A DNA stretch of 64,000 bases, taken from NCBI GenBank assembly GCA_026874595.1, contig CM049316.1, forward strand, positions 48,610,695-48,674,694, in the 5' to 3' direction. The DNA comes from Sipunculus nudus (taxonomy: Eukaryota > Annelida > Sipuncula > Golfingiida > Sipunculidae). Within the stretch, counting starts at the first letter, position 1; each line of letters starts with the position of its first letter. A program made the position numbers and the translations under genes. Below the pieces are notes generated by a model that was given only the letters and a program-made list of their open reading frames with translations, did not search any database and was not told the DNA's origin. This document shows, piece by piece, positions 1-64,000 of the stretch.

Positions 1-136
1 TAGTTTGTTATAGCCTGTTATGAAGTTGTCTGGGAAGAAACACTTGTTATGCCAGTGCAAATGCAATTAAAGGAAACAAACATGTGAACTGGACAGGGAA
101 TTCCCAGTCTGTTCCATGCTAAAAAACTAAAACAAA
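1..136. other. Unassigned flank
   Basis: AT-rich sequence left of a decayed pogo/Tigger terminus. I see no open frame, splice-bounded exon or repeat match in it. Confidence 0.5.
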
Positions 137-534
137 TACAGTAGAGCATCGTTTATCCAAAAGCCTAGGGGGACAAGCTTTTTGTTCGGATGAACGATTG
201 TTCGGATGAAGGATTTCGTATGAAATAGCTCTATGAATCAATGTGATTAGGCCTACCGTCGAGTTCGGGATATAACCAGATACTGACTGACCCAAATTGA
301 TTAAGCTAGCCCCTTTTGATCAATTAAATAAATTCACCATATAGAACACATTATTATATAATAATATAATTATTGCTGAATAGCCCTGCGCTGGAAACAA
401 TCAGTATCATACCTACATCATGTCATGCGTGACTGCCATGATAACTAGAATGACCTGCCATGACCTTTATACATGTACTGTATTTTATTGAAATGACAAG
501 CAAGAGGATCGGTTGAATGCTCAAGTAAACAAGT

Positions 535-783
535 TTATCTACACATTTTTATTTCAAATAAATGAAACAAAATGTAAATGTCACTGATCGTAGGTCTTTT
601 GACTTTGAATTCTCTGGCAAGGTCAGCAGGCTTGGTACTGGTGTCAAGTCTTGCAAGGATTGACAGCTTGTCATCAATTGACAGGACATGGCGCTTACGT
701 GACTCCATTGACAAGTAAGAATTAACAGTATGTAAAAAGTCATATGGAGAATAATCAGGATGAGCAGTAAATCGTGTTGACAT
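535..783 (-). pseudogene. Tigger/CENP-B-like transposase N-terminal HTH fragment
   Basis: The minus-strand frame contains RKRHVLSIDDKLSILARLD, then ADLAREFKVKRPTISDI. This is the Psq/CENP-B-type helix-turn-helix that binds transposon ends in pogo/Tigger transposases. The first ATG of the natural protein may be the internal Met just before SRKRHVLS. The frame closes shortly after the recognition helix and no DDE catalytic domain follows, so this is a truncated relic of a DNA-binding domain. It lies inside matching pogo-type termini, which supports the assignment. Confidence 0.7.
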
Positions 784-1079
784 TCTCTATCACAATGGTT
801 TAATCAGCTTTCAGCATGGTTCATAAAAAGCTCAGACTCCTTAACTGCAGTCGTAAGCAGTGATTCTAGCTAATCAAAATTCCCATATTTTGTAACATTT
901 TGTTTGTACAGGTTAATTACCCCGGCCTGGGCATTCTGATTAAAGCGAAGACAACCCTGGTCAGCGTGGCAGTATTTTCACACCTGCCTGTGCTCGGCAT
1001 TAATCAGTCAGCAATATGTATCACCGCTGATGTGGCTACTCTTGTTTTGAATCAGATGATCTTTTATACCATTTTTTTT

Positions 1080-4000
1080 AGCTCAGCTGACTATAAGTCA
1101 TCTGAGCTATAGTCGTGGTCCTTTGTCTATCGTCCGTCCGGCCGTCCATCCGTTAACAGGGCACATTTTAAAACCGTTGGACCTACGAATCCAAAATTAT
1201 ACATACCATTAGATGTTCCCAAAATCTCCTATCATACTGAAAATTGGGTCATTAGGACATTGTTCCTTCGAGATATAAAGGAAAAACCTCCGTTTTCCAC
1301 TTCAAGGCTGCCTAATATCAAAACCACTGATCTGTTCTTGGTCATATTTAGTATTCATATTTTTCCATACATTTTCTATGAACATACCAAAAATTAGGTC
1401 AGTATTGGGTATTATTTTGAAGTTATGGGCCCAAATATAATGCAATTTTAAAAAAAATCGGGAAATATATTTACTCACCTTACGTGAGAATTGCTGAAGC
1501 TGGAGACTTTTTTTCAGGAATATAACTTTATTTAATCAAGATTTAATTATTTACCCAAAATTAGATATGAATTTTGCAAAGTTATTAGCATAAATAAAAA
1601 ATCAATACCTTAAATTTTGTCCAACTTTGGGAATGGCACATTTTTTCTCTGTAAGCACTGTTGATCTAATTTTCATAGCATATATACATAAGGATTTAAT
1701 CTTTTAAAATCTGAAATTTCAAAGGAATTGATTGAAAAGAGTAGCTTTTATTCAAGTTTTCATACACCATGTCAAGTGTTGTTTACATCTGGCCCACCTA
1801 GTAGAAAAGCCATCACTTGCATTATGTAACCCACCCCAGGCAGCTTGCCTCAGGCTCAGCTTGGCCACTACTAGTAGGCTTCCCCTCTGCCCTGCACTCC
1901 CCCCCCCCCCCAGATGGTGCATTAACTAGATGAATGTTATAATTTTCTGTATTTTATTTTATTCATGGCTATGCTACATTTTAGATTTTGTATTGTACCA
2001 CCAGGGTTACAATGATTAAAGTGCTCATTTAATAGTGTCCACAAAGTGGTGTATTGCTATGAAAGTTTGGATGTTCATCAGATAAGTAATTCCTTACTTC
2101 AGATGAGTAAAACTTCACCAGGTGTGAAATTGACTATTAATTCCAGTAATAAATTATAGCTGAGATTGTAATTAGCATAATGATATTGTTTGTCCCTCAT
2201 TCAACCAAAAGTGTGTATACTTCATTTGAAAAGATGTTTTTATTTTATCAAATTTACTGAATCTTTTATTTTATTTTGATGAATAAAATGAAGCATGTAC
2301 TGAAAACTCCAATGTGCAAAACTTTTTAATAGTGATTCAAGGAATAATCTAGTAGATGCCATGTTGTGGCATTATTTTCTTTTAAATTCAGTTAAAATAT
2401 TTGTGATTTAAAAATAAAAAAATATATGTGTATGCATAATATGACCCAATATGAGCTACACTCTGGATATATAATGATTGCAGCTTAGAATTCTAATATT
2501 TTAACTTATATTTTCAGTTGTTTTTTTACAAATTTATATAACTTTTAAATAAAAAAAATGAATCAGATTTAAAACTATTAATGGAAAAAGTGGATATGCT
2601 AAAAAAATAGGCTTATATATAAACTTAATGCATTATTCCCTTGAAAGTGAAATAAATGTATTAGTCCATTCTGTCCACTTGCCTGTCCATCTGTAAATTT
2701 TTCATATGCATCACAGTATCTCAAAACTTTAATTGTTTCCTCTGTATAGTTCCTATGTACATGCCAGTAATTTAGTCAGTATTATATAATTTAAAAAAGT
2801 TATAATTTAAAAATATATTTTTAGAAAAAAAATTAAATACATCTGTGTTTCTATTAAATATCTATTTTCATACTTCAGGACTGCCGAATATCAAAACCAC
2901 TCATCTGGTTTTCTTCATATTTACCATAAATATTCCTCTATATAACTTAAATTTTGCCTGAGTTTGACCATGGCATGTTTCTTTCTTGTAAGAACATTTG
3001 ATTTATTTTTCACAGTCGATATATATAGATTTAATCTGTTAAATTCTGAAATTTCAATGTAAAAGCTTTAAAATTGTTCTAGTTATTGAAGTTTTTCTGA
3101 GGCTCTAGTGTATTTTCATTTTGAACCTCCAGACCAGCCATGTCTGGTCCCTACAGCCTTGCCTGGGTAAACTTATTAGTGATGCAACACTGCTGTTACA
3201 AATGTAGAATCACATGGCAACCCTGACCTCCCCCCCCCCCCCCCCCCCCCCACCAGATATGTTGCATTAGTTACATACGTTAATTGCATTGCTGTTTCCA
3301 ATCCAATGTATACAACTTTTCCTGAATCAAGTGTTATTTTCAGATATTTATTATTTTGCAAATTTAAAAAAATATATTTTAAGAAAAAATAAATACATCT
3401 GTGTATATAATGTGATGTTGACTGAGCAGATTAACTGTAAATGTTGATGCAATTTAGAATTGTTAATCAACTTAAATTTTCAAATATAATTGATATATAT
3501 TTTAAATGTATAGTAAAATTTATAAATTTTGTCCAAAATTTCCCTTAACGAAAAATTGATATAATAAAAAAAATGAGGACCTAATGCAAACATTCGTTCA
3601 GTATTTTTCTGCCTCAGTAGAATGGGAATTAAAGTGATTTGCTTTGTTTTTCTATCTCTCTGTCTGTTTTTAAATATTCAGTAATTATGAATAAAACTTT
3701 TTTTTACCTGTAAGATTAAATTTTGTATCCTGTATGTTTATGAAAAGGTGTTGTAACTTTCCTCACGCCCTGCCACTGAGTATTTGTTTAGGACAATATT
3801 CTTCTGGCAACTGCATAAAATTTATAACTGGTAAATAAAGAAATAAATATACAGAGTTACAAAGGTGTTTTTAAACTCTCATCCCCCCCCCCCCCCCCCC
3901 CAATCAGGTCAAACAGCTGAGTCCCCATGTAACCCTTCACCACCACACAACACCAGATTTTGAGTCATCTCTTCTCTATATTCACACTTAGACTCAGTCA

Positions 4001-4747
4001 CTTCAGATTGTTTTCCTCTATAGGTCACCCGCATGTCCCATCAGTAACTTCTTCTCTGAACTCCCCAAGTTTTAGTCTCTCAAGTTGACCACAACCTGCC
4101 TATAGTGATCATGGGCAATATCAATATTGACATTTCTAATATAATATATAACACCAAATTGACAATTATGTCAACTCTTTAATGTCAACAACTAGTCAGA
4201 GAACCAACCAATGACAATGGAAATACCATAGATCTTGTCTTTACTAACTGTTTAAATGCTTCAGTTACAACATTAGAAAACACATGGTCAGATCACAAGA
4301 TATTATTAGCAACAATCCCCCATTCTTCAATTCAGATCAAACATGGCAACTTCTCACAGCTTAATCTACAATTTTTTTTTCTATAGATACTTTTTGAGAC
4401 ATTCTGTTTCCTCTCTAATTCAGCAACAACTGCTTCCCAAAACATATAAGTTTTCTACTTTTCCATAAATATTTTGATTTATTAAATGTGTATTTTTATA
4501 CTTGCAAATCTCCACTTCCTTCCTCTGCAATTTACAACATCTGGTCATTCCCATTGCAGTATTTTAGACGCACATTCTTGTTCATATTTAAAATACTGAT
4601 ACTTCTGTATAACTATTTCGCTCAACTACATAATTAATACAAAAAATTACATCTGTCAAAATGAAATCTTACAGACCTACATACAACAATAGTAACACAA
4701 TTGTATCTGTCTTATTCAGCTGAGCGCTGTGACCCATGGGTCCCTTG
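1080..4747 (+). mobile_element. Family A repeat, copy 1 (Helentron/HINE-like), 3.7 kb with both ends
   Basis: It starts after a run of eight T with the hairpin AGCTCAG...CTGAGCT (1080-1108), followed by a GTCY-type tract (about 1125-1160). It ends with the subterminal inverted repeat CAGCTGAGCG, the palindrome GACCCATGGGTC and CCTTG before TTT (4718-4750). The 5' CTCAGCTGAC and the 3' CAGCTGAG are inverted copies. The interior is AT-rich with poly-C runs (1900-1912, 3229-3251, 3883-3901) and holds a decayed AP-endonuclease near its 3' end. No Rep/helicase frame survives. It inserted into the pogo/Tigger relic. Confidence 0.7.
3985..4330 (+). pseudogene. Decayed AP-endonuclease (LINE/Helentron type)
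   Basis: With frame breaks, the conceptual translation shows IVIMGNINID at 4101-4131 (compare the family motif GDFNID), then QQLVREPTNDNGNTIDLVFT at 4186-4245 and ENTWSDHKIL at 4276-4306. These are the late motifs of apurinic-endonuclease domains in LINEs, including the terminal SDH that contains a catalytic histidine. Stops and frameshifts make it non-functional. It sits at the 3' end of the family A repeat, as do the copies near 41640 and 50634, so it belongs to the element and is not an independent LINE insertion. Confidence 0.65.
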
Positions 4748-4860
4748 TTTGATAATTTTTGTCATTTTTAGATGAATGGTCAAAATTTCAATTTTTCCAT
4801 TTTTTATTTCAGATGATTGATTTTTTGGATAAATGGTGTTTGGATATTCGATGTCTATTG

Positions 4861-5281
4861 TGATAGTCTGAATAAAGCACAGTTTTGGAATCAGTTAAGT
4901 CTCTAAAACAATTCAGCAGCATACGTGACATCTCATATGGTCTAAAAATTGCGACACACCAAACATGAATTTAAACATTGATTTATTGTCAAGACACTGT
5001 TTAGCTACTGACACAGTAACCAAGATGGGATTTGTAGAATTCACTGTGATTTACTGATGACAGGAAAATTTGCTTGAAATACCTACACCTATATATGTAG
5101 TACACCAGTTTCAAGCTGAATTTTTCAGAAGTAGAATCATAGGGTATTTGTTATATCAGATATAAAGTTGATACCACCTTGTACACATCTCAAATTTCAG
5201 CTGGTATATCAGAGCTTATAACAGGATTATGAACAATACCTCAAGCACCAACCTTATACAGATGTTTAGTTAAGGTCTTAT
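4861..5281. other. Unassigned AT-rich interval
   Basis: No coding frame with splice signals and no clear repeat match. Confidence 0.4.
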
Positions 5282-5514
5282 TCTCTTCCACTGAGCCATT
5301 TATGATGTATCAGCTGCCCATATGGTAGTTCCTTAATTAAATCAAAACCGAATTATTTTAGAATTTTAAATTCTCTTATCTGTTTATACAGAGTGTAAGT
5401 CTTAAATTATTCATTTACCAGAGAATTTAAAATTCTAAAATAAATCGGTTTTGATTTAATTAAGGAACTACCATATGGGCAGCTGATACATCATAAATGG
5501 CTCAGTGGAAGAGA
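5282..5514. repeat. Near-perfect 95-bp inverted repeat (long hairpin)
   Basis: Arms 5282-5376 and 5420-5514 are reverse complements with one mismatch by eye, separated by a 43-base loop. An RNA from either strand would fold into a long almost perfect stem. No target duplication is obvious. It may be a snap-back MITE or a local inverted duplication. Confidence 0.9.
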
Positions 5515-5774
5515 CATGACATTTAACATTTAATGCATATTTAAAGTCCTGAAAATTTCGGATTGATATCTAAAATGGTACTGAAGATAGATTTAAAAAA
5601 TGGAATATTTACAGGCAGAAATTAAAGAAAGGTGACCCTAACAACTTTATAGGCCTACAAAAATGACAGGAATGAGTCCTTAAGGCCAATATTATGTGAT
5701 TCTCAGTCAAATGTATCACGGAATGCATGAAAGAAATCTAGAGCAACTCTGAGAAAGTGGGTGTAACCATTTAA
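5515..5774. other. Unassigned interval
   Basis: Single-copy-looking AT-rich DNA. No supported feature. Confidence 0.3.
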
Positions 5775-7440
5775 AGCTTTACTGACTGAAAGTCTTCTGA
5801 GCTATAGTGATCACTCTTTGTCTGTCGTCGGAATGTCTTACCATCTGTCTTTCTGTCTATTAACAGGGTACAAATCGTAACCACTGGACCTAGAAATTTC
5901 TTACTGAAAACCTGTGGAGGTCCATTAAAAATCTCCTTGAAAACCTGAAATTAGGTCACTGTGACCTATATCTTCCTAGCTATAGGGCTTAAAAGTACAC
6001 ACCACCCAAGAATAATAAAAAAAATTGATATGAAAGCTCCAGTATCTGAATAACTAATGCATGATTGCTATGATTCTTTCCATGCATATTAATCATTTCC
6101 TGAAGACAGGAGGCACCACCTGTATTTTTTCTAATTTTTACAAATTTTTTGTCTCTGTTTTTGAGACCTTCAGTTGAAGCAGATCATCTATTAACAGGGC
6201 ACAAAATGTAATGGCTAGACCTAGAAATTTCTAACTGTACATGCAGGGAGGTCCTTGGAATGTCTCCTTGGAAACCAAAATAAGGTCATGGTGACCTATA
6301 TTTTGTGAACTACAGGCTGAAAACATGATTTTGAGTACCTAGTCAGTCATATTGGGCACAAATTGTCTCCATAAGGCCTAGAATTGTCTAACATTACAGG
6401 CATGAAGGTCCATAAAAAATCTCATTAGAAATCTGAAATGAGGGTCACTGTGGCCTATATCCTTTGAGCTGTGGGGCTCAAAAGTACTCCCCAGAATAAT
6501 TAAAAATTGATACAACAGCATCAGTATCTGAATAACTAATACATTGATTGCCATGATTCTTTCCATGCATATTGATCATGGAGTGGTTCATCATTTCCTG
6601 AAGACTGTTGGTGCCACCTGTATTATTTCTATTTTTTATGATTTTTTTTTCTCTCATTTTGAGACCTTCAGATGAAGCAGTCTATCTGTTAACAGGGCAC
6701 AAATTGTAAACGTTAGACCTAGAAACTTGTAACTGTACATCTAGTGAAGTCCTAGGCAAATCTCCCTTGAAACCTAAATTAGGTCATGATTACCTATATT
6801 TTGTAAACAACAGGCTGAAAACATGATTTTGAGCAGCCAGTCAGTCAGATGGGGTACAAATTGTATCCGCTAGGCCTAGAATCTTCTTACATGCCATTCA
6901 GGCAGGTCCTGGGTAAATTAGCATGGAAACCTGAAATTAGGTCATGGTGACCTATATTCTGTGCACAACAGACCAAGAGCATGATTTTTAGCACTCTAGA
7001 AATTAGATGGGCACAAATTGTATCTGCTGGCCCCAGAATGTTCCAATATAATATAAAGGCAAGTCCTGGGCAGTTAGGGAAATTATTTGGGAAACTATGT
7101 CATGGTAACTTTTGTTACTGGCCAAAAACATTTTAAGACAGTCAGACAGGGTACAAAACTTTACTGGTGGGCCTAGAATCTTCTGTCTTGACATCCAGGG
7201 ATGTCCTTCAAAAAAGTGCATGATCATTTTTAGTTCAGCTGACTGCATACAAAAAGGCTAGATTTCATGGGAATGGTTGGACATTTAATCATGAATTTTT
7301 TTCTTCTTGTTGATTTTGAAGAACTTAACTGCTACAGTTGAATGAGGATACCACCTACAAAATTTGGTATTCAGATGATAAAATTCCTTTTGTGAATGTC
7401 TTCCTAGTCAGCTGAGCGTCATGACCCATGAGTCATGTGT
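5775..7440 (+). mobile_element. Family A repeat, subfamily 2 copy
   Basis: It has a degenerate head (TTCTGAGCTATAGTGATCAC then TTTGTCTGTCGTC) and a tail GTCAGCTGAGCGTCATGACC at 7408-7427. The interior is built from degenerate modules of roughly 150-170 bp that begin 'GGGCACAAATTGTAACC...GACCTAGAATC' (about 5865, 6190, 6350, 6690, 6845, 7010, 7145). Related pieces occur at 28719-28873, 32930-33832, 55860-56040 and 62330-62684. Confidence 0.6.
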
Positions 7441-7726
7441 TCTTAATTTTTTGTCTATTTGACATTGAATGACCCTCCTTAACTTTATTAGTTGATGGTC
7501 CACTAGATGGCTCAACTAAAGTTGATTTGCTCAACTTAAGCTGAGGTCAGACATCTCTGTCTAAGAAAATATTATGAGTGGGTCTGCGAAATCAGTGGTG
7601 GGTTTATAAAATAAACACTAAATGCACCACTGTATAATGAATGCCAAATTCAAACTCAATAGAACTGCTTTCTAATTGTTCTGGAATAAGTCTATACCAA
7701 AATTTGCTGTTTTCTATTATATTTTT
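7441..7726. other. Unassigned interval
   Basis: No supported feature. It contains a run of ordinary AT-rich sequence. Confidence 0.3.
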
Positions 7727-8420
7727 AACGAACCTGTGAGCTTATGCGATGGTGAGGCATCGTCCGCCCTACGATGTGTGTCGTCCGTCGTACGTGTGCG
7801 TCGTCTGTACGTTAACCATAGCTATCTCAAAAATGGCATGAGCTAGCATCACCAAATTTTTTTGCGAATAATCAATCATCTGAAAAACTCTATCCGATTT
7901 TTTTTTTCTAACTGCATTTTCTTAGATTTTATAGGGAAAAAGCTAAAAAAGCTTTAAAAATCTTCTTCTCCAAAACTGTCCAGCCAAATTGTCCAATATT
8001 TCAGAGAAATGATTCCTGGAACAATCTCTCAAGTTTGTTTGAATGGTTCCTGTTCAGAGATTTTTGCCAAGTTTCAGGTGGTTGAACATAGTCATCTGTC
8101 CAAAAAAGCACACTAAAATTAAAATCTCAGAAATGGCTAGAGCTATAGTCACCAAATTTTATACCAATGTTTGTCACATATGTCATATCTGAAATTGAGG
8201 TATTGGTGGCCCAACCTACATTGATCTGTTTTTCACAAGCGAAAATGTAATTTTAAACTCTTCTGGCTTATACACTGATTTATGATGAAAGTGTTAAGCT
8301 GATTGGTTTAAACTTTACAAGAATTATTCTATGGTAGGGTTCTGCCAGTTTTATAAGAATAGATTGGGTAAATACAGCTTTAAAAAAGCATTGTTGCCAA
8401 TTGAAAAAGGCTTTCTGTGT
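7727..8420 (+). mobile_element. Family C repeat, copy 1
   Basis: After a T-run it starts AACGAACCTGTGAGCTTATG, followed by a GTCCGTCGT-rich tract (7760-7815) and 'TAACCATAGCTATCTCAAAAA', the family C signature. Related heads are at 8647, 8792, 38947, 62685 and 63844. A matching 3' tail type, ACAGGTTCGC plus a stem, is at 55563-55600. The right limit here is approximate. Confidence 0.5.
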
Positions 8421-8646
8421 TTGAAAACAGGTTGACAACATGCCAAGTCAAGAGGTCACTGAGTACAACCAGGAGGGGTCCAGACATCACCATGGCAACT
8501 GAGCTGGCTCTGGCCGATGTCTAGACAATGTGTCTAGATGTCTAGACACAGCGTCTAGACATCTAAACATTGTGTCTTGACACAGAATTCCCAGATTATT
8601 GGATCTATATCTTTCAGCTGTTTGAAAAATTTTGGTTTGCATTTTT
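8421..8646. repeat. Unassigned interval with clustered TCTAGA palindromes
   Basis: Between 8518 and 8585 the words TCTAGA and TGTCTAGACA recur, in direct and inverted order. ACAATGTGTCTAGATG pairs with CATCTAAACATTGT to form an imperfect hairpin. No gene is seen. Confidence 0.6.
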
Positions 8647-8945
8647 AGCAAAACTGTGAGCTGATGCAATGGTGTGGCGTCGTCCGTCGTCCGTCGTCCG
8701 TCGTGAGTCATAGCTATCTCAAAAAGAGCAGGAGCTAGCATCACCAATTTTTTTGCAAAAGATTTGTCATCTAAAAAATTATCGAATTTTTAGCGAACCT
8801 GTGAGCTTATGCAATGTTGCTGCATTGTCCATCGTGTGTCAGTGTGTCGTGCGTCGTCTCTAGTTAACCATACCTATCTCAAAAATGGCAGGAGCTAGTA
8901 TCACCAAATTTTTTGAAAAGGGGCCCAATCATCTATAAAGCATGT
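8647..8945 (+). mobile_element. Two family C heads, one nested after the other
   Basis: A head at 8647 (AGCAAAACTGTGAGCTGATG, then GTCGTCCGTCGTCC) runs only to about 8791. There a second head begins after TTTTT (8792, AGCGAACCTGTGAGCTTATG). Both then read 'catagctatctcaaaaa...gcaggagctag'. Insertion of one family member into the T-run of another is the simplest reading. Confidence 0.5.
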
Positions 8946-9487
8946 TAAGTTGACACGAAAAATAGCTTCATCTCTTTAGAATAAATATGTACCTGCCAAA
9001 ACGTTACCCTGAAACCGTTTGCTTTCTCCTGAATACGAGTGTTAAAAACAGTGGACCGGGCGCGATGACAGATGTAAATATAAACACAGCGCATTGGGCC
9101 GTGTGCATCGCTGTGCCAAAATACGTGTCAATCAGGAGATGCCCTGACTGACTTGGCCCAAAAAAATGTTATACATGTTTCTGCTGGCTGAAAAAAAATC
9201 GCGTATTACCCCTCCTAATCGGACCTCCGGTCACGCGGCCTTGTTATGGTAAACAGACTGTGTTTACCAACAAGCAGAGCCATAACATGGTGTTAAACAG
9301 CCGTAAGCAAGGAAATGAGACCGTGTGCTGGGATGGTTTTGCTGGAAAACATTTGTATAAAGTAAAATTGAACTGATAGTGTGAAAGAATAGGCATAATT
9401 TAGCTCCTGATTATGTCCCTTTGAAAATAATCAGTCATCAGTCATCTTTTGTTTATTTTTTTTCTAACTGCATTTTCTTAGATTTTT
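8946..9487. other. Unassigned insert with higher GC, then family C remnant
   Basis: About 8946-9420 is richer in CpG than its surroundings and interrupts family C sequence, which resumes near 9425 ('aataatcagtcatc...ctaactgcattttcttag'). I could not find terminal repeats for the insert. Confidence 0.3.
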
Positions 9488-10610
9488 GCACAGCGTCCAT
9501 CTGTTCATCTGCCTTGGGATAAAAACACTTATATCTCTGCATTGGTTGGACCTATCGACCTGAAAATTTGCATGTGTATACATCTTGGACAGCTTTCTTG
9601 ATTTTATGACAGGTGGCACCGCCTACATTCAAATTTACGCTGCAGACATCCATGCAAGCTCATATCTCTGGAACCATTTGACCGATTGGACAAAAATTCG
9701 CATGTTTATAGATCTAACATAGCTCTTTATCATATGCAAAACTTGTGGATCCACCTGCAATCATTTTTGCACAGTGTACGTCTGTTTATTTGCCGTTGGA
9801 TAAAATCACTCATATCTCGGCAGTGGTTTGACATATCTGCCTAAAATTTTGCAAGTTTATACATCTTGGATAGCTTTTTCGATTTTGTGGCAGGAGACAC
9901 CTCCTACATTTATGTATACGCTGCAACCATTCAGGCTTATATCTCAGGACTGGTTTGACATATCCTCCTGAAATTTTGCATGTGTATAGATCTCACATAG
10001 CTCTTAATCATACACAAAATTGGTGGCGCCACCTGCCACCATTCATGCACAGCGTCCGTATGTTTGTCTGCCGTGGGCTAAAATCACTCATATCTCAGTA
10101 GTGGTTTGACTTATCTGCCTTAAATTTTGCATGTTTATACATCTTGGATAGCTTTCTCAATTTTTTTGGCAGGTGGCGCCACCTACATACACATTTCGGC
10201 TGCAGACATCCAAGCTCATATCTCGGAACAGTTTGACCGATTGGGCCAAAAATTTGCATGTGTATAGATCTCACATAGCACTTAATCATTCACAAAACTG
10301 GAGGGACCACCTGCAAACATTTTTGCACAGCGTTTGTCTGTTTGTCTGCCGTGGGCTAAAATCACTCATATCTCAGTAGTGGTTTGACTTATCTGCCTAA
10401 AATTTTGCATGTTTATACATCTTGGATAGCTTTCTCAATTTTTTTGGCAGGTGGCGCCACCTACATACACATTTCGGCTGCAGACATCCATGCTTATATG
10501 CAACACACCTCACTCTATTTCCCATTGCCACTCAATCCATGCCTCTCTTCACCCGTTCCACTCTGATTTTGGTGGATACACGAAGTCGCTTGTCCACTAC
10601 CTTATTCTAG
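9488..10610 (+). mobile_element. Family D repeat: about four tandem ~280-bp units
   Basis: The phrase 'gcacagcgtc(c/t)...ctgtttgtctgcc' recurs at about 9488, 9769, 10047 and 10324, giving units near 280 bp. Each unit carries a version of GGTGGCGCCACC. The 3' end has an imperfect AAGTCGCTTGT...CCACTA stem followed by TTATTCTAG, ending at 10610. The array at 31231-32889 is the same family with a perfect GTAGTCG/CGACTAC stem before CTAG. The left end is truncated. Confidence 0.65.
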
Positions 10611-11988
<1,378 letters not shown>

Positions 11989-11990
11989 TA

Positions 11991-12118
11991 AATATATATC
12001 AATATATAATAATATATATCCATACTATTAATATTACCACACAAAACCAGCATGTGCCTCATTTCCAAATCATATTTTGGGATCATATATAACAGCTGAG
12101 CGCTTGGTCCCTTGGTAA
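11991..12118 (+). mobile_element. Family A tail fragment
   Basis: 'ttaccacacaaaaccagcat...catatataacagctgagcg' followed by GGTCCCTTGG matches the 3' ends at 19080-19158 and 49495-49584. Only the last ~100 bp is present. Confidence 0.6.
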
Positions 12119-12121
12119 CAT

Positions 12122-12265
12122 AACTGGTGTTATTTTCTTGTGTTGACGCCTTCAATTGCAATTATGTAGGTCCTAAAATTCATTACCTTCCTACTAAGGG
12201 CACCTCTCTATTGGTGGAAAATGTCCAGTCCCATCAGTGCCCGTAATTTGGAGATTCCATTGTAG
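12122..12265. mobile_element. Possible pogo-like terminus (relic)
   Basis: The reverse complement of 12200-12264 begins TACAATGGAATCTCCAAATT and continues with alternating 'GGGCAC / GGACA' blocks, in the style of pogo/Tigger ends. No partner end was found. Confidence 0.3.
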
Positions 12266-12280
12266 ATTAATGATTTTTGG

Positions 12281-12640
12281 ATGATTCTTGTTAAGAAAGG
12301 TTCTTATAATGCCTCTGAGACAGATAACTTCCATACTGTTAGTAAACAAGGTACATGCTGCAGTGTTGACAAACAGAAAAACTATATTTATTTATATAAC
12401 TACACAGAAGTTGAAAGGCCACCAGGTGCAAAACAGCCTTTTCAAAACTCTTGTTTGCCTGACTTGTTGCCAGATGTCGTTGTAGAATGTGTTTGGATTA
12501 TTTTGGCAGGCCCCAACACATTAACAAAGCAAACAAGCTATATGTGTGGTAGGATTGAAATTTTCTGGCCTATTTATTATAAAAGTTTCAACTGGTTACC
12601 TATATTTAATGGATCTCAGAAATTGGAAAAGGCCCCTTGA
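12281..12640 (+). CDS. Unrecognised 119-codon open frame
   Basis: An ATG-started frame in non-repetitive DNA, closing at a TGA at 12638-12640. The middle part (VERPPGAKQPFQNSCLPDLL, then PDVVVECVWIIL) looks more protein-like than its ends. An acceptor-like CACAG precedes it near 12407. It lies 60 bp upstream of a candidate CENP-L exon, so it could include an upstream exon of that gene, but I cannot align it convincingly to CENP-L. It may equally be a chance frame. Confidence 0.2.
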   Translation: MILVKKGSYNASETDNFHTVSKQGTCCSVDKQKNYIYLYNYTEVERPPGAKQPFQNSCLPDLLPDVVVECVWIILAGPNTLTKQTSYMCGRIEIFWPIYYKSFNWLPIFNGSQKLEKAP

Positions 12641-12701
12641 ATTGTACACACCCTGGTGTTATTAAGCATGCTTTCATTCTCAATGTGTTTTGTTTAAACA
12701 G

Positions 12702-12753
12702 TACCTGCCAGCTGACTGAGCTGTTGGATCATGTCTGGCAGCATATCTCCAGT
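12702..12753 (+). CDS. CENPL: Candidate upstream exon of the CENP-L gene
   Basis: The acceptor TTTTGTTTAAACAG ends at 12701 and a weak donor GTATCA begins at 12754. The 52 nt encode TCQLTELLDHVWQHISS after one completing base, and exit in phase 0. The next supported exon (20214) enters in phase 0 with TQFDCC. In vertebrate CENP-L as I remember it, a short helical stretch containing a Trp precedes the 'FDC.FSP' motif, so the join is plausible but about three residues longer. The frame upstream is not resolved. The weak donor and distance keep this tentative. Confidence 0.35.
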
Positions 12754-13421
12754 GTATCATGTTCATATTTTGACTTTATTCCACCACACACTGGACTCCC
12801 CTAACTGGATCATGTAGAACTGCCCTTGTTAATGTACAGTTCAACCCGGTCTTGCAGACACCTCTCTAAGGCAGACAACTGGCTATTACGGACACAATAT
12901 AGTAGTCCCCTCAATTTTCCATATATGTATAGGTTAAACCCTCTCTGGGGCAGACACCTGCCTAAAGCTACGATTCCTCTTATGAAATGCAGTTGTGGCT
13001 ACAGTTGCGGTTGTGGCCAGGGTACGGTCGCTTTTGCTGATAAAGTCAAACATATGATATTATGAAGGACTGATTCCTTTTATGCAGTTGTGGTCACAGT
13101 ACTAATCTGACCCATCATCCAACAAAATTTTTGTCAGATCATGTAGCGACCGTTCCAACAAAAAATTTTAAACGGATGGGGTCCCACTAGCCTCTGCTTT
13201 CAAGGTTCGCCAAATTCTTTGATCTTTTGTCGGCATCAAAATCAGAGACAATAAGGCTTTACCTGTAAAAACATTCTTGGCTGATTTCTCTTTGTACGGT
13301 CTTTACCTGTAAAAACATTTTTGGCTTATTTCTCTTTGTGTATGTCACAGTTTGATGTGCTCACACTTCCTACCAAGCGCAGGCCGGGAGGGGCCAGTGA
13401 CAAATTAACGCAGTGATTTTT
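12754..13421. other. Intergenic or intronic interval with a pogo-like terminus and a short duplication
   Basis: TA followed by CAGTTCAACCCGGTC at 12835-12851 resembles a pogo-type end. Alternating 'CTGGCTATTACGGACAC' and 'GGGCAGACACCTGCC' blocks follow to about 12965. A ~50-bp direct duplication ('ctttacctgtaaaaacatt...ggcttatttctctttg') occupies about 13256-13340. Confidence 0.4.
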
Positions 13422-15852
13422 AGCTAAGCTGACTATAAGTCATCTGAGCTATAGTCGTGGTCCATTGTCCGTCGTCCGTCCGTCTGTCCGTCCGTCCGTC
13501 CGTCCGTCCGTCCGTCCGTAGATGTGGCACATTTTGAAACCGTAAGACCTAGGAATCCAAAATTCGGCATAATGTTACATGTCCACAAGATCTCCTACCA
13601 AGCTGAAAACTGGGTCTTTGCAACTTCGTTCCTTTGAGAAATTAAGGAAAAACCTCAATTTTTTATTAAAAAACCTATTTTCACACTTCAGGACTGCCTA
13701 ATATCAAAACCACTAATCTGTTTTTCCTCATATTTACCATAAATATTCCTCTATATAGTTCCTATGTACATGCCAGAAATTATGTCTGTATTATTTAATT
13801 TAAAAGAGTTATGGGCCCAAACATAATGCATTTTGTAAAAAATCAAGAAAGATATTTGATCACTTAACACAAAAAATGTTAAAGCTATGGACCTTTTTTC
13901 CAGTAATATAACTTTAATTAATCAAAATAAATTGTACACCCAAAATTAGATGAAAATCTTTTAAATTTTTTAAAATATTAATAAAAATAAAAAATTGGTA
14001 CCTTAAATTTTGCCCAACTTTGACCATGGCACGTTTTTTTCCTGTAAGTACTGTGGATTTAATTTTCACAGCATGTTTTTGTTAGCATTTCAACTGTTAA
14101 CACCAACAATTTGAAACCAGTTGATCAAAAACTGTAGATTTTATTCAAGTTTTCAAGCACCAAGTAACATATTGTTCACATCAAGCTAGTGTTATGCAGT
14201 TTGCAACAGCACAGCTCCCCAGCTTCAGCTCTAAGTTCCTTAAATTCGGCATACAGTTAGATGTCTCCAAAATCCCCTACCATGCCAAGAATTTGGTCAC
14301 TAGGACCTAATACCTTCGAGATATTAATGAAAAACTTCATTTTTCCATTAAAAACCCATTGTTACACTTCAAGACTGCCTAATATCAAAACCACTGATCT
14401 GACTTTAATCATAATTAATATACATATTTTTCACATGCCAGAATGATGTCAGTATTGCGTAATTGTTTTAAGTTATGGGCCTAAACATAATGCACTTTGT
14501 AAAAAATCAAGAAATATATTTACTCCCTTAACAAAGGCATTGCTGAAGCTAGAGATTTTTTTGTCAGGGATGTAACATTATTTAATCAAGATTCAATTGA
14601 ATACCCAAAATTAGTTCTGAATTTTTCAAATTTTATAAGTTATTAGTATAAATATAAAATAAGTACCTTAAATTTCGCCCAACTGTGACCATGGCATGTT
14701 TGTTTCCTGTGAGCACTGTTGATATAATTTTCATATCATGCACACATAATGATTTCAGCTTTTTAGTTTAGAAAGCTGAAAGAAATTAGCCAAAAATTGC
14801 AGCTTTTATTAATGTTTTTTATGAGACCCTGTCAGACTTTGGCTCTCTCCAGCCCCTCTTGAGTCACCTGTATTATGCATGCTTGAGGCGAGGCATACAC
14901 AGAATCCAGGCAGCTTATGGCCAGCCACAGTTGATCCAGGTGTCCAACCCAACTCATCTAGTAGTTTTAACCAACAACATAACAATAAACAATAAATTAA
15001 TAAATTTTTATTGGTTTTTAATAACAAATTAAAGAAAAATAGAAAAGGAATTTGTAAGTTTATAATAACAGGAAATTAACTTGCAGTTACTGATGATATA
15101 AGAATCTTGTATCGATGGGTAGAATGTCACGTATTCCAAATAACACCATGCAGTCACCTATGGCATTTTTCAGTTCAATTTTAATGATAAAGAAGTAAAT
15201 CATATTATTCATTACTAATCATTAGGGATCATATGAAGGAAATTAATGATAGACAAAGATGCAGTTGATAATATTAATCTAGATTCCTACTGTGTCTAGT
15301 GTGTACATTGATGTGAAATTAGTCCAAAATGAATTTTTTACAGTTATTTTTTAATATAAATAAAAGCCATAAAACCAGGTACTTATGATCATTATTTAAA
15401 TGTGTGAATTTTGTATATTCTGGATTCTCAACATCATTGTTTGGTGAAAACTGAATAAATACCAGACATGGTGCGAATACTTTGTAATTGTATTTAAATA
15501 TGAATATGATTATGTACTCCATTATAAAATTTCTTGCATAAAGAATGAGAATTCAGGTAAAAATGAAAGTATATGAATACTCGTGCAAATACTTTCAAAA
15601 TGTATTCATGAATGCATTCATCAATATATTCTTTAATATTATTTTAATAATCATTTCAGTTATATATCATTTTAAAAAATCATATGATTCTCTTATTATT
15701 TTTTTAATTATTTTTTTTAATAAATAGTTAAACATTTATATTATATGTTCTGCTTATAAGTTTTTTGGCCAAGTCAAAATCTGTGTGACAATAGTACTCC
15801 ATTTGTTAATAAAATAAATGAAATCAATCCTCTTCCCTGTCTCCAAAGGTAC

Positions 15853-16550
15853 TATCACCAGAGTAATAATTTTATGATAATTCAAATCATTATATTTTAC
15901 CAATTGTCATTAGATTTTATAAGGTGATCAGTCCTAAGGAATGAAACAGGTATTTAGCAGACTTCTGTACAGAATAACTTTCTAATTACAATTCAGTTTA
16001 TTATTTAACTGCCAGCTCTTTGATAAGTGTTCACAGAGAATTCATTAATAAGCATGTTCATATATTTGACAGGGTTTACTCTTAAAGTGACAGGCACAGA
16101 TAAATTAATTAATTAACAGTTTAGACATAGGTGTTCTCAGAAGGGCAAGAAAGGTGTTGAATGTATTACACAATATGTCTTGTATTAATGCTTGAAGAAA
16201 TTCCTTAATTACAATTATTATTTTGGGCAAATGTATAAATAGAGATACTGGTTACTGAACCAGAGAGTGAAGGTCAGAGCTAAAGAGAAGAGAGTCGAAG
16301 AGTTAGAGAGCTAGCAGAGAGAGAAGAGACAGGAATAAGGACAGGAGTTAATACAGAGAGAGAGAGACAGAGAACAGAATCAGTTAAGTGGAAAATAGGG
16401 CAAACTATTAGAACATATATTTTGGACATTTGTTATTGTTAACTTTGATTGAATAAACTTGGAAGTAAATTACATCTGGATTAAAGAATTCTTCTATCTG
16501 AGAAATCAGCAACCTGTGAACAAAAGCACGTAAACAACTGGACGGTGATA
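15853..16550 (+). repeat. 5' LTR with TATA box and poly(A) signal
   Basis: It contains TATAAATA at 16234-16241 and AATAAA at 16452-16457, separated by a purine-rich GAGA tract (about 16262-16380). This gives a normal U3-R-U5 order with transcription rightward. Its 698 bp equal the 3' LTR in length. Confidence 0.9.
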
Positions 16551-16575
16551 GTTGGGGAGAATCCGGCTTGCGATC
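16551..16575 (+). promoter_or_regulatory. Candidate primer-binding site
   Basis: TGGGGAGAATCCGGC begins at 16553, two bases after the LTR end. It starts with the TGG expected to pair with a tRNA 3' CCA. I could not match it to a particular tRNA. Confidence 0.45.
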
Positions 16576-16663
16576 CAACTACTATTCGGTACATCAACGC
16601 CAAGTTAACATTAATTTGACTAATCCCCCCAGATCAAATTTGGACTAATTCCCAAGCTAAAAG

Positions 16664-17512
16664 ATGCCATTCCTTTGTATGATTTGGTTCCAAAAAAGAG
16701 GGCTCTGCTACAAGTGTGGATTTACATACAGCAGAGCCCATCAATGTCACTGTCCAGCTAAAGGAAAAAGATGCCACAAATGCCATCAACTGAACCACTT
16801 CGCCCGCTGCTGTTTTACACAACAGCAAAGTGCAAGAGAAGATGATGATATAACAAAATGTGGACCTGGAGACGTTCATTCTGGAAGAAGTTTTACAGCT
16901 CCCAGTCAACTACCCTTCATGGATATTTCAAACAAGGAACTTTATCAAACTTTAAATTTGAAAACTGTAGTCAATTTTGAGAATGATGCTTTGCGCATCA
17001 AGCTGAAGAAAAGAGTTAAGAAAGTTTCATCAGTTTCAGTAAATACTGTATCTGTGGAAGATGAACAGGTCAAAATTCAGTCACTTGAATTAGAAAATAA
17101 AGAGTTAGTCCAGGAAACAGAGAAACTAAATGATAGATTGGTTGTTTTGGAAAGAGAATTGGACAGATCAAAACACTACAACAATCAATTAGAAAGAAAT
17201 GCTGACATTCAAGAAGGGTTGATAAATGAACTTACCAAAAAATTGAAATCCCATATTAAAACCATAAGACAGTTAGATCAGCTACTAGCACCTCAGGTCA
17301 ATAATATATCTGTTCAGGGAGGAAGAGGTCACTTTCAAAGACAGAATTTTAATAGGCAAAGAAAGTGTAAAATGGAAAAGTGTAAAAATAGGGTCCAACA
17401 TTGTGAAATGTGCGGTAGATCCATAAGAAACAATTTTTGTAATATCTGTAAAGCAGAAACAAATGAATGTACCTTTTGCATGTATATTGTAAACAGTGAT
17501 GACGGAGAGTAA
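16664..17512 (+). CDS. Zinc-knuckle/coiled-coil protein of the LTR element (Gag-like)
   Basis: 282 codons; an in-frame TAA lies two codons before the ATG. Residues 15-28 hold a first Cys/His cluster (CYKCGFTYSRAHQC). Residues 37-50 form a canonical C-x2-C-x4-H-x4-C knuckle (C37, C40, H45, C50). The linker CPAKGKRC is the type seen in Ty3/gypsy Gag nucleocapsid regions. Residues ~118-200 are Leu/Glu/Lys-rich and look coiled-coil. The C-terminus (about 232-275) has three further CxxC pairs, perhaps a second zinc fold. No capsid-like region precedes the knuckles and no pol follows. It likely binds the element's RNA while enzymes come from a relative. Function is inferred. Confidence 0.8.
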   Translation: MPFLCMIWFQKRGLCYKCGFTYSRAHQCHCPAKGKRCHKCHQLNHFARCCFTQQQSAREDDDITKCGPGDVHSGRSFTAPSQLPFMDISNKELYQTLNLKTVVNFENDALRIKLKKRVKKVSSVSVNTVSVEDEQVKIQSLELENKELVQETEKLNDRLVVLERELDRSKHYNNQLERNADIQEGLINELTKKLKSHIKTIRQLDQLLAPQVNNISVQGGRGHFQRQNFNRQRKCKMEKCKNRVQHCEMCGRSIRNNFCNICKAETNECTFCMYIVNSDDGE

Positions 17513-18319
17513 ATCCCTAGTATAATAGGCGATAGTATATACCATCTAATAGTCCAGTGTGTTTATTACAATATACATGTATAGGAAATGTATATACTGA
17601 CTTGTAAAGACATGCCTTTTGGCACAGAATTGAGAAAAGAAAATGGATAGGTTTACATGGTTATTGGTAGTAATGAAGTATAAAAACTAATTAACACAGT
17701 GATGAAGACTTGTCTGAGTAGAAAATTAACATATATTTGCTTAATTTAATTGCACTTGGTGCTACTACTTTGTTTCAGCTTGTACTTTCACAAATTCTGG
17801 ATGCATATTATTTAGCTCACTTATTTCATTTCATTCAAAGTGATCACTGCCTTGAATTTGTCTTTTATCTATATTCATAAGTCATTTTTTTTATCAAAAT
17901 TAAGGATCCAACAGTTAGGACTAAATTATTAGATAAAAGGCAAAATCTCTGGCAGGTCCATCGTTTCTAAAAATTAGAATCATGTCAATTATGCACTTCA
18001 TCTCACGAGCCAAATGTATGCATCACTTAACAAATGAAAGGGGCAATGGCATGTTCTCATACTTTGTTATTTTAGTTTTTGTTCATTTTACTATGTCAGA
18101 ATATTCACTTTGATTGTATGTAGCATATTTACTATGTTGATGAAGATGATTATACTTGTTTTTACATTAATCCTATTATATCAAATTCAAGTGTTTTTAT
18201 GTGATGTAAGTTTAAATTAATGACAGCTTAAGTAATTTATATTGTGTAATTCTAACAATATAGTTATTTTTGTTGTTTGTTTTGACTCAGGAGAGTCAAT
18301 TTCTTGACGGAAGGGCAAC
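17513..18319 (+). other. Non-coding 3' interior of the LTR element
   Basis: AT-rich, without open frames of note. It ends in a short purine tract (GGAAGGG, 18309-18315) before the 3' LTR that could serve as a polypurine tract. Confidence 0.6.
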
Positions 18320-19017
18320 TATCACCAGAGTAATAATTTTATGATAATTCAAATCATTATATTTTACCAATTGTCATTAGATTTTATAAGGTGATCAGTC
18401 CTAAGGAATGAAACAAGTATTTAGCAGACTTCTGTACAGAATAACTTTCTAATTACAATTCAGTTTATTATTTAACTGCCAGCTCTTTGATAAGTGTTCA
18501 CAGAGAATTCATTAATAAGCATGTTCATATATTTGACAGGGTTTACTCTTAAAGTGACAGGCACAGATAAATTAATTAATTAACAGTTTACACATAGGTG
18601 TTCTCAGAAGGGCAAGAAAGGTGTTGAATGTATTACACAATATGTCTTGTATTAATGCTTGAAGAAATTCCTTAATTGCAATTATTATTTTGGGCAAATG
18701 TATAAATAGAGATACTGGTTACTGAACCAGAGAGTGAAGGTCAGAGCTAAAGAGAAGAGAGTCGAAGAGTTAGAGAGCTAGCAGAGAGAGAAGAGACAGG
18801 AATAAGGACAGGAGTTAATACAGAGAGAGAGAGACAGAGAACAGAATCAGTTAAGTGGAAAATAGGGCAAACTATTAGAACATATATTTTGGACATATGT
18901 TATTGTTAACTTTGATTGAATAAACTTGGAAGTAAATTACATCTGGATTAAAGAATTCTTCTATCTGAGAAATCAGCAACCTGTGAACAAAAGCATGTAA
19001 ACAACTGGACGGTGATA
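18320..19017 (+). repeat. 3' LTR
   Basis: 698 bp, identical in length to the 5' LTR, with about five substitutions (near 18416, 18590, 18678, 18897 and 18996). It is followed by the 4-bp duplication GTAC. Confidence 0.9.
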
Positions 19018-19158
19018 GTACTATCAAAATCATACATAAGCTAAACAACAACAACTCATAATACAGCTTATATTTATTACCACACAAAACCAGCATGTTC
19101 CTCATTTCTAAATAATATTTTTTATCATATATAACAGCTGAGCATCGTGACCCATAGG

Positions 19159-19523
19159 TCCCTTGTTCACAGTTGATATGGGCTTCCCATATCAGTGATC
19201 ATTGCACAATTATTAATGCAAACAAGGTCTTCATTCATGCAAAGCCATGAATTAATGAAAGGATTGTTGTCTTGGTAAGTCAAACTGATAATCTGTGTCA
19301 AATAAAGCCTTCACACTGCACTGATTGGTTGTTGTTTACGCCAGTTAAGGTTTGCAGTTTGATAACCAGGGTCATAGAAACTGCCTTAATCTCTAACCCA
19401 TTCTTCATGAAAGAAAACAGACTATAACAAGCCCATTAATCAAATAAAGTTTATTAAAATAAAAAAAACTATGTTCACCTATATAAATGCTTGCATGGCT
19501 CAGTTTTGCTGCCATGACAGCCT
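19159..19523. other. Unassigned interval
   Basis: It contains a small hairpin GATATGGG-CTT-CCCATATC (19176-19194). No gene seen. Confidence 0.4.
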
Positions 19524-19919
19524 TTGCCTTTTTATGCATTGGCATCGCCATCGAGATTATTGCAAATGAACAACAAAAGAAAAGTACCAGAAAATACCAC
19601 CTGGCGCCAGCACCCATACTCCCAGGCGGGAGCTCGCGTTGTCGGAGAAAGTGAAAATTATCATACCAATGAAACTACAAAGAAAGGCATGCGAACATTG
19701 GCAGACCAGTTTCATTGCAGAAAGACACAAGTTGTGAATATTCTGAAATGCAAAGCCGAATATCTAGCTGCTTACGAGGTAAATTCTGCTGGTGACAGAA
19801 AGCGGTTCTGCTCCAGGAGTCAAAAAGAGGAGCTGAAACTCACGGTATGGGAGTGGTTCCAGCAAGCTCGTACAGCCGACATTACGATATATATATGTAT
19901 ATATTGCAATGCATGGTAA
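19524..19919 (+). pseudogene. Tigger-like transposase fragment
   Basis: The 131-codon frame carries KGMRTLADQFHCRKTQVVNI, then LKCKAEYLAAYEVNSAGDRKR and LTVWEWFQQARTADI. This is the order in pogo/Tigger transposases: a first helix-turn-helix, a basic linker, and the start of the CENP-B-type second DNA-binding domain. The expected 'IPVSGP' continuation and the DDE catalytic domain are absent, because the frame runs into AT-rich sequence after TADI. A pogo-type terminus lies just downstream (to 20050). It is dead as an enzyme, and no left end was found. Confidence 0.75.
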
Positions 19920-19974
19920 TAACAAACTCTTTCTTAAATGTATGTTTTTTTCCATGACATTAAATTGAAAAACT

Positions 19975-20050
19975 GCCTTATAAGGACACCTGGCTATTAA
20001 GGACAAAATATGTCAGTCTCTTTACTGTCCGGATTAGACAGGTTTTACTG
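19975..20050. mobile_element. Right terminus of a pogo/Tigger element
   Basis: The reverse complement starts CAGTAAAACCTGTCTAATCC with TA outside (20051-20052), the expected pogo/Tigger end and target. Alternating 'AAGGACA' blocks inside it are also typical. It presumably belongs to the transposase fragment upstream. Confidence 0.65.
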
Positions 20051-20052
20051 TA

Positions 20053-20213
20053 AATGAAAACATGTAAATCATGTCACCAAGTTCAAGATCAGGTAGAACA
20101 GCATCTTCATTGATTTAAGCCGCTACTCAGTTTAAGTGCAGCCATTATCAGTCCAAGGATAATGTTGTATTGACTCCATCACCACCATGTACTGAAATAT
20201 CACGTTATTTCAG
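20053..20213. other. Sequence upstream of the CENP-L exon
   Basis: Non-repetitive. It ends in the acceptor CACGTTATTTCAG. Nothing else supported. Confidence 0.5.
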
Positions 20214-20301
20214 ACACAATTTGACTGCTGTATTAGCCCTGTCCAGCTGACCACAGTCAACCTGAGCTGGCTGCTCACCTTATGGACATCCACAGTAAAA
20301 G
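20214..20301 (+). CDS. CENPL: CENP-L exon (FDC...NLSW segment)
   Basis: 88 nt between acceptor TTATTTCAG and donor G|GTAACA. Only one frame is open: TQFDCCISPVQLTTVNLSWL, then LTLWTSTVK and one spare base. It matches the vertebrate CENP-L stretch I remember (FDC-FSPL...FNLSW...MWT). CENP-L is a kinetochore protein of the constitutive centromere-associated network. It pairs with CENP-N to read CENP-A nucleosomes. The exon exits with one base, and the next exon supplies two, giving Val. The intron after it is almost wholly a 56-bp minisatellite. Identification rests on memory of the family plus four further exons in order; no search was run. Confidence 0.8.
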
Positions 20302-20313
20302 GTAACATTGTGT

Positions 20314-23300
20314 GTGTCCATCAGTGCTGTGTGAACATCTACATGACTGTCATGTCTGACTGATGTTAGTTGTCCATCTGTGCTGTGTGAACATCTACAG
20401 AACTGTCATGTCTGGCTGATGTTAGTTGTCCATCTGTGCTGTGTGAACATCTACAGAACTGTTATGTCTGACTGATGTTAGTTGTCCATCTGTGCTTTGT
20501 GAACATCTACATGACTGTCATGTCTGACTGATGTTAGTTGTCCATCTGTGCTGTGTGAACATCTACAGAACTGTCATGTCTGACTGATATCAGTTGTCCA
20601 TCTGTGCTGTGAGAACATCTACATGATTGTCAGGTCTGAATGATATCAGTTGTCCATCTGTGCTTTGTGAACATCTACATGATTGTCATGTCTGACTGAT
20701 ATCAGTTGTCCATCTGTGCTGTGTGAACATCTACATGACTGTCATGTCTGACTGATGTTAGTTGTCCATCTGTGCTGTGTGAACATCTACAGAACTGTCA
20801 TGTCTGACTGATATCAGTTGTTGCTCTGTGCTGTGTGAACATCTACATGACTGTCATGTCTGACTGATATTAGTTGTCCATCTGTGCTGTGTGAACATCT
20901 ACAGAACTGTCATGTCTGACTGATATCAGTTGTCCATCTGTGCTTTGTGAACATCTACATGAATGTCATGTCTGACTGATGTTGGTTGTCCATCTGTGCT
21001 GTGTGAACATCTACAGAACTGTCATGTCTGACTGATGTTAGTTGTCCATCTTGGCTGTCTGAACATCTACATTACTGTCATGCCTGACTGATGTTAGTTG
21101 TCCATCTATGCTGTATAAACATCTACATGAATATTATGTCTTTCTGATATTTGTTGTCCATCTGTTCTGTGTAATTATCCAAATGATTACCATGTCTGAC
21201 TGATGTTAGTTGTCCCTATGTGCTGTCTGAACATCTATATGACTGTCATGTCTGACTGATATTAGTTGTCCATCTGTGCTGTGTGAACATCTACATGATT
21301 GTCATGTCTGACTGATGTTGGTTGTTCATCTGTGCTGTGTAAACATCTACATGACTGTCATGTCTGACCGATGTGAGTTGTCCATCTGTTCTGTGTAAAC
21401 ATCTACATGACTGGCATGTCTGACCGATGTTAGTTGTCCATCTGTTCTGTGTAAACATCTACATGAATGTCATGTCTGACTGATGTTGGTTGTCCATCTG
21501 TGCTGTGTGAACATCTAAATGACTGTCATGTCTGACTGATATTAGTTGTCCATCTATGCTGTGTGAACATCTACAGAACTGCCATCTCTGACTGATATCA
21601 GTTGTCCATCTGTGCTGTGTGAACATCTACATGAATGTCATGTCTGACTGATGTTGGTTGTCCATCTGTGCTGTGTGAACATCTAAATGACTGTCATGTC
21701 TGACTGATATTAGTTGTCCATCTATGCTGTGTGAACATCTACAGAACTGCCATCTCTGACTGATATCAGTTGTCCATCTGTGCTGTGTGAACATCTACAT
21801 GAATGTCATGTCTGACTGATGTTGGTTGTCCATATGTGCTGTGTGAACATCTACATGACTGTCATGTCTGACTGATATTAGTTGTCCATCTGTTCTGTGT
21901 AAACATCTACATGATTGTCATGTCTGACCAATGTCAGTTGTCCATCTGTGCTGTATAAACATCTACATGACTGTCATGTCTGACTGATGTTATTTGTCCA
22001 TCTGTTCTGTGTAAACATCTACATGATTGTCATGTCTGACCAATGTTAGTTGTCCCTCTGTGCTGTCTGAAGATCTACATGATTTTCATGTGTGACTAAT
22101 GTTAGTTGTCTATTTGTTCTGTATAATTATCTACATGATTGCCATGTTTGACTGATGTTAGTTGTCCCTCTGTGCTGTGTGAACATCTAAATGATTGTCA
22201 TATTTGACTAATGTTAGTTGTCCATTTGTTCTGTATAATTATCTACATGATTTTCATGTGTGACTGATGTTAGTTGTCCATCTGTGCTGTGTGAACATCT
22301 ACAGAACTGTCATGTCTGACTGATGTTAGTTGTCCATCTGAGCTGTTTGGACATCTACAGAACTGTCATGTCTGACTGATATCAGTTGTCCATCTATGCT
22401 GTGTGAATATCTACATGATCGCATGTCTGACTGATATCAGTTGTCAATCTATGCTGTGTGAACATCTACATGACTGTCATGTCTGACTGATCTTAGTTGT
22501 CCATCTGTGCTGTGTGAACATCTACATGATTGTCATGGTTGACTGATATCAGTTATCCATCTGTGCTGAATAAACATCTGCATGATCGCATGTCTGACTG
22601 ATGTTAGATGTCCATCTGTTCTTAGTTAACATCTACATGACAGTCATGTCTGACTGATGTTAGTTGTCCATCTGTGCTGAATAAACATCTACATGATTTT
22701 CATGTCTGACTGATGTTAGTTGTCCATCTGTGCTGTGTGAACATCTACAGAACTGTCATGTCTGACTGATGTTAGTTGTCCATCTGTGCTGAATAAACAT
22801 CTACATGATTGTCATGTCTGACTGATGTTAGTTGTCCATCTGTTCTGTGTGAACATCTACAGAACTGTCATGTCTGACTGATGTTAGTTGTCCATCTGTG
22901 CTTAGAGCCCCGTTTTTTCCGTTTTAACGGAAAAACAGACGGAAAACGGAATTAGGGTTCGAAAACGGAATAAGGGTTCAAAAACGGAATTATATCAAAT
23001 ACACGGAATACGACGGAAAGTCGGATTTAGAGCCGATTTAAACTGCAAATTAAAAAATTCTCACCCAATATCTTATTAAAAAATTCTTTCAAACTGCGCA
23101 ATACCGCATGTCATAGCGTCTCAGAGGCGAAATAGCTTTGAATATAATATAACCATACTTGTTTCAAATGTTTGAAATGATAGACGGTAAAAAACAGACA
23201 CTACACAGCAGAGAACTGTCTTGCCGATTCAGTGAACACATGCGCTGGATTACTTATGTGTGGGCCTGATGAAGAACCATTTATGTGAAGGACCAGGTAT

Positions 23301-24179
23301 AATTTTAAATATACGTAAAGTAACTATGGCATCAATGTTAGCAGTAATTAAATTTAAAATATTTTAAACAGCTTATTGAACACGTAATACATTTAATCAT
23401 CTGGATTTAAAAGTTAACTCTTAAGAAGATGTAGCAATTTTATTACATAAAATATAAAGATAAAACGGAAAATTCCAGAATTTTGATTTTATTAAAACAA
23501 AAAATAATTTTTTATAAAACGGAAAAAACGGGGCTCTATGTGCTGTATGAACATCTAAATGATTTTCATGTCTGACTGATGTTAGTTGTCCATCTGTGCT
23601 GTGTGAATATCTACAGAACTGTCATGTCTGACTGATATCAGTTGTCCATCTGTGCTTTGTGAACATCTACATGACTGTCATGTCTGACTGATGTTGGTTG
23701 TCCATCTGTGCTGTGAGAACATCTACATGACTGTCATGTCTGACTGATGTTAGTTGTTCATCTGTGCTGTATGAACATCTACATGATTTTCATGTCTGAC
23801 TGATGTTAGTTGTCCATCTGTGCTGTATAAACATCTACATGACTGTCATGTCTGACTGATGTTAGTTGTCCATCTGTGCTGTATGAACATCTACAGAACT
23901 GTCATGTCTGACTGATGTTAGTTGTCCATCTGTGCTGTATGAACATCTACATGATTTTCATGTCTGACTGATGTTAGTTGTCCATCTGTGCTGTATGAAC
24001 ATCTACATGACTGTCATGTCTGACTGATGTTAGTTGTCCATCTGTGCTGTATGAACATCTACAGAACTGTCATGTCTGACTGATGTTAGTTGTCCATCTG
24101 TGTTGTATGAACATCTACATGATTTTCATGTCTGACTGATATTGGTTGTCCATCTGTGCTGTATAAACATCTACATGAC
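20314..24179 (+). repeat. 56-bp minisatellite filling a CENP-L intron, ~58 copies
   Basis: The unit is roughly 'catgtctgactgatgtta' + 'gttgtccatctgtgctgt' + 'gtgaacatctacagaactgt', spaced 56 bp (for example, catgtctgac at 20351 and 20407). It starts about 12 bases after the 5' splice site and stops about 12 bases before the 3' splice site, so the intron is essentially the array plus one MITE (22903-23538). Variants alternate GATGTTA/GATATCA and ATGACT/AGAACT, suggesting local block duplication. Confidence 0.95.
22903..23538. mobile_element. 636-bp MITE with 24-bp TIRs and 6-bp target duplication
   Basis: It begins TAGAGCCCCGTTTTTTCC and ends with its exact inverse; 24 bp pair perfectly. It is flanked by TGTGCT on both sides (22897-22902, 23539-23544), which belongs to the minisatellite unit. 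The interior has short ACGGAAT...AGGGTT subrepeats and no transposase frame. The TAGxG-type end suggests a hAT-like or other 6-bp-duplicating superfamily, which is not resolved. Confidence 0.88.
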
Positions 24180-24191
24180 TTTTTTTTCCAG

Positions 24192-24303
24192 TACCAAGTC
24201 GAAGATCATTTGAACTTGTGTACCAGGTACCAGATGAAGTGAAGGATCTTGATAAAATCACAGTTAATATGGAGGCTCAGGCTTGTAAAGGGATCTGGAC
24301 TAG
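24192..24303 (+). CDS. CENPL: CENP-L exon (PSRRSFELVYQVP segment)
   Basis: 112 nt between a T-rich acceptor (TTTTTTTTCCAG) and a strong donor AG|GTAAGA. Only the frame entering after two bases is open: PSRRSFELVYQVPDEVKDLD, KITVNMEAQACKGIWT, then AG. The two entry bases complete a codon with the last base of the 20214-20301 exon. In vertebrate CENP-L the corresponding segment runs between 'NLSW' and '..LWDSVH', and Trp of GIWT aligns with Trp of ALWDS. The 'KGIWTR' look-alike in RNA polymerase III subunit RPC6 was considered, but neighbouring exons do not fit RPC6. Confidence 0.8.
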
Positions 24304-25534
24304 GTAAGACTAGGCAGAAGACAATACAATCTAACCTGTTTCATTTGCCAATCCTGGGACTGGGGGATTTTTTGGCGGTAAGAGAGGTCAGCGGTTGATT
24401 GAGGGGTCAAAATGGGATGTGCAGGTTAATTATAATTGGGCCATGCATTTCTTAGGATCGTCTTTAACTAGTCATATTACAAAACAATATTTTATACATT
24501 TATATAACTTTGTTTACATAGAAAGAAAAATTTACAAATAACTACAGAAAAATACAGTGCGTACAATTTATTTACAAAGATATACATGTTTAATATATCT
24601 GGTCAGAGAATTAATTTTCCTAGTGCTGTTTCACTTTCATCTGAATGTGCCCCAAAGAATGGAGCATTGCTTGCTAGCTTGTGACTGTAGAGCTGGATTC
24701 TTTGGTCCATTCTTTAAAATGTGTCAATATCAGACTGTTTGCTGTAGTTAGAACTCTTGAAATATCATGAGATGGTCTTCATGGCCTGCCGGACTTCAGC
24801 AGATATGTGCGGAAGTGGGTGCACTAATTCCTCAGGTTCAGAGGTCAGACAGGCTGTATCATCGACACTGTTTCCACGATATCTTGAATGCTCAAAGGTT
24901 GTGCTGTTTCTATATTCTGATTGGCGTTGACGGATTCCTGATAAATATGCGTGCACTTTGGTCAATCCCGAGGCAATCTGTCACTTGTTGTAGAAGTGGA
25001 AGGATACTGTTTGCTTCTGGACCATTGTGCCAGTCTGTTTCATTTGGCTGGTCACTCCTGGGTATAAATCCTGTGTGTTTCCTACAACTGCCGATGGTGG
25101 TGCTGCTGACGGAATCCTAGGCACACTTCGTAGAGCAAACTGTGTCACTAAGGCCATTCCCATTAGGTTCGCTGTTGTCTGTACAGGATGTATGCTGCTT
25201 AACCTCGTACCCTTATTAATTGCTCCAAACCACTAATCTGGTTTGCCTCCTTAAATGACACTTATCCAAACATGTTGTGAAATCAACACCAGTCACTCAG
25301 CTTATGACAGCTGTCCCCAAACAACTCAAGGGTGTCCAGTCATTTATTAATCAGTGGCACCAGGTACTTTATCCATAAGCAGTGAGGCCTGACATGTTAT
25401 AACACAGACGCAGCCAGGTAAGCTGGGCCCAAGCAATAACACTCCGGATTGACAAAATATTTCCGACTTGTCTTAAGCTGGAATCAGGAAGTTGGCATAT
25501 GATCAAGGGAGTGTGTCACATTTGGGTAAAAAAA
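24304..25534. other. Intron sequence with possible transposase relic on the minus strand
   Basis: Minus-strand frame from about 25225 to 24765 stays open for ~155 codons with one TGA (24981-24983). It includes RIPSAAPPSAVVGNTQDLYP and EELVHPLPHISAEVRQAMK. A pogo-like end (TACAATCTAACCTGTTTC) starts at 24325. It could be the C-terminal part of a pogo-family transposase or a retro-copied gene fragment. I do not recognise the protein. Confidence 0.25.
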
Positions 25535-25614
25535 GCAGTATTGTTAGCAGTCCTGTTCTTAGAAATCTTCTGTATTGTCAGCAGTCCTGTTCTGAGAAAT
25601 CTTCTGTATTATAA

Positions 25615-27960
25615 GGCCATCCTTAAAGTTCTGTGTTGGGGCTAACCCGGCCGGTCGTGATTTTTGGCTGCGGCTGGAATTTTTTTTTTTACATATCTGC
25701 AAATTAATATTTTTATATGATCTGCCGCAAGCACCTGGGCCCGTAAAAATCTGCCTTCATGTGCTAGAAAAGTAGTCCTTCTATTACATTTTTAGATGCA
25801 CTTAATTTCCATAATGAAAGGTATTACCGTACCCAACGTCGCCGATCGTTTAATTTGAGCCCTAACAATTAGTCAGGTTGTGCCTATATATATACACGTG
25901 GAACGATCGCTACACTCGTGCGCAAGAGTAGAAAAACTGCCGGGAAACCGGCCATCAAATTTCATTGTTCTGGCGAAACAGGCTGAAAAAATATATTGAG
26001 CAATTAGAAATGGTTCTTATTTGATTTCAAATAAAGCGGAAGCTTACCGCTGTCGCATTAACTGATTAAATGAAAGTTCTCTCGACATTCATACTGTCAA
26101 CTGACCAATGTTGGCATTTAAACCATGTGACACGTTGATTTGCATAAACACGTGCCTGGCCCACGCAAACGTTCTTGTGATTGGCGGAGCGGTCACGCGT
26201 CATAGCCAGAGAGCCAATAAGAGGTCCTTAGTAAAAGTTCACCACATATGACTTCATTCATCACTATTTTGGCGGGAAAATGTTCACTGACATCGTGTCG
26301 CTTACGCTGGTTATAATTTTTCAGCAACACTCACGGTGGCACCGTGAGTAGGCCTATATCAAGCAAATGAAGCGGGCCTATTTAATGGAATCTGCAACTG
26401 ACGATGTGTAATGCACAATCTCCACAAATCAGATGTTTGGTATTACAAGAATTGCGTGATTTCGTCAGTTCTGTGGAGATCATGACAGGGTTTTGTGAGG
26501 TGTCTGACGCATCGTTTCTACCGGCCACAGCTGATCAGAACAGGCATAACATATAAGCGACTGTCTTTTTTTTGGTTGTGTTTCTTTTTAACTGCCTTTG
26601 TAAATTTATTTCATTTTATTAATAGCTTTTATAATAAACAGATATTTCCTGACCGTACGGCCATTCTTGTTTAGACGTAGACGAGATAGAGATCAACATT
26701 GCTCGCTCAGTCATTAATTACAGAAAAATACTAGAATATCAGCAAAAGCTGACAAAAGCCCTCAGCCAAAAGAGCAGTATTTATGGGTGGTAACAGTAAC
26801 AAGTATTCATGTAATATTTGTTCTCACATGGATGTATATCTGTACATATGTCTTTTGTTCAAGTTGTGAATTGGAACTAGAGAGGTATGAACTTTGTAAT
26901 TCTGGCCCCAGTCTTTGTGAGTCATGCAGCACTTACGAGATCATCAAGGCCAATGACCATTCCATATTCGAAACCAATCCATCCAGTGGTTCATAGGAAT
27001 AAGCTCCTAAGTTTTTTTCTATTATAAGCTCTGTGACCTTGGGTCATCCATCTTGGAACTTGACCGAGATTTTGTTGATATGTATCAGCACCAAAGAAAT
27101 GAAATTTCTGTGTTGAATACTTTTGGAGATATCCTCTTCACATGGTAAATGTTAACACACGCCGGTTATTTTCTATAATTTGCTCTAAAACGTTGAGAAA
27201 TAAGTCAAGGTCACCCATCTTCGAACTTTACCAAGATTTTGTTTGTATATACATCAACACCGAAGAAATATAATTTCTTATCAGGGTACCGACATCCAAT
27301 ATATGGTTTCATCTTTCAAAAAGTACAGTTTTACATATATTTATATAAACATTTTATATATTCTACTACCTTATTAGGCATTGACTATTACTAAAGAGTT
27401 CATTTATTACCGTCCTTCTTAATTATACCTCTTCACTTGCAAAGGAAATCTCAAACTGCACTTATTCCTACAATTCTGGCACTCGCATACAACACAAAAT
27501 AAAATTGTCTGCAAATTCATGTGAGATCCAGAACAAGGCTTAAAGGCCTAATGCGAACCTGTGCAATGGGATATACATCAGTTATAATGCTTCCATGATA
27601 ACATGCTTGACCATTATTGGAAAAGTACTTCATAACTTTTCAAATACGTGAATGTTTGACATGTACATGTTTAAAGCATGTACTAAAACATTTTAAACCC
27701 AAGTACAGGATTTTAAGCCTGTAATAAAACACAAAATCTGTTCAGAGATACCTTGTTGTGCATGTTTAAATGGTATCGAGGCAAGGAATGAATGGAGTAT
27801 GGGTATGTAATTTGACATAAACCTCGCATATGCTAGTATCCGGTAAAAAAAGGTGTAGTAAACTCCAGATCCTCCTTTAAAAAAAATATTTTTTCCTCCC
27901 TACCTGATGACTTTTTTTGGACCAATGTTAGCCCCAACACAGAAATTTTTAAGGATGGCC
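25615..27960. mobile_element. PIF/Harbinger-like non-autonomous transposon, 2,346 bp
   Basis: Terminal inverted repeats of 32-34 bp start GGCCATCCTTAAA and end ...GTTGGGGCTAAC (25615-25646 and 27927-27960). TAA flanks both sides (25612-25614, 27961-27963), the TWA target typical of PIF/Harbinger. No transposase ORF is evident. A reverse-oriented family B fragment is nested inside (about 26735-27300), and a minus-strand family C-like tail occurs near 27540. It inserted into the 34-bp array. Confidence 0.85.
26735..27300 (-). mobile_element. Family B repeat fragment, reverse orientation
   Basis: The minus strand shows TTTTGGCTGAGGGCTTTTGT, the stem TCAGCTTTTGCTGA and ATTCTAG at 26735-26775, then upstream 'aaggtcacccatcttcgaac' modules as at 35079-36236. 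The 5' hairpin end is missing. Confidence 0.65.
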
Positions 27961-28718
27961 TAAGCATCTGTTCTGAGAAATCTTCTGTATTGTCAGCAGT
28001 CCTGTACTGAGAAATCTACTGTATTGTCAGCAGTCCTGTTCTGAGAAATCTTCTGTATTGTCAGCAGTCCTGTTCTGAGAAATCTTCTGTATTGTTAGCA
28101 GTCCTTTTCTTGGAAATCTTCTGTATTGTCAGCAGTCCTGTACTGAGAAATCTTCTGTATTGTAAGTAGTCCTGTACTGAGAAATCTTCTGTATTGTAAG
28201 CAGTCCTGTACTGAGAAATCTTCTGTATTGTTAGCAGTCCTTTTCTTGGAAATCTTCTGTATTGTCAGCAGTCCTGTACTGAGAAATCTTCTGTATTGTA
28301 AGCAGTCCTGTACTGAGAAATCTTCTGTATTGTCAGCAGTCGTGTTCTGAGAAATCTTCTGTATTGTCAGCAGTCCTGTTCTGAGAAATCTTATGTATTG
28401 TCAGCAGTCGTGTTCTGAGAAATCTTCTGTATTGTCAGCAGTCCTGTTCTGAGAAATCTTCTTTATTATAAGCAGTCCTGTTCTGAGAAATCTGTATTGT
28501 CAGCATTCCTGTTCTGAGAAATCTTCTGTATTGTAAGCAGTCCTGTACTGAGAAATCTTCTGTATTGTAAGTAGTGCTGATCTGAGAAATCTCTTTGTAT
28601 TGTCAGCAGACCCATATTGAGAAATATTCTGTATTGTCAGCAGTCCTGTACTGAGCAATCTTCTGTATTGTTAGCAGTCCTGTACTAAGCAATCTTCTGT
28701 ATTGTTAGCAGTTCTGTA

Positions 28719-28873
28719 CCCCCCAGAATAATTAAACAGTGATACAAAAGCTCCAGTATCTCAACAACTAATGCATTGATCACCATGATTCTGTGCATGT
28801 TTATTCATCTTGGAGTGTTTCATAGGTTTCTGTAGACTGGTGGCACCACGTGGATTTTTAAAAAAATTTTATG
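28719..28873 (+). mobile_element. Family A subfamily 2 fragment
   Basis: 'ccccagaataattaaa...gctccagtatctcaacaactaatgcattgatc...ctggtggcaccacgtgg' matches the modules at 6000-6110 and 33100-33230. It is cut at 28873 by the next transposon and probably continues at 32930. Confidence 0.55.
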
Positions 28874-28875
28874 TA

Positions 28876-30883
28876 CCGTAAAAGTCGTTGCAGAAGTCGC
28901 GACTTGTACTAGGAAATCGAATTCTAAAAACTAGAATTTTCTAGCAAAGTCGGGGTGCGACTTGTAATACGTACTTATCCCGTTTCTGTCAGCTTTCCCG
29001 GTACATGGAACGACGTCAGTTGAGCGATAATCGGCAATACCTTTAACCAGTGCTTTGTGAAACGTCTTTCCCCAATTAATTACACTTTATTAACCATCTC
29101 TTATGCTTTATATTTTGTGAACTGACGAAATTTTCATTTCATTAACATTAAATGCAAACTTTAAATTTGCCCAGTTCAAGACCTACCCGTTCTGACAAGT
29201 CGCCATTCAAGTGACACTTCCTAATCTGCGTTACTATTATATCATGAGTCAATTTGACGCATATGCCAGTCTGCCGCTCCTTGATGTACATTTTCTTTCC
29301 GTTTAACTATATGGGTATGCTTTTCATAATGAAAAACTCGCGGTTCCATATCCGTTTATGCATGTAAAGTTGCGTCACATTCAAGCTTGATCCACTACAC
29401 ATACGTCGTGAATTATTTTGCCTGCCCGGTTGATCGCTGAATACCAGCTGACCTTTGAAGCCGTGTAGCGGAAGTTCAAGCCCCGGGTCACCCGTGCAAT
29501 GACCTTTACATCCCCAAGTCAACTAAGCCTTCCGTGACTGATATCTACAATTATAAACTCTCATATTAAGAACCATTAGGTCACTGTCACCATATCGTGG
29601 TTTTCAAGCGTTTTGGATAACAATGTTATAACGTGTCACGTGAGCTACAAATATACGATTTGCTTCGTGTGTTACCCGTGTCTTTTTCAGGACGATCGTA
29701 TGCCCAACAATATGGCGGCACGCATGCATTACGGTCAATCGTGCGTTGACGTATTCGTGATTTTTTTAATGAAAACACATTAATCAATACAATGAAATAA
29801 CAAACACCATATAGGTATATATTTTATTTACTTAAAATGCCACATACGCACCCAAATTCCACGGGAACCGGCACCGTTTGGTGTCATGACGGATCTGGTT
29901 CAACACGGCTGAGTTTGTCATACATCCAAGCCACTTGAATATAATCACTGATAACGATGGAAATTGGGTTTTCCAGATATTATCAAAGAAAAATAAATCA
30001 TTAGTCCCAGTAAATATAATATCTGTAAATTCAATTATGTTTAATTTACGTTAACTGACTGGTCAATAAAGCGTTCATTATCCCCCTGTTGACACATATA
30101 TTTCAGTGATTTCAGTAATACCGTGCATGTGCCGCGCCTAGATGGTAAGTTGTAACACTTAATTGAAGGGATAATAAATTCAGTTTTAGAGCCCATTTAA
30201 GAAATTAGGTGAATAAATTCAAAATGAATTATTCTTTCCATCTTTCAGTTGTCTTCAGTCAGTTCAAATCATGCCCAATGCGACGGATTGGGACTCGTCA
30301 CGCGTACGCAAACTAATCATAGTCTAATGAATCCATCCTACGTTTGACGATCTTTAACAATTTAAAGAGTTGCTCGATTGTGATAGTATTTTGCCTCAGA
30401 CTCTTTTAGTTTATTAATACAGTCATTTAACTTGATATATGCATTCTAATGTTACTTAACCTAGTAAGAAACGGCAACAATGACATCGTTTCACAGCACA
30501 AAATGTTATCCGATGCAGCTGACTTTGGCACTGTACAAATCTTACCTGACAATTGAACCCCGACTTTATATGTAAAGATTCTGTTGTTATTCCTTAAATA
30601 TAAGCATTGTATTAAAGCTGTCCAATTATTTTTACGTTTAAATGGTTTATCTAGTTTATAAACCACAAAAGTACTACGGGGACGTTGGTTGTAGTCTTGC
30701 ATCGCAAGGAATGACACTCAAATTCCAAAAGTATCAGGTGGTTGGGACGCCTTCGAAGTCTGGGTGCGACCTATATTATGGACTTTTCCTGAAACTAAAC
30801 TTGAACGGCTATTCCCCAGGGGGATCCTAAAAGTCAGGGTGCGACTTGTAATAAGGATGCGACTTCTGCAACGACTTTTACGG
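28876..30883. mobile_element. 2,008-bp TA-flanked DNA transposon (CCGTAAAAGTCG ends)
   Basis: The inverted ends CCGTAAAAGTCGTTGCAG (28876) and its complement (ending 30883) pair over at least 25 bp. TA flanks both sides (28874-28875, 30884-30885). Subterminal 'gggtgcgacttgtaata' motifs recur near both ends. The TA target suggests the Tc1/mariner/pogo group, but no transposase frame is visible and the interior is otherwise unassigned. Confidence 0.8.
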
Positions 30884-30885
30884 TA

Positions 30886-32889
30886 TTTGTATTGCCAAAA
30901 CGAAGTTTTGCGGATACTATGTTTTTGACCGGGTTCCGCCGCCGCTGCTGCCGCGTTCGTTTCCGGAGAACTCCTCTGAGACTACTGGACACATCTTTCC
31001 GAAACTTACACAAATTATCGGGTCACATGTGAACTGGTGCCTAACCAAGTGACCTTGACCTCTGACCTTTCGTCTCTGCCCAGCATCCGTTTGTGCGTCT
31101 GTTTCCACACATAAACCCATATATCTCGGGAACCGTTTGACCGATCCGGAAATTTTTTTTACACAAATGTAGCCCTGGGATAGCTTAATAACATACACAA
31201 CAAAAGGTGGCGCCATCTGCAACCATGTTTGCACAGTGTCCATCTGTTCATCTGCCTGGGGTTAAAATCACTCATATCTCTGCAGTGGTTTGACTAATTC
31301 ACCTAAAATTGGCATGCGTATACATCCTAGATAGCTTTCTCGATTTTATGACAGGTGGCGCCACCTACATTCACGTTAACACTCCACACATGAACCCATA
31401 TATCTCGGGAACCGTTTGACCGATCCGGAAAAAAAATTTTACACAAATGTAGCCCTGGGATAGCTTTATAACATACACAACAAAAGCTGGCGCCACCTGC
31501 AACCATGTTTGCACAGTGTCCATCTGTTCATCTGCCTGGGGTTAAAATCACTGATATCTCTGCAGTGGTTTGACTAATTCACCTAAAATTTGGCATGCGT
31601 ATACATCCTAGATAGCTTTCTCGATTTTATGACAGGTGGCGCCACCTACATTCACGTTAACGCTCCACACATGAACCTATTTATCTCGTAAACCGTTTGA
31701 CCGATCCGGAAAAAATTTTTACACAAATGTAGCCCTGGGATAGCTTTATAACATACACAACAAAAGGTGGCGCCACCTGCAACCATGTTTGCACAGTGTC
31801 CATCTGTTCATCTGCCTGGGGTTAAAATCACTCCTATCTCTGCAGTGGTTTGACTAATTCACCTAAAATTCGGCATGTGTATACATCCTAGATAGCTTTC
31901 TCCATTTTGTGACAGGTGGCACCACCTACATTCACGTTAATGCTCCACACATAAACCCATATATCTCGGGAACCGTTTGACCGATCCGGAAAAAAAATTT
32001 TACACAAATGTAGCCCTGGGGTAGCTTTATAACATACACAACAAAAGGTGGCGCCACCTGCAACCATGTTTGCACAGTGTCCATTTGTTCATCTGCCTTG
32101 GGTTAAAATCCCTCATATCTCTGCAGTGGTTTGACTAATTCACCTAAAATTCAGCATGCGTGTACATCCTAGATAGCTTTCTTGATTTTATGACAGGTGG
32201 CGCCACCTACATTCATGTTAAACGCTGCAGACATCCAAGCTCATATCTCGGGAACCGTTTGACCAATCAGGAAAAATAATTTACACAAATGTAGCCCTTG
32301 GATAGCTTTATAACATACACAAAAATGGTGGTGCCACCTGCAGCCATTTTTGCACAGCGTCCATCTGTTTGTCTGCCTTTGGTTAAAATCACTCCTATCT
32401 CTGCAGTGGTTTGACCAAATTACCTGAAATTCAGCATGCTTATACATCCCGCATAGCTTCTTGATTTTATGACATGTGGCGCCACCTACATTCACGTTCA
32501 TGCTGTAGACATCCATGCTTATATCTCCGGACTCATTCTACCAATCAGGAAAATTTTTTTACACAAATGTAGCCCTTGGATAGCTTTATAACATACACAA
32601 AAATGGTGGCGCCACCTGCAGCCATTTTTGCACAGCGTCCATCTGTTTGTCTGCTGTGGGATAAAATCACTCATGTCTCTGCAGTGGTTTGACTTTTCCA
32701 CATGAAATTTTGCTTGTGTATATATCTTGGATAGTTTCTCGTTCAAATAACAGGTGGCGCCACCTACAATCCTGTTTATGTGGCAGAGATCCATTCTATT
32801 ATTTAACACATGTAACTCTATATCCCCTTGCCACTCAATCCATGCCTTACTTCACCCGTCCTTCTCTGATTTTGGCGGATACACGTAGT
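30886..32889 (+). mobile_element. Family D repeat: ~5.5 tandem 280-bp units
   Basis: 'gcacagtgtccatctgttcatctgcc' type phrases recur at 31231, 31511, 31791, 32072, 32352 and 32630. Each unit includes 'ctcgggaaccgtttgaccgat' and two GGTGGCGCCACC-like palindromes. Near the left end is a small hairpin CAAAAC-GAA-GTTTTG (30897-30911). The right end near 32886-32917 has the stem GTAGTCG...CGACTAC followed by ATTCTAG and TTTT. It sits inside a family A subfamily 2 copy. Confidence 0.65.
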
Positions 32890-32917
32890 CGCTTGTCGAC
32901 TACCCGTATTCTAGTTT

Positions 32918-33888
32918 TATCTCTATTTTTGAGACCTTTATAGATGAGGTGCTCGGTAAACAAAGCGCAAATTATAAACGCTGTACCTAGAATCTTCTTA
33001 CTTGACATCCATGGAGGTCAATAAAAAGTCTCCTTGAAACCCTGAAATTAGATCTCTGTTACCCATGTTCTCAGAGCTATTGGGCTAGTAAATACCCCCA
33101 GAATAACTAAAAATTTGATACAAAAACTTGGTATTTGAATAACTAATGCATTTATCGCCACAATTCTTTGCATGAATATTGATCATGGAGTGTTTCATCA
33201 TTTCCTGCAGACTGTTTGTGCCACCTGTATTTTTACCAATTGTTAAACAGTTTTTCACAATTTTTGAGACCTTCAAAAGCGGTTGTCCATTTACAGGGCA
33301 CAAATCATAACTGTTTGACCTAGATTCTTATAACTTTACATCCAGGGAGGTCTATGAAAATCTCCATGGAAACATGAAAAACTCTCTTTACCCATATTCT
33401 CCAAGCTATGGGGCTTATACATACCCCTCAGAATAATTGAAAATTTGATACCAAACCAAGGCACAAATCATAACCATTAGACCTAGAATCTTTTAACTTG
33501 TTACCTCTAACTTTGAGACAGTCAAATAACAGCAATTGTATCAGTTTGTCAACTGTGGTTTCATCTAGTGTCCTGAATATCATACAGTGAGACAGGGTAC
33601 AAAACTTTACCATTGGACCTTGAATCTTTTGTCTTAACAAAAAGGCTATATTTCATGGCAATTTCTGGACATATTATCATGAAACTTTTTCTTCTTGTTC
33701 AATTTGAAGAACTTATGTGGCTACAGTTGAAAGGGGATACCACCTACAAATTTAGGCATACTGATGATAAAATTCCTTTTGTTAGTGCATTCCAGTCAGC
33801 TGAGCATCATTACCCATGGGTCGCTTGTTATAAAAATATTCTCATAATTAATTTCAGCTGAGCATCATGACCCACAGGTTCCTTGTTC
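32918..33888 (+). mobile_element. Family A subfamily 2, 3' part with two tails
   Basis: It resumes with 'ttttgagacctt...gataaggtgctcggtaaacaaagcgcaaatt'-type modules and ends at the tail CAGCTGAGCATCATTACCCA (33797-33830). A second tail CAGCTGAGCATCATGACCCA follows at 33854-33888. The two tails suggest a nested or tandem insertion. Confidence 0.55.
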
Positions 33889-34133
33889 TTCTTTGTATTG
33901 TGATGTATTGGTTAACTGAAGATTGGTTAGTTTGTTGAAAACATCAAAAAGTGACATTGACAGAAAAGTGTTAGATGTAATTTTCAGCATTTAAAGAAAT
34001 GCTCAGATTAATGTAATTATCATCTAGTCATATATTTTTCAAATTTACAAGCACCTGGGAACAAAGTAATATTTTGGCATCCCTTCACATGGATATTATC
34101 AGGCTTTGTAATCATGATTCACTTCTGTTTAAG
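33889..34133. other. Intron sequence before CENP-L exon
   Basis: Non-repetitive, AT-rich. It ends with the T-rich acceptor ACTTCTGTTTAAG. Confidence 0.5.
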
Positions 34134-34236
34134 TATACACACAGAAGAGGAAGATGAGGTGCACATCGATGAAGTGTCTGCTTTTATAAAGAGCCTGGAG
34201 CAACATTTCTTCACTTACTTCAACATACACATCATG
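34134..34236 (+). CDS. CENPL: CENP-L exon (IDEVSAFIKSLEQHF segment)
   Basis: 103 nt. The acceptor is taken as TTCTGTTTAAG (end 34133), not the CACACAG seven bases later, because only this choice keeps phase with the previous exon. The joined codon AGT then gives WTSIHTEEEDEVHIDEV, matching vertebrate WDSVH...EEVDLF in spacing. It continues SAFIKSLEQHFFTYFNIHIM, against the family's 'LYSHFHRHFKIHL'. The donor is ATG|GTCTGT, exiting in phase 0. The AAG acceptor is unusual, and alternative use of CACACAG would shift the frame. Confidence 0.75.
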
Positions 34237-34337
34237 GTCTGTATGTCTTCCTGTTTCGTCACATCCACATCATCTTCTGTATTTTACAGCCGTAAATAAA
34301 TACAATTAGTTAAGTGCAATTAACACCAGTATATTTA
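34237..34337. other. Start of a CENP-L intron
   Basis: Short non-repetitive stretch before a family A copy. Confidence 0.4.
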
Positions 34338-35078
34338 GCTCCGCTTACTGTAAGTCATATATTTACTCACTTACATGAAAACTTTTATATAACTTTGTAT
34401 ATAACTTTGTTTGATTAAGATTGAATTGTATACCTAAAACCAGATCTGAATTTTGTAAATTTTTTAAGTTATTAGCATAAAAATAAAATCAGTACCTTAG
34501 ATTTTGCCAAACTTTTACCATAGCATGTTTTTTTCCTGTGAGTACTGTTGATTTAATTTTTACAGCATGTAAACATAAGAATTTAATCTATTTAAATCTG
34601 ATAATTGAAAATAAAAGGTTGAAAATTAGGCTAGAAATTGAATTTTTTTGTTGAGGGTCTATTGTAGTCACTTGCTTTGTCCAGATGCAGGTAGGCCACT
34701 CCTGGTCACTGGAAGTCAGCTATGCCAGGTTTCCTGATTTGTTACAGGTCACTGTGAGAGATTCCCTGCTGTGACAGCTGTACAGTTAAAAATAAATAAA
34801 TTCATTTGTATGCATGAAATGGTGTTATCTGACAAGATTGAGATTTATGATGATGCAATTTAGAAATATGAATTAACTTTTTTATTCAAATATTAATGTT
34901 ATAATGGGAATGTATAGAAATATAAACTTAAAATTAAAAAAAAAATGATGTAATAAAGAAAAAGAAGATCTAATACAAACATTTGTTCATTTTTTTCCTG
35001 CCCCCCCCCCCCCCCATTTTAGTTATTAGCATTAATTAGTACCTGACATTTTGCCTAACTTTGGCAATGGCACTTTTT

Positions 35079-36236
35079 AGCCCTCAGCCCTTAGGCTGAT
35101 GGGCTATTGTTGTCACCCAAGCTGTCTGTCTGTCCGGCCGGGTCCATTAACTTTTACCTTGTGAGCGGGATATCTCTAAAGGATTCACCGTAGGAATTTG
35201 ATTTCTTCGGTGAAAATGTATCTCGACAAAATCTTGGTGAAGTTCGAAGATGGGTGACCTTGACCTATTTTTCTACATTTTAGAGTGGATTATAGAAAAA
35301 CACTTAGAAGCTTATTTCTCAGGAACCATTTGGTGGATTTTCACAAAACATACTGTGATCATTGGGACTGATTGTCTGTACCTGCTGCATAAGTTAGGGG
35401 GCGCCACCTTCAATTCCTGATTTTTAATGAATTTTCCTCGGATTTTTCCACTTTGGCCTTGTGAGCGGGATAACTCTAAAAGGATTCACCGTAGGAATTT
35501 AATTTCTTGTGTGAAGATGTATATTGACAAAATCTTGGTCAAGTTCAAAGATGGGTGACCTTGACCTTTTTTTCTACGTTTTAGAGCCGATTATAGAAAA
35601 ACACTTAGAAGCTTATTTCTCAGGAATCATTGGGTGGATTTTCACAAAACTTACTATGATTATAGGGACTGATGGTCTGTACCTGCTGCACAAGTAAGGG
35701 GGCGCCACCTACAATTTCTGATTTTTATTGAATTTTCCTCGGATTTTCTGACTTGGGCCTTGCAAGTAGAATAACTCTAAAAGGATTCACTGTAGGAATT
35801 TTATTTCTTCAGTGATGATGTATATTGACAAAATCTTGGTCAAGTTTGAAGATGAGTGACCTTGACCGATTTTTCTACATTTTAGAGCCGATTATAGAAA
35901 AAAAATTTAGAAGCTTATTTCTCAGGAACCATTGGGTAGATTTTTACAGAACTTACTATGATCATTGGGACTGATTGTGTGTACCTGCTGCACCTTGACT
36001 TACTTTTCAAGGTCACATAGCATAGAATAGAGTAAAACTTAGGAGCTTATTTCTCAGGAAGCATTTGGTGGATTGTAATGAAACATGGTACACACCTTAA
36101 CAGTTTAAATTTATAACTGAGAAATGTACAGATATACATCAATGGGAGAACAAATATTTCGTACTTGTTATTGTTACCACCTATAATCACTGTTCTTTTG
36201 GCTGAGGGCTTTTGTCAGCTTCTGCTGATATTCTAG
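35079..36236 (+). mobile_element. Family B repeat, intact (Helentron/HINE-like)
   Basis: It starts after TTTTT with the hairpin AGCCCTCAGCC-CTTA-GGCTGATGGGCT, then GTCTGTCTGTCC (35122-35133). Three ~300-bp modules start near 35158, 35458 and 35760. It ends with the inverted subterminal repeat GGCTGAGGGCT, the stem TCAGC-TTCT-GCTGA and ATTCTAG before TTT. The host family A sequence is split at a T-run, so both ends are defined by comparison with other copies. Confidence 0.75.
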
Positions 36237-37028
36237 TTTCCCTGTAAGTACTTTTGATTTAATTTTCACAGAATATATACCTAAGGATTCAATATGTAAA
36301 TATCTCGAATTTGAAAATAAAATCTAGAAATTAGGCTAGTTATTGAATATTTTTAGAGGCTTTTATTGTATTCACTCAATTTCACTGGCACACTGAGTGA
36401 AACTCAAACAAGCTCACTTCTGGTCACTGGAGGTCAGCTGTGCCAGGGTACTTGATTTATCATGGGCCACTGGGGGAGATCCCCTGCTGTGGTAGGTGTA
36501 CATGCAGTTATTCTCATATTCACCCACCAAGTGTTAAGCAGTAATTGTTATTGTTTGAACTGTATTGCCTTAATTGAAATACTGTTTCCACTCCAATATA
36601 CAAAACTTTTCTTGAAAAAGTGATTCAAAGAGTAATCAAGAAGATGCCATGTGGTACCATGTAGCATTTTTAAAAAAAAAAATTGATTTCCTTTTAAATA
36701 ATTTTAGGGAATCAAAATATAATTAAACCAATCAGTATGCATAATTTGATAATATAAAAGCTAAGTTATGGATATATAGTGGAGCAATTTAAAATGGTGA
36801 ATTCTAAATCAAGTGTTGTTTTCAGATATTTGTTGTTTTGCAAATTTATAAAATTTTTGTCTTGAAAATATAAATATACCTTTGGCTGTGTGCATTATGT
36901 GATGTTATCTGATGAAATTATTAAAAAATGTTGATGCAGTTTAGAAGTATGAATCAACTTATATATACAGTTATATATTTTAAAACAAATGTACAAAATG
37001 TATAAACTTGGTAAACAATGTTAATTGT

Positions 37029-38641
37029 ATCCCCAGACAAAGTCGGGTACTATGGTTTCATGACGGTCCCGCCGCTGCCACAGAAAAGTCTTGTGAGCGA
37101 GATAACTAAAAAAATATTTCACATATTTTTATCAAACTTTACATGTGTATAGATATAGGTAAGAGGACAAAGCCTATTTAAAATGGGGTCATATCCTTTG
37201 CTAAAAGAGTGACCTTGACCTTGAATAGGTCCATTTTTAATGAAAATCACACAAATTCTTAAATATCTCAAGAAAGCTTTGTGGATTGGTCTGAAAACCA
37301 AGGTGATCGTAGACCTTGGATAGCTCTGTGATGTGCTGGAAACTGGTGGTGCCACCTATTATCCTTTCCTTGTTTTTACGCCTTTTAATACCCCCATAAT
37401 TGCCACTTGACAGTACTGTGAGCATTATAAGTAAAACACTAATGGACCGATTTCTATTATATTATGAACATGTAGAGAGATGGGTTATGGGATGAGGTGT
37501 ATTTAAATTTTGGTCATGACCTTTACCGTGAGTGTGGCTTTAACCTTGAATATTTCCATATTTGATGAAAATCACATACCTCTCCAGTGTTGATAGCCAT
37601 ATGGATTTCAAACGTGACTTATGTATGGCCCACCATTAAAGTCAGAACCATATAGGTTCTAGGAACATGAGGTCAAGGTCACAAGACATTGCATCTTTAA
37701 AGATATTGTGGATGCATTTTAAGCAAACTTTTTATCCCAGATCTTCCATCTTGATCATATAGCTCACCTGCCAATAGTGGATGATCCATATCAATTTCGG
37801 GATAACAAGGTCAAGGCCACAGGAGCCATCTGTCAAAAAATTAGTTTCTTGATTATAATTCTAGCTTTTATTGATGTATGGATTTTAAATTGACATATCT
37901 GTTCCATTGAAAAAACAAAACCCAAATTGATTTTGGGGTCACAAGGTCAAAGGTCAAGGTCACAGGACACATCTTTAAAAAGATTATGGATGCATTTTAA
38001 GCCCAACTTTTCATCTCATACCTTTCATCTTGCATATATAGTTCACCTAATAATAGAGGGAGACCCTTATTAATTTTCAGGTCACAAGGTCAAAGGTGAA
38101 GGTCACAGGAGCCATCTTTCAAAAATTTCATTTCCTGATGATAACTCCAGCTTGGATTGATATATGGGTTTCAAACTTGACTTATATAAGGCCCATCAAT
38201 AAAGCATGAATCCTATCGATTTTCCAGTCATGAGGTCAAAGGTCAAGTTCAGAAGACCCACATCTTTAAAGATTGAGGTTGCATTTTAGACAAAACTTTT
38301 CATTCCAGGCCTTCCCTCTTGCAAATATAGTTCACCTGTCAATGGTTGAAGATTCCTATCAATTTTGGGGTCACAAGGTCAAAGGTCTTTGTGACAGTAG
38401 CCATTTGTTCTCAAATCTATGGAAACAGTATTTTGGTCAACCCCATAATTTTATAGTACTGTTTCTTTTTCCTTCAAATTTGACACAACAATCTCCACCA
38501 AGCTGTGGGACAAGTTCAAACATTTGTGACCTTAGCCCTGTCATGTGTCAATGTGTACTTCAGAGGAAGGGTACCTATTTTAGAAGGGGGAATGCTTTAT
38601 TTGTCTGGGGATACTATGGCATATCCAATGCCAGAAATTTC
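37029..38641 (+). mobile_element. Family E repeat, copy 1
   Basis: It starts ATCCCCAGACAAAGTC and ends near GTCTGGGGATACTATGGC with the stem GGCAT-ATCCA-ATGCC and AGAAATTTC. The inverted CCCCAGAC/GTCTGGGG pair defines it. The middle consists of ~142-bp degenerate modules (about 37670-38410), each with AGGTCA-type half sites. A second copy is at 52271-54094. Confidence 0.6.
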
Positions 38642-38946
38642 TGGTTATTTTCCTGCATCAGCAGAATATGAAATTAAGTGATTGGCTCTGTTTGTCTATC
38701 TCTCCGTTTATTTTTAAATATTTAATTATTATGAAAAGACCTCTTTCTTATAAGCACTGTTTAATTGAATTTATTATCCTGTGTATATACATGTATATGT
38801 AACTCCCACCATTAACCATCCCCACCTTGCCATTGAGCCCTTGCACCTGTGGATTTGGTGATTAGTTTTATTGCAACTATTTTATCAGCATGTAAATGTG
38901 AAATAATTGTCCGCAAAGATTAGTCACCATGAGCCAGGACACTTTT

Positions 38947-39503
38947 AAGTGAACCTGTGAGCTTATTCGATGGTGCGGAGTTTGTCCGTCGTGCGCCGTG
39001 TGTCGTGCGTCATCTGTATGTTAACCCATACAGTCTTGAAAATGGTTGGAACTAGCTTCACCAAACTTTATGCAAAAAATCAGTCATCTGAAAAACTCTA
39101 TCGGATTTTGTTGGGGTTTTTTTTGGCTATCTGCATTTACTTAGATTGTATAGAGAAAAAGCTTAAGAACCTTTAAAAATCATCTTCTCCTAAACTGTCA
39201 AGCCAAATTGTCCAATATTTCTAAGAAATAATCCTGGAAACAACCTTTCTCAAGTTTTTTCAAATGGCTCCAGTTCGGTGAATTTTGGCCGAGTTACAGG
39301 AATTTGAATTTCGTCATCTGTCCAATAAAGCATACTAAAATAAAGATTACAATCTCAGAAACTGCTGGAGATATCATCACTAAATCTTATGCCAGTGTTG
39401 GTCACATGAGTCATATTAGTCAGGTGGCTAAACAGAATCATTGTTACACGTCTGATAAAAGCACCAAATTTGGTATGAAATATCTACAGGTCAATCCTGA
39501 TCA
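38947..39503 (+). mobile_element. Family C repeat
   Basis: Head AAGTGAACCTGTGAGCTTAT after TTTT, then GTCCGTCGTGCGCCGTGTGT and the 'catacagtcttgaaaatggttgg' module. It is truncated by the next family A head. Confidence 0.55.
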
Positions 39504-41040
39504 TTAGCTCAGCTGACTATAAGTCATCTGAGCTATAGTCGTGGTCCTTTGTCCGTCGTCTGTCCGGCCGTCCGTCCTTTAACAGGGCACGTTTTAAAAC
39601 CGTTGGACCTACGAATCCAAAATTCTGCATACCAATAGATGTCCCGAAAATCTCCTACCATACCGAAAATTGGGTCATTAGGATTTCGTTCCTTTGAGAT
39701 ATTAAGGAAAAGCCTGTTTTCCATAAAAAAGCCATTGTTACACTTCAAAGCTGCCTAATATCAAAACCACTGATCTGTTTTTGATCATATTTAGTCTTCA
39801 TATTTTTCCATACATTTTCTGTGCACATACCAAAAATTAGGTTAGTATTGGGAATTATTTTGAAGTTATGGGCCCAAATATAATGCAGTTTCTTAAAAAT
39901 CAGGAAATATATTTGCTCACTTAACATGAGAATTGCTGAAGCTGGAGACTTTTTTTCAGGAATATAATTTTATTTAATCAAGATTTAATTGTTTACCCAA
40001 AATTAGATCTTAATTTTGCAAATTTTTCAAGTTATTAGCATAAATAAAAAATCAATACCTTAAATTTTGTCCAACTTTGGCAATGGCACGTTTTTTCCCT
40101 GTAAGCACTGTTGATTTAATTTTCACAGCATATATACACAAGGATTTAATCTTTAAAAATCTGAAATTTCAAAGGAATTGTTTGAAAAGAGTAGATTTTA
40201 TTCAAGTTTTCATACACCATGTCAAGTGTTTTTTACATCTGGCCCACCTAGTAATACAGTCTTCACTTGCATTATGTAACCCACCCCAGGCAGCTTGCCT
40301 TGGCTTAGCTTGGCCACTACTAGCAGGCTTCCCCTCTGCTCTGCACTCCCCCCCCCCAGCTGGTGCATAAACTAGGTGAATGTTATAATTTTCTGTATTT
40401 TATTTTATTTTTGGCTATGTTACATTTTAGATTTTGTATTGTACCACCAGGGTTACAATGATTAAAGTGCACATTTAATTGTGTCCACAAAGTGATGTAT
40501 TGCTATGAAAGTGTGGATGTTCATCAGAATGCTCATTAAAGATTTTAATTTGTTTGACTTATAACTCATGGTTGTATCAGTTGTTACATGATACTGGCTA
40601 AATAATCAAAATTTATTTTGCTGATCCTTTATTTCAGTTCATAAAATTAAACATTCCCAACTCCAGTTTGCTCCTGGTATAATATATTGGGTGTTTTGAT
40701 CCTTGGATTAATTTTAACACATGTATTAGTTTCATAATTGAGAATACTTTTCTTTTTTCCTGATACCATTGAAAAAATATAAATATTTAAATTTTTCCTG
40801 TTAGTGCTGTGGATTTAATTTTCACAGCATGTACACATTAGCATTTCATCTGTTAAAATCTGAAATTTGAAACTAATTGATCAAAAACTGTAGATTTTAT
40901 TCAAGTTTCCAGGTACCAAGTCTTCATTGTTTACATCAGGTCAGTATAAATACAGTGTACTGGGCAGTTACATAACACCTTCAGGTCTGACCTACTGCCA
41001 CTGTGAGTGTCTGGGTCAGGCTGGGTCAGGCAGTAATTAC

Positions 41041-41051
41041 CAGAGAGCCTC

Positions 41052-41082
<31 letters not shown>

Positions 41083-41137
41083 GGCAGTCCAGCTCTCTCT
41101 CTCTCTCTCTCCTCTGCTTTTTCTCTTTCTCTCTCCA

Positions 41138-41210
<73 letters not shown>
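41041..41210. repeat. (CT)n microsatellite
   Basis: Interrupted CT/CTTT array with a pure run of about 70 bp from ~41143. The long Leu-Ser and Arg-Glu frames through it are artefacts. Confidence 0.97.
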
Positions 41211-41213
<3 letters not shown>

Positions 41214-41639
41214 TTATTGCCTCCCTTCCTCCCTCCATCCCATTCTGTTGACAGGTACTATAAGCTAGATACATTAGCTATAAATGTTGATGCAATTTAG
41301 AAATGTGAAACAACTGAAATATTCACAATCACATGTATGTTATACTGTAAATTTATAGTAACATTCGTAAACCTGGATAAAAATTATGTAATGAAAAAAA
41401 GGAATAAATGCAAATATTGTTAATTTTTTATTGGCCCAGTAGAATGGGGAAAAAAATGATTTGCTTTGTTTCTCCATCTTTCTGCCTGTTTTAAATATTT
41501 AATGTTCATGAATAAACTTTATTTTTTATAAGCACTGTTGAATTAAATTTCATATCCTGTATGTATATGCAAGGTTATGGCAACTGTATACATATCATAA
41601 AATTGATAAAAAAGGTTTACCAAATAAATTGGATCTCAT

Positions 41640-41830
41640 CAGACAAATGTGTAAACTGTTGAACTGTCAACAGCTTATCAAATATGAAACCAATGAAACG
41701 GCATGGTCAGATCTCAAATATTATTTGCAACATTTTCTTCAATCATATAAACCAACCATGGCCCAAATTACCTCTTCCTCTCAAACTTTATCTACATTTC
41801 ATCATATTTTTAATATTTTAACCTTCTAGG
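41640..41830 (+). pseudogene. AP-endonuclease relic in family A copy 5
   Basis: CKLLNCQQLIKYETNE, then AWSDLK with the middle part deleted, aligns with the relics at 4183-4306 and 50634-50775. It is far shorter than a functional domain. Confidence 0.55.
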
Positions 41831-42381
41831 TGGTTCAGTCCTGTTGACCATTAGTCCATAGGTACCTATGTACATGCCAGAAATTATGTCAATATTGTGT
41901 AAAATGTAATCGTGAGGGTCATCAAAATAATGTACCTTGTCAAGACCGATCTTGTCAAGATATCATGTCATACAGTCACAAATTCATAAATCCCCTCATC
42001 AACATAGTTAATCATAACCTTGTATCTGTCAAATTGAAATCTTGCAGTTTTCCATACACTATAGATCCTTCAACAAATAGCCTTATCATCATTATACCAC
42101 TGCTTAGTATACTGTCATTGCCTTCATATTTGCTCAAATAAATTGTTTTTTCGACCCCTCCCAAATAAATAAAAAATAAACCACTATATTTTACTCCATA
42201 TTAATCCATCAGTCAGATTATTTCATATATCATTTACTCACATATTACATTATATTCCTTTATAAAAGCCCAACATGACCATGATATTCATAAGCTTTTT
42301 CTACTCAATATAGTACAACAATGGTGATACATTTATAGTCCAATCATGATCAGCTGAGCGCCGTGACCCATGGGTCCCTTG

Positions 42382-43679
42382 TTTTTGAGGGGGTGCCCAC
42401 CCGAACTCGGTTTCTGGTACTTTCAGCAGGCTAAAGTCGAAAATAACAGAATTTATGTAAAATTTCGTAAGTTTACAACAATAAACAGAATGTTGTAAAC
42501 TCAGTTGACTCTAAAACTCATTTTAAATTAATAAATATACATGAAAAGAACACCATTATGAAATATCATGAACAGTTATCGTAGAAATTGTGACGTAAAT
42601 CATGTTAAAGTATATTTGTAGGTCACAATGGGGTCAAAAGGACATGTTATACATTCATGTGAAACTATATCCTGTGAGTGTGTTTTAATGCCTTCTTGCT
42701 CTGCAGTGAAAATATTGGAGAAGTTGAGAAATATATCATTTCAATAGAAGTTAAAGCATTATGGTTAGGATTATAAAGATTAAACACCCATATAATAAAA
42801 TATATAGGGCATACTAGTATATATATACACTTTTCCACTTAAATTATCTCTTTCAAAAGCTATATCTGAAGTCATATTGACGAAGAACCCACGTGATTGA
42901 AAGAGTTTATTGAATTGTCAACACCTATGATCATTAATTTTTAGGGTACAAAAACATCTTGATTATAAAATATGGTAAATTGATAATGAAATGTATCATG
43001 AAGACTATTTGTTTACACTTATCCAAAATAATATTTATCTGGAGGGAAAAGGACTACAAGCAAACCCATGGACTTATTGGGTATATAATAAGCAAATGGG
43101 CAGTTCTTGAACATCAGTTGGGTATAAGATAGGTTTGGAAAAATAACATTTTTCAAGAAATTTATAAATTGCTGTAATTTAGATCAATTTTCAATACAAG
43201 GGAGCTTCCAGTGGCTATTATTCATATGTTGTTGTATTTTTATGAGTTGAGAGTGGATTAGGTTTTTAACATATATTTAATAAATACTTACAATGGGATA
43301 ATTTTATATAAATAACTAATTTCTAATTTATTATGAAATTATTTTTCTGATATTTCAGTTTGCCAGGAAAAGACTAAATCAAAGAATTTGGTATTTATTT
43401 ACATAAAAAACCAAGTACATATTAAATGTTTTTGCGCCAAAGAAAATAGCTTGCTACTTTTACAATATTGTTTTTAATTATTTATGTAGGTAAAATGAAT
43501 ATGCTAATGATGTATTATGGTAATGAAACTGCCATGTTAGTGTGAGTTTAAAGTTTTGTAGGTAAAACATAATATTTTCAAATGTCCAAATAGTCAGCTT
43601 ACTTAACGGAATAATCGTTACATATCAAACAAAAACAGCATATTTTGTTAGAATTGTCTTCAGGTCAGTCCTTCATGCA
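42382..43679. other. Unassigned AT-rich intron sequence
   Basis: No coding, splice-bounded or repeat feature could be supported across 1.3 kb. Confidence 0.4.
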
Positions 43680-44095
43680 GTAGCCGTAACAAACATGACT
43701 CAGTTAGGGCCCCCTACTGAGTTGTGACACAAGCCAAATTTAGAACTGCCCTGCAAGTCCACGCCACGCTTTATAACCGTATCTCCGCACACAGTCGGCA
43801 GGCAGACCGCAGGCAGAAATCTCCCATACATGCAGAACAATATACGAATATATTGGGTTATAACGGAATATTTCACACACATGGTAGGTGTCGTTGGAGA
43901 GATAAGAAACTTATTAATAGGTCTATGGGTTTATTTGAAGTGACACGGTACTTGTAAGCAATGAGGCGTTGTCAAAAATGACAAAAATATTTGCATCCTC
44001 ATGGGGCCTTATAAGGCGATCCTCAGAATTAGATGTCCAGGCACTCTGGCAAGCCAGTAATCTGGCCATAATGTCAGAGGGCCGATCTGGCGCTA
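43680..44095 (+). mobile_element. MITE F, copy 1 (~416 bp)
   Basis: It starts TAGCCGTAACAAAC and ends GATCTGGCGCTA. TTCATGCAG occurs immediately on both sides, an apparent 8-9-bp target duplication, as in hAT or Mutator-type elements. An inverted copy is at 55030-55448 and a third degraded piece at about 58133-58275. It has no coding capacity. Confidence 0.75.
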
Positions 44096-45570
44096 TTCAT
44101 GCAGGTGCCAACTCATCAGGCTAGAGTCCACAAAAGCAGGATAACAAAACGTTATCAGACCTTTACAACAATGAAGGGAACGCGGTAAAGACGGTTGAGT
44201 CTGTATTTCATTTTCATTTAATCAATATACATATTAAGAACACCTTAATATTTCAAACATATGTTGCAGTAAAAATGACCAAAACCTATTTAAAGGTTAA
44301 ATGTAGCCAGCTTCAGGTCAGAAGGTCACATCATCCGTTTATCCTTAAATTGGTCCCACGTTTTAATGTTAAAAGATTGGAGCTTAGCTTTTAAGAAATA
44401 TATATATGTACTATCGTCGCATCAGACATCTATAAAAACTCTTAAAACAGTCGTGATCTGAGGCATACTTTAAGGATAAAGGCAGTTGATTCCATAGATA
44501 ATGACCTGCAAAGCTAAAACTAGATTTAAAACTTCATGCCTGGGCTTGGGTAAAAAACATGAATCATGTATCTAGATATTTATTTTTACATTCCCCCCAC
44601 CCCCCCCCACCCCCCCCCCCCCAAAAAAAAAGGAAAACAGGTCTGAAGTTAAAGGGTAATGGGATGGAGGAATAAGAAAAGAATAAGAAATGTAGGCTAA
44701 TATTCTACAGGACATGGTCTCTAGATGAAATAATGAATAACTAAGTAACACCATATTTATTAAGCCACTGTAGAAAACCACTATATTAACAAGACAGTCT
44801 GCTACATAACAAAAAAATCTGCAATTTAATCTTGGAAATTTTGAACGCATATTATCCAGCTCATAAAGAACATGACAGGATAGATGTAGACTGATAACGT
44901 TAATATTTTGCTATGGCATTTAAGCATATAGCATGACTATATGCAAAGTCTGGATCCCAAATTAACGTCTACAATGACCGCAAAGATAGTTATGACCGCC
45001 ATTTTGAGATATGTCATGAACAAGTGACTGTGGGTGTTATGTTGGCTTCTTGTGCACATTAAAAAAATTAACATATTAGACTGGAACATATTTTTCTTTG
45101 TCTTTAATTTGGTATATAATTTGCAATATAATATCCAAATAAAGCAGATCTTAAGTGATTTTTTTTTCCCCCTGACCCTTCATATTTGTTCGCTAAATTT
45201 TGTTATTTCGGTGAGCAAGGGCAAGTAGGTCTCAGGCGCCTAAACGAAACTAGTATGTACTTCACCTCGAGACCGCCTCTATAATCAACCCCCTGGATGT
45301 ACTCTATCCACCTCCTGAGTTTGGTGCTTTTATCTGATCTGTAATGATAAAGTCCAAATTTGACACTAAGCCACCGGAATAAAAGCAAATTATTATTGTA
45401 CACCCCTTTGCAAATGTAACTACCCAATTTGTTTTCCAGAACAACTATTAAATCATATTGTAAATTTTTTGCTTTAAAAAAATGACCGGTTTATTTGATA
45501 AAGTAGTCTGAAGGATTATATATTTTTATGTAATATTTCATTTTGTAGTGAATTTTGAAACAGGTGATGA
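44096..45570. other. Unassigned intron sequence with a poly-C tract
   Basis: A C-rich run (44593-44622) precedes A8. A minus-strand 74-codon frame at 45203-45427 reads like a mobile-element module. Nothing is recognised with confidence. Confidence 0.35.
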
Positions 45571-45572
45571 AA

Positions 45573-45671
45573 GTGGTAATTTATCAACATATTATCAGGA
45601 ATGTGCTCCCGCTCATGTAACATGGTAATTTATCAACATATTATCAGGAATGTGCTCCCGCTCATGTAACA
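45573..45671 (+). repeat. 49-bp direct duplication
   Basis: 'tggtaatttatcaacatatt...gctcatgtaaca' occurs twice in tandem with no differences seen. Confidence 0.9.
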
Positions 45672-45739
45672 TGGTGATTTCAATAGTTTATAAAATAATT
45701 CTAAAATGTTACTTGAAAGAAACCTTGAAAAAGCAGGAA

Positions 45740-46387
45740 TTGTATGATGAGGCACAGGTTCCACTTGTCATAGTCACTGATATTGTATGATGAGGCACAG
45801 GTTCCACTTGTCATAGTCACTGATATTGTATGATGAGGCACAGGTTCCACTTGTCATAGTCACTGATATTGTATGATGAGGCACAGGTTCCACTTGTCAT
45901 AGTCACTGATATTGTATGATGAGGCACAGGTTCCACTTGTCATAGTCACTGATATTGTATGATGAGGCACAGGTTCCACTCGTCATAGTCACTGATATTG
46001 TATGATGAGGCACAGGTTCTTCTCGTCATAGTCACTGATATTGTATGATGAGGCACAGGTTCCACTTGTCATAGTCACTGATATTGTATGATGAGGCACA
46101 GGTTCCACTTGTCATAGTCACTGATATTGTATGATGAGGCACAGGTTCCACTTGTCATAGTCACTGATATTGTATGATGAGGCACAGGTTCCACTTGTCA
46201 TAGTCACTGATATTGTATGATGAGGCACAGGTTCCACTTGTCATAGTCACTGATATTGTATGATGAGGCATAGGTTCCACTTGTCATAGTCACTGATATT
46301 GTATGATGAGGCACAGGTTCCACTTGTCATAGTCACTGATATTGTATGATGAGGCACAGGTTCCACTTGTCATAGTCACTGATATTG
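45740..46387 (+). repeat. 43-bp minisatellite, ~15 copies
   Basis: Unit 'tgatattgtatgatgaggca' + 'caggttccacttgtcatagtcac', period 43 (tattgtatga at 45781 and 45824). Copies are nearly identical, with a few changes at 45980-46025, so the array is recently homogenised. It ends about 300 bp before the CENP-L exon at 46695. Confidence 0.96.
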
Positions 46388-46694
46388 GTTGGACTGTTGC
46401 AAGAAAACCTGATCATCATATTGAATTTGACTTACTGAAATAAAATAAAATAAATGGACGGTATGAACAACAACACTCATGGTAAAAAACATTGTACAGG
46501 CAGATTATATAAAAAAATGTTTCCAGATGTATAACTTGGGCATTTTATGCTAAAATAGCTCAGATCAATCAAAGTTACATTATTATTCCTTGTACTTTTC
46601 TTGACATGGTTTCATGTTCACTCAGTCTTATTCATTGCCATGGTCACTGGTGGTGACTGTTGTTTGAATGAGGGTTGTTGTTTGTTAATTTCAG
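46388..46694. other. Intron sequence before CENP-L exon
   Basis: Non-repetitive. It ends with acceptor GTTAATTTCAG. Confidence 0.5.
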
Positions 46695-46757
46695 GCTATG
46701 CCCTTGATCAGGGTTGGGACGCCAGTAGCAATGGCAGGCATAGACGGTAAAATTAAG
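46695..46757 (+). CDS. CENPL: CENP-L exon (RVGTPVAMAGIDGKIK segment)
   Basis: 63 nt, exactly 21 codons, phase 0 at both ends: AMPLIRVGTPVAMAGIDGKI plus K. The acceptor is TTAATTTCAG and the donor AAG|GTAAGT, both strong. The other two frames contain stops. It corresponds to 'LVRVSTSVA...TDGKIKI' near the C-terminus of vertebrate CENP-L, the most recognisable match in the gene. A small symmetrical exon like this could be skipped without changing frame. Confidence 0.85.
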
Positions 46758-47103
46758 GTAAGTACCAGGTTCATTACTTGTTAGTGTGTTACACGTCAGA
46801 TTTGTAACTCACCTGATGGGAGTCACCATGGTGCAGTCTCTGTCTCTTACCGGTACTTAACTTTTGTTGTTCAGGACTTGTGCAGTCACAATTTGCATAC
46901 TTAGAACATTACATTATAACACATCATAACACACTTCATCAGTGAAACTGATGCTTCAGATAAGATCTCTCAGATTAGTGGTGACACCTACAATCAGTAT
47001 GACTCCTTTCCCTTGGAGGAGACATATTGTTTGGTCTGTTGTCATACTGAGGAGTCATGTGTCATTTTTTGTGAACATGATAACTTTTGAACCACACATT
47101 TTT
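46758..47103. other. Start of the last CENP-L intron
   Basis: Includes an open but unconvincing frame (about 46920-47090) that resembles a repeat module ('gaggagacatattgtttgg'). Confidence 0.4.
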
Positions 47104-47637
47104 AGCTCAGCTGACTATAAGTAATCAGGAGCTATAGTCGTGGTCCATTGTCCGTGGTCCGTCTGTCTGTCCGTCCGTCTGTCTGTAGATGTGGCACGTT
47201 TTGAAACCTTTAGACCTAGGAATCAAAAATTCAGCATAATGTTAGATGTCCCCAAGATCTCCTACCAAGCCGAAAACTGGGTCTTTGTGACTTCGTTCCT
47301 TTGAGAAATTAAGGAAAAACCTCAATTTTTTATTAAAATCCTATTTTCACACTTCAGGACTGCCTAATATCAAAACCACTCATCTGTTTTTCCTCATATT
47401 TACCATAAATATTCCTCTATATATAGTTCCTATGAACATGCAAGAAATTAAGTCTGTAAAGTATAAATTCTTTAAGTTATGGGCCCAAACATAATGGACT
47501 TTGTAAAAAATCAGGAAAAATAATAACTCACTTAACATGAAAAATTTTGAAACTAGAGTATTTTCTCAAGTATATAACTATGTTTAATATAGATTCAATT
47601 GTTTACCGAAAATTAGATCTGAATTTTGTAAATTTTT

Positions 47638-49584
47638 AGCTCAGCTGACTATAAGTCATCTGAGCTATAGTCGTGGTCCATTGTCCGTCGTCCGTCCGTC
47701 TGTCCGTCCGTCCGTCCGTCGATGTGGCACGTTTTGAAACCGTAAGACCTAGGAATCCAAAATTCGGCATAATGTTAGATGTCCCCAAGATCTCCTACCA
47801 CGCCGAAAACTGGGTCTTTTCGACTTCGTTCCTTTGAGAAATTAAGGAAAAACCTCAATTTTTTATTAAAAACCTATTTTCACACTTCAGGACTGCCTAA
47901 TATCAAAACCACTCATCTGTTTTTCCTCATATTTACCATAAATATTCCTCTATATAGTTCCTATGTACATTCAAGAAATTATGTCTGTAAAGTATAAATT
48001 CTTTAAGTTATGGGCCCAAACATAATGGACTTTGTAAAAAATCAGGAAAGATATTTGATCACTTAACACAAAACATGTTAAAGCTATGGACCTTTTTTCC
48101 AGTAATATAACTTTAATTAATCAAAATTAAATTGTATACCCAAAATTAGATGAAAATCTTTTAAATTTTTTAAAATATTAATAAAAATAAAAAATTGGTA
48201 CCTTAAATTTTGCCCAACTTTGACCATGGCACGTTTGTTTCCTGTGAGCACTGTTGATATAATTTTCATATCATGCACACATAAGGATTTCAGCTTTTAA
48301 GTTTAGAAAGCTGAAAGAAATTGGCCAAAAATTGTAGCTTTTATAAATGTTTTTATGAGACCCTGTCAGACTTTGGCTCCCTCCAGCCCCTCTTGAGTCA
48401 CCTGTATGTTGACCTTGTTGAACTTTCAGCAAATTATGCATGCTTGAGGCGAGGCATACAGGGGAATCCAGGCAGCTTATGGCCAGCCACAGTTGATCCA
48501 GGTGTCCAACCCAACTCATCTAGTAGTTTTAACCAACTACATAACAATAAACAATAAATTAATAAACTTTTATTGGTTTTTAATAAAAACATAAAGAAAA
48601 ATAGAAAAGGAATTTGTTAGTTTATAATAACAGGAAATTACCTTGCAGTTACTGATGATATAAGAATCTTGTATCGATGGATAGAATGTCACGTATTCCA
48701 AATAACACCATGCAGTCACCTATGGTATTTTTCAGTTCAATTTTAATGATAAAGAAGTAAATCATATCATTCATTACTAATCAATAGGGATCATATGATG
48801 GAAATTAATGATAGACAAAGATGCAGTTGATAATATTAATCTAGATTCCTACTGTGTCTAGTGTGTACATTGATGTGAAATTAGTCCAAAATGAATTTAT
48901 TACAGTTATTTTTTAATATAAATAAAAGCCATAAAACCAGGTACTTTTGATCATTATTTAAATGTGTGAATTTTGTATATTCTGGATTCTCAACATCATT
49001 GTTTGGTGAAAACTGAATAAATACCAGTCATGGTGCGAATACTTTGTAATTGTATTTAAATACGAATATGATTATGTACTCCATTATAAAGTTTCTTGCA
49101 TAAAGAATGGGAATTCAGGTAAAAATGAAAGTATATGAATACCAGTGCAAATACTTTCAAAATGTATTCATGAATGCATTCATGAATATATTCTTTAATA
49201 TTATTTTAATAATCATTTCAGTTATATTTCATTTAAAAAAATCATATGATTCTCTTATTATTTAAAAAAAAAATAATATTTGGGAAAATATTTGTAATTT
49301 TTTTTAATTAATAGTTAAACCCTTATATTATATATTCTGCTTATAAGTTATATGGCCAAGTCAAAATCTGTGTGACAATAGCACTCCATTTGTTAATAAA
49401 ATAAATGAAATCAATCCTCTTCCCTGTCTCCAAAGGTACTATTAAAATCAAACATAAGCTAAACAACAACAACTCATAATACAGCTTATATTTATTACCA
49501 CACAAAACCAGCATGTGCCTCATTTCTAAATAATATTTTTTTATCATATATAACAGCTGAGCGTCGTGACCCATAGGTCCCTTG
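47638..49584 (+). mobile_element. Family A repeat, copy 7 (inner)
   Basis: It starts AGCTCAGCTGAC after TTTTT and ends CCCTTG before TTT, inside copy 6. Its body matches copy 3 (13422-19158) closely and shows the LTR element's empty site near 49436-49446. Because host sequence is continuous on both sides, the element ends are known to within a few T. Confidence 0.85.
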
Positions 49585-50633
49585 TTTAAGTTATTAGCAT
49601 AAAAAAAAATCAGTACCTTAAATTTTGCCCAACTTTGACCATTGCACGTTTCTTTCCTGTAAGCACCATTGATTTAATTTTCACAGCATGTAAACATTAA
49701 TATTTACTTTGTCTAAATCTGAAATTTGAAAATAAAAGCTTGAAAATTAAGCTAGTTATTGATTTTTTTTTCTGTAGTCACTTGCTTTGATTACAGATGC
49801 AGGGTCCCACTCCAGGTCAGTGGAAGTCAGCTATGCCAGGGTTTCTGATTTGTTACAGTCACTGGGGGAGATCCCCTTCTGTGACAGGTGTACAGTTATT
49901 CTCATATCATCACCCCCCCCCCCCCCCCCCTGCAAACCCAACCCACCAAGTGTTATGCACTAATTGTTATTGTTTTCACTGTATCTCCTTAATTGTAATG
50001 CTGTTTCCACTCCGATATGCAAAAACTTTCCTTGAAAAAATAATTCAAGGTGTAATCAAGAAGATGCAATGTTGTGTAATGTAGCATTTTTAAAGAAATC
50101 AATTTTCTTTAAAATGATTTTAACAAATGTAATTGAACCCATCAGTATGCTTAAATTATTATAAAATATGAAGCACATTATGGATAAATAAAGACACAAT
50201 TAAAAATTGTGAAATCTAAATCAAGTATTATTTTTAGATATTTATTGTTTTGCAGATTTAAAAGATATATTTTTGTGGTAAAAAATAAATAAACATTTGT
50301 ATGCATGATGTGGTGTTATCTGACAAGATTGAGATTTATGATGATGCAATTGAGAATTATGAATCAACTTTTATATTCAGATATATATGTTAAATTGGAA
50401 ATGTATAGAAATATAAACTTAAATTAGAAAATAATTGATGTGATAAAAAAATGAGGATTTAATACAAACATTTGTTCATTATTTTCCTGCCTCAGCAGAA
50501 TTTGAGATCAGGCTTTGTTTGCCCTGTTTTATGTTGTTTATTAGCTCTATTTCAACTGTATACATTTCATAAAAAAAATACATATATATTTAATAATATA
50601 TATTATACAAAAAAATAGATTCAATTGAACAAA

Positions 50634-50775
50634 TGTGTAAACTACTGAAATGTCAACAGTTAATCGAAAAACCAACTAATGATCATGGTAATAGTACAAA
50701 TCATTTGTTCACAAACTGCTCACCTGCTTTAGTTTCAACATAAGAAAACACATGGTCAGGTCACAAAATATTTTT
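50634..50775 (+). pseudogene. AP-endonuclease relic in family A copy 6
   Basis: Translation shows MCKLLKCQQLIEKPTNDHGN, a decayed LFTNC, then ENTWSGHKIFF, with a stop between. The SDH motif has become SGH. It lies at the same position relative to the tail as the relic in copy 1. Confidence 0.6.
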
Positions 50776-50931
50776 TGCACGATTTCTTGCTCATCAATAC
50801 AAACCAATCATATAAACCAACCATGGCCTTTATTACCTCTTCCTCTTACACTTTATCTCCATTAGATATTATTTTAGATTTTTACCTTCAAGGTTAACGT
50901 CAGCTGAGCACAGTGACCCATAGGTCCCTTG

Positions 50932-52240
50932 TTTTTCATGAAGTTTGACATTTCTATTGATTCTAGCAATATCTCAGATGAGTTTTAAAAACAAGTGACC
51001 TTGTCCTTCATCTTTAAGGTTGAATAAGTTAGAATAAAAAATATTGTGAAGTCTATAACTTTTTAAGTAATGCATAATTTTTCCTCAAATTTAATAAACA
51101 ATTCATGTCAACCAAGTTTTGGATGATTATGAAACCTTGTGACCTTGACCTGGTACAAGGTCAAATCAGCAGAACTATTGCTCATTGTTTCTTTGTTTCC
51201 TTCATAATGAGATAACTGTGGAAGCACTGCATATTCTTACCACAAATTTGATGCACAAGTTGTTTCAATCAAGTTCTCAAACAGGTTCAAAAGCTCTTGA
51301 CCTTGACCTTCATCTTCAAGGTTAAATCTTCAGAAATCTAGGATTTTTGTGAACCCCATAACTTTTGAAGAATTTGATGTATAGCTTTTTTTCCCCTCAG
51401 ATTTGATATACAATTGTTTCCATATGTACCTTAGCTTGTGACCTTGACCTTAATCTTCAAGTTCAAGTCTGCAGAAATGCAATATTTTTAAATATTAAAA
51501 TAAAATAGTTTTGCAAGTAGGAGCCCATGGGTAGACATCTGCATGTTTTAGCAAGAAAAATCAATCTATTTTACTTATATACCTTGGTCAGTATGCAAAA
51601 TTTGAACATAAATTTACAAACATGTTCTTTAGAAATTGTATTCTTCTCTTGTACATGCTGTAATTACCAGTCAGCACTGGATTTATTCTGCACATGTGAC
51701 CAACAGCTTTTCTTTGATATCAGAAGATCAGAGGTCAAGATCACATCTGAAGTTTATCTCAATATTGCTTTCAGATGATAAAATTCTTGTTGTGACTGTT
51801 AGGGTGCTTTTCCATGTGCGCGGCAGAAACTGACGCGCGTCAAACGCATGCGTTAGCCGCGCGGCCAGTCCTTTTCCATGTGAGCGTTTTGTATGCGTTT
51901 GTCGCGCGGCAATCGCATGCCTTCCTGACACAACTGAACGGACTTAAACACACGAGTACGGGGAAACCCCCAAATGTGACGTCATTAAGGCGGAATTCCC
52001 ATGCGTTTGCCGCGCGGCAAACGCAGAAATCCAGCACTGCTGGATTCCAAAACTGACGCGTGCGTTTGCCGCGCGGCAATCGCATACATTGAAATAGCAC
52101 ATGACTTTTAAACTGGTTGGATTTTCACCGCGCGGCAGCCGCGCGGCAAACGCTTGCAAAACGCATACATGGAAAAGCACCCTTAACCTATAACATCATG
52201 CCCGTCAGCTGAGTGTCATGACCTATGGGTCATTTGTTAA
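50932..52240 (+). mobile_element. HINE-like repeat with A-type tail (head not recognised)
   Basis: Modules with 'gtgaccttgaccttcatcttcaagg' recur (about 50996, 51140, 51298, 51440). The end is the A-type tail GTCAGCTGAGTGTCATGACC (52205-52238). A Harbinger-like MITE interrupts it just before the tail. Confidence 0.5.
51802..52182. mobile_element. CpG-rich PIF/Harbinger-like MITE, 381 bp
   Basis: Inverted ends GGGTGCTTTTCCATG...CATGGAAAAGCACCC with TTA on both sides (51799-51801, 52183-52185). The interior repeats a CpG-rich palindromic block, GCGTTTGCCGCGCGGCAAACGC-like, four to five times. Base composition differs sharply from the surrounding AT-rich DNA. No coding. Confidence 0.9.
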
Positions 52241-52270
52241 TTTTATTTTCAGTCAGTGATACAATGTTGT

Positions 52271-54094
52271 ATCCGCAGACAAAGTCAGGATATTATGGTT
52301 TAGGCAAGGTTGCGTCCAGCCACCTCCTCAGCAATTTCTTTCAGGCAAGATAACTTGAAAAATATTTCACAGATCTTTACAAAACTCGTCATGTGCATAG
52401 ATATGGGTGAGAGGATGAACCCTTTTAGGAGAGTGACCTTGACCTAGAATAGGTCCACTTTGGGAGAAAATCACAATTCTTAAATATCTCAAGAAATCTT
52501 GCATGGATTGATCCAAAAATCAACTTGACCAAAGATCTAGGACAGTGTTGTCAGGTACCGGAAACTGGTGGCGCCACCTGTTATCCTTTTTCTTGTTTTC
52601 ATGCTGTTTAATACCCCATTAGTTGCTACTTGACAGTATGGACGGATTTCTTTCATATTATGCATATACATAGATTTGGGTTATGGGATGATGTATATTT
52701 AAATTGGGGTCATGACCTTTACTTTGAAAGTGGCCTTGACCTTGAATATTGCCATATATGGTGAAAATCACACAAAATCATAAACATCTCAATAAGGGAT
52801 AAATGGATTGGTCCAAAAATCAAATTGACCGAAGATCTTGGATAGCTTTGTCTTCTGTTGAAATCAGATAGGGCCACCTTCTGTCCTTATCTTGTTTTCA
52901 CACCTTTTAATACCCCTTATTACAGTACCTTATATCAACAGATCACGTATGCGTGATGAAAATAAATTTTATCAAGGAGATAAAAAAAAAATCAGATTCT
53001 GTAACACTAGGCAGCGTGAAATGTCTAGGGGAATGAATAAAGAAGTCAGTGTTTTTTTGTTAACAAATAACTATAATTTATTCTTAAAACAACCCTAACA
53101 TTACAATACACTAAATCAATACAATTACACAGTATAACAGCAGTATAACAACAAATCAATACAATCACACAGTAAAATAAACAAAGTGCACAGTACCTGG
53201 TTACCACCACTGTCATAGCGATAAGTCCTTTAAAATGTATAAGCTGGATGAAAAGTTCACACAAATTCTCTCGGAGAATAACAGTCCAACGTAAAGCTCT
53301 TGTAACAATCCAGAAATAAAAACTGAAGACCAAATAAGATTCTTCACAAAATCCAGAAGAAAATCTGAAAAAAATCTATAATTGCTGCACTTATAGGAAT
53401 AGGTCCCACAAACTGACATACAAGCTTCTGTTTCCGCTGGAATATTCTCTCACCTCTCTCTGGGCTCTTAAACACAGCCTTCTATTTATAACTTTTCACC
53501 TCCAGGTGAGAACCTTCCATTGCTCGAACATTCTAAAGAATCTAACACAGTACACACGTTCAAAGAACATACCAGAACAAAGAATGCTGTGTATCTAGGG
53601 TTCAACCAATGCGGATTAAACCGAACCTGCAACATCCGGCTGGGCAAGGCCACTACAACATGAGCTACGCGTGGCACACAAACAAAATGCCAACAACAAA
53701 TGGAACATCCGTGTGCACAATAAAATAATCATCTGTAAGACCGCTGCACACAATGAAAGGGCACCTGTAACACCCTTCATTGCCACTTAGCAGTACTGTG
53801 AGCATTATAAGTCTAAAACTAATGGACAAATTTCTTTCATATCGATGCATATACATAGATATAGGTTACGGGATGAGGTATATTTAAATTTGGATCATGA
53901 CCTCTCCTATGAGTGGCCTTGACCTTGAATATTCCCATATTAGGTGAAAAATATTGTTTCTCAAGTTGATAGATATAAGAAACCATGGTTGCTTGCCAAG
54001 TGTTAGTATATGCTGCTGAAGATTGGGGCCTATTCTTAAGGGGGGGAATTATTATCTGGGGATATAATGGCACGTGCAGTGCCAAGAAATTCTA
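52271..54094 (+). mobile_element. Family E repeat, copy 2, split by a solo LTR
   Basis: Head ATCCGCAGACAAAGTCAGG and end TCTGGGGATATAATGG with stem GGCAC-GTGCA-GTGCC and AAGAAATTCTAA. 'cttttaatacccc' at 52905-52916 continues as 'ttcattgccacttagcagtactgtgagc' at 53776. This matches the unbroken family E copy 1 at 37383. Confidence 0.65.
52919..53772 (-). mobile_element. Solo LTR, 854 bp
   Basis: Read on the minus strand it starts TGTTACAGGTGCCC and ends GGTACTGTAAT. CCCTT flanks both sides (52914-52918, 53773-53777) as a 5-bp target duplication. TATAAATAG lies at 53482-53490 and AATAAA at 53077-53082, in the right order for promoter and polyadenylation. No internal region or second LTR is present, so this is a recombination product. 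It is unrelated in sequence to the LTR at 15853. Confidence 0.8.
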
Positions 54095-55029
54095 ATTTTC
54101 AGTCTGTTATCATGAATCTCAAAAATGCTGCAGCTGTAATTATGACTTTCCACTTTTTGGCTGAGTTACGGAAGCTGAACTTAGCCAGTTTGCTGTATCT
54201 TCCTATATGAGTTATAAACCTGCAAAATGTTTTAAGACTGATGCCACTGAAGCCATTTTATTTAATATTTTACAAGAATAATCCCCACAATAATTCTTAT
54301 AATAATTTTCTTTAATGGCACCACATTAATGATTTTTGGCTGAATTATGGAGATTGAATTGAGTCATTTTACCATATATGAAGCAGTTACATCTAGCCTG
54401 GCACCAGTTTATTAGCATCTATTACATCATGCCACTAAACATTCTCAGGTTGAATAGTGTGGCAGACTGTCAACTATTTCAGATTTGGCAACAGGCCAAA
54501 GGTCAGCCTGGATCTATTTATAGCTTTGGCAGACTGGCAACTGTATCTAATGAGGCAACAGTTCAAGAGTTCACTCAGTGCAGCCAGGTGCAGGTCAAGA
54601 GTTCAATCAATGCAGCCAGGTACAGGTCAAGAGTTCACTCAGTCTAGCCAGATGCAGGTCAAGAGTCCACTCAAAGCCAGCAATTAGTCACAGTTCACTC
54701 GGGGCAACTGCCTTTCTCACCTAAGCCTGGTCAGCCCAGTGCATCAAACTCAAGAGAAATTTGATGTATTGGCCTGATATTTTGACCTGTCTATGCATCT
54801 TTGATGGTGTTCTCGTTCACAAGACAGGTGTCGCCACCTACAATGACTTTGCAGAGTGTATGTGCCTGCTTATTCCTCCAGAGGAATTTGATATATCAGC
54901 CTGAAATCGGGCATATTTATACATATCATAAGGCTTTGTTATATACAAGACTGGTGGCGCTACCTACAAAAATTTTTGCACAGTGTATGTCCCCGCTTAT
55001 CTCTCAGGAGGGGATATCAGCATGAAATT
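54095..55029 (+). mobile_element. Mixed family C/D fragments with a 30-bp tandem repeat
   Basis: 54110-54380 resembles family C modules. 54553-54672 has about four ~30-bp units ('gcagccaggtgcaggtcaag' + 'agttcactca'). 54780-55029 resembles family D ('acaggtgtcgccacctacaa'). Confidence 0.45.
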
Positions 55030-55448
55030 TAGCGCCAGATCGGCCCTCTGACATTATGGCCAGATCACTGGCTTGCCAGAGTGCCTGGACATCTAGCTCT
55101 GAGGATCGCATTATAAGGCCCCATAAGGATGCAAATATTTTCATCATTTTTGACAACGCCTCATTCCTTACAAGTATCTTGTCACATCAAATAAACCCGC
55201 AAGACCTTTTAATAAGTTTCTTATCTCTCCAACGACACCTGCCATGTGTGTGAAATATTTCGTCATAACCCCAATATAATCGTATTTTGTTCTGCATGTA
55301 TGGGAGATTTCTGCCTGCAGTCTGCCTGCTGACTGTATGCGGAGATACGGTTATAAAGCGAGGCGTGGGACTAGCAGGGCGGTTCTAAATTTGGCTTGTG
55401 TCACGACTCAGTAGGGGGTCCTAATTGAGTCGTGTTTGTCACGGCTAC
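55030..55448 (-). mobile_element. MITE F, copy 2, inverted
   Basis: Reverse complement of the 43680-44095 element across its full length, with scattered differences. Flanks CATGAAATT/CCTGAAATT suggest an 8-9-bp duplication that has diverged. Confidence 0.75.
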
Positions 55449-56040
55449 CTGAAATTGGGCACATGTATATATCTCTGATATCTTCGTCCAATACAAAACA
55501 TGTAGGCCTACTTGAAAAGTAATGGCCCAACATTGAAGCATAATACCTGGTGTATAAATCACTGCACAGGTTCGCATTAGGCCTGTAGGCCTTTTTTTTA
55601 CCTACAAGATCTAGGAATTAGAAAAATACATGCTTAATGCCCAGATTTGGTGTCTTGCAGGTTTTCTTCCCGTCTTCTGCATGCCACAGTTACGTATAAA
55701 AGTCAGATTATTCTTTAACACTCCCAGTACACTTTGATACCTGTGACAGGGTGTTGAGCACCCCCCCCCCCCCCCTTTCCCTTTTCTATGATCCTGTATC
55801 AATCATAGAGTATGTATTATCAGGTAACCCAGAAATGGCTGCAATATTCAGCACAAAATGTAACTAGGGCACAAATTATAACAATAGCAGCTAGGATGTT
55901 AAATTATTATATACAGTCATGTTCTAATAAAATCTCTTTGTGGACCACAAATAAGGTCACTGTAGTCTTTATTTTATGTGCTGTGGCTGTGAGTAATGTG
56001 TCAAAGTCAGCTGAGCACCATTGCCCATGGGCCACTTGTA
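55449..56040 (+). mobile_element. Family D, C and A-subfamily 2 fragments
   Basis: A family C-type tail (GCACAGGTTCGC, then AGGCCTGTAGGCCT and a T-run) lies at 55565-55600. A poly-C run is at 55760-55775. An A-type tail GTCAGCTGAGCACCATTGCC ends near 56040. Confidence 0.45.
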
Positions 56041-58540
56041 AAATTGATGGAAAGGAATACATGAAAAACAATTATTAAGTCATTAGAGTTGTTCAGGTAC
56101 TTGGTTGTGTTCTGTCATCATGCATATTATCATATAAGTGAAAGAGCATTTATTGTGCATATAATATATCAGCAGTCATGTAAAGTTCAAGGGAAGTCAG
56201 TCCAACTATTTTATCAAAACTGGCAAAGACATACATTGGAGCTCTATTCATCCCAACAGGTCAGGGGATAAGGTTTTTGTTTGAATAAACAAATGTTTAG
56301 ATAAATGGTCAAGTGTCAAATATGATCACAGCATCATTGTTATTTGCCTGCTTTTGGTATAAAACCTAGGAGTAATACTCAATGGACTTCATTGGTGAAT
56401 CTTCAATTCAAAAGTTAATTACAAAAGATCTGAATGGAATAACCTGTAATAAATACTGATTTCTTGACATATTGTGGCAATAAAATCATGCACTCAAGCA
56501 ACTTAGTCACTTTATTTAGATTATTTTAACATTGAATTACATTGAATGAGTGGGCTTCCACCATGACATGACAAACATTATCCTTAGTGCTGCCTCCTGT
56601 GTGCTGACAAACAAACTACACTGGAGTTAATCATGAGACACTTGCTAAACTTTCCATTCTGTTTCTTTATTAGTAATGGTAACAAACATGGAGCAGATCG
56701 TGCACCAGGGCATAATGATCAGAAGTTAGTTCACATAGTTACAGATATACAGTTACCATGCAGACTGATGAATGTTTGCGCACTTGCAGCTCCTGTTCAA
56801 CAACTTTACTTTCATAAAAATTTAGGATGAACACTCATAAATTCTGTTCTATTGTATCATTTTTGGACAAATGGTTTATCCTACATATGGTGTTTTGATG
56901 AATAGCCCTGACTACTCCACTCAGTAGGCAGTATATTGGGCTGGTAAGCCTAATTTGAGTCATGATACAAGGCATATCAAGGAATGCATCGCAGTGGTCT
57001 TTCATCATTTTGCATTCATATTGTGGTGAACATCCCATAATCTTAACATTTTATTAACATTTTAACACTACGAATGATAGGATGACACAAAAACGCATGT
57101 AGACTCGCACCCCAAACTGAAACTGTCTCTATGGTAACATGCATGTCATTTCCTGTATCACCTACAAGTTGTCTGTGTCCAGCAACCCATAGGAGCAATG
57201 CTTGTATTTATATAGTCTCAACCAAGACTAATGGACAGGTTGATTGATTCAAGGTTACATGGCAAGTATTCATGCAGTCAGAAATTCAACAAATATGCGG
57301 AGGGATTTGCCAATATGCTGAGTAAAAATTTAACTTTTTTTCGCTCATGTTAGGTGTTGTTTGAAAGCATACTAAATAAGCTAATGATTGGTTTGGTTTA
57401 TGTCAAGTGTCAGCATGCTTGTAGGCCATGAGGCTTACACAGATGTATTACCAGGTTAGGTCATGTAAAATGGAAGCCCCATAGGATTTATAAGATAAAG
57501 TCGGGGAAACATAGTTAACACTATTTTATAACGTTGTGTTTATCTTTATCATTAGTTCAGTGTTGTTATGTAGATCTGTTTGTTCATGTATCAAGTGATG
57601 GAATAAGTAGACAACGGTTTGTTATGATTGGCTGACAGAAGATTCTGGAGGTCCAGATGGTTCTGGAAGGCTTAGTTGGTAATTTCCATGTGGACAAGTT
57701 TGATAACATTCGCTACAAGAACTTTCGTTGTAGTGCTGATATATGTATGTTGCTGCCTAAAAAAAAAATCAGTCGAGTTAGTCAGAGTAAAAACGTTCTG
57801 CAGAGGATGTTTTGTGAGACGTAAATTTGCGCTAGGCGGTCTGTTGGTCAAGTTCCCCGTAAGGACGATTTTTTATTCCCAGGAGACAAGGAAGGGGTTA
57901 GAATTGAGTGGACTATTTGTGAAGTTAGAGCCAGTTAACGGCTCACAAAATCCACAGAACTGTTAAAGGATTGTATTGTGAGATTGAAGCCAGTCTATGA
58001 CAGCCTTGGCCAATTGTTGGACATTGCTAGGATAAACCTGTGTTTTGCTTACCCCTAAACAGTTTGATCATTTTGGACTTTTGGGTAAAAGATCCTCTGA
58101 AATATATGTCCACTGTGTGTGTGGTGTTACAGAGGCTTTGTCAGAAATAGTAAAAATATTTGCATCCTCATAAAGCCTTAAATAAGTTCCTTGCTGAAGG
58201 ATATCATGGCAATCTGACAGCATATAGGCTGTTTGGAGACTCACAAATGTCAGAGGCTGAAATGGCGCTATCTGATAAACAGCACTCCACTGTATTTGTT
58301 AAATCTCAATATAGCTGCCACAGTAGCCAGGGTAAAATTGGAAACTGTTCACAAAAGAAGTAAAATAATGCTTAGGTTAGTCATGCCAAATCTGCTGGAA
58401 ATCTGTAAGAATTCTCTAAAGGGGTTTCAATTGAAATAAATGATCAAATTCCAAAAGGTTTCCTGTATTAATGGACGTATCTTGAATTAACAGTGTTGTC
58501 ATGTGGGATGTTTCACAGGAGAGCTTTTAGTAACTAAAAG
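56041..58540. other. Unassigned intron sequence
   Basis: 2.5 kb without a supported gene. Short frames exist (for example 57676-57966) but lack splice context or recognisable motifs. About 58133-58275 is a degraded piece of MITE F. Confidence 0.4.
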
Positions 58541-60444
58541 GCTGTAGTGTTACTGTTTATTGACAGCTTTATCATCATTTTAGACATTGTATGAGGCTGT
58601 AGTGTTACTGTTTATTGACAGCTTTATCATCATTTCAGACATTCTTTTAGGATGTAGTGTTACTGTAGATAGCTTTATCATCATTTCAGACATTCTATTA
58701 GGCTGTAGTGTTACTGTTTATTGACAGCTTTATCATCATTTTAGACATTGTATGAGGCTGTAGTATTACTGTTTATTGACAGCTTTATCATCATTTCAGA
58801 CATTCTATTAGGATGTAGTGTTACTGAAGATAGCTTTATCATCATTTCAGACATTCTATTAGGCTGTAGTGTTACTGTTTATTGACAGCTTTATCATCAT
58901 TTTAGACATTGTATGAGGCTGTAGTGTTACTGTTTATTGACAGCTTTATCATCATTTCAGACATTCTATTAGGATGTAGTGTTACTGTAGATAGCTTTAT
59001 CATCATTTCAGACATTCTATTAGGCTGTAGTGTTACTGTTTATTGACAGCTTTATCATCATTTTAGACATTGTATGAGGCTGTAGTGTTACTGTTTATTG
59101 ACAGCTTTATCATCATTTCAGACATTCTATTAGGATGTAGTGTTACTGTAGAAAGCTTTATCATCATTTCAGACATTCTATTAGGCTGTAGTGTTACTGT
59201 TTATTGACAGCTTTATCATCATTTTAGACATTGTATGAGGCTGTAGTGTTACTGTTTATTGACAGCTTTATCATCATTTCAGACATTCTATTAGGATGTA
59301 GTGTTACTGTAGATAGCTTTATCATCATTTCAGACATTCTATTAGGCTGTAGTGTTACTGTTTATTGACAGCTTTATCATCATTTTAGACATTGTATGAG
59401 GCTGTAGTGTTACTGTTTATTGACAGCTTTATCATCATTTCAGACATTCTATTAGGATGTAGTGTTACTGTAGATAGCTTTATCATCATTTCAGACATTC
59501 TATGAGGCTGTAGTGTTACTGTTTATTGACAGCTTTATCATCATTTCAGACATTCTTTTAGGATGTAGTGTTACTGTAGATAGCTTTATCATCATTTCAG
59601 ACATTGTATGAGGCTGTAGTGTTACTGTTTATTGACAGCTTTATCATCATTTCAGACATTCTATTAGGATGTAGTGTTACTGTAGTTAGCTTTATCATCG
59701 TTTCAGACATTCTATTAGGCTGTAGTGTTACTGTTTATTGACAGCTTTATCATCATTTCAGACATTCTATTAGGCTGTAGTGTTACTGTAGATAGCTTTA
59801 TCATCATTTCAGACATTCTATTAGGCTGTAGTGTTACTGTTTATTGACAGCTTTATCATCATTTCAGACATTCTATTAGGCTGTAGTGTTACTGTAGATA
59901 GCTTTATCATCATTTCAGATATTCTATTAGGCTGTAGTGTTACTGTTTATTGACAGCTTTATCATCATTTCAGACATTCTATTAGGCTGTAGTGTTACTG
60001 TAGATAGCTTTATCATCATTTCAGACATTCTATTAGGCTGTAGTGTTACTGTAGATAGCTTTATCATCATTTCAGACATTCTATTAGGCTGTAGTGTTAC
60101 TGTTTATTGACAGCTTTATCATCATTTCAGACATTCTATTAGGCTGTAGTGTTACTGTAGATAGCTTTATCATCATTTCAGACATTCTATTAGGATGTAG
60201 TGTTACTGTAGATAGCTTTATCATCATTTCAGACATTCTATTAGGCTGTAGTGTTACTGTTTATTGACAGCTTTATTATCATTTCAGACATTCTATTAGG
60301 CTGTAGTGTTACTGTAGATAGCTTTATCATCATTTCAGACATTCTATTAGGCTGTAGTGTTACTGTAGATAGCTTTATCATCATTTCAGACATTCTATTA
60401 GGCTGTAGTGTTACTGTTTATTGACAGCTTTATCATCATTTCAG
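58541..60444 (+). repeat. 51/55-bp minisatellite of a 3' splice site, ~36 copies
   Basis: Units alternate between a long form (TACTGTTTATTGACAG) and a short form (TACTGTAGATAG). Each ends CTTTATCATCATTTCAG followed by ACATTCTATTAGG. The final unit's CTTTATCATCATTTCAG is the acceptor of the CENP-L terminal exon (60445). In the left half a three-unit, ~160-bp higher-order pattern recurs. Long units are 55 bp and short ones 51 bp. Confidence 0.95.
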
Positions 60445-60516
60445 ATATTTGACGAGGACCAAGTGATAGCTGTTCTGCTACACCTATCACAGATGGCCAT
60501 GGAGAAACCTGGATAG
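60445..60516 (+). CDS. CENPL: CENP-L terminal exon
   Basis: 24 codons from the acceptor CATCATTTCAG to a TAG at 60514-60516: IFDEDQVIAVLLHLSQMAME, then KPG. The previous exon exits in phase 0 with ...DGKIK, so the joined C-terminus reads DGKIKIFDEDQ. Vertebrate CENP-L has DGKIKI followed by a short helix (LIGVLAYLTELA) and ends there. The other two frames close at once. The exon starts right at the edge of an array that repeats its own splice acceptor. Confidence 0.85.
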   Translation: MFDEDQVIAVLLHLSQMAMEKPG

Positions 60517-61010
60517 ACCAGTGCTGTCATACACAAGCAGACACTACCAAACATATTCAAAATTACTAGTTATTTGGTGCTTTTTAGATTTTGGGCCCAT
60601 TTCTCAATTCGAAAAAAAAAATGATGTTAAATATTAAAACAGAGTAAGGCACCAACTGACAGACCAGGTTTAGATGGTCAAACCTGGTGACCAGCTGTTA
60701 CATCATGTTTTCATAAATGCAAAAGATTTAAGAATTCTTACACATTACATTTGGAGCTTTGTGTAGTATGTCAAAATAAAATGGGAAAAAAACAGGTCAC
60801 CTGTAACCTGGATATGTTTCTGATTATCCAGAACCAGGGTCTATTGGCTTTTAGAAAATTATATTTAATGTGTAAACTTCCTTGTCATTCCATTGTTTGT
60901 TTAATACAGTGTAATTAGTACTGTGTTCAGTGTCATGTAACTTGTACACTTGTCAGATATAGTGCATTGTCACAAGGTCAGAATAAAGAAATGGGTGACT
61001 TTATTCAAAA
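60517..61010 (+). other. CENPL: Probable CENP-L 3' UTR with poly(A) signals
   Basis: AATAAA occurs at 60775-60780 and again at 60982-60987, the second followed by T-rich sequence. Either could end the transcript. No other open frame is present. Confidence 0.5.
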
Positions 61011-61719
61011 TCACATTTTTGAGAGTACTGTTATTATCTGTTTATTCTTCATACATAGATAATACATTTATGTTGACAAAGCTTTTCTAACAGTATAATC
61101 TTACCCCTTTCTTGTTTACATTTGCTTGTCACAAAACACCCTCCATACTGTGAAATTAATTTTTCATTCCCGATACATTGACTTTTGCTGTTTGATATAA
61201 TAACATTATAGCTGCATGACAACTCATTCAGTTTCCATATGATCTTTACCATATTTTCAACATATACAACATAGATCCAAAGCTACAGGTTTATGACTTC
61301 ATCATATTTAATTTTTAGCTCAGCTGACCTATAAGTCATCTGAGCTGTAGTCATGGTCTGTCTTTAGCAAATGCAACATGGATTTATTTCTATTTTTTTA
61401 CATATTAGCATTTTAAAATCTCAAAGATAATGGCCTTGCTGTTTTGTGATAATCAAAAACTAAATATATGAACGCAGCACAAATACCAGATGACACTTTT
61501 TGGACTACATTTAATTTAAGATGCAGGAGCCTCTCATGATCAAATATTTGTAAAGCTATCTGTATTTTAACTATGTGAAAGTAATACATGTTTAAATTAC
61601 CCACTAGGAATATATTAAACCCTGTAAAATATAGAATAAGGAAGGAAGTGGAGATGATCTGTTGTACAATAATACACATTTCATTTATTGACTTAAACAA
61701 AGTACTGTAAAAAAATTAG
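61011..61719. other. Downstream flank with a short family A head
   Basis: 61317-61365 is a 5' fragment of family A (AGCTCAGCTGACC...CTGAGCTGTAG) that stops abruptly. The rest is unassigned. Confidence 0.45.
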
Positions 61720-62325
61720 ATTTGTACATCTTCAAATCTAATTAATAATTCAAATAACAGCTTAAAAATTAAAGGAAAGTGTGCCAAAATTCTTTATTTA
61801 GAGTACCAGTAGTATGCATGGCAAGAGATATAGAATACTCCACACTTTTATAGCAATACATCACTTTTTGGGCACAATTAAATGTGTACTGTAACACAGT
61901 AAAAGTACTAGGGGGACGGGTGCAGGGACGAAGCCAAGCTAGACCTAGTTGAAACCAAGCAAAGCTAAGCTGCCTGGATATCATCACCTACTACACACCA
62001 CTGTTACACTAGGCTGGCTGATGTAAATAATACTTGACATGGTGTCTCAAAATGTGAGTAAAAGCTATTCTTTTCAATAATTTCCTATGAAAAAGCTGAT
62101 TATAAAATCCTTATGTATACATGCTTTGAAAATTAAATCAACAGTGCGTACAAGGAAAATTTAAGGTACTGATTTATAATTAATGCTAATAACTTAAATA
62201 ATTGGCAAAAATCAGGTCTAATTTTGGGTACACAGTTGAATCTTGATTAAATAAAGTTATATCCTGTAAGAAGTCTCCAGCTTCAGCTATTCTCATGTTA
62301 AATTGGTAAATATATTTCCTAATTT
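61720..62325 (-). mobile_element. Family A interior fragment, reverse orientation
   Basis: The reverse complement matches 1480-1860 and 39905-40300 ('catgagaattgctgaagctgg', then 'catgtcaagt...'). It lacks head and tail. Confidence 0.6.
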
Positions 62326-62329
62326 TTTT

Positions 62330-62684
62330 AGCTCAGCTGACTAAAAGTCATCTGAGCTACAATAATCACTCTTTGTCTGTCGGTCTGTCTGTCCTTTACC
62401 AGGAACAAATCGTAACCGCTGGACTTGGAATCTTGTAACTTGACATCCAGGAAGGTCAATGAAAAATCTCCTTGGAAACCTGAAATTAGGTCTCAGTTAC
62501 CCATATCATCCAAGCTATGGGGTTCAGAACCCCCCCCCCCCCCCCTTGGAAATAATAGGAAATTTGATACAAAAGCTCCAGTATCTGAACAACTTATGCA
62601 TTGATCACCATTGTTTCTTTGCATGCATATTGGTCATGGAATGTTTCATCAGTTCTGCAGACTGGTGGCACCACCTGGATTTTT
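62330..62684 (+). mobile_element. Family A subfamily 2 head, cut by family C
   Basis: Head AGCTCAGCTGACTAAAAGTC, GTCTGTCGGTCTGTCTGTCC tract and the 'ggaacaaatcgtaaccgctggac' module, with poly-C at 62530-62545. It ends where a family C head begins after TTTT. Confidence 0.6.
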
Positions 62685-64000
62685 AGGGAACTTGTGAGCT
62701 TATGTGATGGTGTGGCATCGTCCGTTGTCTGTACATTAACCCACTGTCTCGAAAACGACAGGAGCTAGCATCACAAAATTTTATGCAACAAATTAGCCAT
62801 CTGAAAAACTCAAGATTTTGCTTGTTTTTGGCTAACTGCATTTTCTTAGATTTTAAAGAGAAAAAGCTAAAAAAATCTTCACCTCCAAAAAGGTCTAGCA
62901 AAATTGTTAAATATTTCACGGAAATAATCTCTTATACCATCTCTCTCACGTTTGTTCAAATGGTTCAAGTTTGGTGAATTTTGGGCAAGTTACAGGAAGC
63001 TGAACTTAGTCATCTGTTCAAAAAAGCATATTTAAATGAAAATCTCAGAAACGGCTGGAGCTATCATCACCAAAGTTTATGCCAGTGTTGGTCACCTGAG
63101 TCATATATGAAATTCAGGTATTTGTGGCGCCACCTGCATCGGTCTTTTTTGTACGGGGGTCATCATCCATATGACATTAACCCATAATTTCTCAGGAATA
63201 GCTGGAGCTAACTTTCTCACATTTTATGCAATAATCTGACCCATATCAAATGTGGGATTCAGTTTATATTTTGCTACCTGTATTTACTTAGATGTTATTG
63301 GGAAACAGCTGAAAAACCTTTAAAAGTCTTTTTCTCGTAAATGGTCAAGCCAGATTGTTCTATTTTACAGAAATGATCCAAGAGGTGAGCCCTCTCAAGT
63401 TTGTTCAGATGGTTTGCTTTTGATGATTTTTGGCGGAGTTACAAGATTTTGAACTAAGTCATTTGTAAGCATACTGACATAGCAATCTCAGAAATGACTG
63501 GAGCTAGCATCACCTAGTATTGTGCAAATGTTGGTCAGATGACTTATATTTGAAATTGCAGATTTTGTAGCGCCATCTACATTGACCTGATTTTTATGGG
63601 CAAAAACCTCATAATTTTAGCCTCTCCCAGCTTAAAAATGTTTATGATGAAACTGTCAAGTTGAATCGTTCAATTTTTCACAAGAATTATCCTAGTACAT
63701 GACATTCTTTTAATCATATAAGAATTGATTGAGTTTGTTGATTTTTGGTAGAGTTGTGAAGAGCTTAAGATGGTCTTATGGTCATTATTAAGTCTATTTA
63801 AAAAGGAGAATTGCATTAGTTTTCTTCTATAAAATTGTTTTTTAGCAAACCTGTGAGCTTATGCGATGGCGGGGCGGCGGCTGTCTGTGGCTGGCTGTCC
63901 ACCGTCCATGGCCATAAGTCAGAAACCATCGGAGCTAGCAGCTCCAAATTAAATGTAAGAATTAGTCACATGTGAAACTTGGTGCCCTAGAGCTTATTAT
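62685..64000 (+). mobile_element. Family C repeats (two heads), running off the window
   Basis: Heads at 62685 (AGGGAACTTGTGAGCTTATG) and 63844 (AGCAAACCTGTGAGCTTATG) follow T-runs. The body has degenerate modules ('aatctcagaaa(c/t)ggctggagctatcatcacc'). The second copy continues past the window end. Confidence 0.55.

Follow-up and report, generated by a model that had tools for sequence, protein, structure and literature searches.

The window, the whole stretch of DNA analysed (64,000 nucleotides of Sipunculus nudus contig CM049316.1), carries exons of a gene encoding the kinetochore protein CENP-L on its plus strand. The last intron of this gene is closed by a tandem array of short units, the final copy of which is the acceptor of the terminal coding exon. 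The features of the gene and of the array, by window position, are:

20214-20301, plus strand: upstream CENP-L exon, corresponding to human residues ~202-231 (tblastn, E = 7e-5)
20302-24191, plus strand: CENP-L intron consisting almost end to end of a 56-bp minisatellite, 20315-24180 (TRF and exon edges)
24192-24303, plus strand: probable CENP-L exon, corresponding to human residues ~231-268 (E = 34, where chance matches are frequent; placed by order, splice sites and open frame)
34145-34236, plus strand: CENP-L exon, about human residues 270-300 (tblastn, E = 0.063)
46695-46757, plus strand: penultimate CENP-L exon, AMPLIRVGTPVAMAGIDGKIK (donor AAG/GTAAGT, phase 0; PDB match of the joined peptide)
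46758-60444, plus strand: last CENP-L intron, 13,687 bp (donor and acceptor positions)
58539-60444, plus strand: tandem array of 51- and 55-bp units (TRF, which gives 58539-60449, and the unit list)
58567-60389, plus strand: the 35 decoy acceptors, each comprising motif and AG (AG of the first ends at 58583, of the last at 60389)
60428-60444, plus strand: real terminal acceptor, CTTTATCATCATTTCAG, forming the final array copy (motif match and ungapped CENP-L alignment over the junction)
60445-60516, plus strand: terminal coding exon, IFDEDQVIAVLLHLSQMAMEKPG followed by a stop, the CENP-L C-terminal segment (PDB match and frame)

The identity of the gene follows from its last two exons. Joining 46695-46757 and 60445-60516 in phase 0 gives a 44-residue peptide (AMPLIRVGTPVAMAGIDGKIK followed by IFDEDQVIAVLLHLSQMAMEKPG) for which the three distinct CENP-L sequences of the PDB rank top among seven listed matches (E = 0.0017-0.0018), with gapless alignment over the junction to CENP-L residues 303-340 in two of these sequences, the human one among them, and to residues 307-344 in the third. 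This match supports the preliminary description, which had named the gene CENP-L and the last array copy its terminal acceptor. In Pfam, the CENP-L model was the sole match to the joined tail at 12.4 bits, below the cut-off, and plus-strand translations of 31500-60522 in three frames gave nothing at E ≤ 1, two of the frames giving nothing at E ≤ 10. The upstream exons were found by tblastn with a human CENP-L query sequence; for human residues 1-197, neither the window nor the 39.7 kb preceding it gave a convincing match. The phases of the exons ending at 24303 and starting at 34145 do not fit, so a small CENP-L exon between them was probably missed. The donor after 34236 is atypical (GTCTGT). 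A genome search with the 199-bp spliced tail found this locus only, and no haplotig or retrocopy showing the junction.

The array comprises 35.9 copies at a period of 55 (TRF), built from units of either 51 or 55 bp that fall into 14 distinct types among 35 units. Its 5′ half is organized as a 161-bp higher-order repeat (55-55-51), while its 3′ half consists of 51- and 55-bp units mixed. The six 161-bp blocks are identical at 158-161 of 161 positions and the longest exact repeat within the array reaches 321 bp, suggesting that turnover of the array was probably recent. Scanning the window for the 17-mer acceptor motif with up to two mismatches, and taking the expectation from shuffled sequence, yielded 37 matches where 0.06 were expected. 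All but one of these lie inside the array, where 35 decoys precede the real acceptor, itself the last copy. Exact matches number 28 (the real site plus 27 decoys), while six copies carry TTTTAG and two another single change. The number of decoys, put at about 35 beforehand, is therefore correct, and their proposed identity to the real acceptor in every unit holds at the level of the 17-mer for 27 of the 35 and fails for the other eight. The remaining match, with two mismatches, lies at 57544-57560, about 1 kb upstream of the array, and has no convincing longer similarity to the array unit. A search of the window for diverged unit copies outside the array gave best plus-strand scores within the range of shuffled units (five per comparison); on the minus strand the best scores, 50.5 and 48.0, lie near the 56-bp array and exceed their own five shuffles, which reach 44.0 and 44.5, but are provisionally taken as chance. 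Searches of the window with Rfam at gathering thresholds and for tRNAs returned nothing.

In the 1.43-Gb assembly the exact 17-mer occurs at 28 places, all of them in the CENP-L array, with none for a backward-pattern control, and a 123-bp pair of units identifies one candidate region genome-wide. The genome search skips very common words and is hence not exhaustive; within these limits, the matches of both queries to the CENP-L locus alone indicate that the array is locus-specific. A dispersed satellite, or a transposon with internal tandem repeats, is rejected as the source of the array on its presence at a single locus in this search.

On the intron side, decoys and the real acceptor are nearly equal. 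From position -20 to -1, 12 of the 35 decoys are identical to the real site and the remainder differ by one to three bases; when the comparison is extended to +3, 13 agree with it at 22 of the 23 positions, and all 35 at 20 or more. A branch-point-like word, TTGAC, lies upstream of 19 decoys as well as of the real site. A generic acceptor matrix scores 29 of the 35 decoys at or above the real acceptor, whose own score is a modest 1.14, and the decoys are therefore not crippled. By the same matrix another AG of the 55-bp unit consensus outscores the acceptor (2.65 vs 1.14), most likely that of TTGACAG, 17 bases upstream of the acceptor and present upstream of the real site too; the generic matrix thus fails to explain the choice of AG even within a unit. 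The sequences following the AG set the sites apart. Decoys continue with ACATTCTATTAGG in 24 cases and ACATTGTATGAGG in seven, the other four being close, and they have TTAGG (27 of 35) or TGAGG (the other eight) downstream; TTAGG is missing after the real AG, which alone is followed by GAGGA and GACGA. TTAGG is putatively silencer-like, and GAGGA and GACGA are putatively enhancer-like. Predicted RNA accessibility gives no support to a structure that hides the decoys, the real site being the less accessible one (0.074 vs a decoy mean of 0.282). The array holds no AGGT in 1,906 bp and no donor-like GTRAG, so by these words only alternative acceptors are on offer; cassette exons arising from the array are ruled out by the lack of a donor-like GTRAG.

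Read in the phase of the exon (phase 0), 27 of the 35 decoys reach a stop after three codons (TFY, TFF or IFY), and the other eight do so after 38-46 codons; all 35 frames stop before the true exon. The reading ACA TTC TAT TAG, previously ascribed to each decoy, is thus right in the immediate stop for 27 and wrong for the eight with longer frames. The associated proposal that mis-splicing would truncate CENP-L is upheld, since splicing to any decoy would delete the conserved C-terminal segment that aligns to human CENP-L; this segment may be the last helix, as was proposed. That position or exon signals set the choice of acceptor, as was also proposed, is likely for the closest decoys, given the 12 whose 20 final intron bases equal those of the real site.

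The spliceosome would mostly use the last copy of the array, because the true exon (GACGAGGAC, purine-rich) adjoins this copy alone; a decoy would lead into TTAGG or TGAGG and no exon. With such a preference the decoys would be largely neutral, perhaps slowing removal of the last intron. A partial parallel is available in one in vitro study, which reports that splicing with a duplicated beta-globin 3′ splice site was very inefficient and went solely to the distal copy, and which notes earlier work where the length of the proximal exon affected 3′ splice-site choice (PMC5389562). By analogy with this one system, use of the last copy in the CENP-L array would fit. The array amounts to a duplicated-splice-site experiment set up by nature with 35 competitors. 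A dozen of these share the real site's last 20 intron bases and differ from it mainly in post-AG sequence and position; junction use here would reveal the share of the exon and of position in 3′ splice-site choice.

If decoys were used to a substantial extent, CENP-L would be made as a spread of isoforms lacking the last 23 residues, most of them ending in TFY. Their equality or near-equality with the real site on the intron side and the early stop in all 35 frames fit such a spread, and because the decoy-isoform stops fall in the terminal exon, junction-dependent decay would not remove the transcripts. We regard substantial decoy use as improbable, however, as the segment lost aligns to human CENP-L and as lancelet mirages, the minisatellites compared below, are reported not to disturb splicing (PMC3087553). 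A regulatory role would have many 3′ splice sites loaded with U2AF and U2 slow the removal of the intron, copy number tuning CENP-L output. The same in vitro study lends it some plausibility, reporting that a pair of 3′ splice sites can be bound simultaneously and that splicing is then inhibited (PMC5389562). Arrays also occur in other introns of the gene, however, and 7 of 18 random 10-kb stretches contain them; this distribution speaks for mutation over design and leaves regulation very improbable. Equally slight is the probability of its extended form, in which the 36-acceptor array would set both rate and product of the last CENP-L splice: multiple U2AF/U2 occupancy would slow the intron, the exon-bearing last copy would usually win, and copy number would shift the fraction without the C-terminal segment. 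Were that so, CENP-L would be a kinetochore protein controlled by repeat length and varying between individuals.

The array is best explained, with moderate confidence, as a mirage-like minisatellite that was born at the CENP-L locus and took in the 3′ splice site of the last intron, its last copy being the one that works; confidence is higher for the anatomy of the array than for this whole account. Capture of the CENP-L splice site would explain the presence of an acceptor in each unit. The array would have started when some 50 bp spanning the intron-exon junction were duplicated, and unequal exchange would then have enlarged it. Seeding across the junction, as the preliminary description had it, is suggested by the unit's likeness to the exon over 21-30 bases after the AG, seen in 9 of 13 and 13 of 21 agreeing positions at best and in an anchored gapped alignment (P ~0.003-0.005 against places after YAG, post hoc), and by the private nature of the array. 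Against it, identity is only ~60%, the comparison was made post hoc, and an unanchored comparison of 35 exon bases gives P = 0.56; the proposal stands as suggestive. The coincidence of the array end with the acceptor has P = 0.00017 under uniform placement in the last intron, a test chosen after the coincidence was seen; the gene's other three arrays give 0.96, 0.37 and 0.052, and all four combined 0.0014. The unanchored exon comparison, when run on the eight remaining exon edges of CENP-L, returned low P values at the acceptor at 20214 (0.0) and the donor at 20301 (0.01). Since the former has no adjoining array, the shuffle null of this test is weak and the test was not used as support.

An alternative that differs only in where the array came from, with the same splicing, is that it arose within the intron out of sequence that has no relation to the junction, the old acceptor was deleted or decayed, and a chance AG in the last unit became the splice site. 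By chance, ~0.25 AGs of the real acceptor's generic strength are expected per 53 bp, so an array could hold an acceptor without junction seeding; minisatellites are common in the genome sample (nine arrays in the 180 kb of the 18 stretches, counted at a period of 20-200 and at least four copies), and the unit's exon similarity is modest. This alternative requires two events, however, and leaves the in-register likeness of unit and exon after the AG to be accounted for; we consider it possible but doubtful. An assembly artefact or a non-functional CENP-L copy can scarcely be credited. Arrays can be mis-assembled in copy number, but several exons stand in order with their splice sites, the spliced-tail search recovered a single locus, and the unit variants are orderly.

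The mirage-like account places the array with a known kind, the mirage minisatellites of lancelets, in which tandem repeats include a splice boundary so that many units hold usable signals, the real site lies at the edge of the cluster, and units are homogenized within it. Many mirage units contain AG/GT signals, and splicing is nonetheless reported to be regular (PMC3087553, PMC3902484). As in mirages, the CENP-L repeat covers the real splice site, the AG of its last unit (60444) being the acceptor, and it is locus-specific rather than dispersed, as we read that property, with one region genome-wide. For exon sequence in each unit, a further mark of a mirage, the best agreement is the post hoc 9 of 13 and 13 of 21 positions given above, beside P = 0.56 in the unanchored comparison. 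Length instability between haplotypes is another mirage property; the spliced-tail search recovered no second haplotype, and the 321-bp exact repeat suggests recent turnover. The CENP-L array, with 36 copies of 51/55 bp, is longer in copies than BflGb6, which has six and three units of 150-160 bp in two haplotypes, and its unit length lies within the 10-72 bp of Adh3 mirage units; the exon part of its unit is ~60% like the exon, whereas BflGb6 units are 81-100% alike among themselves. The CENP-L array suggests that minisatellites at splice boundaries are not confined to lancelets, the group in which they were described. Among the titles listed by full-text searches of one open-licence library, none described a mollusc case. 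The human IFI6 (6-16/G1P3) minisatellite reportedly holds multiple splice donor sites, by the title of a 1995 Nucleic Acids Res study (23:1854), and would thus likewise be a minisatellite supplying many splice sites, with donors in place of the acceptors found here. Tandem repeats delimited by repeated splice sites are also described for polyubiquitin UBC, where AGGT sites bordering the coding monomers serve as both donor and acceptor (PMC10809524); the CENP-L array, free of AGGT, is not a dual-specific array of this type. Minisatellites that lie at exon-intron boundaries and can alter splicing are also known from human segmental duplications, as internal tandem repeats; unlike the CENP-L array, they average four 30-bp units, and novel introns formed in recent paralogs (PMC2812944).

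The CENP-L locus suggests that one gene can carry several intronic arrays, and two of them each occupy a single place in the genome. The second of these is a 43-bp array at 45739-46387 with 15 copies and 98% matches; its unit is coding-like (LYDEAQVPLVIVTDI), running into GWTVARKPDHHIEFDLLK and a stop, and this piece (45.7-46.4 kb) had no Pfam or PDB match. The 56-bp array begins 13 bp past the donor of its intron, stops 11 bp short of the acceptor and is interrupted at 22903-23538 by an element of 0.6 kb that has inverted ends (TAGAGCCCCGTTTTTTCC ... GGAAAAAACGGGGCTCTA). A 34-bp array at 25538-28717 is likewise split by an element with inverted ends, of ~2.35 kb (~25.61-27.96 kb). The frequency of minisatellites in the genome and in CENP-L introns suggests that the general process behind the arrays is probably mutational. 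A 58-bp tandem array upstream of the window takes up three 10-kb stretches entirely and 2.8 kb within a fourth (at least 32.8 kb), ending ~6.9 kb before the window, and a 52-bp tandem array fills one whole random 10-kb stretch.
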